Shown: in pieces, positions 1-64,000 of the stretch
Layout of the letters: each line of letters starts with the position of its first letter
Position numbering within the stretch: the stretch's first letter is position 1
Assembly: GCF_026107375.2 (NCBI RefSeq)
Contig: NZ_JAPCIA010000001.1
Coordinates: forward strand, 1,302,001-1,366,000
Direction of reading: 5' to 3'
Source: Sphingomonas sp. BT-65
Lineage (GTDB): Bacteria > Pseudomonadota > Alphaproteobacteria > Sphingomonadales > Sphingomonadaceae
Length of the DNA: 64,000 bases
The notes under the pieces: generated by a model
Database searches by the model: none
What the model saw: only the letters and a program-made list of their open reading frames with translations
What the model was told of the DNA's origin: nothing
Translations under genes and position numbers: made by a program

Positions 1-495
1 CGGCTCACCACGCGGCCCCCTGCCCTCGACCCGCTGCGTGTCGCCGGGGAGGCTGGCGAGATTGGGCGGGCCCGCGGCAGCCCGGCGCGGCGCGGCGGGC
101 GTGGCGCTGCGCGGGAGCGCGGCGATGTCGGGCATGCGGCTGAGGGGGATGTCGAGCATCACTGGCGGCGACGGCTCGGGCAGCGGTGCCGGCGGCTGCG
201 GCACGGGCGGAGCTGGATCGGGCGTCGTCTCGCTCGGCTGCACGCGGGGGTTCGGCGCGGCGCTAGGCGCGGGGTTTTCCGCCTCGGTGTCCGGCTCAGG
301 CTCGGGGCTGACGCCGAACGTCGCCATGTCCACCGTCTTTTCCTCGCGCGGGCGCAAATTGGGCGCGAGGGTGAACAGCATCAGCACGACTAGCGCCTCG
401 ACCAGCAGCGCAAGCGCGAACCCGCGCGCCCGTGGTCCGAACCGCTCGCGAAGCCGGTCGCGCAAAGGCGATGCAGAGGGGGCCGGCTCGGACAA
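1..495 (-). CDS. TonB-like proline-rich membrane-anchored protein, C-terminus off the left edge
   Basis: An open frame runs on the minus strand from a TTG at 495 to the window edge without a stop (165 codons seen). A GAGG lies four bases before the TTG. A short charged N-terminus is followed by one hydrophobic segment around residues 24-45 (ALALLVEALVVLMLFTL), then a long proline/glutamate-rich stretch. This is the layout of TonB-type energy transducers and similar periplasm-spanning anchors: one inner-membrane helix and an extended linker. The C-terminal domain that would decide the family is outside the window. The gene lies 105 bases downstream of the hybrid kinase on the same strand. The start is uncertain because the frame is open further upstream. 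Confidence 0.6.
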   Translation of the reverse strand, partial: MSEPAPSASPLRDRLRERFGPRARGFALALLVEALVVLMLFTLAPNLRPREEKTVDMATFGVSPEPEPDTEAENPAPSAAPNPRVQPSETTPDPAPPVPQPPAPLPEPSPPVMLDIPLSRMPDIAALPRSATPAAPRRAAAGPPNLASLPGDTQRVEGRGPRGEP

Positions 496-600
496 TGAAC
501 CTCGTGCAGAACCGCGCGGGAGATCAATCCAGCGCCGGGACCGTGCGGATACGCAGCCAATGCGTCCAAAACATGTCGGCGCGGCGCGCCCTGAACCGCG

Positions 601-2190
601 TCAGGACAGCTCCATCACCGTCTCGGAAACCGCGCGATTGAGATCGGCCTGGGTGAAGGGCTTGTTGAGCCGGGTCACGCGCGAAGCCGCATCCGCGGGA
701 GTTTCGCCATAGCCGGTGGCGAGGATGACGGGCATGCCGGGCCGCAGCTCGCGCGCCGCGGCAATGAGCTGGCTGCCGGTCATCACCGGCATCGCCTGAT
801 CGGTGATCAACAGCGCGATATCCTCCCGCTCGCGCAGGATCTCGAGCGCTCGCACGCCCGATTCCGCCTCGATCACGGTATGCCCCAGATCCTCGAGCAA
901 GGCGGCGGTGTTCATCAGCACCAGCGGATCGTCGTCCACCGCCAGCACGACCCGCGGCAGCTCCGGCACGAACGCGACATCGCTCGGGGGCGCCATCTCG
1001 CGCTCGCCATTACTCTCTGCGGCAGGGAGCCAGACATGCGCACTGGTCCCGCGGCCAGGCTCACTCTCCATCTGGAGCATGCCGCCATTCTGCTTGGCGA
1101 AACCGTGGATCATCGACAGGCCGAGGCCAGTGCCCTTGCCCACGCCCTTGGTGGTGAAGAAGGGCTCGGTCGCGCGCGCCAGCGTCTCGGCGTCCATGCC
1201 GGTGCCCCGGTCGATCACGCTCAAGCGGACATAGCGGCCCGAGGACAGCTCGCCGACGGTACCGATCACGTCCTGATCGACCGCCTCGATCGCGATTCGT
1301 CCGCCCTCCGGCATCGCGTCGCGCGCGTTCACCGCGAGGTTGAGCAGCGCCATCTCGAGCTGGTTGACGTCGGCGGAGACCGCACTGAGGCTGGCGGGGA
1401 AGCGGATGTCGATCTGCCATGCCGGGCCGATCGTGCGCTGGAGCAGCCCGCGCATGTCGGCGATCAGCGCCATCACGTCGATCCGCTCAGTCTTGAGCTC
1501 CTGCCGTCGCGCAAAGGCGAGCATGCGCTGGGTCAGCGCCGCGCCGCGCTCCGCGGCCTGGAGCGAGTTGTCGATCAGCCGCATGACCTGGGGTTCCTCC
1601 GGCACGCGTTTGCGCAGCAACGTCAGCCCGCTCATGATCGCCATCAGCAGATTGTTGAAATCGTGCGCGACGCCCCCGGTGAGCTGGCCGATCGCCTCGA
1701 TCTTCTGCGACTGGAACAGCGCCTCGCGCGCGACTTCGAGCTCGCGCTGCGCCGCGTCGCGTTCGGTGATGTCGCGCGTGATCTTGGCAAAGCCGATCAG
1801 CTTGCCGTCGTCGTCCTTGATCGCGTCGATTACCACGCTGGCGCGAAAGCGGCTGCCATTCTTGCGCATGCGCCAGCCCTCGGCGGAGAAGCGGCCATGC
1901 TTGCGCGCGGTCTCGAGCGCGCGCGCGGGCTCGCCGCGAGCGCGATCCTCCTCGGTATAGAAATTGGAGAAATGCTGGCCGATGATCTCCTCGGGCGTGT
2001 AACCCTTGATCCGCTGCGCGCCGGCGTTCCAGCTCGACACCACGCCGGTGGGATCGAGCATATAGATCGCATAGTCGGTCACGCCCTGCACCAGCAGGCG
2101 GAACTGCGTCTGGCTTTGGGAAAGCGCCGCGGACCGAGTGATCGCGCGGCCCTCCAAACAGCCTCCCCCCTCGTCCAGCACCCTGTCCAC
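601..2190 (-). CDS. Hybrid sensor histidine kinase (PAS, HisKA, HATPase, receiver)
   Basis: A soluble hybrid kinase of about 529 residues. A PAS domain lies at about 30-145. The phosphoacceptor H-box is GGVAHDFNNLL with His176, followed by the N-box NLAVNARDAMPEGG, the ATP-lid glycines GKGTGLGLSM, and a C-terminal receiver with acidic pocket VDDDP, phospho-Asp464 in ITDQAMP and a KPF lysine. No membrane segment is visible, so the PAS domain probably senses a cytoplasmic signal. The receiver may pass phosphate onward or act as a brake. I chose the GTG at 2190 because AGGGAGA lies just before it; an in-frame TTG at 2241 would add 17 unremarkable residues. No partner regulator gene is adjacent. 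Confidence 0.9.
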   Translation of the reverse strand: MDRVLDEGGGCLEGRAITRSAALSQSQTQFRLLVQGVTDYAIYMLDPTGVVSSWNAGAQRIKGYTPEEIIGQHFSNFYTEEDRARGEPARALETARKHGRFSAEGWRMRKNGSRFRASVVIDAIKDDDGKLIGFAKITRDITERDAAQRELEVAREALFQSQKIEAIGQLTGGVAHDFNNLLMAIMSGLTLLRKRVPEEPQVMRLIDNSLQAAERGAALTQRMLAFARRQELKTERIDVMALIADMRGLLQRTIGPAWQIDIRFPASLSAVSADVNQLEMALLNLAVNARDAMPEGGRIAIEAVDQDVIGTVGELSSGRYVRLSVIDRGTGMDAETLARATEPFFTTKGVGKGTGLGLSMIHGFAKQNGGMLQMESEPGRGTSAHVWLPAAESNGEREMAPPSDVAFVPELPRVVLAVDDDPLVLMNTAALLEDLGHTVIEAESGVRALEILREREDIALLITDQAMPVMTGSQLIAAARELRPGMPVILATGYGETPADAASRVTRLNKPFTQADLNRAVSETVMELS

Positions 2191-2304
2191 GTTTCTCCCT
2201 GCTCCGTTCTGCGCGTATGCGCTTTGTCGTTCGGCCTGCAACGCATGAGCCCGATGAACGCTCCCACTGGGCGCGGCCAGTCCGTTGAAAATAAGGGAAG
2301 TTGT

Positions 2305-3234
2305 CTAACGAAGCCGTTCGGCGAGGAAATCGACAAAGACGCGGACGCGCGCCGGCGTGTTGGCGCCGCCGACGAACACGGCGTGGATCACCTCGACATC
2401 GCCCGGGTTGAATTCCTCGAGCAGCGGGACGAGGCGGCCATCGGCAATCTCGTCGACCACGCTGAACGCGCCGACCCGGGTGACGCCGACCCCGGCGGCG
2501 GCGAGCTGGCCCAGCGTCTCGCCATTGTTCGCCTCGATGCTGCCGGTGACGGTCATCGCATAGTCGCTGGCGCCGTCGCAGAACGGCCAAACCGGCTCGG
2601 CGCGGCGGAAGTTGAAGTTGAGGCAGTTATGGTTGTGCAGGTCGGCGGGTACGCGCGGCGTGCCGTGCCGCGCGAGATATTCGGGTGACGCGACGATCAC
2701 CCGGCCGTTCTCCCCCAGCTTGCGCGCGGTGAGGCCGCTATCGGCGAGCGGCCCGAAGCGGATCGCGACATCGGCCTGCCCCGCGGCGACGTCGACGATC
2801 GAATCGCTGAGGCTGATGTCGACGAGGATATGGGGATAGGCCCGCACGAAATCGCCGAGCAGCGGAACGATGCACAGCCGCCCGTGCGACAGCGCGGCGC
2901 TGACCCGCAGCCGGCCGCGCGGGGCGCCCTGATCGGCGATCTGCTGCTCGGCATCGTCGAGATCGGTGAGGATGCGGCGCGCGGCGGCGAGATAGGCCTG
3001 CCCCTCGGCGGTGAGGGTGAGCGCGCGGGTGGTGCGCAACAACAGGCGCACGCCGAGCCGCGCCTCGATCCGGTCGACGGTGCGGCTCACCGCCGAAGGG
3101 GTCAGGCCGAGGAGACGCCCGGCGGCCGAGAAACTGCCCTGTGCGGCCACCGCGGCGAAGATCTCGAGCGAGCGGGCGCGATCGGCACCGATCTCCAGTT
3201 TTGCGTCCACGGCAAAAATCCTTCGCTTCGCCAC
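2305..3234 (-). CDS. LysR-family transcriptional regulator
   Basis: 309 residues. An N-terminal winged helix-turn-helix (about 18-77; GSFSAAGRLLGLTPSAVSRT is the recognition region) is followed by a periplasmic-binding-protein-like effector domain. It is transcribed divergently from an aldo/keto reductase and an MFS exporter with 63 bases between the starts, the usual arrangement for a LysR protein controlling its neighbours. The inducer cannot be read from the sequence. Control of 3298-5525 is inferred from context only. Confidence 0.92.
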   Translation of the reverse strand: MAKRRIFAVDAKLEIGADRARSLEIFAAVAAQGSFSAAGRLLGLTPSAVSRTVDRIEARLGVRLLLRTTRALTLTAEGQAYLAAARRILTDLDDAEQQIADQGAPRGRLRVSAALSHGRLCIVPLLGDFVRAYPHILVDISLSDSIVDVAAGQADVAIRFGPLADSGLTARKLGENGRVIVASPEYLARHGTPRVPADLHNHNCLNFNFRRAEPVWPFCDGASDYAMTVTGSIEANNGETLGQLAAAGVGVTRVGAFSVVDEIADGRLVPLLEEFNPGDVEVIHAVFVGGANTPARVRVFVDFLAERLR

Positions 3235-3297
3235 GCCCTACAAGGTGCGAGGGCGGCCGTCCATCTGTGCGTCTAACGCTTATCAGGGAGTATCGCG

Positions 3298-4332
3298 ATG
3301 GAATATCGGCAATTGGGCGCATCGGGACTGCGCGTGCCGGTGCTGAGCTTCGGCACCGGCACCTTCGGCGGTACCGGGCCGCTGTTCGGGGCGTGGGGCA
3401 CCAGCGACGCAGCCGAAGCACGGCGGCTGGTGGACATCTGCCTCGACGCCGGGGTGAACCTGTTCGACACCGCCGACGTCTATTCGAACGGCGCGTCGGA
3501 GGAGGTGCTGGGCGAGGCGATCAAGGGCCGGCGCGACCAGGTGCTGATCTCGACCAAGACCGGGCTGCCGATGGGCGACGGGCCCACAGACTGGGGCGTC
3601 TCCCGTTCGCGGCTGATCGCCGCGGTCGAGGCGTCGCTCAAGCGGCTCGGCACCGACCATATCGACCTGCTCCAGCTCCATGCACTCGACGCGCACACCC
3701 CGGTCGAGGAGCTGCTGGAGACGCTCGACATGCTGATCGCCCAGGGCAAGCTGCGCTATGCCGGCGTCTCCAACTATCCCGGCTGGCAGCTGATGAAGGC
3801 GCTCGCCGCCGCGGACCGGCACGGCTGGCCGCGCTTCGTGGCGCACCAGGTCTATTATTCGCTGATCGGCCGCGCCTATGAGGCCGACCTGATGCCGCTC
3901 GCCGCCGACCAGGGTGTGGGCGCTTTGGTGTGGAGCCCGCTCGGCTGGGGCCGCTTGACCGGCAAGATCGGTCGCAACCGCCCGGTGCCCGAGGGCAGCC
4001 GGCTGCACGACACCGAGCAGTTCGCGCCGCCGGTGAGCGAGGAGCATCTCTACAAGGTGATCGACGCGATCGAGGCGGTGGCCGGGGAGACGGGCAAGAC
4101 CGTGCCGCAAGTCGCGATCAACTGGCTGCTCCAGCGCCCGACCGTGTCGTCGGTCATCATCGGCGCGCGCAACGAGGAGCAGCTGCGGCAGAATCTCGGC
4201 GCGGTCGGCTGGTCGCTGACGCCCGAGCAGGTCGCCGCGCTCGATGCGGCGAGCGACGTGCTGCCGCCTTACCCCCACACGCCCTACCGGCAGCAGGAGG
4301 GCTTTGCCCGCCTCAATCCGCCGCTGGTCTGA
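3298..4332 (+). CDS. Aldo/keto reductase
   Basis: 344 residues, a (beta/alpha)8-barrel NADPH-dependent oxidoreductase. The catalytic tetrad is present: Asp57 and Tyr62 in DTADVY, Lys87 in STKTG and His128 in LQLHALD. The C-terminal half keeps the NADPH-binding IIGARNEEQL segment. Such enzymes reduce aldehydes and ketones; the substrate is unknown. GGGAG precedes the ATG. The MFS gene follows after 14 bases, so the two probably form one transcript, perhaps for reducing and exporting a toxic carbonyl or aromatic compound. Regulation by the divergent LysR gene is likely. Confidence 0.93.
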   Translation: MEYRQLGASGLRVPVLSFGTGTFGGTGPLFGAWGTSDAAEARRLVDICLDAGVNLFDTADVYSNGASEEVLGEAIKGRRDQVLISTKTGLPMGDGPTDWGVSRSRLIAAVEASLKRLGTDHIDLLQLHALDAHTPVEELLETLDMLIAQGKLRYAGVSNYPGWQLMKALAAADRHGWPRFVAHQVYYSLIGRAYEADLMPLAADQGVGALVWSPLGWGRLTGKIGRNRPVPEGSRLHDTEQFAPPVSEEHLYKVIDAIEAVAGETGKTVPQVAINWLLQRPTVSSVIIGARNEEQLRQNLGAVGWSLTPEQVAALDAASDVLPPYPHTPYRQQEGFARLNPPLV

Positions 4333-4346
4333 TCCGGAGCAACCCA

Positions 4347-5525
4347 ATGAAGCTCAATCCCCCGTTGCTCGCGCTCGCCGCGGGCGCCTTCGGCATCGGC
4401 GTGACCGAATTCGCGCCGATGGGCCTGCTGCCCGTGATCGCCAATGATCTCGGCGTATCGATCCCCGCCGCCGGGCTGCTGGTCAGCGCCTATGCGCTGG
4501 GCGTGCTGATCGGCGCGCCGCTCATGACGCTGACCACCGGACGCGTGCCGCGGCGGACGCTGCTGATCGGCCTCGCCGCGATCTTCACGCTTGGCAACCT
4601 GCTGTCGGCGGTCGCCGATGGCTACGGCATGCTGCTCGCGGCGCGCATCCTCACCTCGCTCAACCATGGCGCGTTCTTCGGCGTCGGGTCGATCGTCGCA
4701 GCGAGCCTGGTGCCGCCCGAGCGCCGGGCCGCGGCGGTGGCGGCGATGTTCATGGGGCTGACGATCGCGACGATCGTCGGCGTTCCGCTCGCCACCTGGG
4801 CGGGCGAGCATCTTGGCTGGCGCGCGTCCTTCTGGGGCATTGCCGGGCTCGGCGTGGTGACGATGGCGGCGCTGCGGCTAACCCTGCCGGCGATGCCCGC
4901 GCCCGAAGGCGGCAACATTGCCGACGAGCTGCGCGTGCTCACCCGCGGTCCGGTGCTCGGCGCGCTCGGGCTCACCGTGATCGGGTCGAGCGCGATGTTC
5001 ACCGTATTCACGTACATCACGCCGATCCTGCAGACGCAGACCAACGCCTCGCTGGCGTTCGTGACGGCGATGCTGGTGACTTATGGCGTCGGGCTGACCG
5101 TGGGCAACTGGCTGGGCGGCAAGTTCGCCGACAAGTCGGTCGACCGCACGCTGATCGTGACGCTCGGCTCGCTCGCCGCGATCCTGGTCGCCTTCGCGCT
5201 GGTGATGCCGTTCCATGCGCCGGTGGCGGTGCTGGTGTTCCTGTGGGGCGTGGCGAGCTTCGCGCTGGTGCCGCCGCTGCAGGTGCGGGTGATGGCGGCC
5301 GCGGCGGACGCGCCCAACCTCGCCTCCTCGGTCAATATCGGCGCGTTCAACCTTGGCAACGCGATCGGCGCGGCGCTGGGCGGCGCGGTGATCGCGGGCG
5401 GGCTCGGCTACCCCGCAGTGGCGCTGGCGGGCGCGGCGACCTCGGCGGCGGGCCTTGCGATGGTGCTATGGTCGCGGCGCAGCAGCGTCCGCCAGGCAAG
5501 GAATCTCGCGACCAGCACTTGCTGA
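4347..5525 (+). CDS. MFS transporter, DHA1-type drug/metabolite efflux
   Basis: 392 residues with about twelve hydrophobic segments. The N-terminus has GVTEFAPMGLLPVIANDLGV, typical of the AraJ/YdhP branch of drug:H+ antiporter-1 exporters. TTGRVPRRTLL between helices 2 and 3 matches the conserved MFS loop. The ATG lies 14 bases after the aldo/keto reductase stop, behind GGAGC. Substrate export into the periplasm is expected; the substrate is unknown. Confidence 0.92.
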   Translation: MKLNPPLLALAAGAFGIGVTEFAPMGLLPVIANDLGVSIPAAGLLVSAYALGVLIGAPLMTLTTGRVPRRTLLIGLAAIFTLGNLLSAVADGYGMLLAARILTSLNHGAFFGVGSIVAASLVPPERRAAAVAAMFMGLTIATIVGVPLATWAGEHLGWRASFWGIAGLGVVTMAALRLTLPAMPAPEGGNIADELRVLTRGPVLGALGLTVIGSSAMFTVFTYITPILQTQTNASLAFVTAMLVTYGVGLTVGNWLGGKFADKSVDRTLIVTLGSLAAILVAFALVMPFHAPVAVLVFLWGVASFALVPPLQVRVMAAAADAPNLASSVNIGAFNLGNAIGAALGGAVIAGGLGYPAVALAGAATSAAGLAMVLWSRRSSVRQARNLATSTC

Positions 5526-5681
5526 GCCCTCACGCTTTCGTCCCTCGATAATATTTAGCGCCCGCGAATCCGATCCCCGAAAAATCTACCAATCATATTT
5601 CGCAATTATCGCCATTCACCTGAGCAGGTTCTGACGAATTTCGATTTCTGCGCCGGGCGGTTTTTATTTCAAATGATTATG

Positions 5682-5690
5682 TGCTATACA
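5682..5690 (+). promoter_or_regulatory. Candidate extended -10 promoter for the cold-shock gene
   Basis: TGCTATACA is a good extended -10 element (TG-n-TATACA) in an unusually AT-rich stretch. It would give a leader of about 120 bases before the ATG at 5821. Long 5' leaders are typical of cold-shock mRNAs. The leader contains an ATGCGC/GCGCAT hairpin near 5771-5790. No convincing -35 box is seen. The whole 5526-5820 gap holds no gene. Confidence 0.4.
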
Positions 5691-5820
5691 ATCTGCGCTG
5701 ACGTCGCCTGCGACGGATATCGGGCCGCCTTGGCTCCCCCTTGTCCCTTTCTAGCCTCACCGAAGCCGGGATGCGCTGCTTTGGCGCATGCCCGCCCCCA
5801 TGGGACAAAGGAACCCCATC

Positions 5821-6027
5821 ATGATCACCGGAACCGTAAAATTCTTCAACCCTGACAAAGGCTTCGGCTTCATCGCGCCCGAAGGCGGCGGCGGCGATGC
5901 CTTCGTCCATATCTCGGCAGTCGAGCGCGCTGGCATGCGCACGCTCGATAAGGACCAGCGCGTGACCTACGAGCTCGAGACCGACAACCGCGGCAAGACC
6001 TCGGCCGTCAATCTCCAGTCCGCCTGA
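5821..6027 (+). CDS. Cold-shock domain protein (CspA family)
   Basis: 68 residues, one cold-shock OB fold that binds single-stranded RNA or DNA. Both RNA-binding motifs are clear: RNP1 KGFGFI and RNP2 DAFVHIS, with the opening TGTVKFFN. I chose the ATG at 5821 because it starts the conserved domain and follows AAAGGAA; an upstream in-frame ATG at 5788 only adds leader. It heads a cluster of small genes on the same strand. Confidence 0.95.
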   Translation: MITGTVKFFNPDKGFGFIAPEGGGGDAFVHISAVERAGMRTLDKDQRVTYELETDNRGKTSAVNLQSA

Positions 6028-6039
6028 CCTGAACCGGTC

Positions 6040-6065
6040 GAGGGGCGCTCGAACGGGCGCCCCTC
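6040..6065 (+). terminator. Perfect 9-bp hairpin after the cold-shock gene
   Basis: GAGGGGCGC and GCGCCCCTC form a perfect stem with an eight-base loop, 12 bases after the csp stop. There is no T-tract, so it may be a weak terminator or an mRNA-stabilising 3' end that lets csp be expressed above the downstream genes. Confidence 0.5.
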
Positions 6066-6087
6066 ACCTCTCGCGAATGGAGATCCC

Positions 6088-6306
6088 ATGTCCAGAGCAC
6101 TCAACATCAATGCGACGCAAGAACATGTCGTCGCCGCCTGCGCGAAGCACAAGATTCCGATCAGCGCGATCGAGACCCTGCAGTCGGGCGGCACGCGCGT
6201 CGTGATGAACAACGCCGACGATACCGCGCGCGTCGCCAAGGCCTATGGCTCGAAGGTGATCAAGGGCGTCGCGACCCGCTTCCCGACCCGGATGGGCCGG
6301 CAGTAG
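6088..6306 (+). CDS. Conserved small hypothetical protein
   Basis: 72 residues, beginning MSRALNINATQEHV and ending RFPTRMGRQ; basic, with no membrane segment or signal peptide. It appears to be a single small alpha/beta domain. GGAGAT precedes the ATG. It follows csp after a hairpin and precedes a lysine/alanine-rich protein after 14 bases, so it probably belongs to the same stress-type transcript. I do not recognise a biochemical function. Confidence 0.75.
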   Translation: MSRALNINATQEHVVAACAKHKIPISAIETLQSGGTRVVMNNADDTARVAKAYGSKVIKGVATRFPTRMGRQ

Positions 6307-6320
6307 AACCGGAACGACGC

Positions 6321-6659
6321 ATGGCAGCATATCGGGAACCCGGTTTCCAGGAGCGCGTGGCGCTTGCCGCAAAGGCCAAGGCCGCGGCGCTGGAACGGCT
6401 GAAGACGAAGCCACCCATCGACGAAGCCGAGCAAGCGGCACGCGCCGCGCGGACGCTCGCGCGCGAAACGGCTGCGGCCGAGAAGCGCGCCGCCGGCCGG
6501 CTCGCCAAGGAAGACGCAGCCGCCAGGAAGCGTGCCGACGCGGTCGCGGCATCCGCTACGGCGGACGCGCAGGCCGATGAAGCCGCGCCGACCGATGCGG
6601 ATCGCAAGGCCGCTCGTGACGCCCGTTATGCGGCGCGCAAGGGCAGGAAGTCGAAATAG
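6321..6659 (+). CDS. DUF6481-type alanine/lysine-rich coiled protein
   Basis: 112 residues beginning MAAYREPGFQERVALAAKAK, which I recall as the DUF6481 family common in sphingomonads. The body is almost wholly Ala, Lys, Arg and Glu in heptad-like helical repeats and ends in a basic tail (ARKGRKSK). This suggests a long helix able to bind nucleic acid. Function is unknown. Linkage to csp hints at RNA-related or stress work. Confidence 0.75.
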   Translation: MAAYREPGFQERVALAAKAKAAALERLKTKPPIDEAEQAARAARTLARETAAAEKRAAGRLAKEDAAARKRADAVAASATADAQADEAAPTDADRKAARDARYAARKGRKSK

Positions 6660-6710
6660 GCCGGGCGAAATCCCGGCAACCAAACGAACAACCGTCTACA
6701 GGAGATCGTG

Positions 6711-6839
6711 ATGGCCAAGGGTCAGAGAAAATCGAGCCGCGAAGCGCGCAAGCCCAAGGCGACCAAAGAGCCCAAGCTGAACGCATCGAACCCGTCGCTT
6801 AAGGGCAAGCCAGTCGCGATGACGACGCTGAAGACCTGA
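6711..6839 (+). CDS. Very small basic protein, 42 residues
   Basis: A short frame starts at an ATG with AGGAGA eight bases upstream and ends at TGA 6837-6839. The product begins MAKGQRKSSREARKPKATKE and ends in MTTLKT. About a third of residues are Lys or Arg. It looks intrinsically disordered and nucleic-acid binding. It closes the csp cluster and converges on guaB. The strong ribosome-binding site and its place after similar small basic genes support it as real. Confidence 0.65.
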   Translation: MAKGQRKSSREARKPKATKEPKLNASNPSLKGKPVAMTTLKT

Positions 6840-6874
6840 CCGGCTGGTCCGGGTCGCGCCGTGAATGCCCGGTC

Positions 6875-8332
<1,458 letters not shown>

Positions 8333-8411
8333 GCGTGCGCCAATGTCCTGAGTCGGAAGTTGGCGGCCCATGTAACCGTGGATACCGATGCGCGCTAGGG
8401 GGTGTACCAAG

Positions 8412-8557
8412 TCCTCCCCCGATGGGGAGGTGGCACCGCGAAGCGGTGACGGAGGGGCCGCCGCGAAGACGGCGGTGTTTGCTGCGAGGTTCCCCGCCCT
8501 CTGCGGGGCGGCCCCTCCACCGCCTTTGGCGGTCCCCCTCCCCGTACCGGGGAGGAA
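8412..8557. repeat. Multi-hairpin interspersed repeat, copy 1
   Basis: A 146-base element bounded by CCTCCCC/GGGGAGG hairpins at both ends, with three inner hairpins (CACCGC-gaa-GCGGTG, CCGCCG/CGGCGG, ACCGCC-ttt-GGCGGT) and a long-range pairing of GGAGGGGCCG with CGGCCCCTCC. A second copy in the same orientation lies at 54980-55126. It fills the gap between the CitE-like gene and guaB and ends exactly at the lyase stop codon. It has no coding capacity and looks like a REP/MITE-type non-autonomous element. Confidence 0.88.
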
Positions 8558-9379
8558 TTAGGTAGCGTTACGCGCCAGCAGCAGCTTGGCCTGCTCGACA
8601 TGCAGATCCTCGACCAGCCGGTCCTTGTAGCGCTCGGCGCCACCCGAAGCCGCGGCGATCAGCGCGCGCGCTTCCTCCAGCTCGGCTTCGCTGGGAGCGA
8701 ACGCCGCGCGGGCGATGTCGATCTGGTTGGGATGGATCAGGCTCTTGCCGTCGAAGCCGAGCAGGCGGCCCTCGGCGGCCTCGGCGGCCAGTCCCTCGGG
8801 ATCGTCGAGCTTGTTGAACACGCCGTCGATCGCCCAGATCTCGCGCCCGCGCGCGGCGAGCACGATGAGCTGGAGCGCGAGCTGAATCTGCGCGCGTCCT
8901 GCTGCCGGAGGAAGCTTGAGCGAGGCCGCGAGATCGTTGGTACCCGCGATCAGCCCCGCCATCTCGACGCCCCAGCCGCTTGCCGATGCGATCGGGCCGA
9001 CATTCATCACCCCCGCCGCGGTCTCGATCATCGCCAGCACCGGCCGGTCGGCATAGGCGGCGGCATAGACGATCGTCTCGGGCTTCTCGACCTTGGGCAC
9101 GATCACGTGGGTGGCGGCGGATTTCTTCACCGCCTTGAGGTCCTTCTTCCAATGCTCGCTGTCGTCCGGGTTCACGCGGATGCCGAACGGGCGGCCACCA
9201 AAGCCCTCGGCGGTCTTCGCCGCCTCTCGCGCGCGCTCCTTGTCCTCGGCCTTCACCGCATCCTCAAGGTCGAGGATCACCATGTCGGCGGCGAGGGTCC
9301 GCGCCTTCTCGATCGCCCGCGCGTTCGATGCGGGCAGGAACAGCGCGGTGCGCGGCGCGATGTAATGGACTGTGCTCAT
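8558..9379 (-). CDS. CoA ester lyase, HpcH/HpaI aldolase/citrate lyase beta family
   Basis: 273 residues, a CitE-like TIM-barrel that cleaves or condenses acyl-CoA esters such as malyl- or citramalyl-CoA. Visible family motifs are the Mg-binding VILDLEDAV, AMIETAAG, the aspartate in GTNDLAASL and GFDGKSLIHPNQ. No citrate lyase alpha or gamma subunits are nearby, so a stand-alone malyl/citramalyl-CoA-type lyase is more likely than citrate lyase. Its start faces the SPFH gene across 59 bases. Confidence 0.9.
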   Translation of the reverse strand: MSTVHYIAPRTALFLPASNARAIEKARTLAADMVILDLEDAVKAEDKERAREAAKTAEGFGGRPFGIRVNPDDSEHWKKDLKAVKKSAATHVIVPKVEKPETIVYAAAYADRPVLAMIETAAGVMNVGPIASASGWGVEMAGLIAGTNDLAASLKLPPAAGRAQIQLALQLIVLAARGREIWAIDGVFNKLDDPEGLAAEAAEGRLLGFDGKSLIHPNQIDIARAAFAPSEAELEEARALIAAASGGAERYKDRLVEDLHVEQAKLLLARNAT

Positions 9380-9438
9380 GCCCGCTCTATGCTAGCATCC
9401 GGCGGCCTTTGCGAGGCCCTGAAACCGGGGGAGTCGAG

Positions 9439-10428
9439 ATGGAACTGACCGTAGGTGCCTTTTTCGTCGGCGTGTTGCTGGTGCTGATGTACCTGTTCTC
9501 CAGCATCAAGATCGTGCGCCAGGGCTATGAGTACACGATCGAGCATTTCGGCCGCTTCACCACCGTCGCGAAGCCCGGGTTCAACCTCTACCCGGCCTTC
9601 TTCTACCGCGTCGGCCGCCGCGTGAACATGATGGAGCAGGTGATCGACATCCCCGGGCAGGAGATCATCACCAAGGACAATGCGATGATCTCCACCGACG
9701 GCGTGGTGTTCTTCCAGGTGCTCGACGCTGCCAAGGCCGCATATGAGGTGAGTGACCTCTATGTCGCGCTGCTCCAGCTGACGACCACCAACCTGCGCAC
9801 CGTGATGGGCTCGATGGACCTCGACGAGACGCTGTCGAAGCGCGACGAGATCAACGCGCGATTGCTCTCGGTGGTCGATCACGCGACCACGCCATGGGGC
9901 GTCAAGATCACCCGTGTCGAGATCAAGGACATCCGCCCGCCCGCCGACATCGTCAACGCGATGGGCCGCCAGATGAAGGCGGAGCGCGAAAAGCGCGCCA
10001 ACATCCTCGAGGCCGAAGGTTCGCGCGCTTCAGAGATCCTGCGCGCCGAGGGCCAGAAGCAGGCGCGCATCCTCGAGGCTGAGGGCCGCAAGGAATCGGC
10101 GTTCCGCGACGCCGAGGCGCGCGAGCGCGCGGCGGAGGCCGAGGCCAAGGCAACCGAGCTGGTCAGCCAGGCGGTTGAATCCGGCTCCGCGGCCTCGCTC
10201 AACTATTTCATCGCGCAGAAATATGTCGAGGCGGTCGGCAAGTTCGCGACCTCGCCCAATGCCAAGACGATCCTGTTCCCGGTCGAGGCGACTCAGCTGA
10301 TCGGCACGCTGGGCGGGATCGGCGAGCTCGCCAGGGACGCGCTCGGCAAGATCCAGCCGCCCGCCGCGCCGCCTGCCCCGCCCGCCCGCGTGCGCCAGTC
10401 GCCCTTCGTGGAGAAGGACGGCGAATGA
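9439..10428 (+). CDS. SPFH/Band 7 (stomatin-like) membrane protein
   Basis: 329 residues. One N-terminal membrane helix (about 4-22) is followed by the SPFH domain (VRQGYEYTIEHFGRF, ISTDGVVFFQV) and a long charged helical region rich in repeated EILRAEGQKQARILEAEG-type units that form coiled oligomers. Such proteins scaffold membrane microdomains and protect membrane-protease substrates. The ATG at 9439 follows GGGGGAG. The stop overlaps the next start by four bases (ATGA), coupling it to its usual partner NfeD. Confidence 0.94.
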   Translation: MELTVGAFFVGVLLVLMYLFSSIKIVRQGYEYTIEHFGRFTTVAKPGFNLYPAFFYRVGRRVNMMEQVIDIPGQEIITKDNAMISTDGVVFFQVLDAAKAAYEVSDLYVALLQLTTTNLRTVMGSMDLDETLSKRDEINARLLSVVDHATTPWGVKITRVEIKDIRPPADIVNAMGRQMKAEREKRANILEAEGSRASEILRAEGQKQARILEAEGRKESAFRDAEARERAAEAEAKATELVSQAVESGSAASLNYFIAQKYVEAVGKFATSPNAKTILFPVEATQLIGTLGGIGELARDALGKIQPPAAPPAPPARVRQSPFVEKDGE

Positions 10429-10883
10429 ACTGGGCCGAACAGGGCGGTTTCGTCTGGCTGATCCTCGCCGCGATCCTCGCGATCGCCGAGCTGATGCTGC
10501 CGGGCGTGTACCTGACCTTCATCGCGATGGGCGCGGCGATCACCGGGGTGCTCGCGTTGCTGTTCCCCGAATTGGGGATGGTCGGCCAGCTGGTGAGCTT
10601 CGCGGCCTGGTCGATGGTGTTCGTGCTGGTCGGCAAGCGCTGGTACGGCGCCAATCCCGTACCGAGCAGCGATCCCGACCTCAACAACCGCGCCGCGCGG
10701 ATGATCGGCCAGACGGTGACGGTGGTCGAGCCGATCACCGGCGGCACCGGCCGGGTGCGCGTCGGCGACGGCGAATGGCCGGCGGAGGGGCCTGACCTTG
10801 CTGTCGGCGAGAAGGCGCGGATCGCGGGCGTGCGCGGCGGCGTGGTGGTGGTCGAGGCGGTGAAGGCGATCGGCGACACCTGA
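10425..10883 (+). CDS. NfeD family membrane protein
   Basis: 152 residues. Three or four N-terminal hydrophobic segments (FVWLILAAILAIAELM onward) are followed by a soluble OB-fold domain (GQTVTVVEPITGGTGRVRVG). NfeD proteins pair with SPFH/stomatin proteins and help form or regulate membrane assemblies; the four-base overlap with the upstream SPFH gene fits. It lacks the large N-terminal ClpP-class protease domain of long NfeD forms, so it is a short NfeD (NfeD1b type). Confidence 0.93.
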   Translation: MNWAEQGGFVWLILAAILAIAELMLPGVYLTFIAMGAAITGVLALLFPELGMVGQLVSFAAWSMVFVLVGKRWYGANPVPSSDPDLNNRAARMIGQTVTVVEPITGGTGRVRVGDGEWPAEGPDLAVGEKARIAGVRGGVVVVEAVKAIGDT

Positions 10884-10975
10884 TCGAAGCGCGTCGCAGG
10901 AAGGCTGCTGACATGCTATGATCCGTCGCGAGCAGGGGGCAAAGGGTCGCATCCATCTTTGGATGGAGGAACGAC

Positions 10976-12037
10976 ATGCCCGCAGCGATCGACGAAGCAA
11001 AGCTTCACACGTTCATCGGCAAGATGCTGGGAGATCTCGGCGGCGCGATGAGCGTGCCAACGGTGCGCATCGGCCTCCGGTCGGGGCTGTTCGAGGCGCT
11101 CGCGCAGTCCCCCGCCACCGCAGCTGAACTCGCCGAGCGCGCAGGCGGGCTTCACGAGCGCTATGTGCGCGAATGGGCGCTGGCGCAGACGGCAAACGGC
11201 TATGTCGATTTCGATCCTGCGACCGATCGTTTCAGCCTGTCGCCCGAGCAGGCGATGGTGTTCGTGAACCAGGACAGCCCCGTCTATCTGGCCGGCGCGT
11301 TCGAGCTGGTCGCCGCGATGATCGAGGCGGAACCGAAGGTCGAGGAATGCTTCCGCCACGGCACCGGCGTGCGCTGGGGCGATCATGCCGGCTGCCTGTT
11401 CTGCGCGACGGGCGCTTTTTTTCGGCCAGGCTATGTGAACAACATCGTGCAGGCGTGGATTCCCGCGCTGGACGGGGTCGAGGCCAGGCTGCGCGGCGGG
11501 GCGAAGGTGGCCGATGTCGGCTGCGGCGTAGGCTTTTCCACCCTGCTGATGGCGGAGGCTTATCCGGAGAGCGAGTTCACCGGCTACGACTTCCACGCGC
11601 CGTCGATCGAGGAGGCGCGCCGCCATGCCGAGGCGCATGGCCTCGGCGATCGTGTGCGCTTCGAGGTCGCGGCCGCGAAGGAGATCGCGGACGGCGGCTT
11701 CGATCTCGTCACCATGTACGACTGCCTGCACGACATGGGCGATCCGCGCGGGTGCGCCGCGCATATGCGCAGCATCCTGGCGCCGGGCGGCACCTGGATG
11801 ATCGTCGAACCGATCGCCGGCGACAGCCCCGAGCAGAATTTCAATCCGGTCGGGCGGCTCTACTACAATGCATCGACGATGATCTGCGTCCCGACCTCGC
11901 TGGATCAGGAAGTGGGCGAGGGCCTGGGCGCGCAGGCCGGCGAGGCCAAGCTCGCGCAAATCGTCCGTGAGGCGGGTTTCGAACGGGTCCGGCGCGCCAC
12001 CGAAGGGCCCTTCAACATGGTGCTCGAAGCCGTCTGA
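10976..12037 (+). CDS. Class I SAM-dependent methyltransferase with winged-helix N-terminus
   Basis: 353 residues. An N-terminal winged-helix-like dimerisation region (about 20-95; GLRSGLFEALAQSPATAAEL) precedes a Rossmann methyltransferase domain with SAM motif I VADVGCGVGFSTL at about 180 and post-I acid in FTGYDFH. This matches O-methyltransferase-like small-molecule enzymes. The acceptor is unknown. GGAGGAAC precedes the ATG. It stands alone between NfeD and the DUF885 gene. Confidence 0.88.
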   Translation: MPAAIDEAKLHTFIGKMLGDLGGAMSVPTVRIGLRSGLFEALAQSPATAAELAERAGGLHERYVREWALAQTANGYVDFDPATDRFSLSPEQAMVFVNQDSPVYLAGAFELVAAMIEAEPKVEECFRHGTGVRWGDHAGCLFCATGAFFRPGYVNNIVQAWIPALDGVEARLRGGAKVADVGCGVGFSTLLMAEAYPESEFTGYDFHAPSIEEARRHAEAHGLGDRVRFEVAAAKEIADGGFDLVTMYDCLHDMGDPRGCAAHMRSILAPGGTWMIVEPIAGDSPEQNFNPVGRLYYNASTMICVPTSLDQEVGEGLGAQAGEAKLAQIVREAGFERVRRATEGPFNMVLEAV

Positions 12038-12134
12038 GCCGTTCCCCCGCGGATCAGGCAAACCGGGGTGGCGCTTCCAATCCGCCGCGCTAAGGTCTCG
12101 CGCGTAACCACCCTCCCCGTTTCCCGGAGACCCC

Positions 12135-13955
12135 ATGCGCACCACTCGCCGCCAGTTCCTCGCCACCACCGCCACGCTCGCGACGCTGCCCGCGCTCCCC
12201 GCCTTCGCGCGTGGCCAGGCCGCGGCGGCGGGCGATGCGGCGGCGGACAAGCTGCTCACCGCCACCGCCGAGCAGCTGCTCGAGAATGGCCCCGAGAGCG
12301 CGACCAGCCTTGGCATCGACAAGGGCGAGCGCGCGCATCTGCGCTCGAAGCTCGAGGATCGCAGCATCGCCGGCAAGGCGCGCGTCGCCGAGGGGCTGCG
12401 CAAGCGCGTCGCGGAACTGAAGGCGCTCGACCCCAAGGGCCTCAGCCCGGTGATGCGCACCAATGTCGATGCGGTCACCACCGCGTTCAGGAACGCGCTC
12501 GACGGCTTCGCCTTTCCCTATGGCGACGTCGCGGTCGGCGGGTGGCGCAATTCGCCCTATGTCGTGGTGCAGAATGTCGGCGGCTATCTCGACATCCCGC
12601 GCTTCCTCGACACCGAGCACAAGGTCGAGAACGCGGCCGATGCGGCGAGCTGGCTCGCGCGCTTCGACCAATATGCCGGCCTGCTCGACGGCGAGACCGA
12701 GCGGCTCAAGGTCGCCTATGACAAGGGCGTGATCGCGCCCGATTTCCTGCTCGACAAATGCCTGAAGCAGATCGCGCTGACCCGCGGCACCGATGCCGGC
12801 AAGTGGGAGCTGGTGACCAACTACACCGGCAAGCCGTCGGTCACCGGCAGCCAGGCCGCGGAAGCGGCGCGGATCGCCGCGGGCAGAATCGCCCCCGCGC
12901 TCGACCGCCAGATCGAGGAGCTCAAGCGCCACCGCACCAAGGCGACCTCGCATGCGGGCGTGTGGAAATTCCCCGACGGCGAGGCATACTACGCCTGGGC
13001 GCTACGCGCTGGCACCACCACGACGATGACGCCGGACGAGGTGCACAAGACCGGCCAGGAGGAGCTGAAGGCGCTCCAGGCCGAGATGGACGTGATCCTC
13101 AGGAAGCAGGGCTTCACCCAGGGCACGGTGGGCGCGCGGATGACGGCTTTGGGCAAGGACCCGCGCTTCCTGTTCCCCGACAATGACGCGGGGCGTGCCG
13201 AGATCCTCAAGTTCATGACCGGCCGGATCATGGACATGCGCAGCCGGATGCCGCGCGCGTTCCACACCCTGGTCAAGGGCAATGTCGAGGTAAAGCGGCT
13301 CCCGCTGGCCGAGGAGCCGGGCGCACCGGGCGCCTATGGCGGCGCGGGGTCGATCGACGGCACGGTGCCGGGCCGGGTGTGGCTCAACCTGCGCACCACG
13401 CTGTTGCACTCGCGCTTCAGCCTGCCGACGCTCGCCTATCACGAGGGCATTCCGGGGCACGCCTGGCAGGGCGAATATACCTTCAAGCTGCCGCTGGTCC
13501 GCTCGCTGCTGTCGTTCAACGCCTATACCGAGGGCTGGGCGCTCTATGCCGAGCAGCTCGGCGCCGAGCTCGGCGCCTATGACGAAGACCCCATCGGTCG
13601 CCTAGGCTATCTCCAGTCCCTCGCCTTCCGCGCCTGCCGGCTGGTGGTCGACACCGGCCTCCACGCCAAGAAATGGACCCGCAGCCAGGCGATCGAATGG
13701 TTCGCCACCGCCAACGGTTCGTCGGTCGAGGAGGTCAGCGGCGAAGTCGACCGCTATTGCTCCTGGCCCGGCCAGGCGTGCGGCTACAAGCTCGGCCATA
13801 CCGAGATCAACACGCTGCGCACCAAGACGCAGAAGGCGCTCGGCCCGCGCTACGACTTCAAGGCGTTCAACGACGCGGTGGTGCTCGGCGGCAGCGTCCC
13901 GCTGACCGTGCTCGAAAGCGTCATCGACCGCCACATCGCGAGCCGCAGGGCGTGA
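12135..13955 (+). CDS. Tat-exported DUF885 family protein, probable metallopeptidase-like
   Basis: 606 residues. The N-terminus MRTTRRQFLATTATL is a twin-arginine signal ending near PAFARG. The body matches DUF885, whose signature HEGIPGH (His436-His442) resembles a gluzincin zinc site, with a downstream acidic helix YTEGWALYAEQL as third-ligand candidate. A periplasmic peptidase or amidase role is likely for the family but unproven. The stop overlaps the next start (GTGA), so the two are co-translated. Confidence 0.9.
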   Translation: MRTTRRQFLATTATLATLPALPAFARGQAAAAGDAAADKLLTATAEQLLENGPESATSLGIDKGERAHLRSKLEDRSIAGKARVAEGLRKRVAELKALDPKGLSPVMRTNVDAVTTAFRNALDGFAFPYGDVAVGGWRNSPYVVVQNVGGYLDIPRFLDTEHKVENAADAASWLARFDQYAGLLDGETERLKVAYDKGVIAPDFLLDKCLKQIALTRGTDAGKWELVTNYTGKPSVTGSQAAEAARIAAGRIAPALDRQIEELKRHRTKATSHAGVWKFPDGEAYYAWALRAGTTTTMTPDEVHKTGQEELKALQAEMDVILRKQGFTQGTVGARMTALGKDPRFLFPDNDAGRAEILKFMTGRIMDMRSRMPRAFHTLVKGNVEVKRLPLAEEPGAPGAYGGAGSIDGTVPGRVWLNLRTTLLHSRFSLPTLAYHEGIPGHAWQGEYTFKLPLVRSLLSFNAYTEGWALYAEQLGAELGAYDEDPIGRLGYLQSLAFRACRLVVDTGLHAKKWTRSQAIEWFATANGSSVEEVSGEVDRYCSWPGQACGYKLGHTEINTLRTKTQKALGPRYDFKAFNDAVVLGGSVPLTVLESVIDRHIASRRA

Positions 13956-14269
13956 TCCTGCGGCGCTGGCGCGGCGTCATCCGCACTGCCGAGCGCGAGG
14001 CCTATCGCGCCTATATCGCCGGGACGGGCGGGAGCGACTACACCGCCACGCCCGGCAATCTCGGCTGGCAGATGCTGTTCCGCGATCTCGGCGACGGCAC
14101 CAGCGAGGTGGTGACGCTGAGCTGGTGGCGCACCCTCGACGACATCCGCGCCTTTGCCGGCGCGGACATCGCCACCGCCCGCTACTATCCCGAGGACGAC
14201 CGCTTCCTGCTCGAGCGGCCGCGCGAGGTGGAGCATAGCGAGGTCGCCGACGGCAGCCTGTTCGGCTGA
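13952..14269 (+). CDS. Small antibiotic-biosynthesis-monooxygenase-like (ABM fold) protein
   Basis: 105 residues from a GTG that overlaps the DUF885 stop by four bases. The sequence (WRGVIRTAEREAYRAYI, EVVTLSWWRTLDDIRAFAG) has the beta-alpha-beta pattern of dimeric alpha/beta-barrel ABM proteins, including the conserved tryptophan-rich strand. Function is unknown. It contains no signal peptide although its co-translated partner is exported. Confidence 0.7.
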   Translation: MILRRWRGVIRTAEREAYRAYIAGTGGSDYTATPGNLGWQMLFRDLGDGTSEVVTLSWWRTLDDIRAFAGADIATARYYPEDDRFLLERPREVEHSEVADGSLFG

Positions 14270-14273
14270 CCGA

Positions 14274-15656
14274 TCACGCCAGTCCGGCGAACCGCAGCGC
14301 GATCCCCGCTACGGCAGCCGCCGCGAGCACGGTGAAGGTGCCGATCCGGAAGCGGAACACCGCGACGATCGCAGCGAGCGTCAGCAACGCGGTCCACGGA
14401 TCGATACTGGCGAGCACTGGCAAGTCGAACTTGACCGGCCCCGCCTCCACCGGCGTCACCCGCCGGAACACCGCATGGATCGCGAACCACAAAGCGAGGT
14501 TGAGCACCACGCCCACTACCGCCGCGGTGATCGCCGACAGCGCACCCGCAAGCGCCGCATTGCCGCGCATCCGCTCGATGAACGGCGCGCCGAGGAAGAT
14601 CCACAGGAAGCACGGCGCGAAGGTCACCCAGGTGGCAAGCAATCCGCCCAGCGTCCCCGCCCAGAGCGGTGAAAGCATGCCCGGGTCGCGATACGCGCCG
14701 AGGAAGCCGACGAACTGCAGCACCATGATCAGCGGCCCAGGCGTGGTCTCCGCCATGCCGAGCCCGTCGAGCATCTCCTGCGGGCTGAGCCAGCCGTAAT
14801 TCTCGACCGCCTGCTGCGCGACATAGGCGAGCACGGCATAGGCGCCGCCGAACGTCACCATCGCCATCTTGGCGAAGAACAACGCGATCTGGCTGAACAC
14901 ATGATCCGGGCCGAGCACGACGAGCAGTGCAACGATCGGCGCGAGCCACAGGATCAGCCAGAGGACGACGTCGAACACCACGCCCTGCCAGCGCGGCCGG
15001 GCATGTTCGGGCAGCCCCTCGCCCAGCAACGTATCGGCATCGGTCACGCCCGCGCCTGCCGCGCCATGTCCGCCGCCGCCGGCAAAGGCCAGACTGCCCG
15101 CGCGCCCCGCCAGCCAGCCGATCAGCGCCGCGCCGAGCACGATGATCGGGAACGGCACCGCCAAGAAGAAGATCAGCACGAACGCCACAGCCGCAAGCAG
15201 CTTCGCCTCCGCGGTCCGCAGCGCGCGGCTGCCGATGCGGATCACCGCCTGCAGCACGATCGCCAGCACCGCCGCCTTGAGCCCGAGGAACAGCCCGGCG
15301 ACGAGACCGGTGTTGCCGTAGAGCACATAGACCCAGCTCAGCGCCATGATCGCCAGCGCGCCGGGCAGGATGAACAATCCCCCGGCGATCAGCCCGCCCA
15401 GCCGCTTGTGGAGCAACCAGCCGATATAGGTGGCGAGCTGCTGCGCCTCGGGGCCCGGCAGCAGCATGCAGAAGTTGAGCGCGTGGAGGAACCGCTGCTC
15501 GCCAATCCAGCGCTTCTCGTCGACCAGGATGCGGTGCATCACCGCGATCTGCCCCGCCGGCCCGCCGAACGAGAGCGCGGCGATCCGCGCCCACACGCCG
15601 GCCGCCTCGCCCAGCGAGACCGGTGCGGGCCGTGCGCCCGCCGCCGCGACGCTCAC
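14274..15656 (-). CDS. chrA: Chromate transporter, ChrA family
   Basis: 460 residues, a two-repeat CHR transporter with about ten to twelve membrane segments. The first half has FGGPAGQIAVMHRILVDEKR and LNFCMLLPGPEAQQLATYIG; the second repeats the pattern with FGGAYAVLAYVAQQ and ETTPGPLIMVLQFVGF. It exports chromate from the cytoplasm. Its start overlaps the upstream chromate-resistance gene by four bases, giving a two-gene operon. Confidence 0.95.
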   Translation of the reverse strand: MSVAAAGARPAPVSLGEAAGVWARIAALSFGGPAGQIAVMHRILVDEKRWIGEQRFLHALNFCMLLPGPEAQQLATYIGWLLHKRLGGLIAGGLFILPGALAIMALSWVYVLYGNTGLVAGLFLGLKAAVLAIVLQAVIRIGSRALRTAEAKLLAAVAFVLIFFLAVPFPIIVLGAALIGWLAGRAGSLAFAGGGGHGAAGAGVTDADTLLGEGLPEHARPRWQGVVFDVVLWLILWLAPIVALLVVLGPDHVFSQIALFFAKMAMVTFGGAYAVLAYVAQQAVENYGWLSPQEMLDGLGMAETTPGPLIMVLQFVGFLGAYRDPGMLSPLWAGTLGGLLATWVTFAPCFLWIFLGAPFIERMRGNAALAGALSAITAAVVGVVLNLALWFAIHAVFRRVTPVEAGPVKFDLPVLASIDPWTALLTLAAIVAVFRFRIGTFTVLAAAAVAGIALRFAGLA

Positions 15657-16450
15657 GCCTTGCCTCCGCGCGGCTGGTGCGAGGTCCAGTCATGCTTTTC
15701 CTCGCGTGCGTCACGCGCCCAGCGGAAGAGCGCGTCATAGACCGCCATACCGGCGTCGAGCTGCGCATGGTCGTCGGCATGCAGCCGCGACAGGCCTAGC
15801 GAGACGGCGAGCAGCCCCGCCGCCTCGGGCGCGAGATCGAGCCGCGCTGTGTCGGCGCCGCGCACGATCGGCGCGAGCTGCGTCAGCGCCTCGAACCCGC
15901 CAAGGCCCAGTTCTTCGATCATCACGTCGAAGGTGCAGAGCTCGCCGCGATGCGTCCAGCGCACGCCCTGCGCGGCGATGTCGAAGGGGGCTGCCCCGGT
16001 CTGCGCGGCCACGCCCTGCACCTCGCCCGGCGCCACGAACAGGATCACCGCATGCGGATCGACGAAGCGGCGGATCAGCCACGGGCAGGCGATGCGATCC
16101 ACTTTGGGCCGGCCGCGTGTCACCCAGAGCGAGCGATCCTCCGCGTCGCGCACCAGCGCGGCCTCGGGCACCAGCGGCAGGCCGGCCGCGGTCCATGCCG
16201 CCTGCCCGCCCTCGAGCACTTCGGCGGCAATGCCGTCGTGCCGCAAGCGGGCGGCGATGGCATGGGCGGCTGCGCCACCGGTCTCGTCGATCACGACCGC
16301 GCGGGGTTCGGGTGAGACCGGCAGGCGGCGCGTGGCTCCCGGGATCCGCTCGCTCCCCGCGGGTTCGCGCACGTCGATCAGCCGGGGGGCGTCCGGCGCG
16401 CCAGTCAAACGGGCGAGCGTCGAAACGGAAATCATATCCGGTGCAGGCAT
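15653..16450 (-). CDS. Rhodanese-like domain fused to ChrB-type chromate resistance domain
   Basis: 265 residues. Residues 1-105 form a rhodanese-like fold (RLIDVREPAGSERIPGA, EVLEGGQAAWTAAG), and the rest is the C-terminal ChrB domain (VDRIACPWLIRRFVDPHAVI; FDVMIEELGL). ChrB proteins are chromate sensors or resistance factors encoded with chrA. The rhodanese active-site cysteine appears replaced by glutamate in VIDETGG, so sulfurtransferase activity is unlikely. It lacks the N-terminal regulatory half of full ChrB. Confidence 0.88.
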   Translation of the reverse strand: MPAPDMISVSTLARLTGAPDAPRLIDVREPAGSERIPGATRRLPVSPEPRAVVIDETGGAAAHAIAARLRHDGIAAEVLEGGQAAWTAAGLPLVPEAALVRDAEDRSLWVTRGRPKVDRIACPWLIRRFVDPHAVILFVAPGEVQGVAAQTGAAPFDIAAQGVRWTHRGELCTFDVMIEELGLGGFEALTQLAPIVRGADTARLDLAPEAAGLLAVSLGLSRLHADDHAQLDAGMAVYDALFRWARDAREEKHDWTSHQPRGGKA

Positions 16451-16574
16451 GGTGCGTCCTTCACGAATTGCGGACGCGACACTTCGGCTGACGCCTCATG
16501 GGGAGATCGCCGCCCCCATCGCCATGCAGAAAACCGCGCCGCCCGCCCGATGTCAAGCGAGCGGCGCAAAAGCG

Positions 16575-16934
16575 TTACTTCTTGCCGAAAAAGCCGGAAG
16601 CGATCCCGGTCAGGTCGTTGAGCGGATTGCCGTCGCCGTCCTTGTCGAGCGCGCCGAGCAGCCCGCCGGCCGCACCGTCCTGCTGGAGCAGGTTGGCGAA
16701 ATGGCCGAGCGAACCCTCGCCGCCGATCTGGCCGATGATCTCCTGCAGCTTGTCGACCGGAAGGCCGGTCGCGGCGGCCGCGCCTTCGGCGGTGTCGCCT
16801 TCCATCACATGATGCTTCGCCAGCGACTGGATCGCCGATTCGACATGCTCGGGCGACAGGCCGACCTTGGCCGCGAGGTTGGTGACGGTCGAGTTTTCGG
16901 CAACTTGGCCGAGAATGCTGTCGAGAATGCTCAT
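16575..16934 (-). CDS. DUF937-like small protein with EF-hand-like loop
   Basis: 119 residues, mostly alpha-helical, beginning MSILDSILGQVAENSTVTNL. The C-terminal half contains DKDGDGNPLND, an EF-hand-like calcium loop, followed by a glycine-rich end (GFFGKK). It resembles the DUF937/YidB group, though I am not certain of the family. No signal peptide is seen. It is divergent from the DUF3597 gene across 191 bases, and both may be general stress proteins. Confidence 0.65.
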   Translation of the reverse strand: MSILDSILGQVAENSTVTNLAAKVGLSPEHVESAIQSLAKHHVMEGDTAEGAAAATGLPVDKLQEIIGQIGGEGSLGHFANLLQQDGAAGGLLGALDKDGDGNPLNDLTGIASGFFGKK

Positions 16935-17125
16935 CGGTCGTTCTCCTTGCCATGCCTGGGGGGCTGTGCTTGCCTATCATGCCCGGAAAATGGGGGCGAG
17001 GCGAGCCCGGCGCGGGAACGGCACTTTTTCCCGTTTCATGCGTCATCGCCATGTCGCCGAACGTCGCCAGCATGGCGATCGGGTGATGTGCCGCACGGTT
17101 ACGCGGCGTTTTGAGGAGAGTAGGC

Positions 17126-17518
17126 ATGGGCATTTTCTCGTCGATCAAGAACGCGATCTTCGGCAAGGCGAAGGCCGCCCCCGCGCCGGTGGAAGCCGCG
17201 CCGCAGCCCGAGGCGGTCGCCGCGCAGCCGACCCCGCAGCCCGCGCCCGAACAGCCGCAGGAAGTGGATATCGAGGCCATTCTGGTCGAGCTCGACAGCA
17301 ACGACGGGCGCGACCTCAACTGGCGGACGTCGATCGTCGACCTGATGAAGCTGGTCGGCCTCGAATCGAGCCTCGCCGAGCGCAAGGAGCTGGCACAGGA
17401 GCTGGGCTATACCGGCGACCTCGACGGCAGCGCCGAGATGAACATCTGGCTCCACAAGCGCGTAATGCAGGAGCTTGCCGCGAATGGCGGCAAGGTTCCG
17501 GCATCGATGCTCGACTGA
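17126..17518 (+). CDS. DUF3597 domain protein
   Basis: 130 residues. A short N-terminus MGIFSSIKNAIFGKA is followed by a proline/alanine linker (about 16-52) and a C-terminal helical DUF3597 domain (LNWRTSIVDLMKLVGLESSL; ELGYTGDLDGSAEMNIWLHK). This domain also occurs at the end of LysM-type proteins, but no LysM is present here. Function is unknown. GAGGAGAG precedes the ATG. Confidence 0.85.
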   Translation: MGIFSSIKNAIFGKAKAAPAPVEAAPQPEAVAAQPTPQPAPEQPQEVDIEAILVELDSNDGRDLNWRTSIVDLMKLVGLESSLAERKELAQELGYTGDLDGSAEMNIWLHKRVMQELAANGGKVPASMLD

Positions 17519-17528
17519 CGGTTGGGGC

Positions 17529-17972
17529 CTAGGGCAGCGGCGCGAGGTCCGGCTCGACGAACCCGCGCCGCGCCTGCACCGAGAAAAGCAGCTCGCGGCT
17601 GTAGAAGCGCAGCGGCCAGTCGCGGCTGCCAGCCTCGCTCGCGAGCAGCGCGTTGACGTCGGCGGTCAGGTCGCCGGTCGCACACTCGCGCAAGAACCGC
17701 CGCACGCCCGCGACATAGGCGCGGGTGATCGTGTCATGATAGCCGTTCTGGTCATCATTCACCCCGCCGACACTTTCGTTGAAGCGCGAGATGAGGCCGG
17801 CGATCTGCGCATCCACGTCGATATCGGAACGCCACGCCAGCAGATAGAGGCACGCCGCCAAATGCGCCTCGTGCGTCCATTCCTCGCGCGCGAGGGTGCA
17901 GGCGAGCAAGCCCTCGCCGAGATGGACGATCGCGGCGTCACTGACGAAGAAACGGATGGGATGGTCGGTCAT
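17529..17972 (-). CDS. Conserved hypothetical protein with HEAHL motif
   Basis: 147 residues. Notable elements are WTHEAHLAACLYLL and GYHDTITRAYVAGVRRFL, both helical and histidine-containing, suggesting a compact helical bundle and possibly a metal or ligand site. I recognise the pattern from unannotated bacterial proteins but no assigned function. It follows pckA on the same strand. Its start codon sits in the arm of a 15-bp perfect inverted repeat and its AAGGA lies in the loop. Confidence 0.75.
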   Translation of the reverse strand: MTDHPIRFFVSDAAIVHLGEGLLACTLAREEWTHEAHLAACLYLLAWRSDIDVDAQIAGLISRFNESVGGVNDDQNGYHDTITRAYVAGVRRFLRECATGDLTADVNALLASEAGSRDWPLRFYSRELLFSVQARRGFVEPDLAPLP

Positions 17973-18007
17973 CGATCGGGCTTCCTTGGGGTGCCCGATC
18001 GATGACC
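17967..18007 (-). promoter_or_regulatory. 15-bp perfect inverted repeat over the start codon of 17529-17972
   Basis: GGTCATCGATCGGGC and GCCCGATCGATGACC are exact reverse complements separated by 11 bases. On the coding (minus) strand the loop carries AAGGAA, the Shine-Dalgarno sequence, and the second arm carries the ATG. It begins eight bases after the pckA stop. It could act as a pckA terminator without a U-tract, a translation-control hairpin, or a protein-binding palindrome. Confidence 0.7.
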
Positions 18008-18014
18008 GGGCGAT

Positions 18015-19637
<1,623 letters not shown>

Positions 19638-19904
19638 TGTCCGTCTCCCTATCGCCGGAGCCCGCAAGAGCCTCTGGCGATCGTTACTTTTGTAATCAGT
19701 GAGTCGCGCATAGGCAGTGCGCGGAATGGGGGTCAATGCCAGTAACCGGTGTCAACGGCGGAGCTAACCAATTCGGATTACGAGACAACGTTGACTTGGC
19801 GCGATGCCCCGTCCGACAGCGTTGGCAGGATGGAAGGGCGGAAGTATCGGGGCCATCGGTTCACCCGGTTGAGCAGGCCCGCGCATTCCGCTACGCCACG
19901 CGCC

Positions 19905-20615
19905 ATGACCGCAACGATCGCGCTGGTTGACGACGACCGGAATATCCTCACCTCGGTCTCGATCGCGCTGCAGGCCGAAGGCTTTGTGACGCGCGTCTAT
20001 TCGGACGGCGAGACCGCGCTCAAGGCGCTGATCGAGAATCCGCCGGACCTGGCGGTGCTCGACATCAAGATGCCCAAGATGGACGGGCTGGAGCTGCTGC
20101 GCCGCCTGCGCGAGCGCCAGGCGACGCCGGTGATCTTCCTCACCAGCAAGGACGACGAGCTCGACGAGGCGCTGGGGCTCGCCATGGGCGCCGACGACTA
20201 TATCGCCAAGCCGTTCAGCCAGCGCCTGCTGCTCGCCCGTATCCGCGCGATCCTGCGGCGGACCGAGGCTGTTTCGGCATCGCCTGGCGCGGAGTCCGAG
20301 GAGGAAGTGCAGCCCGTGATCGAGCGCGGCCGGCTGAACATGGACCCGGCGCGGCACAAGGTGACCTGGGGCGGCAGCAACGTGACGCTCACCGTCACCG
20401 AGTTCCTGATCCTCGAAACGCTCGCGCAGCGCCCGGGCATCGTCAAGACGCGCAACCAGCTGATGGACGCGGCGTATCAGGACGACATCTATGTCGATGA
20501 CCGCACCATCGACAGCCACATCAAGCGCGTCCGCCGCAAGTTCCGCCAGGTCGATCCCGAATTCGACGCCATCGAGACGCTCTATGGCGCCGGATATCGA
20601 TTCTCCGACGAATAA
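19905..20615 (+). CDS. chvI: Response regulator ChvI (OmpR family)
   Basis: 236 residues. A receiver domain with acidic residues in LVDDDRN, phospho-Asp53 in [11 protein letters not shown] and the KPFS lysine is followed by an OmpR-type winged helix ([36 protein letters not shown]). It is the DNA-binding partner of ChvG, an envelope and acid-stress system in alphaproteobacteria. The chosen ATG begins [11 protein letters not shown]. Its 3' end overlaps chvG by 32 bases. Confidence 0.94.
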
Positions 20616-22170
20616 GGCGCCGCGCGAAGACCGCGATCTCGCGCTGCGCTGGTCGGCCCGGCTCAGCCTCACGCCGCGCATCCTGGCGGTCAACATCTTC
20701 GCGCTGGCGATGCTGGCGGGCGGCTTCTTCTATCTCGACAGCTTCCGCGCGCGGATCGTCGACGACAAGGTCGAGCAGGCGAGCCGCGAGGCGCGGCTGA
20801 TCGCGCAGGCGGTGGCGATGACCCCGCCGGACGACCGCACCGCGCTCGTCCTGCGTGTCGCGACCGAAGCCGGGCTGCGCATCCGCCTCTACGACCGGAC
20901 GGGCCGCGTGACGCTCGATACGCGGGCGCTGGGTCTCAACAACGTCGTGCTGCGCGATCCCGACAAGGATCCGTGGAACCAGAGCGCCGCGCGCTTCCTC
21001 GACGCGATCATCGACACCGTGGCCGGCGCCGACCGTGCGCCGCAATTCCGCGAGCGTGGCGCGAGCAAGGGGCTGGACTGGCCCGATCTCGCCGCGGTGA
21101 TGCGCACCGGCGAGGCCAGCGCCAGCGTGTGGCGCGCGCCCGATCGCACGCCGGTGATCACTGCCGCGGCTTCCTATGGTCCCGAGGGCGCGGTGTTCAC
21201 CACCGACAACGCCCGCGAGATCACCCAGACGGTGCGGATCGAGCGCTTCCGGCTCGGCGTCGTGCTCGCGGTGGTGATGGGGCTGTCGATCTTCCTCTCG
21301 CTGTTCCTCGCGCGCACGATCGTCCGCCCGCTCCGCCGCCTCGCGCGTGCCGCGGTGCGCGTGCGGCTCGGCCGTGCGCGCGAGGTGGTGGTGCCGCGCC
21401 TGCCCGAGCGGCGCGACGAGATCGGCCATCTCGCGCGCTCGCTGTCGGACATGAGCCAGGCGCTGCGCGCTCGGATCGACGCGACCGAAGCGTTCGCCGC
21501 CGATCTCGCGCACGAGCTCAAGAACCCCCTCGCCTCGCTGCGCTCCGCGGTCGACGGGCTCGCCAATGTCCGCGATCCCGAATTGCAGGAGCGGCTGCTG
21601 GCGATCGTGCGCGACGACGTCCACCGGCTCGACCGGCTGATCAGTGACATTTCCGAAGCCTCCCGCCTCGACGCGCAGCTCTCCCGCGCCAAGTTCGAGC
21701 CGGTGAACATCGTCGCGATGCTCGACGGGCTGATCGCCCAGCGCAACGAGCGTGGCGTCGCGCGCGGCGTGCGCCTGCGTTTCGACCCGCCGATCGGGCC
21801 GATCCCGCGCGTGATGGGCGAAGGCGCGCGGCTGGAGCGGGTGTTCGAGAACCTGATCGACAACGCCATTTCCTTCTCGCCCGAAGGCGGGCTGGTCACG
21901 CTCTCGATCGCCACGATCGATGACCTGCTCGAAGCGCGTGTCGAGGACGAAGGCCCGGGCGTGCCCGAGGAAGCGCGCGAGGCGGTGTTCCGCCGTTTCC
22001 ATTCGGTGCGGCCCGACGCCGAGGCGTTCGGCCGGCATTCGGGGCTGGGGCTTGCCATCGCGCGCACCATCGTCGAAGGCCATCAGGGCACGATCGGGGT
22101 CGAATCGCGCGAGGATCGCATGCATGGTGCGCGCTTCTTCGTCCGCCTTCCGCTGGTGCAACCAGGCTGA
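20584..22170 (+). CDS. chvG: Sensor histidine kinase ChvG
   Basis: 528 residues. Two membrane helices (about 33-53 and 230-252) flank a periplasmic sensor domain, followed by HAMP ([14 protein letters not shown]) and a kinase core with H-box [13 protein letters not shown] (His310), N-box [15 protein letters not shown] and ATP-lid [12 protein letters not shown]. The ATG at 20584 lies inside the end of chvI, indicating translational coupling. It phosphorylates ChvI in response to envelope or acid stress in known relatives. Confidence 0.94.
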
Positions 22171-22187
22171 CAATACGGGGGTATCGC

Positions 22188-22625
22188 GTGGCCGTCGTCT
22201 CTTCCGAAACGCTGCATGCCTCGTGCGTCGCCATTGATGGGCGCGCGGTGCTGATCGAGGGCCGCTCCGGCGAAGGCAAGTCGGATCTCGCGCTGCGGCT
22301 GATCGACCGCGGCGCGGTGCTGGTGTCGGACGACTACACCATCTGCACCCGCACCGACGGCGCGCTGCTCGGCTCGGCGCCGGCCAACATCACGGGCAAG
22401 ATCGAGGTGCGCGGGATCGGCGTGATCGACATGCCGCACCAGGATCGCGTGCCGATCGCGCTGCTCGTCAACATCCTCGAGGACCCGCCGCGCATGCCCG
22501 AGGGGCCGAAGAAACGCCGCATCGCCGGGATCGACATTCCCGAGGTCGCGCTCGCCGCGCTCGAGCCCTCGGCGCCGGTCAAGGTCGAGCTGGCGCTGCG
22601 CCACATCGGCTGGACCGCGGCATGA
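22188..22625 (+). CDS. hprK: HPr kinase/phosphorylase, short alphaproteobacterial form
   Basis: 145 residues, about half the length of Firmicutes HprK: only the catalytic P-loop domain remains. Walker A is GRSGEGKS (residues 25-32), with LVSDDYT and the HprK signature region EVRGIGVIDM. It phosphorylates a serine on HPr (Ser48 of the product of 23984-24256). It lies 17 bases after chvG and before rapZ in an operon conserved in alphaproteobacteria. Confidence 0.92.
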   Translation: MAVVSSETLHASCVAIDGRAVLIEGRSGEGKSDLALRLIDRGAVLVSDDYTICTRTDGALLGSAPANITGKIEVRGIGVIDMPHQDRVPIALLVNILEDPPRMPEGPKKRRIAGIDIPEVALAALEPSAPVKVELALRHIGWTAA

Positions 22626-22635
22626 AGCGCGCCAG

Positions 22636-23556
22636 GTGAGCAAGATCAGGCCCAAGCAGATCCTGCTCGTCACCGGCATGTCCGGCGCGGGCAAGTCGAC
22701 CGTGCTGCGCACGCTCGAGGATCTGGGCTGGGAAGTGGTCGACAACCTCCCCCTCCTGCTGCTCAACCGCCTGCTCGACACCGAGCCGGCGGAGGGCGCC
22801 GATGGCGATGACCGCCCGCTCGCGCTCGGCATCGGCACGCGCACGCGCGGCTTCGATGCCGACAGCATCGTGCGGCGCATCAAGAAGCTGCGCGACGAAC
22901 GCGGCTACGACATCGGGACGTTGTTTCTCGACTGCGCGGGCGCCGAGCTCGAACGCCGCTACAACGAGACGCGCCGGCGCCATCCGCTCGCACAGGATCG
23001 CCCCGCTGGCCAAGGCATCGCCCGCGAGCGCGAACTGCTCGAACCGCTGCGTCGCTGGGCCAACCGGCTGATCGACACCAGCAACATGTCGGGCAACGAA
23101 CTCGCGCAGAAGATCCGCGCGACCTTCTCCGGCGAAGGGCTCGGCGAACCAACGCTGTCGGTGATGTCGTTCGGCTTCGCGCGCGGCATCCCGGCCAATG
23201 CCGATTTCGTGTTCGACATGCGCTTCCTGCGCAATCCGCATTGGGTCGATTCGCTGCGCCCGGGCACTGGCAAGGATCGCGACGTGGCCGATTATGTCGC
23301 CGCGGACCCCGCCTATGCCGACGCGCTTGAGCGCATCGAGGGGCTCATCCTGTCGCTGCTCCCGCGCTACCGGGCCGAGGGAAAATCCTATGTTACCATT
23401 GCCTTCGGCTGTACCGGAGGGAGACACCGCTCGGTCCATGTCGCCGAACGCGTCGCTGCCCGGTTGCGCGACGCGGGATTTTCGCCCACGGTGGCGCATC
23501 GTGACTTGCAGACCGCACCGCAGGACTCGCTAGAAGGCCCCCCGGTCGCAAGATGA
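22636..23556 (+). CDS. rapZ: RapZ-type P-loop protein (YvcJ/YhbJ family)
   Basis: 306 residues from a GTG. Walker A GMSGAGKST is at 14-22, and the C-terminal domain has the conserved YVTIAFGCTGGRHRSVHVAE stretch. E. coli RapZ binds small RNAs and directs RNase E; other members bind GTP/ATP and nucleotide signals. The role here is probably regulatory, tied to the PTS genes, but the RNA target is unknown. Confidence 0.93.
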   Translation: MSKIRPKQILLVTGMSGAGKSTVLRTLEDLGWEVVDNLPLLLLNRLLDTEPAEGADGDDRPLALGIGTRTRGFDADSIVRRIKKLRDERGYDIGTLFLDCAGAELERRYNETRRRHPLAQDRPAGQGIARERELLEPLRRWANRLIDTSNMSGNELAQKIRATFSGEGLGEPTLSVMSFGFARGIPANADFVFDMRFLRNPHWVDSLRPGTGKDRDVADYVAADPAYADALERIEGLILSLLPRYRAEGKSYVTIAFGCTGGRHRSVHVAERVAARLRDAGFSPTVAHRDLQTAPQDSLEGPPVAR

Positions 23557-23579
23557 ACCGCATGGGACAAACATAGAAA

Positions 23580-23987
23580 ATGATCGGTCTGGTACTCGTG
23601 ACGCACGGGCGGCTCGCGGAGGAGTTCGTCGTCGCGATGGAGCATGTGGTGGGCAAGCAAGAGCGAATCGCCACCATCTCGATCGGCCCCGAGGACGATA
23701 TGGAGGGCCGCCGGTCCGACATCGCCAGGGCGATCACCGACGTCGACGCCGGGCGCGGCGTGATCGTGCTGACCGACCTGTTCGGCGGCACCCCGTCCAA
23801 CCTCGCCATTTCGCTCATGGAAGCCGGCCGGATCGAGGTGATCGCCGGCATCAACCTGCCCATGCTGATTCGCCTCGGCGGTGCGCGCAAGACGATGAAG
23901 GTCACCGAAGCCGTCGCCGCCGCGCGCGAGGCGGGCCGCAAATACATCACCGTCGCGTCCGAGGTTCTCGGGGAGGCTGCCGCTTGA
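23580..23987 (+). CDS. PTS EIIA component, mannose/fructose type
   Basis: 135 residues, an EIIA-Man fold. The phosphoryl-accepting histidine is His9 in LVLVTHGRLAEEF, followed by VLTDLFGGTPSNLA, a family hallmark. No EIIB, EIIC or EIID permease gene is adjacent, so it probably serves regulation instead of sugar uptake. Its stop overlaps the HPr start by four bases. Confidence 0.93.
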   Translation: MIGLVLVTHGRLAEEFVVAMEHVVGKQERIATISIGPEDDMEGRRSDIARAITDVDAGRGVIVLTDLFGGTPSNLAISLMEAGRIEVIAGINLPMLIRLGGARKTMKVTEAVAAAREAGRKYITVASEVLGEAAA

Positions 23988-24256
23988 GTCGCGTCAGCCG
24001 GACGGTCCTGATCGGCAACCGCCGTGGCCTGCACGCCCGCGCCAGCGCCAAGTTCGTCACCCTCGCCTCCTCCCAGCCGGTCGAGCTGACCGTCGAGAAG
24101 GATGGCAATGCGGTCACCGGCACCTCGATCATGGGGCTGATGATGCTCGGCGCCGCGATGGGCGACACGATCACGATCAGCGCTGCGGGCGACGGCGCCG
24201 AGGATGCGGTGCTCAAGCTGGTCGGGCTGGTCGAGGATCGCTTCGGCGAGGATTGA
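23984..24256 (+). CDS. ptsH: Phosphocarrier protein HPr
   Basis: 90 residues from a TTG overlapping the EIIA stop. The active histidine is His17 in RRGLHARAS, and the HprK target serine is Ser48 in GTSIMGLMML. Phosphorylation on His17 by enzyme I (not in this window) and on Ser48 by HprK would integrate carbon or energy status. Its stop overlaps the methyltransferase gene that follows. Confidence 0.94.
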   Translation: MSRVSRTVLIGNRRGLHARASAKFVTLASSQPVELTVEKDGNAVTGTSIMGLMMLGAAMGDTITISAAGDGAEDAVLKLVGLVEDRFGED

Positions 24257-25062
24257 TGCCCCGCGAGATCACCGCCTTTTCCAACCCGCTGGTCAAGCGG
24301 GTGCGCAGCCTGCGCGACAAGAAGCATCGCCGCGACGAGGGCTTGTTCCTCGCCGAGGGGCTGCGCATTCTGACCGAAGCGCGCGAGGCCGGGCACCTGC
24401 CCGAATATCTGTTCTTCGCGAAGGGGCATGAGACCCACGCGCTGGCCGCCGCGCTGGTCGCCGAGACCGAGGCCGCAGGCGGCGAGGCGATCGCGACCGA
24501 CGCCGACATCCTCTCCAAGCTCTCGGGCAAGGACAATCCAGGCGCGGTGGTCGGCGTCTATCGCGAGTTGCCGACCGACCTCGCCCGGCTCGACCGCACC
24601 TCAGCGCCGCTCTGGCTGGTCGCCGAGCGGCTGCGCGATCCCGGTAATCTCGGCACGATCCTGCGCACCGCCGATGCGGTCGGCGCGGGCGGGCTGATCC
24701 TGGTCGACGAGTGCGTCGATCCGTTCAGCGTCGAGGCGGTGCGCGCGAGCATGGGCGCGCTGTTCACCATCCCGATCGCGCGCGCGCCATGGGACGAATT
24801 TCAAGGCTGGCTGCGCAGCGGCCCCGGCCAGCTGGTCGGCCTCGCGCTCGAAGGCGCTGTCGATTACCGCGCGCCGGCCTTCGCCGCGCCCGTCTTCCTG
24901 CTCACCGGCAACGAAGCGCAGGGCCTGCCCCCAGCCTATGCCGAAGCGTGCGATATTCGCGTGAAAATCCCGATGCTTGGCAAGGCCGACAGCCTCAACG
25001 CCGCGGTCGCCACCGCGGTGATGGCGTACACCGTTCTCGACCGGATTCGCCCGCTCGCCTGA
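24256..25062 (+). CDS. RNA 2'-O-methyltransferase, TrmH/SpoU family
   Basis: 268 residues. An N-terminal substrate-binding region (SNPLVKRVRSLRDKKHR) precedes the knotted SPOUT domain with motifs LVAERLRDPGNLGTILRTAD, LLTGNEAQGLP and KIPMLGKADSLNAAVA. It transfers methyl from SAM to ribose 2'-OH of rRNA or tRNA; the exact target is not readable. The ATG at 24256 is preferred over a TTG one codon earlier. It ends the chvI operon. Confidence 0.92.
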   Translation: MPREITAFSNPLVKRVRSLRDKKHRRDEGLFLAEGLRILTEAREAGHLPEYLFFAKGHETHALAAALVAETEAAGGEAIATDADILSKLSGKDNPGAVVGVYRELPTDLARLDRTSAPLWLVAERLRDPGNLGTILRTADAVGAGGLILVDECVDPFSVEAVRASMGALFTIPIARAPWDEFQGWLRSGPGQLVGLALEGAVDYRAPAFAAPVFLLTGNEAQGLPPAYAEACDIRVKIPMLGKADSLNAAVATAVMAYTVLDRIRPLA

Positions 25063-25168
25063 CCCCGCAACTGTTGCGGCTTGGCAACACCGCCGGCTCC
25101 ATTTCGAAGCCCGCTTGGAACAAACGGCGATTCCGTGCGTCGAACCGGTCACGTTTGGAGACGAACCG

Positions 25169-25396
25169 ATGTATTACGACACCGACGCCTTCACTGCCGC
25201 CAATAGCGGCTACCGCATCGCCTTTCACCCGGGCGAGCGCAACCATTGCCCCGGCTGCGGCCAGTCGCACTGGACCGTGGGACGGATGACCGCGGAATGC
25301 GCCTTCTGCGGCACGGCACTACCGATCAATAATGGCGGCACGTTCGGTGCTGGCCTGTTCCACACCAGCCGCAAGCCCGACTCGCTTGCCGCCTGA
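25169..25396 (+). CDS. Small zinc-ribbon protein
   Basis: 75 residues from an ATG preceded by TTGGAGA. Two CxxC knuckles, CPGCG and CAFCG, 22 residues apart, form a probable zinc ribbon around NHCPGCGQSHWTVGRMTAEC. A free-standing zinc ribbon of this size usually mediates protein or RNA contact. Function is unknown. It stands alone between the RNA methyltransferase and cysS, both translation-related. Confidence 0.82.
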   Translation: MYYDTDAFTAANSGYRIAFHPGERNHCPGCGQSHWTVGRMTAECAFCGTALPINNGGTFGAGLFHTSRKPDSLAA

Positions 25397-25445
25397 ACGC
25401 GCGGAGGCGGTTTGACCGCCGCCTCCGCCGCGCTATGGCGCGGGC

Positions 25446-26876
25446 ATGACTGCCGCGCCGCTCATCCTCTACAATTCGCTCACCCGCACGCTCGAACCGT
25501 TCGCGCCGATCGATCCCGTCAAGGGCGCGCGCGTCTATTCGTGCGGGCCGACCGTCTATAGCGACCCGCATCTCGGCAATCTGCGCGCTTATGTCTTCAC
25601 CGACACGCTCAGCCGCGTGCTGCGGTGGAAGGGCTATCCGCTCAAGCATGTGCTCAACATCACCGATGTCGGTCATCTGACCTCCGACGCCGACGAGGGC
25701 GAGGACAAGATGGAGGCCGCGGCGAAGAAGCGCGGCATGAGCGCATGGGACATCTCGCGCCATTATGCCGATGTGTTCCGCCGCAACCTGCACGATCTCA
25801 ACATCCGCACCCCCGACCATATGCCGCTGGCGACCGACTATGTCGGCAAGATGATCGAGTTCGCGAAGGGCTTCGCGGAGACGAACTGCTACCGGCTCGA
25901 CAGCGGCCTCTATTTCGACAGCAGCACCGTGCCCGACTATGGCCGCCTCTCGGGCGGGCAGGACGATGCCGGCGAAAGCCGCATCGAGAGTGTCGAGGGA
26001 AAGCGCCATCCGCAGGACTTCGCGATCTGGCGCACTACCCCGCCGGGCGAGACGCGCCAGATGGAGTGGGATTCGCCCTGGGGCCGCGGCGCGCCGGGCT
26101 GGCATCTCGAATGCTCGGTGATGAGCGCCGAACTGCTCGGCTTGCCCTTCGACATCCACACCGGCGGGATCGACCATCGCGAGATCCACCACGTCAACGA
26201 GATCGCCCAGAACCAGGCGCATTGCCGCTGCGGCGACAGCGGCGCGCGGGTGTGGATGCACAACAACTTCCTGGTTGATCGCGGCGGCAAGATGTCGAAG
26301 TCGAAGGGCGGCATCGCCACGCTCGACGCGCTGGTCGCGAAGGGCGTTCACCCGCTCGCCTACCGTCTGATGTGCCTTTCCGCGCACTATCGCAGCGAGC
26401 TCGAGTTCAGCGGCGAGAACCTGATGGCGGCGCTGGTCCGCCTGCGCCGCCTCGTCCTCGCCGCCGAGAAATTCCGCGCGACCGAGGGCAAGGGCGGTGG
26501 GGATGCGGGCGGCTATCTCGAACGGCTCGACGCAGCGGTCTCGGACGACCTCAACACGCCCAAGGCGCTGCCGGTGCTCGAGGAGTTGCTCGCCGACAAG
26601 CAGCTCGGCCAGGAAGCGCGGCTGATGACGCTCGCCCAGTTCGACGCGGTGCTCGGCCTCGACCTGCTCGCGCTCAGCCGCGCCGACCTGCGCGTCCGCC
26701 CGGCCGAGGCGAAGGTCACAGAAGCCGAGATCGAGACTCGCCTGACCCAGCGCAAGGAAGCGCGCGCGGCCAAGGACTTCCCCCGTTCCGACGCGATCCG
26801 CGACGAATTGCTCGGCGCCGGCGTGGAGGTGATGGACGGCGACCCGCTCGGTTGGGACTGGAAGGTCGAGCTTTAG
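25446..26876 (+). CDS. cysS: Cysteine-tRNA ligase
   Basis: 476 residues. It charges tRNA-Cys. The class I HIGH signature appears as DPHLGN within CGPTVYSDPHLGN, and KMSKSKG is the second signature. Zinc ligands are the Cys in YSCGPT, the Cys in HLECSVM and the HxxxH in DHREIHHVN. The C-terminal helical anticodon region is present. It converges on the DUF1501 gene with a hairpin between them. Confidence 0.96.
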   Translation: MTAAPLILYNSLTRTLEPFAPIDPVKGARVYSCGPTVYSDPHLGNLRAYVFTDTLSRVLRWKGYPLKHVLNITDVGHLTSDADEGEDKMEAAAKKRGMSAWDISRHYADVFRRNLHDLNIRTPDHMPLATDYVGKMIEFAKGFAETNCYRLDSGLYFDSSTVPDYGRLSGGQDDAGESRIESVEGKRHPQDFAIWRTTPPGETRQMEWDSPWGRGAPGWHLECSVMSAELLGLPFDIHTGGIDHREIHHVNEIAQNQAHCRCGDSGARVWMHNNFLVDRGGKMSKSKGGIATLDALVAKGVHPLAYRLMCLSAHYRSELEFSGENLMAALVRLRRLVLAAEKFRATEGKGGGDAGGYLERLDAAVSDDLNTPKALPVLEELLADKQLGQEARLMTLAQFDAVLGLDLLALSRADLRVRPAEAKVTEAEIETRLTQRKEARAAKDFPRSDAIRDELLGAGVEVMDGDPLGWDWKVEL

Positions 26877-26889
26877 ACAAGCCATCATT

Positions 26890-26910
26890 CCCCTCCCTTG
26901 CTGGGAGGGG
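26890..26910. terminator. Hairpin between convergent cysS and DUF1501 genes
   Basis: CCCCTCCC and GGGAGGGG form an eight-bp stem with a five-base loop, 13 bases after the cysS stop. It can serve both directions, but no T-tract follows. It also resembles a terminal hairpin of the 8.4 and 55.0 kb repeats, so it may be a repeat remnant used as a terminator. Confidence 0.5.
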
Positions 26911-26916
26911 AGAAGC

Positions 26917-28287
26917 TCACACGAACCCCAGGTTCCGGGTCGAATAGTTGCCGATATTGGGCAGCACCGTCGCCATGCTCGAATCGCTCACCCCGAACCA
27001 GCTCGCCAGCGTCGCGGCATATTGATCGACCGAGGTCGTCGGCAGCAGCCGGCCCTGCCCGACATCGTCCGGCGTGTTGTGCCCTACCGCGGGCGGCGTG
27101 CCGTAGATGCGCTGCCCGTTGACCGCGCCGCCGACCACGAAGTGCATCGCGCCCCAGCCATGATCGGAACCGTCGTCATTCTGGGTCAACGTGCGGCCGA
27201 AGTCGGACGCGGTGAAGCTCGTCACCTTGTCCGCCACGCCCAGCCCCTCCATCGTGTCGTGGAACGCGCGCATCGCCGATGCGAGGCGGCCCACCTGGGT
27301 CGGATGATCGCGCACCAGGAAGTCGTGCATGTCGAACCCGCCGAGCGAGACGAAGAACACCTGCCGCTTGGCGCCGAGCTGCTGCGATACCGAGATCATC
27401 CGCGCGACGATCTTGAGCTGATCCGCGAGCGAGTTGCCCGTGGGGAACAAGGGGAAGTTCGCCGCCGGCGCGCCGGCGAGCGCGCCGTTGACCTGGGCAT
27501 AGAGATCGAGCGCGCGCTTGGTGATCGTCGCATGCTCGTTCTCGACCAGATGCGTGCGCGCGCCGCCCATGATCGAACGCAGCGCGCTCGCCGCGGCCGA
27601 GGAGCCGTAGAGCGTCGAGGCATTGCCGATCAGCGGAGTCGGCCCACCGGTGCCGGTGACATATTGGATCGCGCTGCGGCCCGAGAGGTAGGTCGCGTTG
27701 CCCGAGGCGCTGATGCAGGTCAGCGCCGCGCTGCCGTTGCCGCTCTGCAGCAGGTCGCCGATCCGCCCGCCCCAGCCCGAGGTCGCGCCTTCCGCGTTCG
27801 AGGCCTGCCAATAGCTCTGCTGGTCGTTGTGGCTGAACAATTTGGGCGGCAGGGCGACGGAGTTGGCCTGATACTGCGCCTTGGTCGTCGGGCGCACCAG
27901 CGTGCCGACATTGAGCACCACCGCCATCTTGCCCGCGTCGAACAGCGGCAGCAGCGGCGCCATGGTCGGCGCCAGCGCATATTGCCGCCCGCCCAGCGCA
28001 TTCAGCGGATTGAGCGCGGTCGCCGTCAGCGTGTCGCGCAGGTGCGCGAGGCCGGGACGGGCATTGGTGTAGAGCGCGTGGCTCGCCATGTCGTAGGGCG
28101 GCAGCGTGTTGGCGTAATCGTTGCCGCCATAGAGAAACACGCAGACCAGCGCCTTGTAGTCGCTCGCCACCGCGGCGGAGGCTTCGCCGATCGCGGCGAG
28201 CTGGGTGACGAACGGCGCGGCGCCGCCGGCGATGCCGAGCGTGGCGGTACGGCGGAGGAAGGCGCGACGGGACTGGTTGGTTTCCAT
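26917..28287 (-). CDS. DUF1501 family protein with Tat signal
   Basis: 456 residues from an ATG giving METNQSRRAFLRRTATLGIA, a twin-arginine signal ending near GEASAA. The body carries DUF1501 landmarks (VFLYGGNDYANTLPPYD, LGGFDMHD, SDFGRTLTQNDDGSDHGWG), an alkaline-phosphatase/sulfatase-like fold in distant comparisons. It lies 11 bases after a DUF1800 gene, a pairing found across many bacteria. Function is unproven; a secreted or periplasmic complex is likely. Confidence 0.92.
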   Translation of the reverse strand: METNQSRRAFLRRTATLGIAGGAAPFVTQLAAIGEASAAVASDYKALVCVFLYGGNDYANTLPPYDMASHALYTNARPGLAHLRDTLTATALNPLNALGGRQYALAPTMAPLLPLFDAGKMAVVLNVGTLVRPTTKAQYQANSVALPPKLFSHNDQQSYWQASNAEGATSGWGGRIGDLLQSGNGSAALTCISASGNATYLSGRSAIQYVTGTGGPTPLIGNASTLYGSSAAASALRSIMGGARTHLVENEHATITKRALDLYAQVNGALAGAPAANFPLFPTGNSLADQLKIVARMISVSQQLGAKRQVFFVSLGGFDMHDFLVRDHPTQVGRLASAMRAFHDTMEGLGVADKVTSFTASDFGRTLTQNDDGSDHGWGAMHFVVGGAVNGQRIYGTPPAVGHNTPDDVGQGRLLPTTSVDQYAATLASWFGVSDSSMATVLPNIGNYSTRNLGFV

Positions 28288-28298
28288 CTTCCCGCCCC

Positions 28299-30002
28299 TC
28301 ACTTCTGCGCCAGATATTCGGGCGCGGCGAGCGTCAGCAACAGCGCGATCGCGACCCGGTTGTTGGTGTTGGTCGAGCTGTCGACCGCGGTCTTGATCTG
28401 CGCCACCGTCGCTGCGCTGACCTGCCCCGCGGCGAGCACCAGGTTGATGCGGTCGATCAGCGCCTGGCTGTCCGCGGCGAGCGCGATCAGCTCGGCATAG
28501 TCGCTCTTCAGGTCGGCGATGCCGTTGTTCACCGCCGACTGCATATAGTTCACATAGCCGACGACGCTGATCTCGTTGGTGATCTGGAATTCCGGCGCGA
28601 CCAGCCCGCCGGTCGCGAACGCGCTGTTGGGCGGGGTGTAGCCGGGCCGGAAGAAGTTGAAGACCGACGCGCTGCGGCCCAGCGCCTGGCTCAGCCGGTT
28701 GATCGGGCTGCTCGTGTCGCCGACCGCGAAGGTGCCGCTCGGCGAGGTCGCACCGAAGCCGCGCGCCCAACCGGTGAAGCGCATCACTGGCTCGCGCAGC
28801 TTGCCCGCACTGGTCCCAGACGGATCGGCACGCGCCTCGTCATCGAGGAGGGTCGCGCGGATCACCGCCTGCATGTCGCCGCGCACGCCGGAGCCGTTGT
28901 CGGCGAACCTCGCCGCTACGCGCCCGACATAGGCGGGCGAGGGATTGCTCGTCACCAGCCGCTGGATCAGCTGCTTCGATACGAAGGGCGGGACGTTGGG
29001 ATGTGCGAAGATCGTGTCGAGCGCCTGCTTGACCGCATCCAGCCCAGCGGTGCCTGCAGCCACCGTGGTGCCGAGGAAGGTCGAGGCGCCAGTCTCGTGC
29101 TGGCCGGCGTTGACGATCAGCGGGCGGCGATAGCGGTCGGGTGTGGTACCGTCGGTCGAATCGAGCGTGAGGCCGGTGAACACGCGTGCCAGCCCCGAAA
29201 CGTCGGCAGGCGTATAGGTCTCGACCGGCACCCCGCCCGAGGTCACCATGCTGCCGTCCATGTTGAGCCGGTGCAGGCCGATCGTGAACAGCTGCATCAA
29301 CTCGCGCGCGTAATTCTCGTCGGGGACCGAGCCGGTGTTGGCGTTCGCCTTGCGGTTGCCGAGGAAGGTGAGAAACGAGGCCATCGCCGCGTTGGTGGTC
29401 ACCTTGTCGAGGATCGTGCGGAAATTGCCGAAGGCGTTGTCCATCAGCACGTCGACATAGGCGGCCATCGCGAACTGCCGCCAGTTGAGGTTGACCCCCG
29501 ACATGCCGACCACCAGGATCTCGAGCAGCGCCATGCCGACGCGCTGGCGCAGCTGGTCGCCCGCGCCGATCAGCTGGCTCCACATGACATTGTCGAAGCC
29601 CGCCTCGCCGTTGATGTTGGCGGCGTCGTTATAGCCTTTGGCCACTAGCCAGTCCCAATGGGTGGTCGCGCGCGGCTTGGCGAATTCGGCGGTGATCCAG
29701 CCGGCATAGCCGCGCGACTGGACATCGGCGATGTCGGCGCTGGTCGCGCCCATCGTCGCCTGCGCGAGGAAGCGGCTCGCCTGCGCAGCGGTAATGGGCG
29801 CGGGCGTCGGCGATGGCGTGGCGGTCGGCGGGGGCGAAACCACGCCGCCGCCGCTTCCGCCACCACCCGAATCGCACGCCGCCAGCGCGAGCCCGAGCGC
29901 GACCGCGCTCGCCCCGCTCAGCCCCGCGCCGCCGACGGCTGGTACTGCTACCTCGGCATCGCCATGCTCCGCCTCGACCAGAGGCGTCTCCAGATTGTCC
30001 AT
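28299..30002 (-). CDS. DUF1800 family protein, probable lipoprotein
   Basis: 567 residues. The N-terminus has an alanine-rich hydrophobic stretch ending LALAACDSGGGG, a lipobox-like cysteine and glycine linker, after a longer than usual 28-residue polar start. A proline/threonine linker leads to the DUF1800 domain (RFLAQATMGATSADIADVQS; ENYARELMQLFTIGLH). It is always found with DUF1501 partners such as the next gene. Surface or periplasmic location is inferred; catalytic activity is unknown. Confidence 0.9.
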   Translation of the reverse strand: MDNLETPLVEAEHGDAEVAVPAVGGAGLSGASAVALGLALAACDSGGGGSGGGVVSPPPTATPSPTPAPITAAQASRFLAQATMGATSADIADVQSRGYAGWITAEFAKPRATTHWDWLVAKGYNDAANINGEAGFDNVMWSQLIGAGDQLRQRVGMALLEILVVGMSGVNLNWRQFAMAAYVDVLMDNAFGNFRTILDKVTTNAAMASFLTFLGNRKANANTGSVPDENYARELMQLFTIGLHRLNMDGSMVTSGGVPVETYTPADVSGLARVFTGLTLDSTDGTTPDRYRRPLIVNAGQHETGASTFLGTTVAAGTAGLDAVKQALDTIFAHPNVPPFVSKQLIQRLVTSNPSPAYVGRVAARFADNGSGVRGDMQAVIRATLLDDEARADPSGTSAGKLREPVMRFTGWARGFGATSPSGTFAVGDTSSPINRLSQALGRSASVFNFFRPGYTPPNSAFATGGLVAPEFQITNEISVVGYVNYMQSAVNNGIADLKSDYAELIALAADSQALIDRINLVLAAGQVSAATVAQIKTAVDSSTNTNNRVAIALLLTLAAPEYLAQK

Positions 30003-30163
30003 GCAGCCCCACCCCGTGCGCGGAGGCGCTTTGCCCGCATCACGCCGCGGCTATATTCTCGCATTTCACGACTCGCCGCCAGCCGGAAATAAGGTCAATT
30101 CATCGCAAACCATTCATTTTCAACTGTTTGCGAACGCGTAACGAATCGTTCTAACCTGCTGCC

Positions 30164-31099
30164 ATGAAAGCCGTTCTGCCCGCCCTCGCCCGCCCGCTGA
30201 TCGAACCTGGCCTGCCCGCCGGGATCGAGCCGCACTGGTTCACCAGCCGCGAGGAAGCCGCCGCGATGGTGGCGGACGCCGATATCGCCTGGATCGACAT
30301 GCAGAGCCCCGAATGGACCGGCGAAGCGGCCGCCGCGGGCGCGCGCCTCAAATGGCTCTTCACCATTCGCGCTGGGATCGATGCGTTCGATACCGCATTG
30401 CTCAAGGCGCGGCGTACCATCGTCACCAACGGCGCCGGGATCAACGCGATCGCGGTCGCCGAATATGCGGTGATGGGCATGCTCGTCGCAGCCAAGCGCT
30501 TCGATCAAGTCGTCCACATGGCCGACCGGCGCGAATGGACGCACGACGCGCCGGGCAGGCTCGAACTGTTCGAGACCCGCGCGCTCGTCATCGGTTATGG
30601 CACGATCGGCCGGATGATCGGCGATCGGCTGACGGCGTTCGGCGTCGAGGTGACCGGCGTCACCCGCTCGGGCCGCGACGGCACGCTCAGTCCGGACCAG
30701 TGGCGCAGCCGGATCGGCGAGTTCGACTGGATCATCCTCGCCGCCCCCTCGACCGCCGACACCCATGCGCTGATCGGCGCAGACGAACTGGCCGCGATGA
30801 AGCCCGGCGCCTGGCTGGTAAATTTCGCGCGCGGCGGCATGGTCGATCAACCGGCGCTGATCGAGGCGCTGGACAAGCGCCGGATCGGCGGCGCGTTTCT
30901 CGACGTCACCGATCCCGAACCGCTTCCACCTGATCACCCGCTCTGGGCCGCACCCAACTGCATCCACTCGATGCACCTGTCCGGGCGATCGCAGACGAAA
31001 ATGTTCATGCGCGCCGCCGCACTGTTCCTCGAAAACGCCCGCGCCTTTGTCGAGGGCAGGCCGATGAAGAACGTCGTCGATCTCGACGCGGGCTATTAG
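30164..31099 (+). CDS. D-2-hydroxyacid dehydrogenase
   Basis: 311 residues, NAD(P)-dependent. The dinucleotide-binding motif is [12 protein letters not shown], followed by [17 protein letters not shown] (the segment with the catalytic arginine region) and [15 protein letters not shown], with the catalytic histidine position near SMHLSGRS. The substrate is unknown. It lies 22 bases before trpG on the same strand, where trpE might be expected, so it may share the trp transcript. Confidence 0.9.
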
Positions 31100-31121
31100 C
31101 GCGGCTAAGCCCGCCTCCACC

Positions 31122-31706
31122 ATGATCCTGGTCATCGACAATTACGACAGCTTCACTTGGAACCTCGTCCATTACCTGATGGAGCTGGGCGCGGAGGTGG
31201 AGGTGGTGCGCAATGACGCGCTCACCGCGCGCGACGCGATCGCGAGCAACGCGCAGGCCTTCCTGCTCTCGCCCGGCCCGTGCACCCCGAACGAGGCGGG
31301 GATCAGCCTCGACCTCGTCGCCGCTTGCGCCGCTGAGGGCAAGCCGCTGCTCGGCGTGTGCCTCGGCCACCAGTCGATCGGCCAGCATTTCGGCGGGCAG
31401 GTGGTGCGCGGCGGGCTGATGCACGGCAAGACCAGCCTCGTCGAGCATGACGGCACCGGCCTGTTCGAGGGCCTTCCCTCGCCCTTCACCGCGACGCGTT
31501 ATCACTCGTTGATCGTGACGGACATTCCCGAGGAACTCGTGGTCAACGCCACCGCGGCGGACGACAGCGTGATGGGCTTCCGTCACGCCACGCTGCCGAT
31601 CCACGGCGTCCAGTTCCATCCCGAGAGCATCGCCACCGAGCATGGCCATGCGATGCTCGCGAACTTCCTCAAGATCGCGGGGATCGAGGCGAAGGCGCTG
31701 GCCTGA
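31122..31706 (+). CDS. trpG: Anthranilate/aminodeoxychorismate synthase glutamine amidotransferase
   Basis: 194 residues, a class I glutamine amidotransferase. It starts [18 protein letters not shown], has the oxyanion [11 protein letters not shown], nucleophile Cys80 in LGVCLGHQ, and the His/Glu pair in [14 protein letters not shown]. It supplies ammonia to anthranilate synthase TrpE (not in the window) and may also serve PabB. The rest of the trp genes resume at 32613 after two unrelated small genes. Confidence 0.95.
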
Positions 31707-31779
31707 GCCGCCTTGACCCGGGCCATGGTGCGGAGGCTATAGCGACTGTTCGCGGGCACCGGAAGGATGAGGTGACAAT

Positions 31780-32181
31780 ATGCCAGTCAATCGCAGGGAT
31801 GTCGTGGGGGCGGTTGCGTTGGGCGGCGCTGCCATGATCTCGGACGCAGCCTCGGCAGCGTCCGCGCCGGGTGCCAAGATCGTTCATCACGTCTTCTTCT
31901 GGCTGAAGCGGCCCGGGTCGGGCCAGGACCGTGACCAGCTGATCGCGGGCCTGCGGGCGCTCGCGAAGATCCAGGTCATCCGCAGCCTGCAGATCGGCGT
32001 CCCCGCATCAACCGAGCAGCGCGACGTCGTCGACGCGAGCTTCGATGTGTCGGAGCTCATGGTATTCGACAATGTCGCGGACCAGAAACTGTATCAGGAC
32101 CATCCGATCCACCAGGATTTCATCGCCAAATGCGGGCATTTGTGGCGCAAGGTGATCGTCTACGACATGTTGACGATCTGA
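31780..32181 (+). CDS. Exported Dabb (stress-responsive alpha/beta barrel) protein
   Basis: 133 residues. MPVNRRDVVGAVALGGAAMI looks like a short Tat-type signal ending at ASAASA. The mature part has KIVHHVFFWLKRPGSGQDRD and a conserved VVDASFDVSELMVFDNVADQ, typical of Dabb dimeric barrels. Function is unknown for most members. It interrupts the trp gene order. Confidence 0.82.
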   Translation: MPVNRRDVVGAVALGGAAMISDAASAASAPGAKIVHHVFFWLKRPGSGQDRDQLIAGLRALAKIQVIRSLQIGVPASTEQRDVVDASFDVSELMVFDNVADQKLYQDHPIHQDFIAKCGHLWRKVIVYDMLTI

Positions 32182-32285
32182 TCGGCGATCTCTGACCCAT
32201 TTTTGTGCAGCCTGTTGCAAGGCGGTTCTGCGGGGCATAGCCTGACGAAGAGCGGCCCTGCCGTCCGTCATCGTTGGAGACTGGC

Positions 32286-32519
32286 GTGAAACGCGTTGTG
32301 CTCATGCTCCCCTTTGCCCTGATGGCCTGTACCCCCAAGCCGGCGGACACAAGGGCGACGGGGATGGCGAACCCTGCTTCGGTTCATTGCGTGGAGGTCG
32401 GCGGCCGCGTCGAAATCCGCAAGGAAGCGGGCGGTGCAACCGGATATTGCCACCTGCCAGACGGCCGCGTGATCGAGGAGTGGACGCTGTTCAGATCCGC
32501 CGAAGGCAAGAACAACTAG
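32286..32519 (+). CDS. DUF333 lipoprotein
   Basis: 77 residues from a GTG preceded by GGAGA. The N-terminal signal ends with lipobox ALMAC, predicting a diacylated cysteine at about residue 15. The mature part NPASVHCVEVGGRVEIRKE and YCHLPDGRVIEEWTLFR matches the DUF333 domain of small periplasmic lipoproteins. Function is unknown. It is the second small gene between trpG and trpD. Confidence 0.85.
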   Translation: MKRVVLMLPFALMACTPKPADTRATGMANPASVHCVEVGGRVEIRKEAGGATGYCHLPDGRVIEEWTLFRSAEGKNN

Positions 32520-32612
32520 CGCCGGGAATCGCCCATCGTCCCCCAGTCCCGCTTGCCCGCCCCGCAACAGGATTTGCTCGACTTGGCTCGCCCGCGCCCC
32601 AATAGAGGCGGC

Positions 32613-33608
32613 GTGACCAGCTTCAGCCTCCTCCCTGATCCCGCGACGCCGCTCGCGCGCGAATCCGCTGCGCAGGCGTTCGCCGACATTCTCGACGGCA
32701 CCGTGTCCGAGGCGGAGATCGAGGCGTTCCTGATCGCCCTAGCCGAACGCGGCGAGACGAGCATCGAGATCGCCGAGGCGGCGCGCGCGATGCGCCAGCG
32801 GGTGATCCCGGTCAGCGCCCCCGCCAACGCGATCGACGTGTGCGGCACCGGCGGCGACGGGCATCACACGCTCAACGTCTCGACCGCGGTCGCGATCGTC
32901 GTCGCGGCGTCGGGCATTCCGGTCGCCAAGCACGGCAACCGCGCCGCCAGCTCCAAGTCGGGCGCGGCCGACACGCTCGAGGCGCTCGGCCTCGATCTCG
33001 ACCGCGCGGCGCTCAATGCCGAGGCGCATCTGAACGACCTCGGCATCGCCTTCCTGTTCGCGGCCAAGCACCATCCCGCGATGGGCCGCATCGCGCCGCT
33101 GCGCAAACGCATCGGGCGGCGCACGATCTTCAACCTGATGGGCCCGCTCGCCAATCCGGCGGGGGTACAGCGCCAGCTGATCGGCATCGCCCGCCCGGAC
33201 TATGCCCCGATCTATGCCGAAGCGCTCGAGCAGCTCGGCGTCAAGGGCGCCGCGATCGTCGCGGGCGAGGAAGGGCTCGACGAGCTCTCGCCCGAGGGCG
33301 CTTCGCGCGTGGTGAGCATCGGCGATGTCAGCTTGCCCCCGCGCGTCACCCCCGCGGACGCCGGCCTCGACTCCCATCCGCTAGCCGCCCTGCGCGGCGG
33401 CGACGCGCGCGAGAATGCCGCGGCGCTGCGCCGCCTGCTGCTGGGTGAGCGCGGCGCCTATCGCGACGCCGTGCTGCTCAACGCCGCCGCCGCACTAGTG
33501 GTCGCGGGCGAGGCGGCTGACCTGCGCGAGGGCGCCGAGGAAGCCGCCGAGACGATCGACAAGGGGCTTGCCAACGCGCTGCTCGACTGCTGGATCGCCG
33601 CGGCATGA
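32613..33608 (+). CDS. trpD: Anthranilate phosphoribosyltransferase
   Basis: 331 residues from a GTG with AGAGG upstream. It joins anthranilate to PRPP. The PRPP-binding [15 protein letters not shown] and the anthranilate-site [20 protein letters not shown] are present, as is GPLANPAG. Its stop overlaps the trpC ATG by four bases. An in-frame start further upstream (32553) would add 20 residues without similarity. Confidence 0.96.
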
Positions 33609-34387
33609 ACACGCTCGACAAGATCCTCGAAGTGAAGCGCGGCGAGGTCGCGGCGCGCAAGGCCGCGACCAGCCTCGCCGAGCTGCAGGCGCACGCGCTG
33701 GTCCAGACCCCGCCGCGCGGCTTCCGCGCCGCGCTCGATGCGAAGGCGGCGAGCGGCTACGGCCTGATCGCCGAGATCAAGAAAGCATCGCCCTCCAAGG
33801 GATTGATCCGCGCCGATTTCGATCCCCCTGCCCATGCCCGCGCCTATGCGGCGGGCGGCGCCGCGTGCCTGTCAGTGCTCACCGACGCCGAGTTCTTCCA
33901 GGGGCATGAGGACTATCTGGTCGCCGCCCGCGCCGCGTGCGCGCTGCCGGTGATCCGCAAGGACTTCATGATCGATCCGTGGCAGGCGCTGGAGGCGCGC
34001 AGCATCGGCGCCGACGCGATCCTGATCATCGTCGCCGCGCTCGACGACGCGCAGATGGCGGAGATCGAGGATGCCGCGCTCGGGCTCGGCATGGACGCGC
34101 TGGTCGAGGTCCATGACGAAGTCGAGCTCGACCGCGCGCTCGCGCTCAAGTCGCGGCTGATCGGGGTCAACAACCGCAATCTCAAGGACTTCTCGGTCTC
34201 GTTCGACCGCACCTATGAACTCGTCGGTCGCGCGCCCGAAGGCTGCACGTTCGTCGCCGAGTCCGGCCTCACCAGCCGCGCTGATCTCGACGCGATGGCC
34301 GAGCACGGCGTGCGCTGCTTCCTGATCGGCGAGAGCCTGATGCGCCAGGACGATGTCGAGGCGGCGACGCGGGCGCTGGTCGGATGA
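33605..34387 (+). CDS. trpC: Indole-3-glycerol phosphate synthase
   Basis: 260 residues, a TIM barrel closing the indole ring. Landmarks are [16 protein letters not shown] (general acid lysine), [34 protein letters not shown] and FVAESGL. It overlaps trpD and moaC by four bases each, so trpD-trpC-moaC are translationally coupled. Confidence 0.96.
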
Positions 34388-34860
34388 GCGACCTCACCCA
34401 TCTCGACGAGAGCGGCGCCGCGCGCATGGTCGATGTCGGAGCCAAGGCCGAGACTCAGCGCGAGGCCGTCGCCATCGGCCGCATCACCATGTCGGCACAA
34501 GCCGCCGCCGCAATCCGCGACGGCCTCGTCAAGAAAGGTGACGTGCTCGCTGTCGCACGCGTCGCCGGGATCATGGCGGCGAAGAAGACCAGCGACCTCA
34601 TCCCGCTCTGCCATCCGCTGGCGATCAGCAAGGCGACCCTCGATCTCGTCGCCGACGACACCGGCGTCGCCGCCACCGCCACCGTCGCGCTCACCGGCCG
34701 CACCGGGGTCGAGATGGAAGCGCTCACCGCGGTCTCGGTCGCGCTGCTCACCGTCTACGACATGGCCAAGGCACTCGACAAAGCGATGGTGATCGAGGGC
34801 ATCCGCCTCGTCGCCAAGACCGGCGGCAAGTCGGGCGACTGGGCCGCACCGCAAGGTTAA
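34384..34860 (+). CDS. moaC: Cyclic pyranopterin monophosphate synthase
   Basis: 158 residues. It makes cPMP from the MoaA product in molybdenum cofactor synthesis. Conserved segments are [26 protein letters not shown] and [20 protein letters not shown], with the catalytic lysine region near the C-terminus (KTGGKSGDW). moeA follows about 1.6 kb on, separated by a PilZ gene. Confidence 0.96.
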
Positions 34861-34939
34861 CGCCGCCTCCACCCTGAAAGCTCAGCAAATCTTGAGGCGC
34901 GCCGCCGCAAGCTCTTGCGGGCAAAGGGGCGGGATCAAA

Positions 34940-35881
34940 ATGACATTACCGGCACGATCGGCGATCTTCTCGCTGTCCGGCGACCTCAATTCGTCGCCGG
35001 TCGGCGCGATCGAGGATGCGGCGCCCGCACGGCTGCTGCTCGGCAGCGCGGGCGAGCGGCATTGCTTCGTCCACCGCATCACCGCGGCGGGGGCCACGCT
35101 CACCGTTTCGGGTCCCGTCGGCAACGGCGATCTGGCCACGATCGAGCTGCCCTTCGGCCTCACCGCCGACGGCTCGATCGTCGGCGACGACCCCGCGGCG
35201 ATCTCGTTCCGCTTCGACGAGCCGCTCGACGTGGTGGGGGCGCTCGCCCGCTGCCTCGCCGCGCTCCCCGCAGAACGCCGCCAGATGCCGCGCATCGAGC
35301 TGCGCCAGCGGCTGTGCATCCGCCACGCCGGGCAAGTCGATTTCGCCTGGACCCGCAACCTTTCCCCCGCCGGCATCGGCATCGAGACCCGCGCCGCGCT
35401 CACCGAGGGCGCCGAGGTCGAGATCACTCTCGACGGCCTCCGCCCGATCCAGGGCGAGGTGCGCTGGACCGAGAAGGGGCAAGCCGGCATCGCCTTTGCC
35501 GCTGAGCTGGGCTGGCAGCTGCTGATGCCCTGGCTGCGCAAGGTCGCGACCCACCGCCCCGGGCCGGTGGTGGTGCGCGAGCTGTCGCCCTCCCCGCTCG
35601 GCGCGGTCCGCGATGCGCTGCGCCTCGACATCGCGACCCATGTCCGCTCGGGGGTCAACTGGTGGAACGCCCAGCTCAACACGCTGAGCAGCACATTGGT
35701 CGAGTTCGAGAGCGCGACCGAGTTCGCGCCGCTCTCCTCGCTGTGGCTGTCACTCCCCGGGATCGGCGGCTGGCCGATCCGCGTGATCGAGTGTCACGGC
35801 GCGCGCCACGTCGCCGAGTTCCGCCTGCCGCTGCGCCCACACGACATGGCGAAGCTGACCGAAGCCGCCCGCCCGCGCTGA
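34940..35881 (+). CDS. PilZ domain protein, 313 residues
   Basis: The PilZ c-di-GMP-binding signature is split as usual: RIELRQR near residue 115 and NLSPAGIGIE near 138, within a beta barrel extending to about 200. The N- and C-terminal flanks are of unknown fold. It probably binds c-di-GMP and changes motility or envelope behaviour. The ATG at 34940 was chosen because the product then begins cleanly (MTLPARSAIF); the upstream part is poorly supported. Confidence 0.85.
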   Translation: MTLPARSAIFSLSGDLNSSPVGAIEDAAPARLLLGSAGERHCFVHRITAAGATLTVSGPVGNGDLATIELPFGLTADGSIVGDDPAAISFRFDEPLDVVGALARCLAALPAERRQMPRIELRQRLCIRHAGQVDFAWTRNLSPAGIGIETRAALTEGAEVEITLDGLRPIQGEVRWTEKGQAGIAFAAELGWQLLMPWLRKVATHRPGPVVVRELSPSPLGAVRDALRLDIATHVRSGVNWWNAQLNTLSSTLVEFESATEFAPLSSLWLSLPGIGGWPIRVIECHGARHVAEFRLPLRPHDMAKLTEAARPR

Positions 35882-35904
35882 CGCCGCGCGGCCGGCCGCA
35901 GCGC

Positions 35905-36315
35905 TCAGTCCTTGCAGACCTGGACCAGCGCCCACCCCATCGAGCCGCCGATGTTTGGGACGTTCTGGTTCTCGAGCTCCAGCCGCTTGCACGGCTTGCC
36001 GTGCCGGTTGAGGATCTGCCCCTCCTGGCGCCGCCCGCCATCGCGCGCCGGATCCCGTGTGCTCGCGGTGCGCGGCGCCGGGCACATGCCGTTCGCCGCG
36101 AACTTCCTGGTATAGGCGCTACGCTGCGCTTGCGCCCAGGCGTCCGCTTTCGCCTTGCCCTCGGTCCGGCTGACCCTGGCATAGCCTTCCACCAGCGCCC
36201 GCTTCTCCGCATCGGACATGGCGTCCAGCCAGCATTGCCGTTCCTGGCCCGGCGCGGGCGCGGCATGGGCCGGCGCCGCAAGCAATAGGATCGCCATCGG
36301 CAGAACTCGTTTCAT
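35905..36315 (-). CDS. Small secreted hypothetical protein
   Basis: 136 residues. MKRVLPMAILLLAAPAHAAP is a Sec signal peptide with an AHA cleavage site. The mature part has three cysteines (CWLDAM, MCPAP, KPCKRLE, CKD at the end) that could form disulfides. No family recognised. It faces moeA across 173 bases that contain a 10-bp inverted repeat. Confidence 0.78.
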   Translation of the reverse strand: MKRVLPMAILLLAAPAHAAPAPGQERQCWLDAMSDAEKRALVEGYARVSRTEGKAKADAWAQAQRSAYTRKFAANGMCPAPRTASTRDPARDGGRRQEGQILNRHGKPCKRLELENQNVPNIGGSMGWALVQVCKD

Positions 36316-36355
36316 GCGCGCCTCCGTTCCGGCGAGCCTAACGCCGGATATGCGT

Positions 36356-36381
36356 GCCGGTCGCGAACAGCCGCGACCGGC
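36356..36381. promoter_or_regulatory. 10-bp perfect inverted repeat between divergent genes
   Basis: GCCGGTCGCG and CGCGACCGGC are exact complements with a six-base spacer (AACAGC). It lies in the 173-base gap upstream of both the secreted hypothetical gene and moeA. It may be an operator or a leader hairpin; no further evidence separates these. Confidence 0.45.
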
Positions 36382-36488
36382 GACCGCGCAAACCGCACGG
36401 CCCGTCGGCTTTCGCCGTGCACGGTCTCCGGCCTCTGGCAGTGCGAAACGCTCGCATCCTCCGGCGCGCCGCGATAACGCTGCCCGCA

Positions 36489-37673
36489 ATGGCCGATCTG
36501 CTCCCCGTCGCCGAAGCCCAGCGCCGCCTGCTCGCGCTCGCCCCGCCCGTCGTGGCCGAGATCGTATCGCTGCGCGATGCCGCGGGCCGCTGGGCCGCTA
36601 AGGCCGTGGCCGCGCTGCGCACCCAGCCCGAGCTGCCGCTCTCGGCGATGGATGGCTATGCGATCCGCTTCGCCGACCTGCCCGGCCCGTGGCAGGTGAT
36701 CGGCGAGAGCGCCGCCGGACGCCCCTTCGGCGGAACCGCCAATGCGGGCCAAGCGGTGCGCATCTTCACTGGCGCGGCGCTCCCCGACGGTACCGATGCC
36801 GTGCTGGTACAGGAGGAAGCGCGCCGCGAGGGCGACATGCTTCACCTCGATGGTGAGGGCCCCGGCCATCCCGGCCGCAATGTCCGCGCGGCGGGGCTCG
36901 ATTTCCGCGAAGGCGAGACGCTGATCGCACCGGGCGAGCATCTCACCCCGGTCCGTATCGCGCTCGCCGCCTCGGCCGGCCATGCCGCGCTTGCCGTCCG
37001 CCGCCGCGTCCGGATCGCGATCGCCGCGACCGGCGACGAGTTGCGCCCCGCCGGCGCGCCGCTCGGTCCCGGCGAGCTTCCCGAGAGCAACGGCGCGATG
37101 CTCGCGGCGATGCTCGCGCACCTGCCGGTGGAGATCGAGGATCTCGGCATCCTCCCCGATCGCCGGGACATCCTCGAAGCTGCCTTCGCCGCGGTGAGCG
37201 CCGACATCCTCGTCACCACCGGCGGCGCCTCGGTCGGCGACCATGACCTCGTCCGGCCTTCGCTCGAAGCAGCAGGCGCCGCGATCGATTTCTGGAAGGT
37301 CGCCGTCCGCCCCGGCAAGCCGATGATGGCCGGACGGCTCGGCGACACAGTGGTGATCGGCCTGCCCGGCAACCCGGTCTCGGCCTTCGTCACCGCGCGG
37401 CTCTTCCTCCTCCCCCTGGTCGCGCATCTCTCCGGCGGCGCCGATCCCCTGCCCGCCACCCGCACCGCCACGCTTGGCGAGCCCCTCCCCGCCAACGGTC
37501 CGCGCGCCGATTATATGCGCGCCGCGCATCGCGAGGGCCGCGTCGTCGCGGCGGCGATCCAGGACAGCTCGATGCTCCGCACCCTCGCCCGCGCGGACTG
37601 CCTGATCGTGCGTGCGCCCCACGCGCCGGCCGCCAATCCTGGCGACTCGGTGGAAATCCTCGACATCGCTTGA
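36489..37673 (+). CDS. moeA: Molybdopterin molybdenumtransferase
   Basis: 394 residues. It inserts molybdate into adenylated molybdopterin. Conserved parts are [44 protein letters not shown] and [20 protein letters not shown]. The four-domain length is normal. It precedes lexA by 58 bases. Confidence 0.95.
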
Positions 37674-37698
37674 CAGACAGGCGGAACAAGGCGTAAAC

Positions 37699-37713
37699 GT
37701 TCCGCGTCTGTTC
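37699..37713. promoter_or_regulatory. SOS box (GTTC-N7-GTTC) upstream of lexA
   Basis: GTTCCGCGTCTGTTC exactly matches the alphaproteobacterial LexA operator GTTC-N7-GTTC (GAAC-N7-GAAC on the other strand). It ends 18 bases before the lexA ATG, placing it over or just after the promoter, so LexA should repress its own gene. The ribosome-binding site GGAGG follows it. Confidence 0.9.
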
Positions 37714-37731
37714 TGGATGGAGGACGTCCCG

Positions 37732-38406
37732 ATGCTTACGAAGAAGCAGCATGAGCTGATCTGCTTCATCGCCGACCGCTTGAACGAGACCGGCGTCTCG
37801 CCCTCGTTCGAGGAGATGAAGGACGCGCTCGATCTCAAGTCGAAGTCGGGCGTGCATCGCCTGATCTCCGCGCTCGAGGAGCGCGGCTTCCTTCGCCGCC
37901 TGCCCAATCGCGCGCGCGCGCTCGAAGTGCTCAAGATGCCCGAGCGCGGCGAGACCAAGAAGGCCGCGCCGGCGCCGAAGGGCAATGTCGTCCCCCTCAA
38001 CCGCCCCGCGCCGCCGCCCGCCAACGACGTGATCGAGATCCCCCTCCACGGCCGCATCGCCGCCGGCGTGCCGATCGAGGCGCTGGAGGGCTCGACGATG
38101 CTTCCCGTTCCTGCCGCGTTGCTCGGCTCGGGCGAGCATTATGCGCTCGAGGTCGCGGGTGACTCGATGGTCGAGGCCGGCATCTTCGACGGCGACTATG
38201 CGCTGATCCGCCGCCAGGACACGGCACGCGACGGCGAGATCGTCGTTGCGCTGATCGAGGATAATGAGGCGACGCTCAAATATTTCCGGAACGAGGGCAG
38301 CATGGTCCGCCTCGACCCGGCAAACCGCGCCTATGATCCGCAGCGCTACCGCCCCGATCAGGTGCGCGTGCAAGGCCGGCTCGCAGGACTGCTGCGCCGC
38401 TACTGA
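37732..38406 (+). CDS. lexA: LexA repressor, SOS regulator
   Basis: 224 residues. An N-terminal winged helix (about 1-65) precedes a linker and the self-cleaving S24 protease domain. Cleavage is expected at Ala111-Gly112 (RIAAGVP), with catalytic Ser145 in AGDSMVEAG and Lys183 in ATLKYF. RecA filaments would trigger cleavage. An SOS box lies just upstream, showing autoregulation. Confidence 0.97.
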
Positions 38407-38518
38407 CCGGATTGCCACCGCTTGGGCGGCGGTGCGATTACCGCCGAGGTAATTGAGCCGCCCACGCGCGCCGGTACGCATGTCGTCGACACCAACGGCA
38501 AACGACAGGAGCGATGTC

Positions 38519-38935
38519 ATGACCCTTTCCGGTCCCCTCACCGGTGGCTGCCACTGTGGCGCGATCCGCTACGAGCTCAGCGGCGAACCGATGCATCATG
38601 CGCTGTGCCACTGCACCGACTGCCGCCGCGCCTCGGGTGCACCGATGGTCGGCTGGGCGATGTTTCCCGAGGATGCGCTCACCATCATCCAAGGTGTGCC
38701 GCGCGAATATGCCTCGTCCGAGCATGGCCGCCGCTATTTCTGCGGAACCTGCGGCAGCGGCGTGTTCTACCGCAACGCGAAGAACCTGCCCGGCATTGTC
38801 GACATCCAGGCGGCGACGCTCGACGATCCCGATGCGCTGCCGGCGGGCGCCCATGTCCAGGTCGCCGAGCGTATCGGCTGGATGAAGGACGCGCATGCGC
38901 TGCCGGAATTCGCGCGGTATCCGGGGATGGAGTAA
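38519..38935 (+). CDS. GFA/CENP-V family zinc-binding protein
   Basis: 138 residues. The Cys pattern GGCHCGAIRYE, CHCTDCRR and CGTCGSGVFY forms the two-zinc site of the glutathione-dependent formaldehyde-activating (GFA) fold. The enzyme activity is unproven for most members. The ATG at 38519 follows AGGAGCGATG. It is the last ordinary gene before the inserted segment. Confidence 0.9.
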   Translation: MTLSGPLTGGCHCGAIRYELSGEPMHHALCHCTDCRRASGAPMVGWAMFPEDALTIIQGVPREYASSEHGRRYFCGTCGSGVFYRNAKNLPGIVDIQAATLDDPDALPAGAHVQVAERIGWMKDAHALPEFARYPGME

Positions 38936-39069
38936 GGCGAAGCGGGCGCTATCAACCAGATTGTAGACGTTCAGCTTCGATAGCTCACCACCCGAATCCG
39001 ACTGTTCATCGACTGCCTCACTCTTTGACGAACTGATGCCCTGACGTAATCATGGCCTAGGGGAGATCT

Positions 39070-39666
39070 ATGGGCATCACCGACCTCGTCGCGACTGGCT
39101 ATCTTATGTGCCTCGATAGCAAGAAGGACCTACATAGCGCTTGGATTTCACAGTCGTTTAAGCTGGCTGCTATTGCTGGCGAAGCGCATATCGCCTCCAT
39201 TCAAGCGAATAATCGGCTGGACCTGCTGCTTCGGGCGCTCGAGGAGGAATGGGAACAGCCTCCCGAAGCGGTGATCGATTACTCGCTAGACCTGCGTTAC
39301 TCGCTCTCCGAATGCTGGGTACTGCGGTCCTATGAAGTGGTGCGCGCGGCCGCACAACAACTGTACCAGAACGGTGACGCCAACGAGAAGGTGGCGGCTA
39401 TCAAGCACCGACTGGGCTTGGTCCGTATGCCGGTCGCGAAAGCGGAAATCCAACAGGCTCGGAAGGTGACGGACCCAATCGTTCTCGTCCATGAGGACGG
39501 GTCCAATCCGAAAGAGTACGCTAACGACGGGAGCTACGTCATTCCTCGCCAGGTCTGCGCGGATACCGGCTCGGCCATGTGGTGCCCCGTAGATGTTTTG
39601 ACGGGCGAGTCCGTTCAGATACGTCGGATTGATCTTTCCAGTGAACTGCTGACTTTGTTGGATTGA
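39070..39666 (+). CDS. Orphan hypothetical protein of the inserted segment
   Basis: 198 residues, mostly helical in the first 130 (LLLRALEEEWEQPPEA, SYEVVRAAAQQLYQNG), with a more polar C-terminus. No membrane segment, signal peptide or known motif is visible. Codon use is less GC-biased than its neighbours (many AT-ending codons), suggesting transfer. GGGGAGATCT precedes the ATG. It sits directly before a decayed comEC fragment in a segment that separates lexA from comEC. No function is assigned. Confidence 0.75.
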   Translation: MGITDLVATGYLMCLDSKKDLHSAWISQSFKLAAIAGEAHIASIQANNRLDLLLRALEEEWEQPPEAVIDYSLDLRYSLSECWVLRSYEVVRAAAQQLYQNGDANEKVAAIKHRLGLVRMPVAKAEIQQARKVTDPIVLVHEDGSNPKEYANDGSYVIPRQVCADTGSAMWCPVDVLTGESVQIRRIDLSSELLTLLD

Positions 39667-39682
39667 ATTTCCGTCCACCCGT

Positions 39683-39985
39683 TCAATCTCGCCCCGGCAT
39701 CACGTCTCCCCCCGATCCAAGGATGCCGCGCCGTACGCCGCACCGTCCGCACTCCGGCCGCGTCCCAAAGGTGATCGTCACCCCACCCGTCTTCGCCAGC
39801 ATCATTCAGTCGAGCTTCAGCCACCTCGGCACACACCCCGGCGGCAACCACCGGTCACGACGATGTCCACCGTGCGGCAAACCGCGATCATCTCCCGCCA
39901 CGATACCAGATATCCGCTACGCGTCGCCGCGATGCGCCAGCGCCGGCCATCGGGCTCGATATCGATCAGGCACAGGTCGGGTTCA
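39683..39985 (-). pseudogene. Decayed second copy of the comEC 3' end
   Basis: This stretch aligns along its whole length with 40190-40503, the last 100 codons of comEC, in the same direction. The encoded protein is similar ([20 protein letters not shown] versus [20 protein letters not shown]). It carries a four-base deletion after VDIVV, and the TGA at 39806-39808 replaces an arginine codon of the intact gene. Most differences are at third positions, so it diverged while functional, as an ortholog from another strain would, and decayed later. Confidence 0.88.
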
Positions 39986-40187
39986 CCGGCAACTAACCAC
40001 CCAATGCCGATCGCTTGCAATGTTGGAATTGGCTTGCTTGGATCGACGGGTCGCGGCGCGACCGCTCTTTGATTTCGTCGACCAGCCCCACCAAACGCAC
40101 CGCCCCGACAAAGGCGGCAGAGTTGACAGAATGAATCGCGTTCCGCGTAACGTGGTCAACTTCGCGGCCGCCAAGTGTCGGACATTC
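39986..40187. other. Non-coding spacer between comEC relic and comEC
   Basis: About 200 bases with no credible gene on either strand. It separates the relic from the intact comEC stop. I see no tRNA, no inverted-repeat ends and no transposase fragment I can name. With the relic, the gene-free stretch is 39667-40189. Confidence 0.5.
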
Positions 40188-40189
40188 GC

Positions 40190-42331
40190 TCAATCCCGCG
40201 CCGGCATCACCGTCTCCGCCCCGATCCACGGATGCCGTGCTCCCGCCCGCCGCACCGTCCGCACCTCCGGCCGCGTTCCAAAGGTGATCGCCACCCCGCC
40301 CGTCTTCACCAGCATCGTCCGGTCGAGCTTCAGCCACTTCGGCGTGCAGCCCGGCGGCAGCCGCCGCTCCGCCACCACGATGTCGACCGAGCGGCACACC
40401 GCGATCATCTCGCGCCACGGCACCAGATAGCCGCTGCGCGCCGCCGCGATGCGCCAGCGCCGCCCATCGCGCTCGACGTCGATCAGGCACAGATCAGGGC
40501 TGCACCGCGCGCCGTCCTGCCCGTCGAGCGCGGGCAGCTCGGCATCCACGCCGCCATTCTCGGCCATCATGTCGCGCACATAGTCGCCTGCGCGGTCGCG
40601 CAGCAGCGCCATCTCGCCGCCGGGCATGCGCAGTGCCAGGTGCCGCCCGTCGCCGGTCACCAGCAGATCGGGCATCGGCGTCGCCAGCGCCCAGATCGCG
40701 CCCGCCACGGCCGGCACCACCCCCGCAACCCGCACCGGCGTCCGCCACAATGCGATCCACAGCCCGCCCGCCACCATCAGCGCATAGGCGCCGCCCGGCA
40801 TCGCGGGCAGCATCGCCAACGCCCCCGGCGCGCTCGCCGCGGCATGGGCGATCCACAGCAGCAAGCGCAGCGCCTGTTCCGTCGCCCACCAGAAGGGCGC
40901 GCCCAGCCCGATCAGGTCGAAGAACAGCGCCGCCGCCTCCAGCGGCATCACGATGAAGGTGGTGAGCGGGATCGCCACGATGTTCGCCAGCGCCCCGTAC
41001 AGCCCCGACTTGTGGAAGTGGAACAGCGCGATCGGCGTCAGCGCGATCTCGACCAGCAGGCCGGTCAGTAGCAGCGACGCGACTCCCCGCCCGAGCCGCG
41101 GCGCCCACCCTTCCTCGCGCCGCTCGAACCAGCCGCGCACGCGCTTGCTCTCGTACAAAGCGACGATCGCGGTCACCGCGGCGAAACTCATCTGGAAGCT
41201 CGGCCCCATCAGCGCCTCGGGCCACAGCAGCAGCACGACCAGCGCGCCGAATGCCACCAGCCGCAGCGTGATCGCCTCGCGCCCCAGCATCATCGCCGCC
41301 AGCACCATCAGCGCCGCGATGCACGAGCGCACCGTCGGCACCTCCGCGCCGGTCAGCAGCGTGTATCCCACCGCCGCCATCCCCGCCGCACCCGCCGCGA
41401 CCACCGGCAGCGGCCAGCGTAGTGCGAGTGCCGGGCTCAGCGCGAGCAACCGCAGCACCAGCAGCATCGTCGCACCGACCACCGCGGTCACATGCAGCCC
41501 GCTCACCGACAGCAGGTGCGCCAGGCCCGAGCGCCGCAGCGCCTCGGAATCCGCTTCGGAAATCGCCCCGCGGTCGCCCGTCGCCAGCGCCGCGGCGATC
41601 CCGCCTGCGCTGCCCTCGACCTGCGACTGGACATGCACCGTGAGCCGCTCGCGCAGCCCGCTCTTCGCCTCCCCGGGCGTCACGATCTCCACCGGCGCAA
41701 AGCCGCGCCCGGTCGCGCCAAGCCGGTCGAACCAGGCCACCCGCTCGAAATCATAGGCGCCCGGCACCGCCGGCGGCGCGGGCGGCATCAGCCGCGCCCG
41801 CAGCTTCACCACCGCCCCCCGCGTTAAGCCGGCTGGCACATCCGCCGCATCCAGGTTCACGCGCACCCGCCCCGGCAGGCCCGAGCCCGCCTCGGGCGCG
41901 ATCCGCACACGCACCAACTCGCGCGCCGGCATCGCCTCGATCCGCTCGACCTTGCCCTGGAACGCCACGATCGCCGGCCGCGCCAACACCGGCGCCGCCA
42001 CCCGCTCGGCGCGCCACCACACCAGCGCGCAACCGATCGCGACCAGTGCCGCCGCCACCGTCACGCAACGCGCCGCACGACCGCTGCCGCCCACGGCCAG
42101 TCCGGCGGCCGCCACCGCCAGCCCGCCCAACATCACCGCCGCCCAGCGATTCGCATCGGGCAATGCGAACCACGCCGCGATTCCGGCCCCGATCAGCACC
42201 GGAATCCACAGCACCAGCTGCCCGCGTTCGGCCTCCAGCCATCGCTCCAGCGCCTCGCCCGGCCGCCATCCTCCTGCGATTTGAAGCAGGCGGAACCCCG
42301 TGCTACGGGCGCTCGCGGCTGAACTGGCCAT
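40190..42331 (-). CDS. comEC: ComEC/Rec2-type DNA uptake channel protein
   Basis: 713 residues. An N-terminal OB-like region precedes a polytopic Competence domain with the hallmark [16 protein letters not shown] and [19 protein letters not shown]. The C-terminal soluble part (from about 560) is a reduced metallo-beta-lactamase-like domain. ComEC carries single-stranded DNA across the inner membrane in natural transformation. The start faces gltX with only 27 bases between. Confidence 0.93.
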
Positions 42332-42358
42332 CGATCACCTGTCTGGGAGCAAGCGCGC

Positions 42359-43813
42359 TTGGGCGCAACATCACAGCCCGTTAGCGGGCCAAATCCTAAC
42401 GGCGCAATCGTCACGCGTTTCGCCCCGTCGCCAACGGGGTTCCTGCACATCGGGGGCGCGCGCACCGCGCTGTTCAACTGGCTGTTCGCGCGCCGCCACG
42501 GCGGCAAGTTCCTGCTGCGCATCGAGGATACCGACCGCGCCCGCTCGACCGACGCGGCGATCGCGGCGATCCTCGACGGAATGCGCTGGCTGGGTCTCGA
42601 TTGGGACGGCGACGAGGTCTATCAGTTCGCTCGCGCCGAGCGTCATGCGCAGGTCGCGCACCAACTGCTCGAGAGCGGCCACGCCTATCGCTGCTGGATG
42701 AGCCAGGAGGAGATCGCCGCGCAGCGCGAGGAAGCGCAGGCGGCGAAGCTGCCCTACCGCATCCGCAGCCCGTGGCGCGACCGCGCCGACGGCCCGCTCG
42801 ACCAGCCGCACGTGATCCGCATCCGCGCCCCGCGCGAGGGCGCGACGACGCTTCCCGACGCGGTACAGGGCGAGGTGACCGTCCAGAATGCCGAGCTGGA
42901 CGACATGATCCTGCTCCGCTCGGACGGCACCCCGACCTATATGCTCGCGGTGGTGGTCGACGATCACGACATGGGTGTGACCCATGTCATCCGCGGCGAC
43001 GATCATCTCAACAACGCCTTCCGCCAGCTGTTGATCATCCACGCGATGGGTTGGCCCGAGCCGATCTACGCGCACATCCCGCTGATCCACGGCGCGGACG
43101 GCGCCAAGCTCTCCAAGCGCCATGGCGCGCTCGGTGTCGACGCCTATCGCGACGAATTGGGCGTGCTGCCCGAGGCGCTGTTCAATCACCTGCTCCGCCT
43201 CGGCTGGGGCCATGGCGACGACGAGATCATCGATCGCGCGCAGGCGGTCGAGTGGTTCGACCTGTCGGGCGTCGGCAAAAGCCCCTCGCGCTTCGACTTG
43301 AAGAAGCTCGACAGCCTCAACGGCCACTACATCCGCGCCGCGGACGATGCGCGACTCGCGCAGCTCGCCGCGCCGTTCCTGCCCTTCGAAGCGTTGCCGC
43401 AGCAGATCGAGCTTCTGCAGCGCAGCATGCACGCACTCAAGCCCCGCGCCGCCAACCTCCTCGAAATCGCGGATGGCGCGGCCTTTCTCTTTCGCACACG
43501 CCCCCTTGAAATGGACGCAGATGCACAAAATCTACTAGAGGGTGACGCGCGAGGCCTGCTCGCCCAGCTTCACACCGCGCTTGACGCGGTCGCGGAGTGG
43601 AATACGGAGGCGCTCGAAGCGGCGGTACGCCAGGTGGCGGAGTCGGGAGGGGTCAAATTGGGAGCAGTCGCACAACCGCTCCGCGCGGCGCTCACGGGGC
43701 GCCGGACCTCGCCTGGCATCTTCGACGTCCTCGTCCTGTTGGGGCGCGAGGAAAGCCTGGGCCGGATCGCCGACCAGACGAAAGCCCCCGCCGGTTCCGG
43801 CGTCCAGGGCTGA
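42359..43813 (+). CDS. gltX: Glutamate-tRNA ligase
   Basis: 484 residues from a TTG. It charges tRNA-Glu. The HIGH signature is [14 protein letters not shown] and the second signature KLSKRHG. The C-terminal anticodon-binding helices are present. The start codon is uncertain since no ATG or GTG lies between the TTG and the first conserved residue. It precedes gltA by 17 bases. Confidence 0.95.
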
Positions 43814-43830
43814 ACGAAAGGATGAAGACC

Positions 43831-45105
43831 ATGACCGACTCCACCCTTCCCATCGGTGACAAGGATTATCCGGTCCGAAAGGGTAGCGTCGGTCCCGAGG
43901 TGGTCGACATCCGCAAGTTCTACGGCCAGTCGGGCATGTTCACTTATGACCCCGGCTTCACTTCGACCGCGTCGTGCGAGAGCGGCCTCACCTATATCGA
44001 CGGTGACGAGGGCATCCTGCTCCACCGCGGCTATCCGATCGATCAGCTCGCCGAGCAGTCGAGCTTCATGGAAGTCGCTTATCTGCTGCTGAACGGCGAG
44101 CTGCCCAACCAGGGCGAGCTCGACAAGTTCACCACCACGATCACCCGCCACACCATGCTGCACGAGCAGCTCGCGACCTTCTACCGCGGTTTCCGCCGCG
44201 ACGCGCACCCGATGGCGATCATGTGCGGCGTGGTTGGTGCGCTCTCCGCCTTCTACCACGACTCGACCGACATCACCGATCCGCAGCAGCGCATGATCGC
44301 CAGCCACCGGCTGATCGCGAAGATGCCGACGATCGCGGCGATGGCGTACAAGTACAGCGTCGGCCAGCCCTTCCTCTATCCGGACAATTCGCTGTCCTAC
44401 ACCGGCAACTTCCTGCGCATGACCTTCGGCGTCCCCGCCGAGGAATATCATGTCGATCCGGTGATCGAGTCGGCGATGGACAAGATCTTCATCCTGCACG
44501 CCGATCACGAGCAGAACGCCTCGACCTCGACCGTGCGCCTCGCCGGCTCATCGGGCGCCAACCCGTTCGCGTGCATCGCCGCGGGTATCGCCTGCCTGTG
44601 GGGTCCGGCGCATGGCGGCGCGAATGAGGCGGCGCTCAACATGCTGCGCGAGATCGGCCGTCCCGAGCGCATCCCCGAATATATCGCGCGCGCCAAGAAC
44701 AAGGACGACCCGTTCCGCCTGATGGGCTTCGGCCACCGCGTGTACAAGAATTTCGACCCGCGCGCGAAGGTGCTGAGCAAGGCCGCCACCGAGGTTCTGG
44801 ACAAGCTCGGCATCAGCGATCCGGTGCTCGACACCGCGCGCGAGCTCGAGCAGATCGCGCTCAAGGACGACTATTTCATCGAGAAGAAGCTCTACCCGAA
44901 CGTCGATTTCTATTCGGGCGTGATCCTCTCGGCGATCGGCTTCCCGACCACGATGTTCACCGTACTCTTCGCGCTCGCCCGCACCGTCGGCTGGGTCGCG
45001 CAGTGGAACGAGATGATCAGCGACCCAGACCAGAAGATCGGCCGCCCGCGCCAGCTCTACACCGGCCCGACGCAGCGCGACTACGTGGCCGTAGGCAAGC
45101 GCTGA
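43831..45105 (+). CDS. gltA: Citrate synthase
   Basis: 424 residues. It condenses oxaloacetate and acetyl-CoA. The catalytic regions are [27 protein letters not shown] and [15 protein letters not shown]. The length fits the hexameric type II enzyme of Gram-negative bacteria. I prefer the ATG at 43831 ([10 protein letters not shown]) because GAAAGGA is well placed before it; an ATG at 43822 sits on top of that sequence. A strong terminator follows. Confidence 0.96.
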
Positions 45106-45124
45106 GCAGCGAAGCAGGACAGGA

Positions 45125-45163
45125 AAAGGCCCGCCGGAGGAGCAGTCCGGCGGGCCCTTTCGT
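45125..45163 (+). terminator. Rho-independent terminator after gltA
   Basis: GGCCCGCCGGA pairs with TCCGGCGGGCC across a seven-base loop, flanked by an A-tract on the left and CTTTCGTT on the right. It begins 20 bases after the gltA stop and, by its A-tract, could also stop transcripts arriving from the right. Confidence 0.88.
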
Positions 45164-45182
45164 TGGGATATCCCCGCGCAGA

Positions 45183-45836
45183 TCAGCTTGCGGTGCCCGG
45201 CACCGGCGTGTTGAGCAACTGCTGCTCCCAAAGATACGCGACGCCGCTGCCGCCAAAGTGCTGGATGAGAATCTCGGTCAGCTCCTCGACATGCTCGGTG
45301 CGCGCCCAATCGCGTTGCCATTCGCCAGCGAGCGCCATCACGGTCATCACGTTCGCGCCGGCCGCGATCATGCGCTGGATGGCAACTTCGTGAGACTCCT
45401 TCGAAATCCCGCCCGACGCGTCGGTGATCACGGTCACGTCCCAGCCTTCGCCGGCGGCTTGGATCACAGGCATAGCCACGCAGACCTCGGTCCACAGGCC
45501 GGCGATGATCAGCTGCTTGCGGCCGGTCGCCTTGACGACGCTCACCACATTCTCGTCCTGCCAGGTGTTCACCCAGGTGCGGTCGATGACTTCCTGGTCC
45601 GGAAATACGTCGGTGATCTGCTTGAAGAGAAGTCCACCGCGCGCCGCGATCACGCTGGTGAGAATGGTCGGAACATTGAAGGCTTTTGCTAGCTTCGCCA
45701 GCGCGGTCGTGTTGTTGACCACCATGTGGGGATCGTGGCTGTTCAGGTTCGCGAGCTGATAGGGCTGGTGGTCGATCAGGACGAGCACCGAATCTTCGGG
45801 ACGGAGGAGCGACTTAAGGCCGTTGCGAAAGGTCAT
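45183..45836 (-). CDS. Isochorismatase-family hydrolase (YcaC-like)
   Basis: 217 residues. The cysteine hydrolase triad is visible as Asp in VLIDHQPYQ, a lysine in the middle and Cys in AGLWTEVCVAMPVIQA. The sequence is closest to the YcaC-like group of unknown substrate. The chosen ATG begins MTFRNGLKSLL. It is divergent from a LysR regulator with 147 bases between starts, and that regulator probably controls it. Confidence 0.9.
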   Translation of the reverse strand: MTFRNGLKSLLRPEDSVLVLIDHQPYQLANLNSHDPHMVVNNTTALAKLAKAFNVPTILTSVIAARGGLLFKQITDVFPDQEVIDRTWVNTWQDENVVSVVKATGRKQLIIAGLWTEVCVAMPVIQAAGEGWDVTVITDASGGISKESHEVAIQRMIAAGANVMTVMALAGEWQRDWARTEHVEELTEILIQHFGGSGVAYLWEQQLLNTPVPGTAS

Positions 45837-45983
45837 GATTGTCCTCTGCTGTCGTTGCGAGTGGCGGTTGTTCGCCGGGAGGCAGCGCTGCGCCGCCACC
45901 GGTAGGACGGCATTGCCGTTCCCACGCACAATGCGGTAGCCTCCTGTTGTGCGGAGCTGTGTCGCAGAATCGGGAACGCTGAA

Positions 45984-46880
45984 TTGGATATCGAAGAGCT
46001 GCGGACATTCGTCGAAGTCGCCGATGCCGGAGGCGTTTCGCCCGCCGCGCGCCGGCTCGGCGTCTCCAAATCGATCGTCAGCCGACGGCTTGCCCGGCTC
46101 GAAGCGGAACTTGGCGTCCAGCTTCTGGCGCGAACCACCCGCGGCGCCGCGCTCACCGAAGCGGGCGCCACCTTCCGGGACTATGCGGCCAAGGTCTGCG
46201 CCGAGATCGACATTGCCAGGGAAACGATCCTGCCCGCCGGCGACCTTTGCGGGCGCTTGCGGATTGCGGCGCCGCTGTCATTCGGCCCGACTCACTTCGC
46301 GCCTGTGCTCGCGGATATGGCGCGACTTTACCCTCAGCTCCACATCCACACCTGCTACAGTGACCGCTTCGTCGATCTCATCGCCGAGGGTTATGATTGC
46401 GCGATCCGGGTCGGCTATCTGAAGGATTCCAACCTGGTCGCACGACGCGTTGGGCCGATCTATGGAAGGTTCGTCGCAAGCCCGGACTATATCGACGCGA
46501 ACGGGTCGCCCGAGACGCCGGAGGAGCTCGTCGCCCATCAGGCCCTGATGCAGGGCACCGAAGCCTGGCAGCTCATGGACGGCGACAGGATCATCACGGT
46601 CCATCCGCAGGGGCGCTTCAAGGCCGACAACGGCACCGCGCTGATTGCCGCCGCAACCGCGGGCCTCGGGATCGCCTACCTGCCCGATGGCCTCACCCAG
46701 CCATATCTGGCCTCCGGCGCGCTCGTGCCGGTCATGACAAATTATCCGCCGCCGCCGGCAGGCGTATATGTCGTCCGTCCGCCAGGGCAGCATCCCGCGC
46801 GGAAGATTCGAGTCCTCACCGAGATGCTGATCGAATGTTTCGCACACACGCCGCCCCCTTCGGGGGCTACCTCTGTTTGA
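45984..46880 (+). CDS. LysR-family transcriptional regulator
   Basis: 298 residues from a TTG. The N-terminal helix-turn-helix is GGVSPAARRLGVSKSIVSRR; the effector domain follows, with YSDRFVDLIAEGYDCAIRVG typical of the CrgA/DsdC-like branch. It is divergent from the isochorismatase-family gene. A terminator follows 55 bases after the stop. Confidence 0.92.
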   Translation: MDIEELRTFVEVADAGGVSPAARRLGVSKSIVSRRLARLEAELGVQLLARTTRGAALTEAGATFRDYAAKVCAEIDIARETILPAGDLCGRLRIAAPLSFGPTHFAPVLADMARLYPQLHIHTCYSDRFVDLIAEGYDCAIRVGYLKDSNLVARRVGPIYGRFVASPDYIDANGSPETPEELVAHQALMQGTEAWQLMDGDRIITVHPQGRFKADNGTALIAAATAGLGIAYLPDGLTQPYLASGALVPVMTNYPPPPAGVYVVRPPGQHPARKIRVLTEMLIECFAHTPPPSGATSV

Positions 46881-46930
46881 GCGGTGCGTCCGGCAGGATC
46901 GGTCGGATCGCCAAACAGGATGCGTAGCAG

Positions 46931-46967
46931 CAAAAAGGCCCGCCGAAGTGATCCGGCGGGCCTTGTT
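46931..46967. terminator. Bidirectional terminator between LysR and 46985-47383 genes
   Basis: GGCCCGCCG pairs with CGGCGGGCC across a short loop, with an A-tract on the left and CTTGTTCG on the right. The stem nearly repeats that of the gltA terminator at 45125-45163. It sits between convergent genes and can serve both. Confidence 0.82.
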
Positions 46968-46984
46968 CGTAAGGGACTACGCGA

Positions 46985-47383
46985 TCACTCAATCTCGCTA
47001 CGCGAGTTTCGGATCGCTTCCTTCATCATCTTGTCCATCAGGATGTCGGCGAGGTTGTCGGCGATGATGGTCTTGCTGTTCTGCAGCATCCGCACCAGAT
47101 CGGCCAGCAGTTCGACTGCCTTGGGCGGCATCGGGCCGGCGTTGTTCGCCATCCACTCGGAGAACGTCTTGAGCTGGGCTCCCGCATCCTCGATACCTGC
47201 CTGAATCGCATCGATATCGAGAATTTCGGGCCAGCGATCGGGATACTCGCGTTTCAGACCGGGCAGCGTGTTCACCTGCCCGACCACCGTTTCGAAAAGG
47301 TCCGCAGCGGCGATCAGCAATTGTCCATGCAGTTCGCGCTCGGATGGCGGGTTCTGCTTCCTGCCAAACACCGATCGATCCAT
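46985..47383 (-). CDS. Hypothetical helical protein
   Basis: 132 residues, almost entirely helical and acidic (LLIAAADLFETVVGQV, AVELLADLVRMLQNSKT, ILMDKMMKEAIRNS). No signal peptide or membrane segment. I do not recognise the family. It is a single gene between a terminator and the DUF2200 gene, with a 91-base gap upstream. Confidence 0.7.
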   Translation of the reverse strand: MDRSVFGRKQNPPSERELHGQLLIAAADLFETVVGQVNTLPGLKREYPDRWPEILDIDAIQAGIEDAGAQLKTFSEWMANNAGPMPPKAVELLADLVRMLQNSKTIIADNLADILMDKMMKEAIRNSRSEIE

Positions 47384-47474
47384 TTCGGCTTCCCTTGTGA
47401 CGTGAGTCCTGCCGTCGGCAAGCCCTTCTACCGGGAATTTGCTAACAGTTCGCTTGTCCGGCCCGCCGCACCGG

Positions 47475-47825
<351 letters not shown>

Positions 47826-47843
47826 ACAGCCTCCCCGCAGCCG

Positions 47844-48671
47844 CTACTCCGCCATGAACCGGGCGAAGGCCTCCTTGTAATTGGGATGCCAGCGCGACAG
47901 CGCGGGGCGATTCTCGATGATGTCGTCCATCGCCCAGCGCATGCGCTTCTCGTCAGTCGCGCGATCGACGTCGTTGTCGGGGCAGAGGATGTAGAAATCG
48001 CCCCGCGCGATGCTCTCGAACATGAACATCGCGACCTGGTCCGCGGTCCACGCGCCCTTGGCCTCGCCGGTCATGCCGCTTTGCGTGAAGCCCGGGATCA
48101 GCAGGTGAGCCGAGATCCGGTCGCCCGCTTCTTCGCGCAGCGCATGTGCGAGCGACTCGGTGTAGTTGCGCACCCCCGCCTTGGAGAGGTTGTAGGCGGG
48201 GTTGCCCGGCGGGCTGGTGATGCCCTGCTTCGATCCGCTGTGGATGACCGCGCCCGGCTTGCCGCTCGCCAGCATCCCCGGGACGAACGCCTGCGCGACG
48301 TTGAGCACGCCCATCAGGTTGATACGCAGCAGCTTCTCCCAGCCTTCGGGATTCTCCCAGGGCTGTCCGGGATTGCTCCCGATCCCGGCATTGTTGACCA
48401 GCACCGCGACCGGCCCATGCTCGCTCAGCACGCGATCGCGCAGCCGCTCGACCTCGGCGGCAACCGAGACATCGGCGGCCATGGCGGTGACATTACCGCC
48501 CAGCTCTCTCGCCGCCGCATCGAACTTCTCGCCAGCCAGGTCGGTGATCACGACCTTGAGCCCCCGTTCGGCGAGCCGCGCCGCGATCGCGAAGCCAATG
48601 CCGCCGGCCCCGCCGGTCACGACGGCGACGCCGCCCGCATCGAAGGCTGGGGGAAGTGAGATCGACTCCAT
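47844..48671 (-). CDS. Short-chain dehydrogenase/reductase
   Basis: 275 residues, a Rossmann oxidoreductase. Cofactor motif TGGAGGIGFAIA, NNAGIG and the active site Ser in SGSKQG with YNLSK (Tyr and Lys) are intact. The C-terminus is extended. The ATG at 48671 (MESISLPPAF) begins just before the cofactor fold; an upstream in-frame start adds 14 dubious residues. Substrate unknown. Confidence 0.9.
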   Translation of the reverse strand: MESISLPPAFDAGGVAVVTGGAGGIGFAIAARLAERGLKVVITDLAGEKFDAAARELGGNVTAMAADVSVAAEVERLRDRVLSEHGPVAVLVNNAGIGSNPGQPWENPEGWEKLLRINLMGVLNVAQAFVPGMLASGKPGAVIHSGSKQGITSPPGNPAYNLSKAGVRNYTESLAHALREEAGDRISAHLLIPGFTQSGMTGEAKGAWTADQVAMFMFESIARGDFYILCPDNDVDRATDEKRMRWAMDDIIENRPALSRWHPNYKEAFARFMAE

Positions 48672-48742
48672 GGCACCGTCCTTTCGCTGACCAGCCGCCT
48701 TTAGCGTTCCCATGATCGCGACGCGATAGCCTGTAATACCGG

Positions 48743-49129
48743 TCAGCGCTCGAACGCCCCCAGGATCGGGCAGCCTTCGCCCTCCCCTGCAGCACAGCGC
48801 CGCGCCAGCTTCTCCAGCGCCCCGCGCGCCGCGGTCAGCTTCGCCACCTCGGCATCGATCGCCGCGATCCGCGCCTGGGCCAGTGCGTGCGCCCGCACCC
48901 GATCCTCGCCGGCATCCAGCTCGAGCAGTTCGCCGATCTCATTGAGCGTGAACCCCGCTTCCTGCGCCGCGCGGATGAAGCGCAGCCGCCGTGCATCGCC
49001 CTCGCCATAGCGCCGCACCCCGCCCGCCCGCGCGGGCTCGGCGAGCAAGCCGCGCCGCTGGTAATAGCGGACGGTCTCGACTCCCACACCGCCGGCCCTG
49101 GCCAGCGCACCGATCGTCATATCGGCCAT
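48743..49129 (-). CDS. MerR-family regulator of the mercury-regulator type
   Basis: 128 residues. The helix-turn-helix MTIGALARAGGVGVETVRYY is followed by a dimerisation helix and a C-terminal ARRCAAGEGEGCPILGAFE that matches the two distal Hg-binding cysteines of Tn501 MerR (CxxxxxxxxC-P). The first MerR cysteine, expected near LLELDAGEDR, is missing. It reads outward from a mer-type operator shared with the divergent glutaredoxin-MauE gene. The inducer may therefore be a redox or thiol signal or another soft metal. Confidence 0.88.
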   Translation of the reverse strand: MADMTIGALARAGGVGVETVRYYQRRGLLAEPARAGGVRRYGEGDARRLRFIRAAQEAGFTLNEIGELLELDAGEDRVRAHALAQARIAAIDAEVAKLTAARGALEKLARRCAAGEGEGCPILGAFER

Positions 49130-49131
49130 AC

Positions 49132-49162
49132 TTGACTCCGTACCATAGTACGGAACCTATCT
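49132..49162 (+). promoter_or_regulatory. Mer-type operator/promoter
   Basis: TTGACT (-35) is followed by the perfect palindrome CCGTAC-cata-GTACGG (49138-49153) inside a 19-base spacer and CTATCT as -10 (TATCTA if 20). This is close to the Tn501 mer operator, TTGACTCCGTAC-N4-GTACGGAA. The long spacer is the usual MerR-activated arrangement. It drives the gene at 49196 and overlaps the start of the MerR gene. Confidence 0.88.
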
Positions 49163-49195
49163 AAGCGGGGTTCGTAGAGTCGCAAGGAGCCCCTC

Positions 49196-49933
49196 ATGTC
49201 CCCCCGCCCTGTCGCCGTCCTCCACCGCATGGTCATGCCCGACCATATCTGCCCCTATGGCCTCAAGGCGAAGGCGCTGCTCGAACGGCGCGGTTACAAG
49301 GTCGAGGATCACTGGCTGCGCACGCGCGAAGAGACGGATGCCTTCAAGGCAGCGCATGACGTCAAGACCACGCCCCAGACCTTCATCGATGGCAAGCGGA
49401 TCGGCGGCTATGACGATCTCCGCCGCCATTTCGGCCTGCACGTGCCGGAGAAGGGCGAGACCAGCTACACGCCGGTGATCGCACTGTTCGCGATGACCGC
49501 GCTGATGGCGCTCGCCGCCAGCCATGCCATCGCGGGCTCGCCCTTCACGATCCGCGCGGCGGAATGGTTCATCTCGTTCAGCATGTGCGCTCTCGCGCTG
49601 CTCAAGCTGCGCGACGTCGAGAGCTTCTCGACCATGTTCCTGAACTACGACCTGCTCGCGCGGCGCTGGGTGCCCTATGCCTATATCTACCCCTTCGCCG
49701 AGGGTGCGGCGGGCGTGCTGATGACCGCCAACGCGCTGCACTGGCTGGCGATCCCGCTGGCGCTGTTCATCGGCGGCATCGGCGCGGTCTCGGTGTTCAA
49801 GGCGGTCTATGTCGACAAGCGCGAGCTCAAATGCGCGTGCATGGGCGGCGACAGCAACGTGCCGCTGGGCTTCGTCTCGCTCACCGAGAATTTGATGATG
49901 ATCGCGATGGCGGTATGGATGCTGGTGCGGTAA
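49196..49933 (+). CDS. Glutaredoxin-MauE fusion membrane protein
   Basis: 245 residues. Residues 1-80 form a glutaredoxin with active site HICPYGLK and cis-proline TTPQTFIDG. Residues 90-245 carry four membrane helices of the MauE/DoxX redox-associated type, ending near KCACMGGDSNVPLG, a CxC pair. It could move reducing power across the membrane. AAGGAG precedes the ATG. The divergent mer-type operator suggests induction by thiol-reactive stress. Confidence 0.88.
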   Translation: MSPRPVAVLHRMVMPDHICPYGLKAKALLERRGYKVEDHWLRTREETDAFKAAHDVKTTPQTFIDGKRIGGYDDLRRHFGLHVPEKGETSYTPVIALFAMTALMALAASHAIAGSPFTIRAAEWFISFSMCALALLKLRDVESFSTMFLNYDLLARRWVPYAYIYPFAEGAAGVLMTANALHWLAIPLALFIGGIGAVSVFKAVYVDKRELKCACMGGDSNVPLGFVSLTENLMMIAMAVWMLVR

Positions 49934-50296
49934 TCAGCTCCACGCGTCGAGCTCCTTGACCAGCTTCTTGGGCGCCTGGGCGCGATAGCTTTCCTCGATC
50001 CAGTCCTTGAGCTGCTCCATGTCGGGGATCGCATCGTCGCCGGGCGCGAAGCTCACCCAGCCGCTCTTGCCCAGGCCATAGGCGGTGGGCGTGGCGAAGG
50101 GCAGCTCGAGCGCGACCTCGCTCGTGTAGCGCAGCTTCACCGACATGCGGAATTCCTCGCCGGTCGAGAGATAGGCGAAGGTCTTGTCGTTGACCGCGAG
50201 GTCCGCATGGTCCGGCCACGGCGCCTTGATGTGCGCGCCGGGCAGGGTCAGTCCCCACGCCCGCAATTCGTCGATCACGGCCTTTGCCGTGGTCAT
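49934..50296 (-). CDS. MmcQ/YjbR family DNA-binding-like protein
   Basis: 120 residues, the CyaY-like YjbR fold (GAHIKAPWPDHADLAVNDKT, GLGKSGWVSF, EESYRAQAPKKLVKEL). Function in bacteria is unclear. Its start overlaps the stop of the aspartic-protease-like gene by four bases, so the two are coupled. Confidence 0.88.
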   Translation of the reverse strand: MTTAKAVIDELRAWGLTLPGAHIKAPWPDHADLAVNDKTFAYLSTGEEFRMSVKLRYTSEVALELPFATPTAYGLGKSGWVSFAPGDDAIPDMEQLKDWIEESYRAQAPKKLVKELDAWS

Positions 50297-51201
50297 CGCG
50301 GGTCGCCCGCGTCGCGGGGACGCTGCATCAGCCACACCGATTGACTGCGATAATCCACGGCGAATCCCTCCGTCGCCAGCCAGTCCATGCCCAGGATCGC
50401 CAGCATTTCCCCAGCGCCCGCGAGACGATCGAAGACCGGCAGCGCCCCGACTCTTACCGTGCGGCGCTGCCATTGCCACGGCCCCACGGCAATATCACCG
50501 ATCTCGCCCTGCAGCAGCGGCAAGGGCCGGCCGTCGATACCCTCGATCGAGCCGCCGGGGCGCAACCGGCTCGGGTCCAGCCCGGCCCGCCACGCGAAGG
50601 CGGGGTTGAGCGTGGTGAATTGCGCGCCTGTGTCGAGCAATCCCCAGCCACTCGCATTGCCGATCCGTACCGGCAGCATGATCTTCCACGGCTGAAGCCA
50701 TTTGGCCGCGACCGGCCGCCATTCCTCGCTCACCGCCTGCGCACCGCCCGGGGCGATGCGCACGCAACCGCTGCCGGGGATCCAGATCGTCAGCCGGTCG
50801 GCCAGCAGGTCGACGCCCGCGAGGCCCGCGACATCGTGGCTGTCGAACGACGGGGCCGGGAGCGACGGAACCACGACGTCGCGGAGCAGCACCGGGCCAG
50901 CCTCGATCGAGCGGATCCGGTGAAAATGGACCGCAACCCCTCCGCCCATCCCCTGGGCCTGCTCGGTCTTCGCATCCCGCGGCAGACCGAGCTGCGCGGC
51001 GCGGGCGGGATCGATGGTCGACCCGCTGGCCGCGGTATCGAGGATGAAGGCGAACGGCCCCTGATCGTTGATCCTGGCGCGGAGGATCGGCGTCCCTTGG
51101 TCGCCGGTCTCGATGGGGAGGCACGCCGCTGGCTCATCCGCCCGCGCCGGGGCGGCGATTGCCAGTCCGAGCAGCGCGGCGATCAACGGGATCCTGGTCA
51201 T
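50293..51201 (-). CDS. Exported retropepsin-like aspartyl protease domain protein
   Basis: 302 residues with a signal peptide (MTRIPLIAALLGLAIAAPARA). Two aspartic signatures are visible, ILDTAASGSTID near residue 55 and LLDTGAQFTTLN near 190, plus partner ILGMDWLA near the end. Two DTA/DTG loops in one chain suggest an intramolecular pepsin-like pair of retropepsin domains. A periplasmic peptidase is inferred; no substrate is known. Confidence 0.85.
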   Translation of the reverse strand: MTRIPLIAALLGLAIAAPARADEPAACLPIETGDQGTPILRARINDQGPFAFILDTAASGSTIDPARAAQLGLPRDAKTEQAQGMGGGVAVHFHRIRSIEAGPVLLRDVVVPSLPAPSFDSHDVAGLAGVDLLADRLTIWIPGSGCVRIAPGGAQAVSEEWRPVAAKWLQPWKIMLPVRIGNASGWGLLDTGAQFTTLNPAFAWRAGLDPSRLRPGGSIEGIDGRPLPLLQGEIGDIAVGPWQWQRRTVRVGALPVFDRLAGAGEMLAILGMDWLATEGFAVDYRSQSVWLMQRPRDAGDPR

Positions 51202-51247
51202 TTCGGACGGATAACAGCCGCATGACGCGACTGGAAGCGCTCCGGTC

Positions 51248-52636
51248 TCAGTCCTCGCGGCTCGGCAGCGTCAGCACGAAGCGCGCGCCCTGATCGGGGG
51301 CGCTGTCCACGAGGATGTCGCCGCCCATCGCCCGCGCCAGCCGCCGCGCGATGTAGAGCCCCAGCCCGCTGCCGCCCGGCTCCGCGGGATCGACGCGGCC
51401 GAACTTCTCGAAGATCTTCGCCTGGTCCGCGTCCGCGATGCCCTTGCCCTGGTCGGCGACGATCACGCAACCCAGCGCACCCTCGCGCTCCAGCCGCACC
51501 CACACCCAGCCACCGGGCGGCGAGTAGCGCACTGCATTGCCGATCAGGTTGACCATGATCTGCAGCACGCGGCGGAACTCGCCCGTCACCGGCATGCGTT
51601 CGTCGGCGCGCGGCTTCTCGATCCGCACGTCCGCTTCGCTCGCGCGCACCGCGAGCAGGCCGGCGGCGCGCCGCGCGACGTCGGCAAGGTCGATCGGCTC
51701 GAGCTCGACCGTGAAATCCTCGCGCTCGATCGCGGAGAGGTCGGCAAGGTCGCCGACCAGCGACAGCAGGTGCCGCCCGGCATTCGCGATATCGAGCGCA
51801 TATTCGGCATAGTCGTCGCGCAGCGGCCCGTCGACACGCGCGCTGATGCTGTCGGCATTGGCGATGATCCGCGCGAGCGGCGCACGCAGCGCCTTGTCGA
51901 GCCGCTGGCCGAACTCGCTGGTGAACTCGGGTTCGGCAGCGGGTGCGGGTACGGGCGCGGCTTCCGCCTCCTTCGCCGGATCGATCCGCGTCGCCGCGCC
52001 GCTGAAGCCGGCGAAGCGCCCTTGCGCATCGATGCGCGGACTGGCGGAAAGCCGCACGCGCTGGCCGGTTCCGCGCAGTTCCGCGACCTGCCCGTCGAAG
52101 CGCGCCTGCTCGACCGCGGCGGCCAGGATCGGCAGCGTGCCCGCGCCGTCCGCCTCCAGCGCGAACAGCAAAGTCAACGGCTGGCCGAGCATCGCGACCG
52201 GATCGAATCCGTTGAGCTGCCCGGCTTCGAACGGAAGATGCGTGATGCGCATCGCCGCATCGGTCTCCCACAGCCAGTCGGTCTCGGCGCGCAGGAAATC
52301 GTCCTCGCGCGCGGCATCGCCATCGGGCGCACGCCACGCGGCGCGCGGCCGCCAGCCGCTCACCTCGAGCCGCACGCCATCGGCATCGGGCTCGGCGCGG
52401 ACCCACAGGTCGATATCGTCCTCGCCATCGGCGGCGACGACGTTGCGGGAGACCGCGATGCCGAGCCGCTGCGCCAGCCGCGCGATCGCCGCGATCGGCG
52501 GCACCGCGATCGGCGCGCCCAGCTTGCCGCCCGCGCGCGCATTGAGGTCGGCCAGCCGCGCCTCGGCGTCGACCAGCAGCCCGTCGGGACCGACGCGTCC
52601 CATCGCGATCGGCGGGCGGGGCTCGATCGCGTTCAC
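51248..52636 (-). CDS. Histidine-kinase-like protein with Lys in place of H-box His
   Basis: 462 residues from a GTG overlapping the DUF2336 stop (GTGA). A PAS-like region (about 115-215) precedes a DHp-like helix pair and an intact HATPase domain: N-box NLIGNAVRYSPPGG, VADQGKGIADAD, IFEKFGR and GGSGLGLYIARRLA. The H-box is LDKALRAPLARII; the expected His is Lys248 (codon 51893-51895). It therefore cannot phosphorylate itself on histidine in the usual way. It could be an ATP-binding signalling scaffold like DivL, which has Tyr at this place. Confidence 0.88.
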   Translation of the reverse strand: MNAIEPRPPIAMGRVGPDGLLVDAEARLADLNARAGGKLGAPIAVPPIAAIARLAQRLGIAVSRNVVAADGEDDIDLWVRAEPDADGVRLEVSGWRPRAAWRAPDGDAAREDDFLRAETDWLWETDAAMRITHLPFEAGQLNGFDPVAMLGQPLTLLFALEADGAGTLPILAAAVEQARFDGQVAELRGTGQRVRLSASPRIDAQGRFAGFSGAATRIDPAKEAEAAPVPAPAAEPEFTSEFGQRLDKALRAPLARIIANADSISARVDGPLRDDYAEYALDIANAGRHLLSLVGDLADLSAIEREDFTVELEPIDLADVARRAAGLLAVRASEADVRIEKPRADERMPVTGEFRRVLQIMVNLIGNAVRYSPPGGWVWVRLEREGALGCVIVADQGKGIADADQAKIFEKFGRVDPAEPGGSGLGLYIARRLARAMGGDILVDSAPDQGARFVLTLPSRED

Positions 52637-53730
52637 CGGGCGACACTCCCGAGCGTGAAGACCGCCGCCCGATAATGGTGGGGCAGGCGCAGCGGCGCGA
52701 GCGCTTCCTGCGCTTGCGCCGGCGCGATCGCCATGATCGAATCGAGCAGATCGGCAAAGGCCTCGACATTGCGGCGCGGATCGGCCTCGCTCAGCGCCAC
52801 GCCGAGGCGCGCCACCGCGGCGCGATCGAAGTCGAGCGCGCGCAACGCGATCCACAGCCGCCCGCTCGACGCGTCGAACGTCATCGCGCGCGCCGCGTCG
52901 AAATCGATGTGCAGCGCATGCGCGAGCAGCGCGACGAACAGCGCGACGCGCCGGTCGCCGAGCGACTCGGTCATCAGCTCGGGCAGCTCGTCCGGCTGCG
53001 CGTCGAGCGCCACCGCCAGCCGCAGCGCCGCCGCCTCCACGCGCTCGCCCTCGTCATGCGCGGCGAGGCTGCGTTGCGCGGCATCGGCCAGCGCCCGGTC
53101 GAGCGCGGCCGTCGGTTCCATGACGCTCGCCCGCAACGCCGCCGCCACGCGCCACACGAGCTTGTGGTGCAGCTCCGCCGGAAGGTCGGTCTGCGCGAGC
53201 GGCCCGGCGTCCGGGATCCCGCGCCGACGGCTCTCCGCGACCAGCACCGCCGCCGCGTTGTGCGCCAGCAGCCGGTCGGGATGCAGCGCGAGCCGGCTGA
53301 GCAGGCTCGGCCGCTCGGGATCGTCCTGCGCCTGCACCTGCATGCCGCTCGCCAGCAGATCGAGCCGCACCCGTGCGATCAGCTCGCCCATCAGCTCGCG
53401 GTCGCGCAGCAGCCCGGAGTCGCGCAGCAGCCCGGCGACGCTCGCGCCGTTCGCCAGCGCGTCGGCCTGTTCCGCCTCGCTTTGGGTGCGCAGCAGCCGC
53501 ACGGCATGGCCGCGGACCTCGCCCTCGATCGTGTCGATCAGCGCGCGCAAAAGCTGCGCCAGTGCCGCGCGCGTGCGCTCGTCGAGCCGGCCGTCGTCGG
53601 GAACCAGAAAGTCGTCGATCGCCGCGCCGAGCGCACGATGCGCGGCGACATCCGCCGCCGCGGCACGCGCGAGCAACGCCTGTGCGCCGTCAAGGGCGCC
53701 TTCACGCATGTCGACATTCGGGTCGGACAT
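52633..53730 (-). CDS. DUF2336 domain protein
   Basis: 365 residues, mostly alpha-helical, matching DUF2336 (LLARAAAADVAAHRALGAAI, HPDRLLAHNAAAVLVAESRR). Helical repeat proteins of this kind are common in alphaproteobacteria and lack a known function. It overlaps the His-less kinase by four bases, so the two are made together and may bind. No signal peptide or membrane segment. Confidence 0.88.
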   Translation of the reverse strand: MSDPNVDMREGALDGAQALLARAAAADVAAHRALGAAIDDFLVPDDGRLDERTRAALAQLLRALIDTIEGEVRGHAVRLLRTQSEAEQADALANGASVAGLLRDSGLLRDRELMGELIARVRLDLLASGMQVQAQDDPERPSLLSRLALHPDRLLAHNAAAVLVAESRRRGIPDAGPLAQTDLPAELHHKLVWRVAAALRASVMEPTAALDRALADAAQRSLAAHDEGERVEAAALRLAVALDAQPDELPELMTESLGDRRVALFVALLAHALHIDFDAARAMTFDASSGRLWIALRALDFDRAAVARLGVALSEADPRRNVEAFADLLDSIMAIAPAQAQEALAPLRLPHHYRAAVFTLGSVAR

Positions 53731-53766
53731 GGACCTGGACTTAGAGGAACTGCGGTTAAGACAGAG

Positions 53767-54933
53767 CTAAGGCTTTTCCCGCCGACTCTCAACAGCCGCG
53801 GCGAGCGTGACGAACGCATAGACCGCGACCGCCGCCAGCCCCCAGCTCACTCGCCCCGCGATGGCGAAGGGCGCGACGAGCAACAGATAGGTCGCCGGGC
53901 TGCCCCACCAGCGCCGCACCAGCGCCTGGCTGCGCTCCGCGATCACCGTCGCCGCGATCGTCACCAGCGCCAGGATCAGCCCGTCGAGCGTCGCGGCGGC
54001 GCGCGTCTCGGTGATGCCGAGCGCCAGGATCACCGCCGCGGCGATCACCCCGATCAGCTGCTCCTGCACCCTCGCCCGCTTCTCTTCGCCACGTAGGGCG
54101 GACAGCGCCGCACCGGTCGCCAGCGCCGCCACGCCGGGCAGCGCCACGCCCGCGCCCCACGGCCAGCCGAGCGCCACCAGCGCCACCGCGCCACCGCCGA
54201 ACAGCACCCCGCCTGCCATCACCAGCCAGCCGGGCACCGCTTTCTCGACCACCTTGGGCAACGCCAGCCGGGCGAGGCGCGTGAAGACGTGCCGGTCGGC
54301 CCAGCTCGTCCGCCGCTCGGTCAGCGCGGCGAGCACCGCGTTGCTGCGCGAGGCGAGCGCCCCGCCGTCGCGCTCCACGCCATGCCCGGCGCGCACCGCG
54401 CTGCCCGGCAGCGGCACCTGCTCGGCGCCCGCCTGCACGATCGCGCGCAGCAAGGTGGACTGGAAATCATAGTCGGGCGGAAAGGACGCGATGTCGGCGA
54501 TGCGCTGCGCCGGCGCACGCGCGATCCCCGCCCAGCAGTGGCTCGCATCGACTCGTTCGAGCGAGGCGGCCGGATCCTGAGTCACCAGGATCGCGTCCTT
54601 GCCCTCGTTCGCGATTCTGTCGACCACATCGTCGGTGGTGACGAGCCCATCCGCCAGCACCACGAAGCTCGCCAGTGGGTGCGCCTTGGTCGAGGCTTCG
54701 GCGGCCGAGCGCACGATATCCACCGGCACGCCGCGCTTCGCCGCGCGGCTTACCGCGCCGAGCAATGCCGGCGTCACCCGCGTCACCGCGACCAGGATCT
54801 GCCCCGCTCCGGCGCCGACCAGCAGCCGCGCCTGGTATTCGAGCAAGGTCATGCCGCCGAACGGCAGCGTCGCCGCCAGCGTCCCCGGCTTGTCGCCCGC
54901 GTCCTCGGTCGCGAAAATGAGCCCCGCCAACAT
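53767..54933 (-). CDS. Nucleotidyltransferase-like membrane protein
   Basis: 388 residues. The N-terminal half resembles a sugar-nucleotide transferase fold (GGMTLLEYQARLLVGAGA, VVLADGLVTTDDVVD) though the usual GGxGTR loop is absent. Six or so membrane helices follow (residues 225-375), with no clear CDP-alcohol phosphotransferase signature. Function is unknown. The gene ends 36 bases before the DUF2336 start, possibly one operon. The ATG at 54933 begins MLAGLIFATEDAG. Confidence 0.72.
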   Translation of the reverse strand: MLAGLIFATEDAGDKPGTLAATLPFGGMTLLEYQARLLVGAGAGQILVAVTRVTPALLGAVSRAAKRGVPVDIVRSAAEASTKAHPLASFVVLADGLVTTDDVVDRIANEGKDAILVTQDPAASLERVDASHCWAGIARAPAQRIADIASFPPDYDFQSTLLRAIVQAGAEQVPLPGSAVRAGHGVERDGGALASRSNAVLAALTERRTSWADRHVFTRLARLALPKVVEKAVPGWLVMAGGVLFGGGAVALVALGWPWGAGVALPGVAALATGAALSALRGEEKRARVQEQLIGVIAAAVILALGITETRAAATLDGLILALVTIAATVIAERSQALVRRWWGSPATYLLLVAPFAIAGRVSWGLAAVAVYAFVTLAAAVESRREKP

Positions 54934-54979
54934 GGCTTTAGCGGTTAGGGGAATTGAGGGGGTGAAGGAAGAACCCAAT

Positions 54980-55126
54980 TCCTCCCCGGCACGGGGAGGT
55001 GGCATCGCGTAGCGATGATGGAGGGGCCGCCGCGAAAACGGCGGAAAGGCTTCGACTGAGCACCGCCCTCTGCGCGACGGCCCCTTCACCGCCTTCGGCG
55101 GTCCCCCTCCCCGTACCGGGGAGGAG
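54980..55126. repeat. Multi-hairpin interspersed repeat, copy 2
   Basis: A 147-base copy of the element at 8412-8557, same orientation. Terminal CCTCCCC/GGGGAGG hairpins and the ACCGCC-ttc-GGCGGT hairpin are kept. The first inner stem is CATCGC-gta-GCGATG where copy 1 has CACCGC-gaa-GCGGTG, a paired C-to-T and G-to-A change. The middle (about 55050-55070) has diverged. It ends two bases before the stop of the NamZ-like gene. Confidence 0.88.
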
Positions 55127-55128
55127 TT

Positions 55129-56325
55129 TCAGTAGCGAAGGAACGCCCGCCGCACCTCTTCCCACGCTGCCTCATCCGCCTTCGCCGCCGCATCCAGATC
55201 GTCCGGCGCCGCCGCGGCGTCATCGACCCACTCGCGCAGCCCCGGCCCGCCGTTGATCACGTCGATCGCCAACTTGCCGAACTCATATTCGTAGGGGAAA
55301 TCGCGCCACAGTTCGTAGTCGGGGTAGAGCGTCCGGATCGCCTTGAACCCCAGCGCCTGCAGCCGCCACGGCTGGAACGCCGCATGGTCGTATCTCGGCC
55401 CCTCGGCATGGATGAACACGCCGCTGCACAGCTGCCCGACATGCTTGTGGAAGGTCGGCTGGAACCAGAAGTCGCGCAACGTGCAGCCGGCGAGCCATTC
55501 CGGCGCGATCCGCCGCATCTCCGCGATCACCGCCTTGGCGTCGATGTCGGGCGCGCCGAACAGCTCCAGCGGTCGCGTCGTCCCGCGCCCCTCCGACAGC
55601 ATCGTCCCCTCCAGCATCACCGTGCCGGCATAGGCGCGCGCCATGTTGACGTTGGCGGCGTTGGGGCTGGGGTTGATCCACACGCGATCCACCGGCCAGC
55701 CGAACCCAGGCGCATCATCGGGTCGCCAGCCCTCCATCTCGACCACGCGATAGCCGACATCGAGCTTGAAATGGTCGATGAACCACGCCCCCATCTCGCC
55801 CAGCGTCATGCCGTGCCGCATCGGCATCGGCCCCGCCCCGACGAAGCTCTCCCAGCCGGGCAGCAGGGTCAGCCCCTCCACCGGCCGCCCCGCCGGATTG
55901 GGCCGGTCGAGCACCCACATGTCCTTGCCGTGCTGCGCCGCCGCTTCGAGCACGTAGAGCAGGGTCGTGACGAAGGTGTAGATGCGGCACCCCACATCCT
56001 GCAGGTCGACCAGCATCACGTCGAACGTGTGCATCGACTGGCCCGTCGGCCGCCGCACCTCGCCATAAAGGCTGAACACCGGCATCCCGTAGGTGGGATC
56101 GGTATAGTCCGGCGACTCCATCATATTGTCCTGCAAGTCGCCCCGCACGCCATGCTGCGGCCCGAACACCGCCGACACGTTCACCCCGGCTGCCACCAGC
56201 GCGTCGAGGCTGTGGGTCAAATCGGCCGTCACCGAAGCCGGATGCGCGAGTAGCGCGACGCGGCGGCCGTGAAGCTGGGACAGAAGCGCGGGGTCGGCGA
56301 GCAGCCGGTCGATACCGAAGTTCAT
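55129..56325 (-). CDS. DUF1343 protein, NamZ-like exo-N-acetylmuramidase family
   Basis: 398 residues. The DUF1343 signature FGPQHGVRGDLQDNMMESP is at about 50-70, with YVLEAAAQHGKDMWVLDRPN and later conserved arginine regions. NamZ enzymes release N-acetylmuramic acid from cell-wall glycans. Family members are usually exported, but this product starts MNFGIDRLLADPALL with no signal peptide, which suggests cytoplasmic recycling or a misjudged start. A repeat copy touches its 3' end. Confidence 0.88.
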   Translation of the reverse strand: MNFGIDRLLADPALLSQLHGRRVALLAHPASVTADLTHSLDALVAAGVNVSAVFGPQHGVRGDLQDNMMESPDYTDPTYGMPVFSLYGEVRRPTGQSMHTFDVMLVDLQDVGCRIYTFVTTLLYVLEAAAQHGKDMWVLDRPNPAGRPVEGLTLLPGWESFVGAGPMPMRHGMTLGEMGAWFIDHFKLDVGYRVVEMEGWRPDDAPGFGWPVDRVWINPSPNAANVNMARAYAGTVMLEGTMLSEGRGTTRPLELFGAPDIDAKAVIAEMRRIAPEWLAGCTLRDFWFQPTFHKHVGQLCSGVFIHAEGPRYDHAAFQPWRLQALGFKAIRTLYPDYELWRDFPYEYEFGKLAIDVINGGPGLREWVDDAAAAPDDLDAAAKADEAAWEEVRRAFLRY

Positions 56326-56436
56326 GATGGGTCAGGTGCCGGGAGTTCGAGGGGGAAGCAAGCCGCTTCGTCGCCCTGGCGGGACCGGAACGCGACCTCG
56401 TCGGTTAAGCCGTTCGACAACGAACGGAGATATCGC

Positions 56437-56787
56437 ATGCCGGTCCGCAAATTCGCCATCGCCGATGCCGTGTTCGAGCGCTCGCCGGGGCAGGATGGCG
56501 ACGTGTTCGTGGGAAATCTCGTCGATCAGCGGCACGGCGCGCCGATCACGATCGGCTTCGGCCGCTATGGTCCCGGCCAGGGTCTCGACGAGACCATCGC
56601 GGTCGATGACGTGATGATCGTCCTCGAAGGGCGGCTGTCGGTTTCCAGCGAGGCCGGCACCGTCACAGCCGGATCGGGCGAGATCGTGCACATGCCCAAG
56701 GGCGCGGCGGTCAGCATCCGCGCGCACGAGGAAGGTGCGGTCACCGCTTATGTCACTTACCCGCACTGGCAGGAGGCACGCGACTAG
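56437..56787 (+). CDS. Small cupin protein (EutQ-like)
   Basis: 116 residues, one beta-barrel (VDDVMIVLEGRLSVSSEAG, GEIVHMPKGAAVSIRAHEEG), matching ethanolamine-utilisation EutQ-type cupins. The metal histidines of classical cupins are reduced (H in VHMPKG). No eut genes are adjacent. CGGAGA precedes the ATG. Its stop overlaps the end of the convergent DOMON gene. Confidence 0.8.
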   Translation: MPVRKFAIADAVFERSPGQDGDVFVGNLVDQRHGAPITIGFGRYGPGQGLDETIAVDDVMIVLEGRLSVSSEAGTVTAGSGEIVHMPKGAAVSIRAHEEGAVTAYVTYPHWQEARD

Positions 56788-57329
56788 ACCCAACCCTGGC
56801 TCCCGGCCGGCAGCGCCAGCACAAAACCGTCGGGATGATGGAAATCGGGCTTTCCCGGCGGGTGGTTGAGCGCCCAATAGGATTTGGTGCCGTCGGCCTC
56901 TTCGACCACGGCGGAAAGGCTGATGGTCAGCCGCCCGGCCGGGATCGCCGCCAGATCGACATCCGCCTCCAGCACGAAAACCGCGCCCTGCCGTTCGAGC
57001 TCGATATGCGGATCGACCGGCAGCGCCAGGTTGCGCATCCCGGCGCGATAGCCGTCGAACGCATAAGCTGCCCATTGCCCTGAAGGGGACAGGTTGAACT
57101 CGAAATAGCTCTCCCCTCCCTCCGGCTTCAGGAACAGCTCGCAACAGGTCCGCTGCCACAGTCCATCGGCGCGGCCCGGAGAGGTGGGATCCGGGACCGC
57201 GAGCGCCGCCCCCGGTGTGATATAGAAGGTCAGCAGCATGTCGTCGGAATCGGTCATCGCCAGCTCGACGTGAACGGATTCGACAAATGCCGCTGGCGTA
57301 TCCGGGTGGCAGTTCAGGTCATGGCGCAT
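56784..57329 (-). CDS. DOMON-like domain protein
   Basis: 181 residues, a beta-sandwich with the pattern of carbohydrate/haem-binding DOMON or CBM9-like domains (LWQRTCCELFLKPEGGESY; EFNLSPSGQWAAYAFDGYR; SYWALNHPPGKPDFHHPDGF). No signal peptide, so probably cytoplasmic. Function unknown; common in sphingomonads. Confidence 0.82.
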   Translation of the reverse strand: MRHDLNCHPDTPAAFVESVHVELAMTDSDDMLLTFYITPGAALAVPDPTSPGRADGLWQRTCCELFLKPEGGESYFEFNLSPSGQWAAYAFDGYRAGMRNLALPVDPHIELERQGAVFVLEADVDLAAIPAGRLTISLSAVVEEADGTKSYWALNHPPGKPDFHHPDGFVLALPAGSQGWV

Positions 57330-57546
57330 GGTCTCGACTAACCCGCCAAAAACAACTTTCCTAATTGGATTTCGCCTGCTTGGCTCGCGGGATGATCCGT
57401 TCGCCGTCTCCGTCCGCTCATCTTCGCAGCTGCGGCCCGATGCACCGGAGACGAAACCGGGGGGTACGTAGTGGCAACTTTGAAAACTTCCACGCCCGCC
57501 GTCGGGGGATGACGCGCCCCGACTCGTCGGCTATGCGGCGCGCGCC

Positions 57547-58773
57547 ATGACCGAATACAAGTCCGATCTGCTTCGCCTGCTCGACCAGCGTGGGTACATC
57601 CATCAGGTCACCGACGCCACCGCGCTCGACGCGCTGGCGCAACAGCAGATCGTGCCCGGCTATATCGGCTTCGATCCGACCGCGCCCTCGCTCCATGTCG
57701 GCAGCCTCGTCCAGATCATGCTGCTCCGCCGCATGCAGCAGAGCGGGCACAAGCCGATCGTCCTCATGGGCGGCGGCACCGGCAAGATCGGCGATCCGAG
57801 CTTCAAGGACGAAGCGCGCAAGCTGATGACCGACGAGATCATCCAGGCCAATGTCGCCTCGATCAAGACGGTGTTCGAGAAGTTCCTGACCTTTGGCGAC
57901 GGCCCCACCGACGCGGTGATGGTCGACAATGCCGACTGGCTCGACAAGCTCGAATATATCCCGTTCCTGCGCGACATCGGCCGGCATTTCTCGGTCAATC
58001 GCATGCTCTCGTTCGACAGCGTCAAGCTGCGGCTCGATCGCGAACAGTCGCTTTCGTTCCTCGAATTCAACTACATGATCCTCCAGGGCTATGACTTTCT
58101 GGAGCTGTCGCGCCGCGCCGCGTGCCGCCTGCAGATGGGCGGCTCGGACCAGTGGGGCAACATCGTCAACGGCATCGAGCTGTCGCGCCGCGTCGATGGG
58201 ACCGAAGTCTATGGCGTCACCACGCCGCTGATCACCACCGCCGACGGCGGCAAGATGGGCAAGACCATGTCGGGCGCGGTGTGGCTGAACGAGGATCAGC
58301 TCCCGGCGTTCGATTACTGGCAGTTCTGGCGCAACACCGACGACCGCGACGTCGGCCGCTTCCTGCGCCTGTTCACCGACCTGCCGCTCGACGAGATCGC
58401 CCGGCTCGAAGCGCTGGAAGGCGCCGGGATCAACGAGGCGAAGAAGATCCTCGCTACCGAAGCGACCGCGATGTGCCGCGGCCGTGACGCCGCCGAGGCT
58501 GCCGCCGAGACCGCGCGGAAAACCTTCGAGGAAGGCGCTTCGGGCGAGTCGCTTCCGACGCTCGCGGTCAGCGGCGAGATCAGCGTGGTCGATGCGCTGG
58601 TCGGGCTCGGCTTCGCCGCGTCGAAGGGCGAGGCCCGCCGTCTCATCAAGGGCGGCGGCGCGCGCATCGATGGCGAGAAGGTGAGCGACGAGGCGGCCAG
58701 CGTCACCGTCGGCGCAACGCAAGTGCGCGTCTCGGCAGGCAAGAAGCATCACGGGCTGCTCGATCCTGCCTGA
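57547..58773 (+). CDS. tyrS: Tyrosine-tRNA ligase
   Basis: 408 residues. It charges tRNA-Tyr. The HIGH-like motif is [13 protein letters not shown], the KMSKS-like motif KMGKTMSG, and the C-terminal S4 RNA-binding domain is intact ([20 protein letters not shown]). The 217-base gap upstream has no gene; I see no T-box-like structure. Confidence 0.96.
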
Positions 58774-58814
58774 GCGAGAAGCTGTCTGATAGGATTTTGC
58801 TAACCATGACGGTT

Positions 58815-58835
58815 GCCGGGACATTTACGCCCGGC
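58815..58835 (+). terminator. Hairpin between tyrS and PilZ gene
   Basis: GCCGGG and CCCGGC pair across a nine-base loop, 41 bases after tyrS. TAACC at 58801 and GGTTA at 58836 could extend the structure. There is no T-tract. It may be a tyrS 3' end or a leader structure of the PilZ gene. Confidence 0.35.
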
Positions 58836-58885
58836 GGTTATCCCATGCTTCCAAAGAGTTGCCGGAGAGTCCGGAGCATGGGCGC

Positions 58886-59224
58886 GTGACGTATCAATTC
58901 TCATCCCTTGCCGGCGCGCCTGCCGCCGGCACGGACCGGCGCGAGATCGAGCGCGACGAGGTCCATTACCGGGCGCGCGCCTTCGGCCCGAGCGCGCAGC
59001 CGGTGACGCTGCTGATCGTCAACATCTCGCCGCATGGCCTGATGGCGCGCTGCGAAACCCCCTTCGAGGAAGGCGACCGGCTGCGCGTGATGCTGCCGGT
59101 GGTCGGCGTGGCGGCGGCGGAGGTGCGCTGGTGCCTGGGCGGACGTCTCGGCGTCAGCTTCGACATCGCGATCGACCTGGCGAGCTATTACGAGCTGCTC
59201 GCCCAGATGCTGAAGAAACCTTAG
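58886..59224 (+). CDS. Small PilZ domain protein
   Basis: 112 residues from a GTG with GGAG nine bases upstream; a TTG at 58859 would add nine residues. The c-di-GMP motif RREIERDEVHYRARA and NISPHGLMARCE fits a single PilZ domain (RxxxR is replaced by RREIERDEV, so ligand binding may be weaker). Likely a c-di-GMP responder. It stands beside tyrS. Confidence 0.82.
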   Translation: MTYQFSSLAGAPAAGTDRREIERDEVHYRARAFGPSAQPVTLLIVNISPHGLMARCETPFEEGDRLRVMLPVVGVAAAEVRWCLGGRLGVSFDIAIDLASYYELLAQMLKKP

Positions 59225-59300
59225 CGCCGGCGCACCAGCGCGAGACAGATAGGCGGCGCGCCGACCCGTTCAACCCGCGCCGCCTTCATTGTTTCTGAAT

Positions 59301-59558
59301 TCAGGCCGGAGGCCGCTCCACGATCGCTGCGACGATCCGCCGCACGACCGGCAACACCGCCAGCAGAACGGGAAAGGCGACAATCCACGACAATCCCCAC
59401 GCCGCCATCCACGCGCGAGGGAAGTCCTCCGAAAAGCCAAGGCCACGTGCCGTAGCGATCGCCGACACGACGAAAGTCATCATGACCGAAAGGATCAGCG
59501 CCGACACGAGCCCGGCGTGACGGGCGGGCAGGCGGCGAAGACGAAACTTGCTTGGCAT
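59301..59558 (-). CDS. DUF2798 small membrane protein
   Basis: 85 residues with a basic N-terminus (MPSKFRLRRLPARHAG) and two membrane helices (about 15-37 and 50-72) separated by GFSEDFPRAWMAAWGLSW, the DUF2798 signature. Function unknown. The ATG was chosen as the first after the stop-rich upstream frame with the family start. Confidence 0.85.
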   Translation of the reverse strand: MPSKFRLRRLPARHAGLVSALILSVMMTFVVSAIATARGLGFSEDFPRAWMAAWGLSWIVAFPVLLAVLPVVRRIVAAIVERPPA

Positions 59559-59591
59559 ATAGTTCTCACAGTCAGAGCATCGGCCAGCATC

Positions 59592-59613
59592 CCGGGAAGA
59601 ACCCGTTTCCCGG
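59592..59613 (-). terminator. Hairpin downstream of recG
   Basis: CCGGGAA and TTCCCGG pair across an eight-base loop, with CGGCC/GGCCG outside them. It lies about 100 bases after the recG stop, upstream of the DUF2798 gene. No T-tract follows, so its role is uncertain. Confidence 0.35.
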
Positions 59614-59715
59614 CCGATCACCGGTTTGGATGCGTTGCCTGACGTGAGACGCTTACGGCCTCCACTGCGGAGGCGCGTTGCCACTGTCACGGATGCGATC
59701 GATTCGCAACAGGTT

Positions 59716-61779
59716 TCAACCCGCGCGCAGCAATCCCACCGCAGCGTCACGTTCGAACAAATAGAGCGCCACGCGCGCCGCCTGCCCGCGCTCGCCCTGC
59801 AAGCCCCCGTCGCGATCGACCAACAGCCGTGCATCGGCATTGGCCGCGCCGATCAGCTCGGCGAACTTCTCCGGCGGGGCGAGGCGGAAGGTCTGCTCGC
59901 CCGACTGGCGCGTGCCCAGCATCTCGCCCGCGCCGCGCAGCCGCAGATCCTCCTCGGCGATGCGGAAGCCGTCATTGGTCTCGCGCATCAGCGCCAGCCG
60001 CGCCCGCGCCGTCTCGCTCAGCGTCCCGCCGCGCAACAGCACGCACACCGATCGCCCGCCCCCGCGCCCGACGCGCCCGCGCAGCTGGTGGAGCTGGGCG
60101 AGGCCGAAGCGGTCGGCATGCTCGATCACGATCAGCGTGGCGTTGGGCACGTCCACCCCCACCTCGATCACCGTCGTCGCGACCAGCACGCCGAGCTCGC
60201 CAGCGGAAAAGCGCGCCATCACCGCGTCTTTCTCCGGCCCTTTCATCCGGCCGTGGACCAGCCCGATGCGGTCGCCGAAGCGCGCGCGCAAAGCCTCCGC
60301 CCGCGCCTCGGCGGCGGCGAGATCGACCTTCTCGCTCTCCTCGACCAGCGGGCACACCCAATAGGCTTGCCCCCCGCCCGACAGATGCCGCGCGAGGCCG
60401 TTGACCACCTCCTCCAGCCGCTCCTCGCTGATCACGCTGGTCTCGATCGGCTGGCGTCCCGGCGGCATCTCGTCGAGCTTGCTCACGTCCATCTCGCCAT
60501 GCGTCGCGAGCTGCAGCGTGCGCGGGATCGGCGTCGCGGTCATCACCAGCAGGTGCGGCGCGGTCTTGGCCTTGGCCTGGAGCATCATCCGCTCGGCCAC
60601 GCCAAAACGATGCTGCTCGTCCACCACGACCAGGCCGAGGTCGCGATACTCGACCCCTTGCTGGAAGATCGCATGCGTGCCGATCAGGATGTCGATCGAT
60701 CCGTCGGCGAGACCCATCAGCGTCGCCTCGCGCACCTTGCCTTTGTCGCGCCCGGTGAGGATGGCGAGGTTGACGCCCAAGCCGCTGAACAGCCGCTGCA
60801 GCGTCTCGAAATGCTGGCGCGCGAGGATCTCGGTCGGCGCGAGCATCGCACCTTGCGCCCCCGCCTCGACCGCGATCAGCAGCGCCATCGCCGCCACCAA
60901 GGTCTTGCCCGCGCCGACATCGCCCTGCAGCAGCCGCAGCATCGGGCGGCTCTGCGCCATGTCGCCCTCGATCTCGCGGATCGTCCGCGCCTGCGCACCG
61001 GTCGGCGTGTAGGGCAACCGCAAGGCATCGCGCAGCCGCCCGTCGCCCGCCAACGGCCGCCCCTTCTTCGCCCGCGCCGCGCCGCGCACCAGCATCAGCG
61101 CGAGCTGATTGGCGAACACCTCGTCATAGGCGAGCCGGTCGCGCGCCTTCACATCCGCCGGATCGGCATGGATCCGCGCCAGCGCCTCGCGCCAGCCCGG
61201 CCAGCCATTGCGATCCTTCAGGCTCGGCTCGATCCATTCGGGCAGCTCGGGCGCACGCTCCACCGCCTGCGCCGCCAGCGCCGCCAGCCGCTTCGAGGTC
61301 ATCCCCTCCGACAGCGGATACACCGCCTCGCGCCCCGAATGGGCCTCCGCCTCGCCCAGCGGCACGACATAGTCGGGGTGCACCATCTGGAGCATATCGC
61401 CATAGCGCTCGAGCTTGCCCGACACGCGCCGCGGCTCGTTGAGCGGCAGCAGCTTCTTCACCCAGCCCGAATTGCCGCCGAAATAGGTGAGGCTGACATA
61501 ATTGCCCCGCGCATCCACCGCATTCACCCGCGCCGGCGCGCGAGCGCTCCCGCTCATGCGATACTCGACCGGCGTCAGCGTGATCGCGATCACCTGGCCG
61601 ACATCCGCCGCATCCAGCTCCTCGCGCGGCAGCCGGTCGATCCACCCACTCGGCAGGTGGAAAGCGACATCCACCGCCCGCGCCAGCCCCAGCCGTTCCA
61701 GCGGCTTGGCCAGCTGGGGTCCCACGCCCTTGAGCGCGGTCACTTCGGCGAACAGCGGGTTGAGGATGTCGGGGCGCAT
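59716..61779 (-). CDS. recG: ATP-dependent DNA helicase RecG
   Basis: 687 residues. An N-terminal wedge/OB domain (about 55-150) precedes two RecA-like helicase lobes with Walker A GDVGAGKTLVAA, Walker B VVVDEQHRFG, TATPIPRTL and motif VI QLRGRVGRGG. It remodels stalled replication forks. The ATG at 61779 (MRPDILNPLF) fits the family start; an upstream in-frame ATG adds 43 non-conserved residues. It is divergent from sdhE. Confidence 0.96.
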   Translation of the reverse strand: MRPDILNPLFAEVTALKGVGPQLAKPLERLGLARAVDVAFHLPSGWIDRLPREELDAADVGQVIAITLTPVEYRMSGSARAPARVNAVDARGNYVSLTYFGGNSGWVKKLLPLNEPRRVSGKLERYGDMLQMVHPDYVVPLGEAEAHSGREAVYPLSEGMTSKRLAALAAQAVERAPELPEWIEPSLKDRNGWPGWREALARIHADPADVKARDRLAYDEVFANQLALMLVRGAARAKKGRPLAGDGRLRDALRLPYTPTGAQARTIREIEGDMAQSRPMLRLLQGDVGAGKTLVAAMALLIAVEAGAQGAMLAPTEILARQHFETLQRLFSGLGVNLAILTGRDKGKVREATLMGLADGSIDILIGTHAIFQQGVEYRDLGLVVVDEQHRFGVAERMMLQAKAKTAPHLLVMTATPIPRTLQLATHGEMDVSKLDEMPPGRQPIETSVISEERLEEVVNGLARHLSGGGQAYWVCPLVEESEKVDLAAAEARAEALRARFGDRIGLVHGRMKGPEKDAVMARFSAGELGVLVATTVIEVGVDVPNATLIVIEHADRFGLAQLHQLRGRVGRGGGRSVCVLLRGGTLSETARARLALMRETNDGFRIAEEDLRLRGAGEMLGTRQSGEQTFRLAPPEKFAELIGAANADARLLVDRDGGLQGERGQAARVALYLFERDAAVGLLRAG

Positions 61780-61849
61780 GTCTATCTGCTGCCTACACCC
61801 AAGCCGACTGCGCATTCCAGCGCTGTCGGCCAATTTGCGTTGAGAACCA

Positions 61850-62116
61850 ATGGATCGAGAAACCCGCCTGAAACGCCTCCGCTTCCGCGCCTGGCACCGC
61901 GGCGTCAAGGAAGCCGACCTGATGATCGGCGGGTTCTTCGACGCACATCACGTCGCCTGGAACGACACGGAGATCGAGCTGTTCGAGGCGCTGCTGGAGG
62001 AACAGGACGTCGACATCATGGCCTGGGCGATGGGCACCCAGCCGGTGCCGCCCGAATATCAGGGGGCCATCATGTCCGCGCTCAGGGCGCTCAACTACGT
62101 CCCCGTCGCCGAGTAA
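61850..62116 (+). CDS. sdhE: Succinate dehydrogenase assembly factor
   Basis: 88 residues with the SdhE/YgfY motif WHRGVKEADLMIGGF (RGxxE). It promotes FAD attachment to SdhA. It precedes mfd by three bases and is transcribed with it. Confidence 0.93.
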   Translation: MDRETRLKRLRFRAWHRGVKEADLMIGGFFDAHHVAWNDTEIELFEALLEEQDVDIMAWAMGTQPVPPEYQGAIMSALRALNYVPVAE

Positions 62117-62119
62117 CCC

Positions 62120-64000
62120 GTGCCCGATCTCAATCGCATCCTGAACGCTTCGGCGCCGCTCACGCTTGCGGGCGCGCCCTCGGGCTTCCTCCCGTGGCTG
62201 CTCGCCGATCTCGCGCGCGCCTCGACCACGGGCGCCGTCTACATCGCGCCCGACGAAGCCGCGATGCGCGCGGTCGCGTCCACCGCGACCTTCTTCGCGC
62301 CCGAGCTCGAGATCGTCCAGTTCCCCGCCTGGGACTGCCTCCCCTATGACCGCGCCAGCCCCACGCTGCGCGTCATGGCCGAGCGCATGGCCGCGCTCTC
62401 CGCGCTGCAGAGCAAGGCCAGCAAGCCGCGCCTGATCCTCACCACCGTCAACGCCGCGACCCAGCGCACGCTCACCCCGTTCCGCATCCGCCAGATGACT
62501 GCGCGCCTCGCCCCCGGCGAGCGCATCTCGCTCGACAAGCTCGCCGCGCTGCTCAGCGCCAACGGCTATGTCCGCACCGACACCGTCCATGATTCGGGCG
62601 AGTTCGCGGTGCGCGGCGGCCTCGTCGATCTCTTCCCCTCGGGCTCCGAGCAGGGCCTGCGCCTCGACTTCTTCGGCGACGAGATCGAGAGCGTCCGCAC
62701 CTTCGACCCCGCCGACCAGCGCACCACCGGCCGCGTCGACGGCTTCACCCTCCTCCCCGCCTCCGAGGCTTTGCTCGACGAGGACACGATCAAGCGTTTC
62801 CGCACGCGCTATCGCGAGAAGTTCGGCGCCACCGCCACCGGCGACCCGCTGTACCAGGCGATCAGCGATGGCCGCCGCCTCGCCGGCATGGAGCATTGGC
62901 TGCCGCTGTTCGAGGAGCGCCTCGAAACGCTGTTCGACCATCTCCCCGAGAACGCCGTGATCGTCCGCGACGCGGGCGATGCCGGTGCCGCCGAAAACCG
63001 CTTCGAGGCGATCGCCGACTATCAGGCCAACCGCGTCCGCGCCCAGTCGACCGATGCCGGCAGCTACCGCCCGCTCGGCACCGACCAGCTCTACTTGCTC
63101 CCCGACGAGTGGGAGAAGCGGCTCAAGGCGGTGAAGGCGCACCTCGCCACGCCGTTCCACGAGCCGGAGAGTGCCACCGTGCTCGACTTTGAAGTCGACG
63201 GCCCGCGCGACTTCGCGCCGGAGCGCGCGGCAGGCACCAACATCTACGAAGCCGTCACCGACCACCTCGCCAGGCTGCGCAAGGGTGGCAGGAAACCCAT
63301 CCTCGCCAGCTACTCGACCGGCTCGCGCGAGCGCCTCTCCGGCCTGCTCGCCGACCACGGCCTCACCGGTGCGCGCCAGGCCGAAAGCTGGCAGGAGGCG
63401 CTAGGAGCGGCCGACAAGGGCGTCGCCCTGATCGTCCTCCCGCTCGACCACGGCTTCGCCGCCCCCGGCGTCGCGCTGCTCACCGAGCAGGACATGCTCG
63501 GCGACCGCCTCGTCCGCCGCAACAAGCGCAAGAAGTCGACCGACGCCTTCCTCGCCGAACTCGCCACCCTCTCGCCCGGCGATCTCGTCGTGCATATCGA
63601 GCACGGCATCGGCCGCTACGAGGGCCTGACCCAGATCCCGGTGCAGAAGGCGCCGCACGATTGCGTCGCGCTCACCTATGCCGGCGGCGACAAGCTCTAC
63701 GTCCCCGTCGAAAATCTCGAAGTCCTCTCCCGCTACGGCTCGTCCGACGAGGTCGCCTCGCTCGACAAGCTCGGCGGCGAGGCCTGGCAGCGCCGCAAGT
63801 CGCGGATGAAGGAGCGCATCCGCGAGATCGCGGGCGAGCTCATCGCCACCGCCGCCGCGCGCGCCGTGCGCCCCGGCGAAGTGCTCGAGCCCGATCCCGG
63901 CGGCTATCCCGCCTTCGTCGACCGCTTCCCCTTCACCGAGACCGACGACCAGGACCGCGCCATCTCCGACGTGCTCGAAGACCTCGGCGCCGGCCGCCCG
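62120..64000 (+). CDS. mfd: Transcription-repair coupling factor, 3' end off the right edge
   Basis: 627 codons are seen from a GTG with no stop before the edge. The UvrB-homology module (QFPAWDCLPYDRASPTLRVM, FAVRGGLVDLFPSG) and the RNA-polymerase-interacting domain (LSPGDLVVHIEHGIGRYEGL) are present; the sequence ends just before the helicase Walker A. Mfd removes stalled RNA polymerase and recruits UvrA. Full length is about 1150. Confidence 0.95.
   Translation, partial: MPDLNRILNASAPLTLAGAPSGFLPWLLADLARASTTGAVYIAPDEAAMRAVASTATFFAPELEIVQFPAWDCLPYDRASPTLRVMAERMAALSALQSKASKPRLILTTVNAATQRTLTPFRIRQMTARLAPGERISLDKLAALLSANGYVRTDTVHDSGEFAVRGGLVDLFPSGSEQGLRLDFFGDEIESVRTFDPADQRTTGRVDGFTLLPASEALLDEDTIKRFRTRYREKFGATATGDPLYQAISDGRRLAGMEHWLPLFEERLETLFDHLPENAVIVRDAGDAGAAENRFEAIADYQANRVRAQSTDAGSYRPLGTDQLYLLPDEWEKRLKAVKAHLATPFHEPESATVLDFEVDGPRDFAPERAAGTNIYEAVTDHLARLRKGGRKPILASYSTGSRERLSGLLADHGLTGARQAESWQEALGAADKGVALIVLPLDHGFAAPGVALLTEQDMLGDRLVRRNKRKKSTDAFLAELATLSPGDLVVHIEHGIGRYEGLTQIPVQKAPHDCVALTYAGGDKLYVPVENLEVLSRYGSSDEVASLDKLGGEAWQRRKSRMKERIREIAGELIATAAARAVRPGEVLEPDPGGYPAFVDRFPFTETDDQDRAISDVLEDLGAGRP

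Follow-up and report, generated by a model that had tools for sequence, protein, structure and literature searches.

What becomes of a histidine kinase when the histidine itself is missing? This question is raised by a gene in a 64,000-nucleotide stretch of the genome of Sphingomonas sp. BT-65 (hereafter the window), whose product carries lysine (Lys248) where the phosphoacceptor of HisKA kinases sits. Its H box reads LDKALRAPL as opposed to xSHELRTPL: in the DHp domain the L-R-x-P core and the second-helix signature GPL..Y..YA.DI..A.RHL—which we take to resemble that of PleC/DivJ-type kinases—are kept, while H, E and T of HELRT are lost, and the Pfam HisKA score (23.4 bits) falls under the cut-off of 26.9. 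The HATPase_c match, on the other hand, reaches 94 bits against a cut-off of 26.4, and all four boxes of the ATP site (N, G1, F, G2) are intact. A reading made earlier from the letters of the window alone (the sequence-only reading) had reported the lysine, the intact ATP-binding boxes and a kinase start placed within the stop of a DUF2336 gene, and all three are indeed present (Table 1). At a probability of roughly 0.62, we favor the interpretation that the window protein is a pseudo-histidine kinase found throughout the Sphingomonadaceae, i.e., a docking module that binds ATP, does not phosphorylate and works together with DUF2336.

Table 1. Coordinates of the features of the DUF2336–pseudokinase locus, in positions of the window.
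Feature	Position	Strand	Remarks
Pseudo-histidine kinase gene	51248..52636	(-)	462 aa, GTG start
DUF2336 gene	52633..53730	(-)	365 aa, co-inherited partner; PF10098, co-occurrence, empty sites
GTGA overlap, 4 nt	52633..52636	(-)	DUF2336 stop TGA + kinase start GTG
PAS-like N-terminal region, residues 112-220	51977..52303	(-)	weak PAS_4 match
DHp domain, residues 238-305	51722..51925	(-)	H-box and second-helix motifs
Codon AAG, Lys248, phosphoacceptor position	51893..51895	(-)	within FGQRLDKALRAPLARIIANADSISA
HATPase_c (CA) domain, residues 355-460	51257..51574	(-)	94 bits
NTP-transferase-like gene	53767..54942	(-)	~5 predicted TM segments; ORF may start further upstream

The kinase start is preceded by a ribosome-site-like stretch (GGGAG), and the DUF2336 product matches PF10098 at 43.9 bits (curated cut-off 34.6). 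N-terminal to the DHp domain, the PAS_4 match covers residues 120-215 at 15.7 bits, under the cut-off of 23.1; in a His-bearing relative (L368) both PAS_9 and PAS_4 lie above cut-off. No transmembrane segment was apparent in the kinase-like protein in a hydropathy scan. Further along the window, an aspartyl protease gene (clan AA type, 50293-51201) lies 46 bases downstream of the pseudokinase and was seen only at the window's own locus, the flanks fetched for relatives spanning 1.5-3 kb, and the stretch 49196-49933 encodes a protein with a glutaredoxin-like N-terminus, after which come several hydrophobic segments that look MauE-like by eye.

A sequencing error at Lys248 is rejected, because lysine is also present in the top three database matches (97, 93 and 91% identical). 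Nor is the residue peculiar to this strain: the best 120 of 5742 database relatives have R (106) or K (14) at the site, and a genome search gave a match in 295/295 genomes of the genus, although in five of these (G181, G205, G236, G272 and G277; 83-88% complete) the best match is weak and may be another kinase. Over a wider range the site becomes highly variable. Among 109 distinct proteins from fetched loci it is R in 46, P in 32, K in 7, G in 6, T and E in 4 each, Q in 3, A, S and H in 2 each and N in 1, whereas the best 80 of 562 named-record loci (Sphingomonas, Sphingobium, Sphingopyxis, Novosphingobium, Erythrobacter, Porphyrobacter, Qipengyuania and others, several being metagenome assemblies) show ten residue types (P 42, R 14, G 7, Q 6, K 4, N 2, S 2, T 1, L 1, E 1) and no His (0/80). 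Overall, His is absent in 191 and present in 2 of 193 distinct Sphingomonadaceae members, a set obtained from 202 loci selected for their similarity to the pseudokinase by removing duplicates and any row that covered fewer than 180 DHp-CA columns; a family member with a canonical His (G343) was set apart and counted with the sister group. Residues seen across this set are P, R, G, K, Q, T, S, E, N, D, A, H and L, with no Tyr among the 193. Two proteins of one genus (g35; L070 and L082) have His at the site in the contexts IDHSFKPPL and IDHSFKPSI instead of HELRTPL, and are nested within the pseudokinase clade; this may be a chance state or a reversal. The check proposed by the sequence-only reading, namely whether Lys248 is fixed in the Sphingomonadaceae, thus fails as worded: because the site varies, lysine is not a special functional residue, and what the family has in common is the missing His.

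The loss extends beyond the phosphoacceptor. Mutational work on HisKA kinases indicates that the acid next to the His is needed for kinase activity, and a T/N at H+4 for phosphatase activity (PMC3510030). The H+1 acid is found in 0/193 pseudokinase members as opposed to 29/29 of the His-bearing sister kinases described below, and T/N at H+4 in 12/193 (all Thr, no Asn) as opposed to 29/29; the window protein has Ala249 and Ala252 at these positions. By contrast, nucleotide-binding residues are conserved far more than the N-terminal region in the family alignment: N363, N367, D395, G397, G422 and G424 are present in 193/193 members, and G399 in 192. The frame of the DHp domain is held as well, with the H-box Pro in 192/193, Arg at H+3 in 186/193 and each of the second-helix residues Y276, Y279, A286 and L290 in all 193.

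A third group of positions has changed and then settled. H+8 is R/K in 184/193 members versus Ala in 29/29 sister kinases, H+11 is Ala in 183/193 versus Gly in 28/29, and H+12 is Asn in 158/193 versus Phe in 29/29, and a new motif, RIIANA[DE], is nearly fixed among the 193. If the EnvZ phosphoacceptor is H243, as we assume, these positions correspond to R251, L254 and A255 of EnvZ. All three are listed among the specificity residues of that kinase (PMC2991266), and in DivL the residues R553 (H+3), T557 (H+7) and Y562 (H+12) are reported to be needed for full DivK~P binding (PMC4211667). The variable site, the lost acid and Thr, and the near-fixed H+8, H+11 and H+12 together suggest that the catalytic site has been freed to vary, and that the docking face around it was reset and then held.

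The association with DUF2336 is equally persistent. The order DUF2336 then kinase recurs among relatives, with an overlap of 4 nt in 11 and of 8 nt in 5 of 28, lengths that rest on script-chosen starts. Across genomes of the family, DUF2336 is found in 16 of 19 with the kinase (no match in G371, G382 and G437) versus 1 of 17 scored as lacking it, the latter defined with a single profile (A1): six had no match at E 1e-30, and the weaker matches of the other eleven were judged to be other kinases, the one inspected (L257, G523) having a canonical His. The sole exception among the 17 is G554, where DUF2336 lies beside a 257-aa, further degraded pseudokinase without most of its N-terminal region (L398:2896-3669). 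Co-loss of the pair gives a Fisher p of 2e-6, with G554 counted as lacking the kinase and without correction for relatedness. When one of the two genes is lost, the other mostly goes with it, and a functional pair is likely. Adjacency of the genes does not prove the complex that the sequence-only reading thought possible, and the equimolar synthesis that it derived from the overlap is likewise putative.

That reading had also drawn attention to a membrane nucleotidyltransferase-like gene just upstream. It is a conserved neighbor, but its candidacy as a third member of the unit is rejected, because it is retained in 13 of the 17 genomes without the pair; in addition, single-sequence comparison did not detect it near 20 fetched His-bearing loci. 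At 6 of 9 fetched loci (L399-L403 and L405) a clean empty site lies between gltA and the NTP-transferase-like gene, as judged from gene calls made with a simple script, which missed the NTP-like gene in L406 although another search found it. Given the co-loss, the empty sites and the retention of the NTP-like gene, the DUF2336–pseudokinase pair therefore is the unit, and the membrane gene a neighbor. Its nucleotidyltransferase-like domain, which precedes the predicted TM segments, gives only weak matches: NTP_transf_3 scores 17.4 bits (Pfam cut-off 27), and a profile searched against solved structures gives five weak matches (best E 0.019), four of which are nucleotidyltransferases. Across the Sphingomonadaceae the protein is very divergent (19-27% identity, six aligned), with invariant E-R, D, W and G residues. 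Beside it lies a large conserved gene (~690-1020 aa by script calls; L395:11029-13650 and relatives), with only an apolipoprotein-like Pfam match, below cut-off. As for DUF2336 itself, its profile has no solved-structure match up to E 10, and no mention of it was found in the open-licence literature searched.

The origin of the pair can be traced through relatives that still have the histidine. When 181 genomes from the class were queried with a profile built on 32 family members, the five best matches outside the family (G601, G727, G562, G653 and G686) proved to lie directly downstream of independently found DUF2336 genes, as do weaker matches in G655, G724, G597, G704 and G588; DUF2336 was detected at 7 of 27 class loci (L261-L287), many other matches having none found nearby. 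The corresponding gene of families elsewhere in the order, and of the outlying family member G343, also has a canonical H box and a DUF2336 gene upstream. Overall, 31/31 loci in this comparison at which a neighboring DUF2336 was detected have His; the profile behind that detection had been built from sequences outside the family and missed the DUF2336 genes beside pseudokinases. H, E and T of the H box are found in 29/29 sister kinases, which were picked for an adjoining DUF2336 and for falling in one clade.

The tree calculated without H-box columns shows the pseudokinases as one clade (support 95), within a branch of 69 rows (support 97) that comprises 37 pseudokinases, 29 DUF2336-linked kinases and 3 others. 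Because 10 of 39 kinase rows from DUF2336-bearing loci fall outside this branch, DUF2336 is also found near other kinases. In a second tree, with the longest branches removed, the pseudokinase clade reaches 100; its joint clade with the linked kinases was not recovered there by free search, but a tree constrained to contain it scores higher than the free-search tree (p-AU 0.864), so that the joint clade is not rejected. Most likely, to judge from these phylogenies and gene orders, the His was lost a single time, within the Sphingomonadaceae, in a kinase of the working type that already had DUF2336 as its neighbor. FlgK- or flagellin-type genes lie near 8 of 20 fetched His-bearing loci as opposed to 0 of 9 pseudokinase loci, one member of each cluster being checked with Pfam and the gene calls being made by a simple script. 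Departure from flagellar genes and loss of the chemistry may be linked. A flagellar role for the pseudokinase is not supported: 18 of the 20 listed, out of 98 FlgK-negative genomes in all, have a kinase match, and FlgK is present in 13 of the 17 genomes scored as lacking the kinase.

These observations suggest the following scenario. The ancestor would have been an active HisKA kinase already encoded directly downstream of DUF2336, which lost the His, the neighboring acid and mostly the phosphatase Thr, as judged by sequence, and kept the ATP-binding and dimer-helix residues together with the DUF2336 linkage. The present pseudokinase would dimerize and bind ATP, and either ATP occupancy or the PAS-like domain could set the shape of the DHp helices. 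A partner—possibly a receiver-domain protein, another kinase or DUF2336 itself—would then dock on the rebuilt response-regulator surface (R/K, A and N at H+8, H+11 and H+12) without any phosphate transfer, DUF2336 being a putative dedicated co-factor. The window protein thus probably works as a switch or docking platform and no longer as an enzyme.

One alternative is that function resides solely in DUF2336 and the PAS-like region, with a kinase core that makes no use of ATP and is a passive dimer scaffold. DivL offers a parallel, being described as without kinase activity and as binding an ATP analogue only weakly with all its other boxes kept (PMC4211667); we nevertheless hold this unlikely, given that the nucleotide-binding residues are near-completely conserved, far above the N-terminal region. 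A monofunctional phosphatase for a response regulator is improbable: H-to-A and E-to-A mutants of a HisKA kinase are reported to retain phosphatase activity, and 12/193 members have Thr at H+4, but the other 181, including the window protein, lack T/N there, and the corresponding changes in CrdS left no measurable (N375Q) or almost no (N375A) phosphatase activity (PMC3510030). Slightly less probable still is a kinase that remains active and autophosphorylates elsewhere, on Lys248, on another histidine such as H289 or on Ser/Thr. The ATP site is intact and H289, in the second DHp helix, is present in 191/193 members, but the His-bearing sister kinases have it almost as often (27/29), and it therefore looks structural rather than a replacement; moreover, the H+1 acid is gone in all members, and the site residue ranges over thirteen types.

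Two further possibilities seem barely tenable. The gene could be a decaying pseudogene in the course of being lost, as the kinase went undetected in 16 genomes of the family, which span nine genus codes, and the G554 copy is shorter and more degraded; against this, only one among the matches listed has an internal stop (G478, one TGA), the ATP-site residues are invariant in members down to 36% identity with the window protein, and the new docking motif is nearly fixed. It is just as hard to see the window protein as the Sphingomonas version of DivL, the CckA regulator. The defect is of the same kind, and DivJ-PleC-DivK is reported to be degenerate or lost in Sphingomonadales (PMC2877005), but the same genome has a separate DivL ortholog (L156; outside the window, at about 103523 of C1 in G000) whose phosphoacceptor position holds Tyr, its H box reading MSYELRTPL and its best solved structure being DivL (7.1e-37, next 1.6e-26). 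For the window protein, which has Lys instead of Tyr, DivL is the eleventh solved-structure match (fourteenth for the family profile), and the tree places it with the DUF2336-linked kinases and L156 outside. Orthology is therefore rejected, and two different pseudokinases coexist in this genome; the DivL precedent invoked by the sequence-only reading is an analogue only.

The preferred reading, an ATP-binding docking module paired with DUF2336, has several consequences. DivL is the textbook pseudo-histidine kinase, and the DUF2336-linked family would be a second lineage, spread through a bacterial family. Because its sister group survives with the His and with DUF2336 as partner gene, the steps from enzyme to non-enzyme can be read from sequence: a phosphoacceptor that drifts, an ATP site that is frozen and a docking face that is reset. 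DUF2336 gains a concrete partner and a test, and the database name 'sensor histidine kinase' is misleading for pseudokinase relatives. In Sphingomonadales, CckA-ChpT-CtrA is reported as kept and DivJ-PleC-DivK as degenerate or lost (PMC2877005), and this degeneration makes a cell-cycle role of the pseudokinase worth testing. A bolder extension, which we regard as doubtful, is that in Sphingomonadaceae a whole kinase–regulator step has become a chemistry-free switch, in which the ATP-gated docking module with DUF2336 might take over part of CckA-CtrA control as a second pseudokinase beside DivL.

Among known systems, the closest clade is formed by the active-type DUF2336-linked kinases of other Sphingomonadales families and other alphaproteobacteria, which share the gene order and the HisKA-HATPase core; they differ in having H, E and T throughout, and in lying near FlgK/flagellin-type genes at 8/20 loci. 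PleC/DivJ-type kinases are also similar, the window DHp-CA region matching the DivJ model NF050805 at 107 bits, but this is far below its cut-off of 1000 bits, the catalytic H, E and T are missing, and since several other kinase models score equal or higher, the match is not a specific assignment. Kinase-related sensor proteins described as without kinase activity are found in other phyla as well (a ChrS variant of Corynebacterium and RocA of Streptococcus), and by title and beginning of abstract, none of the literature on the term 'pseudo-histidine kinase' concerned the DUF2336-linked family. A further close system is DivL of Caulobacter, which is described as having a HisKA-type core without phosphoacceptor His, with the other boxes kept and a PAS input, and as binding a regulator on the usual docking face, where Y562, a DivK~P docking residue, matches H+12 of the pseudokinase (PMC4211667). 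DivL differs in having Tyr at the phosphoacceptor site, and Ala in Magnetospirillum (PMC4211667), whereas in the family of the window protein the residue drifts and is never Tyr among the 193; a further difference is the partner gene of the latter, DUF2336.
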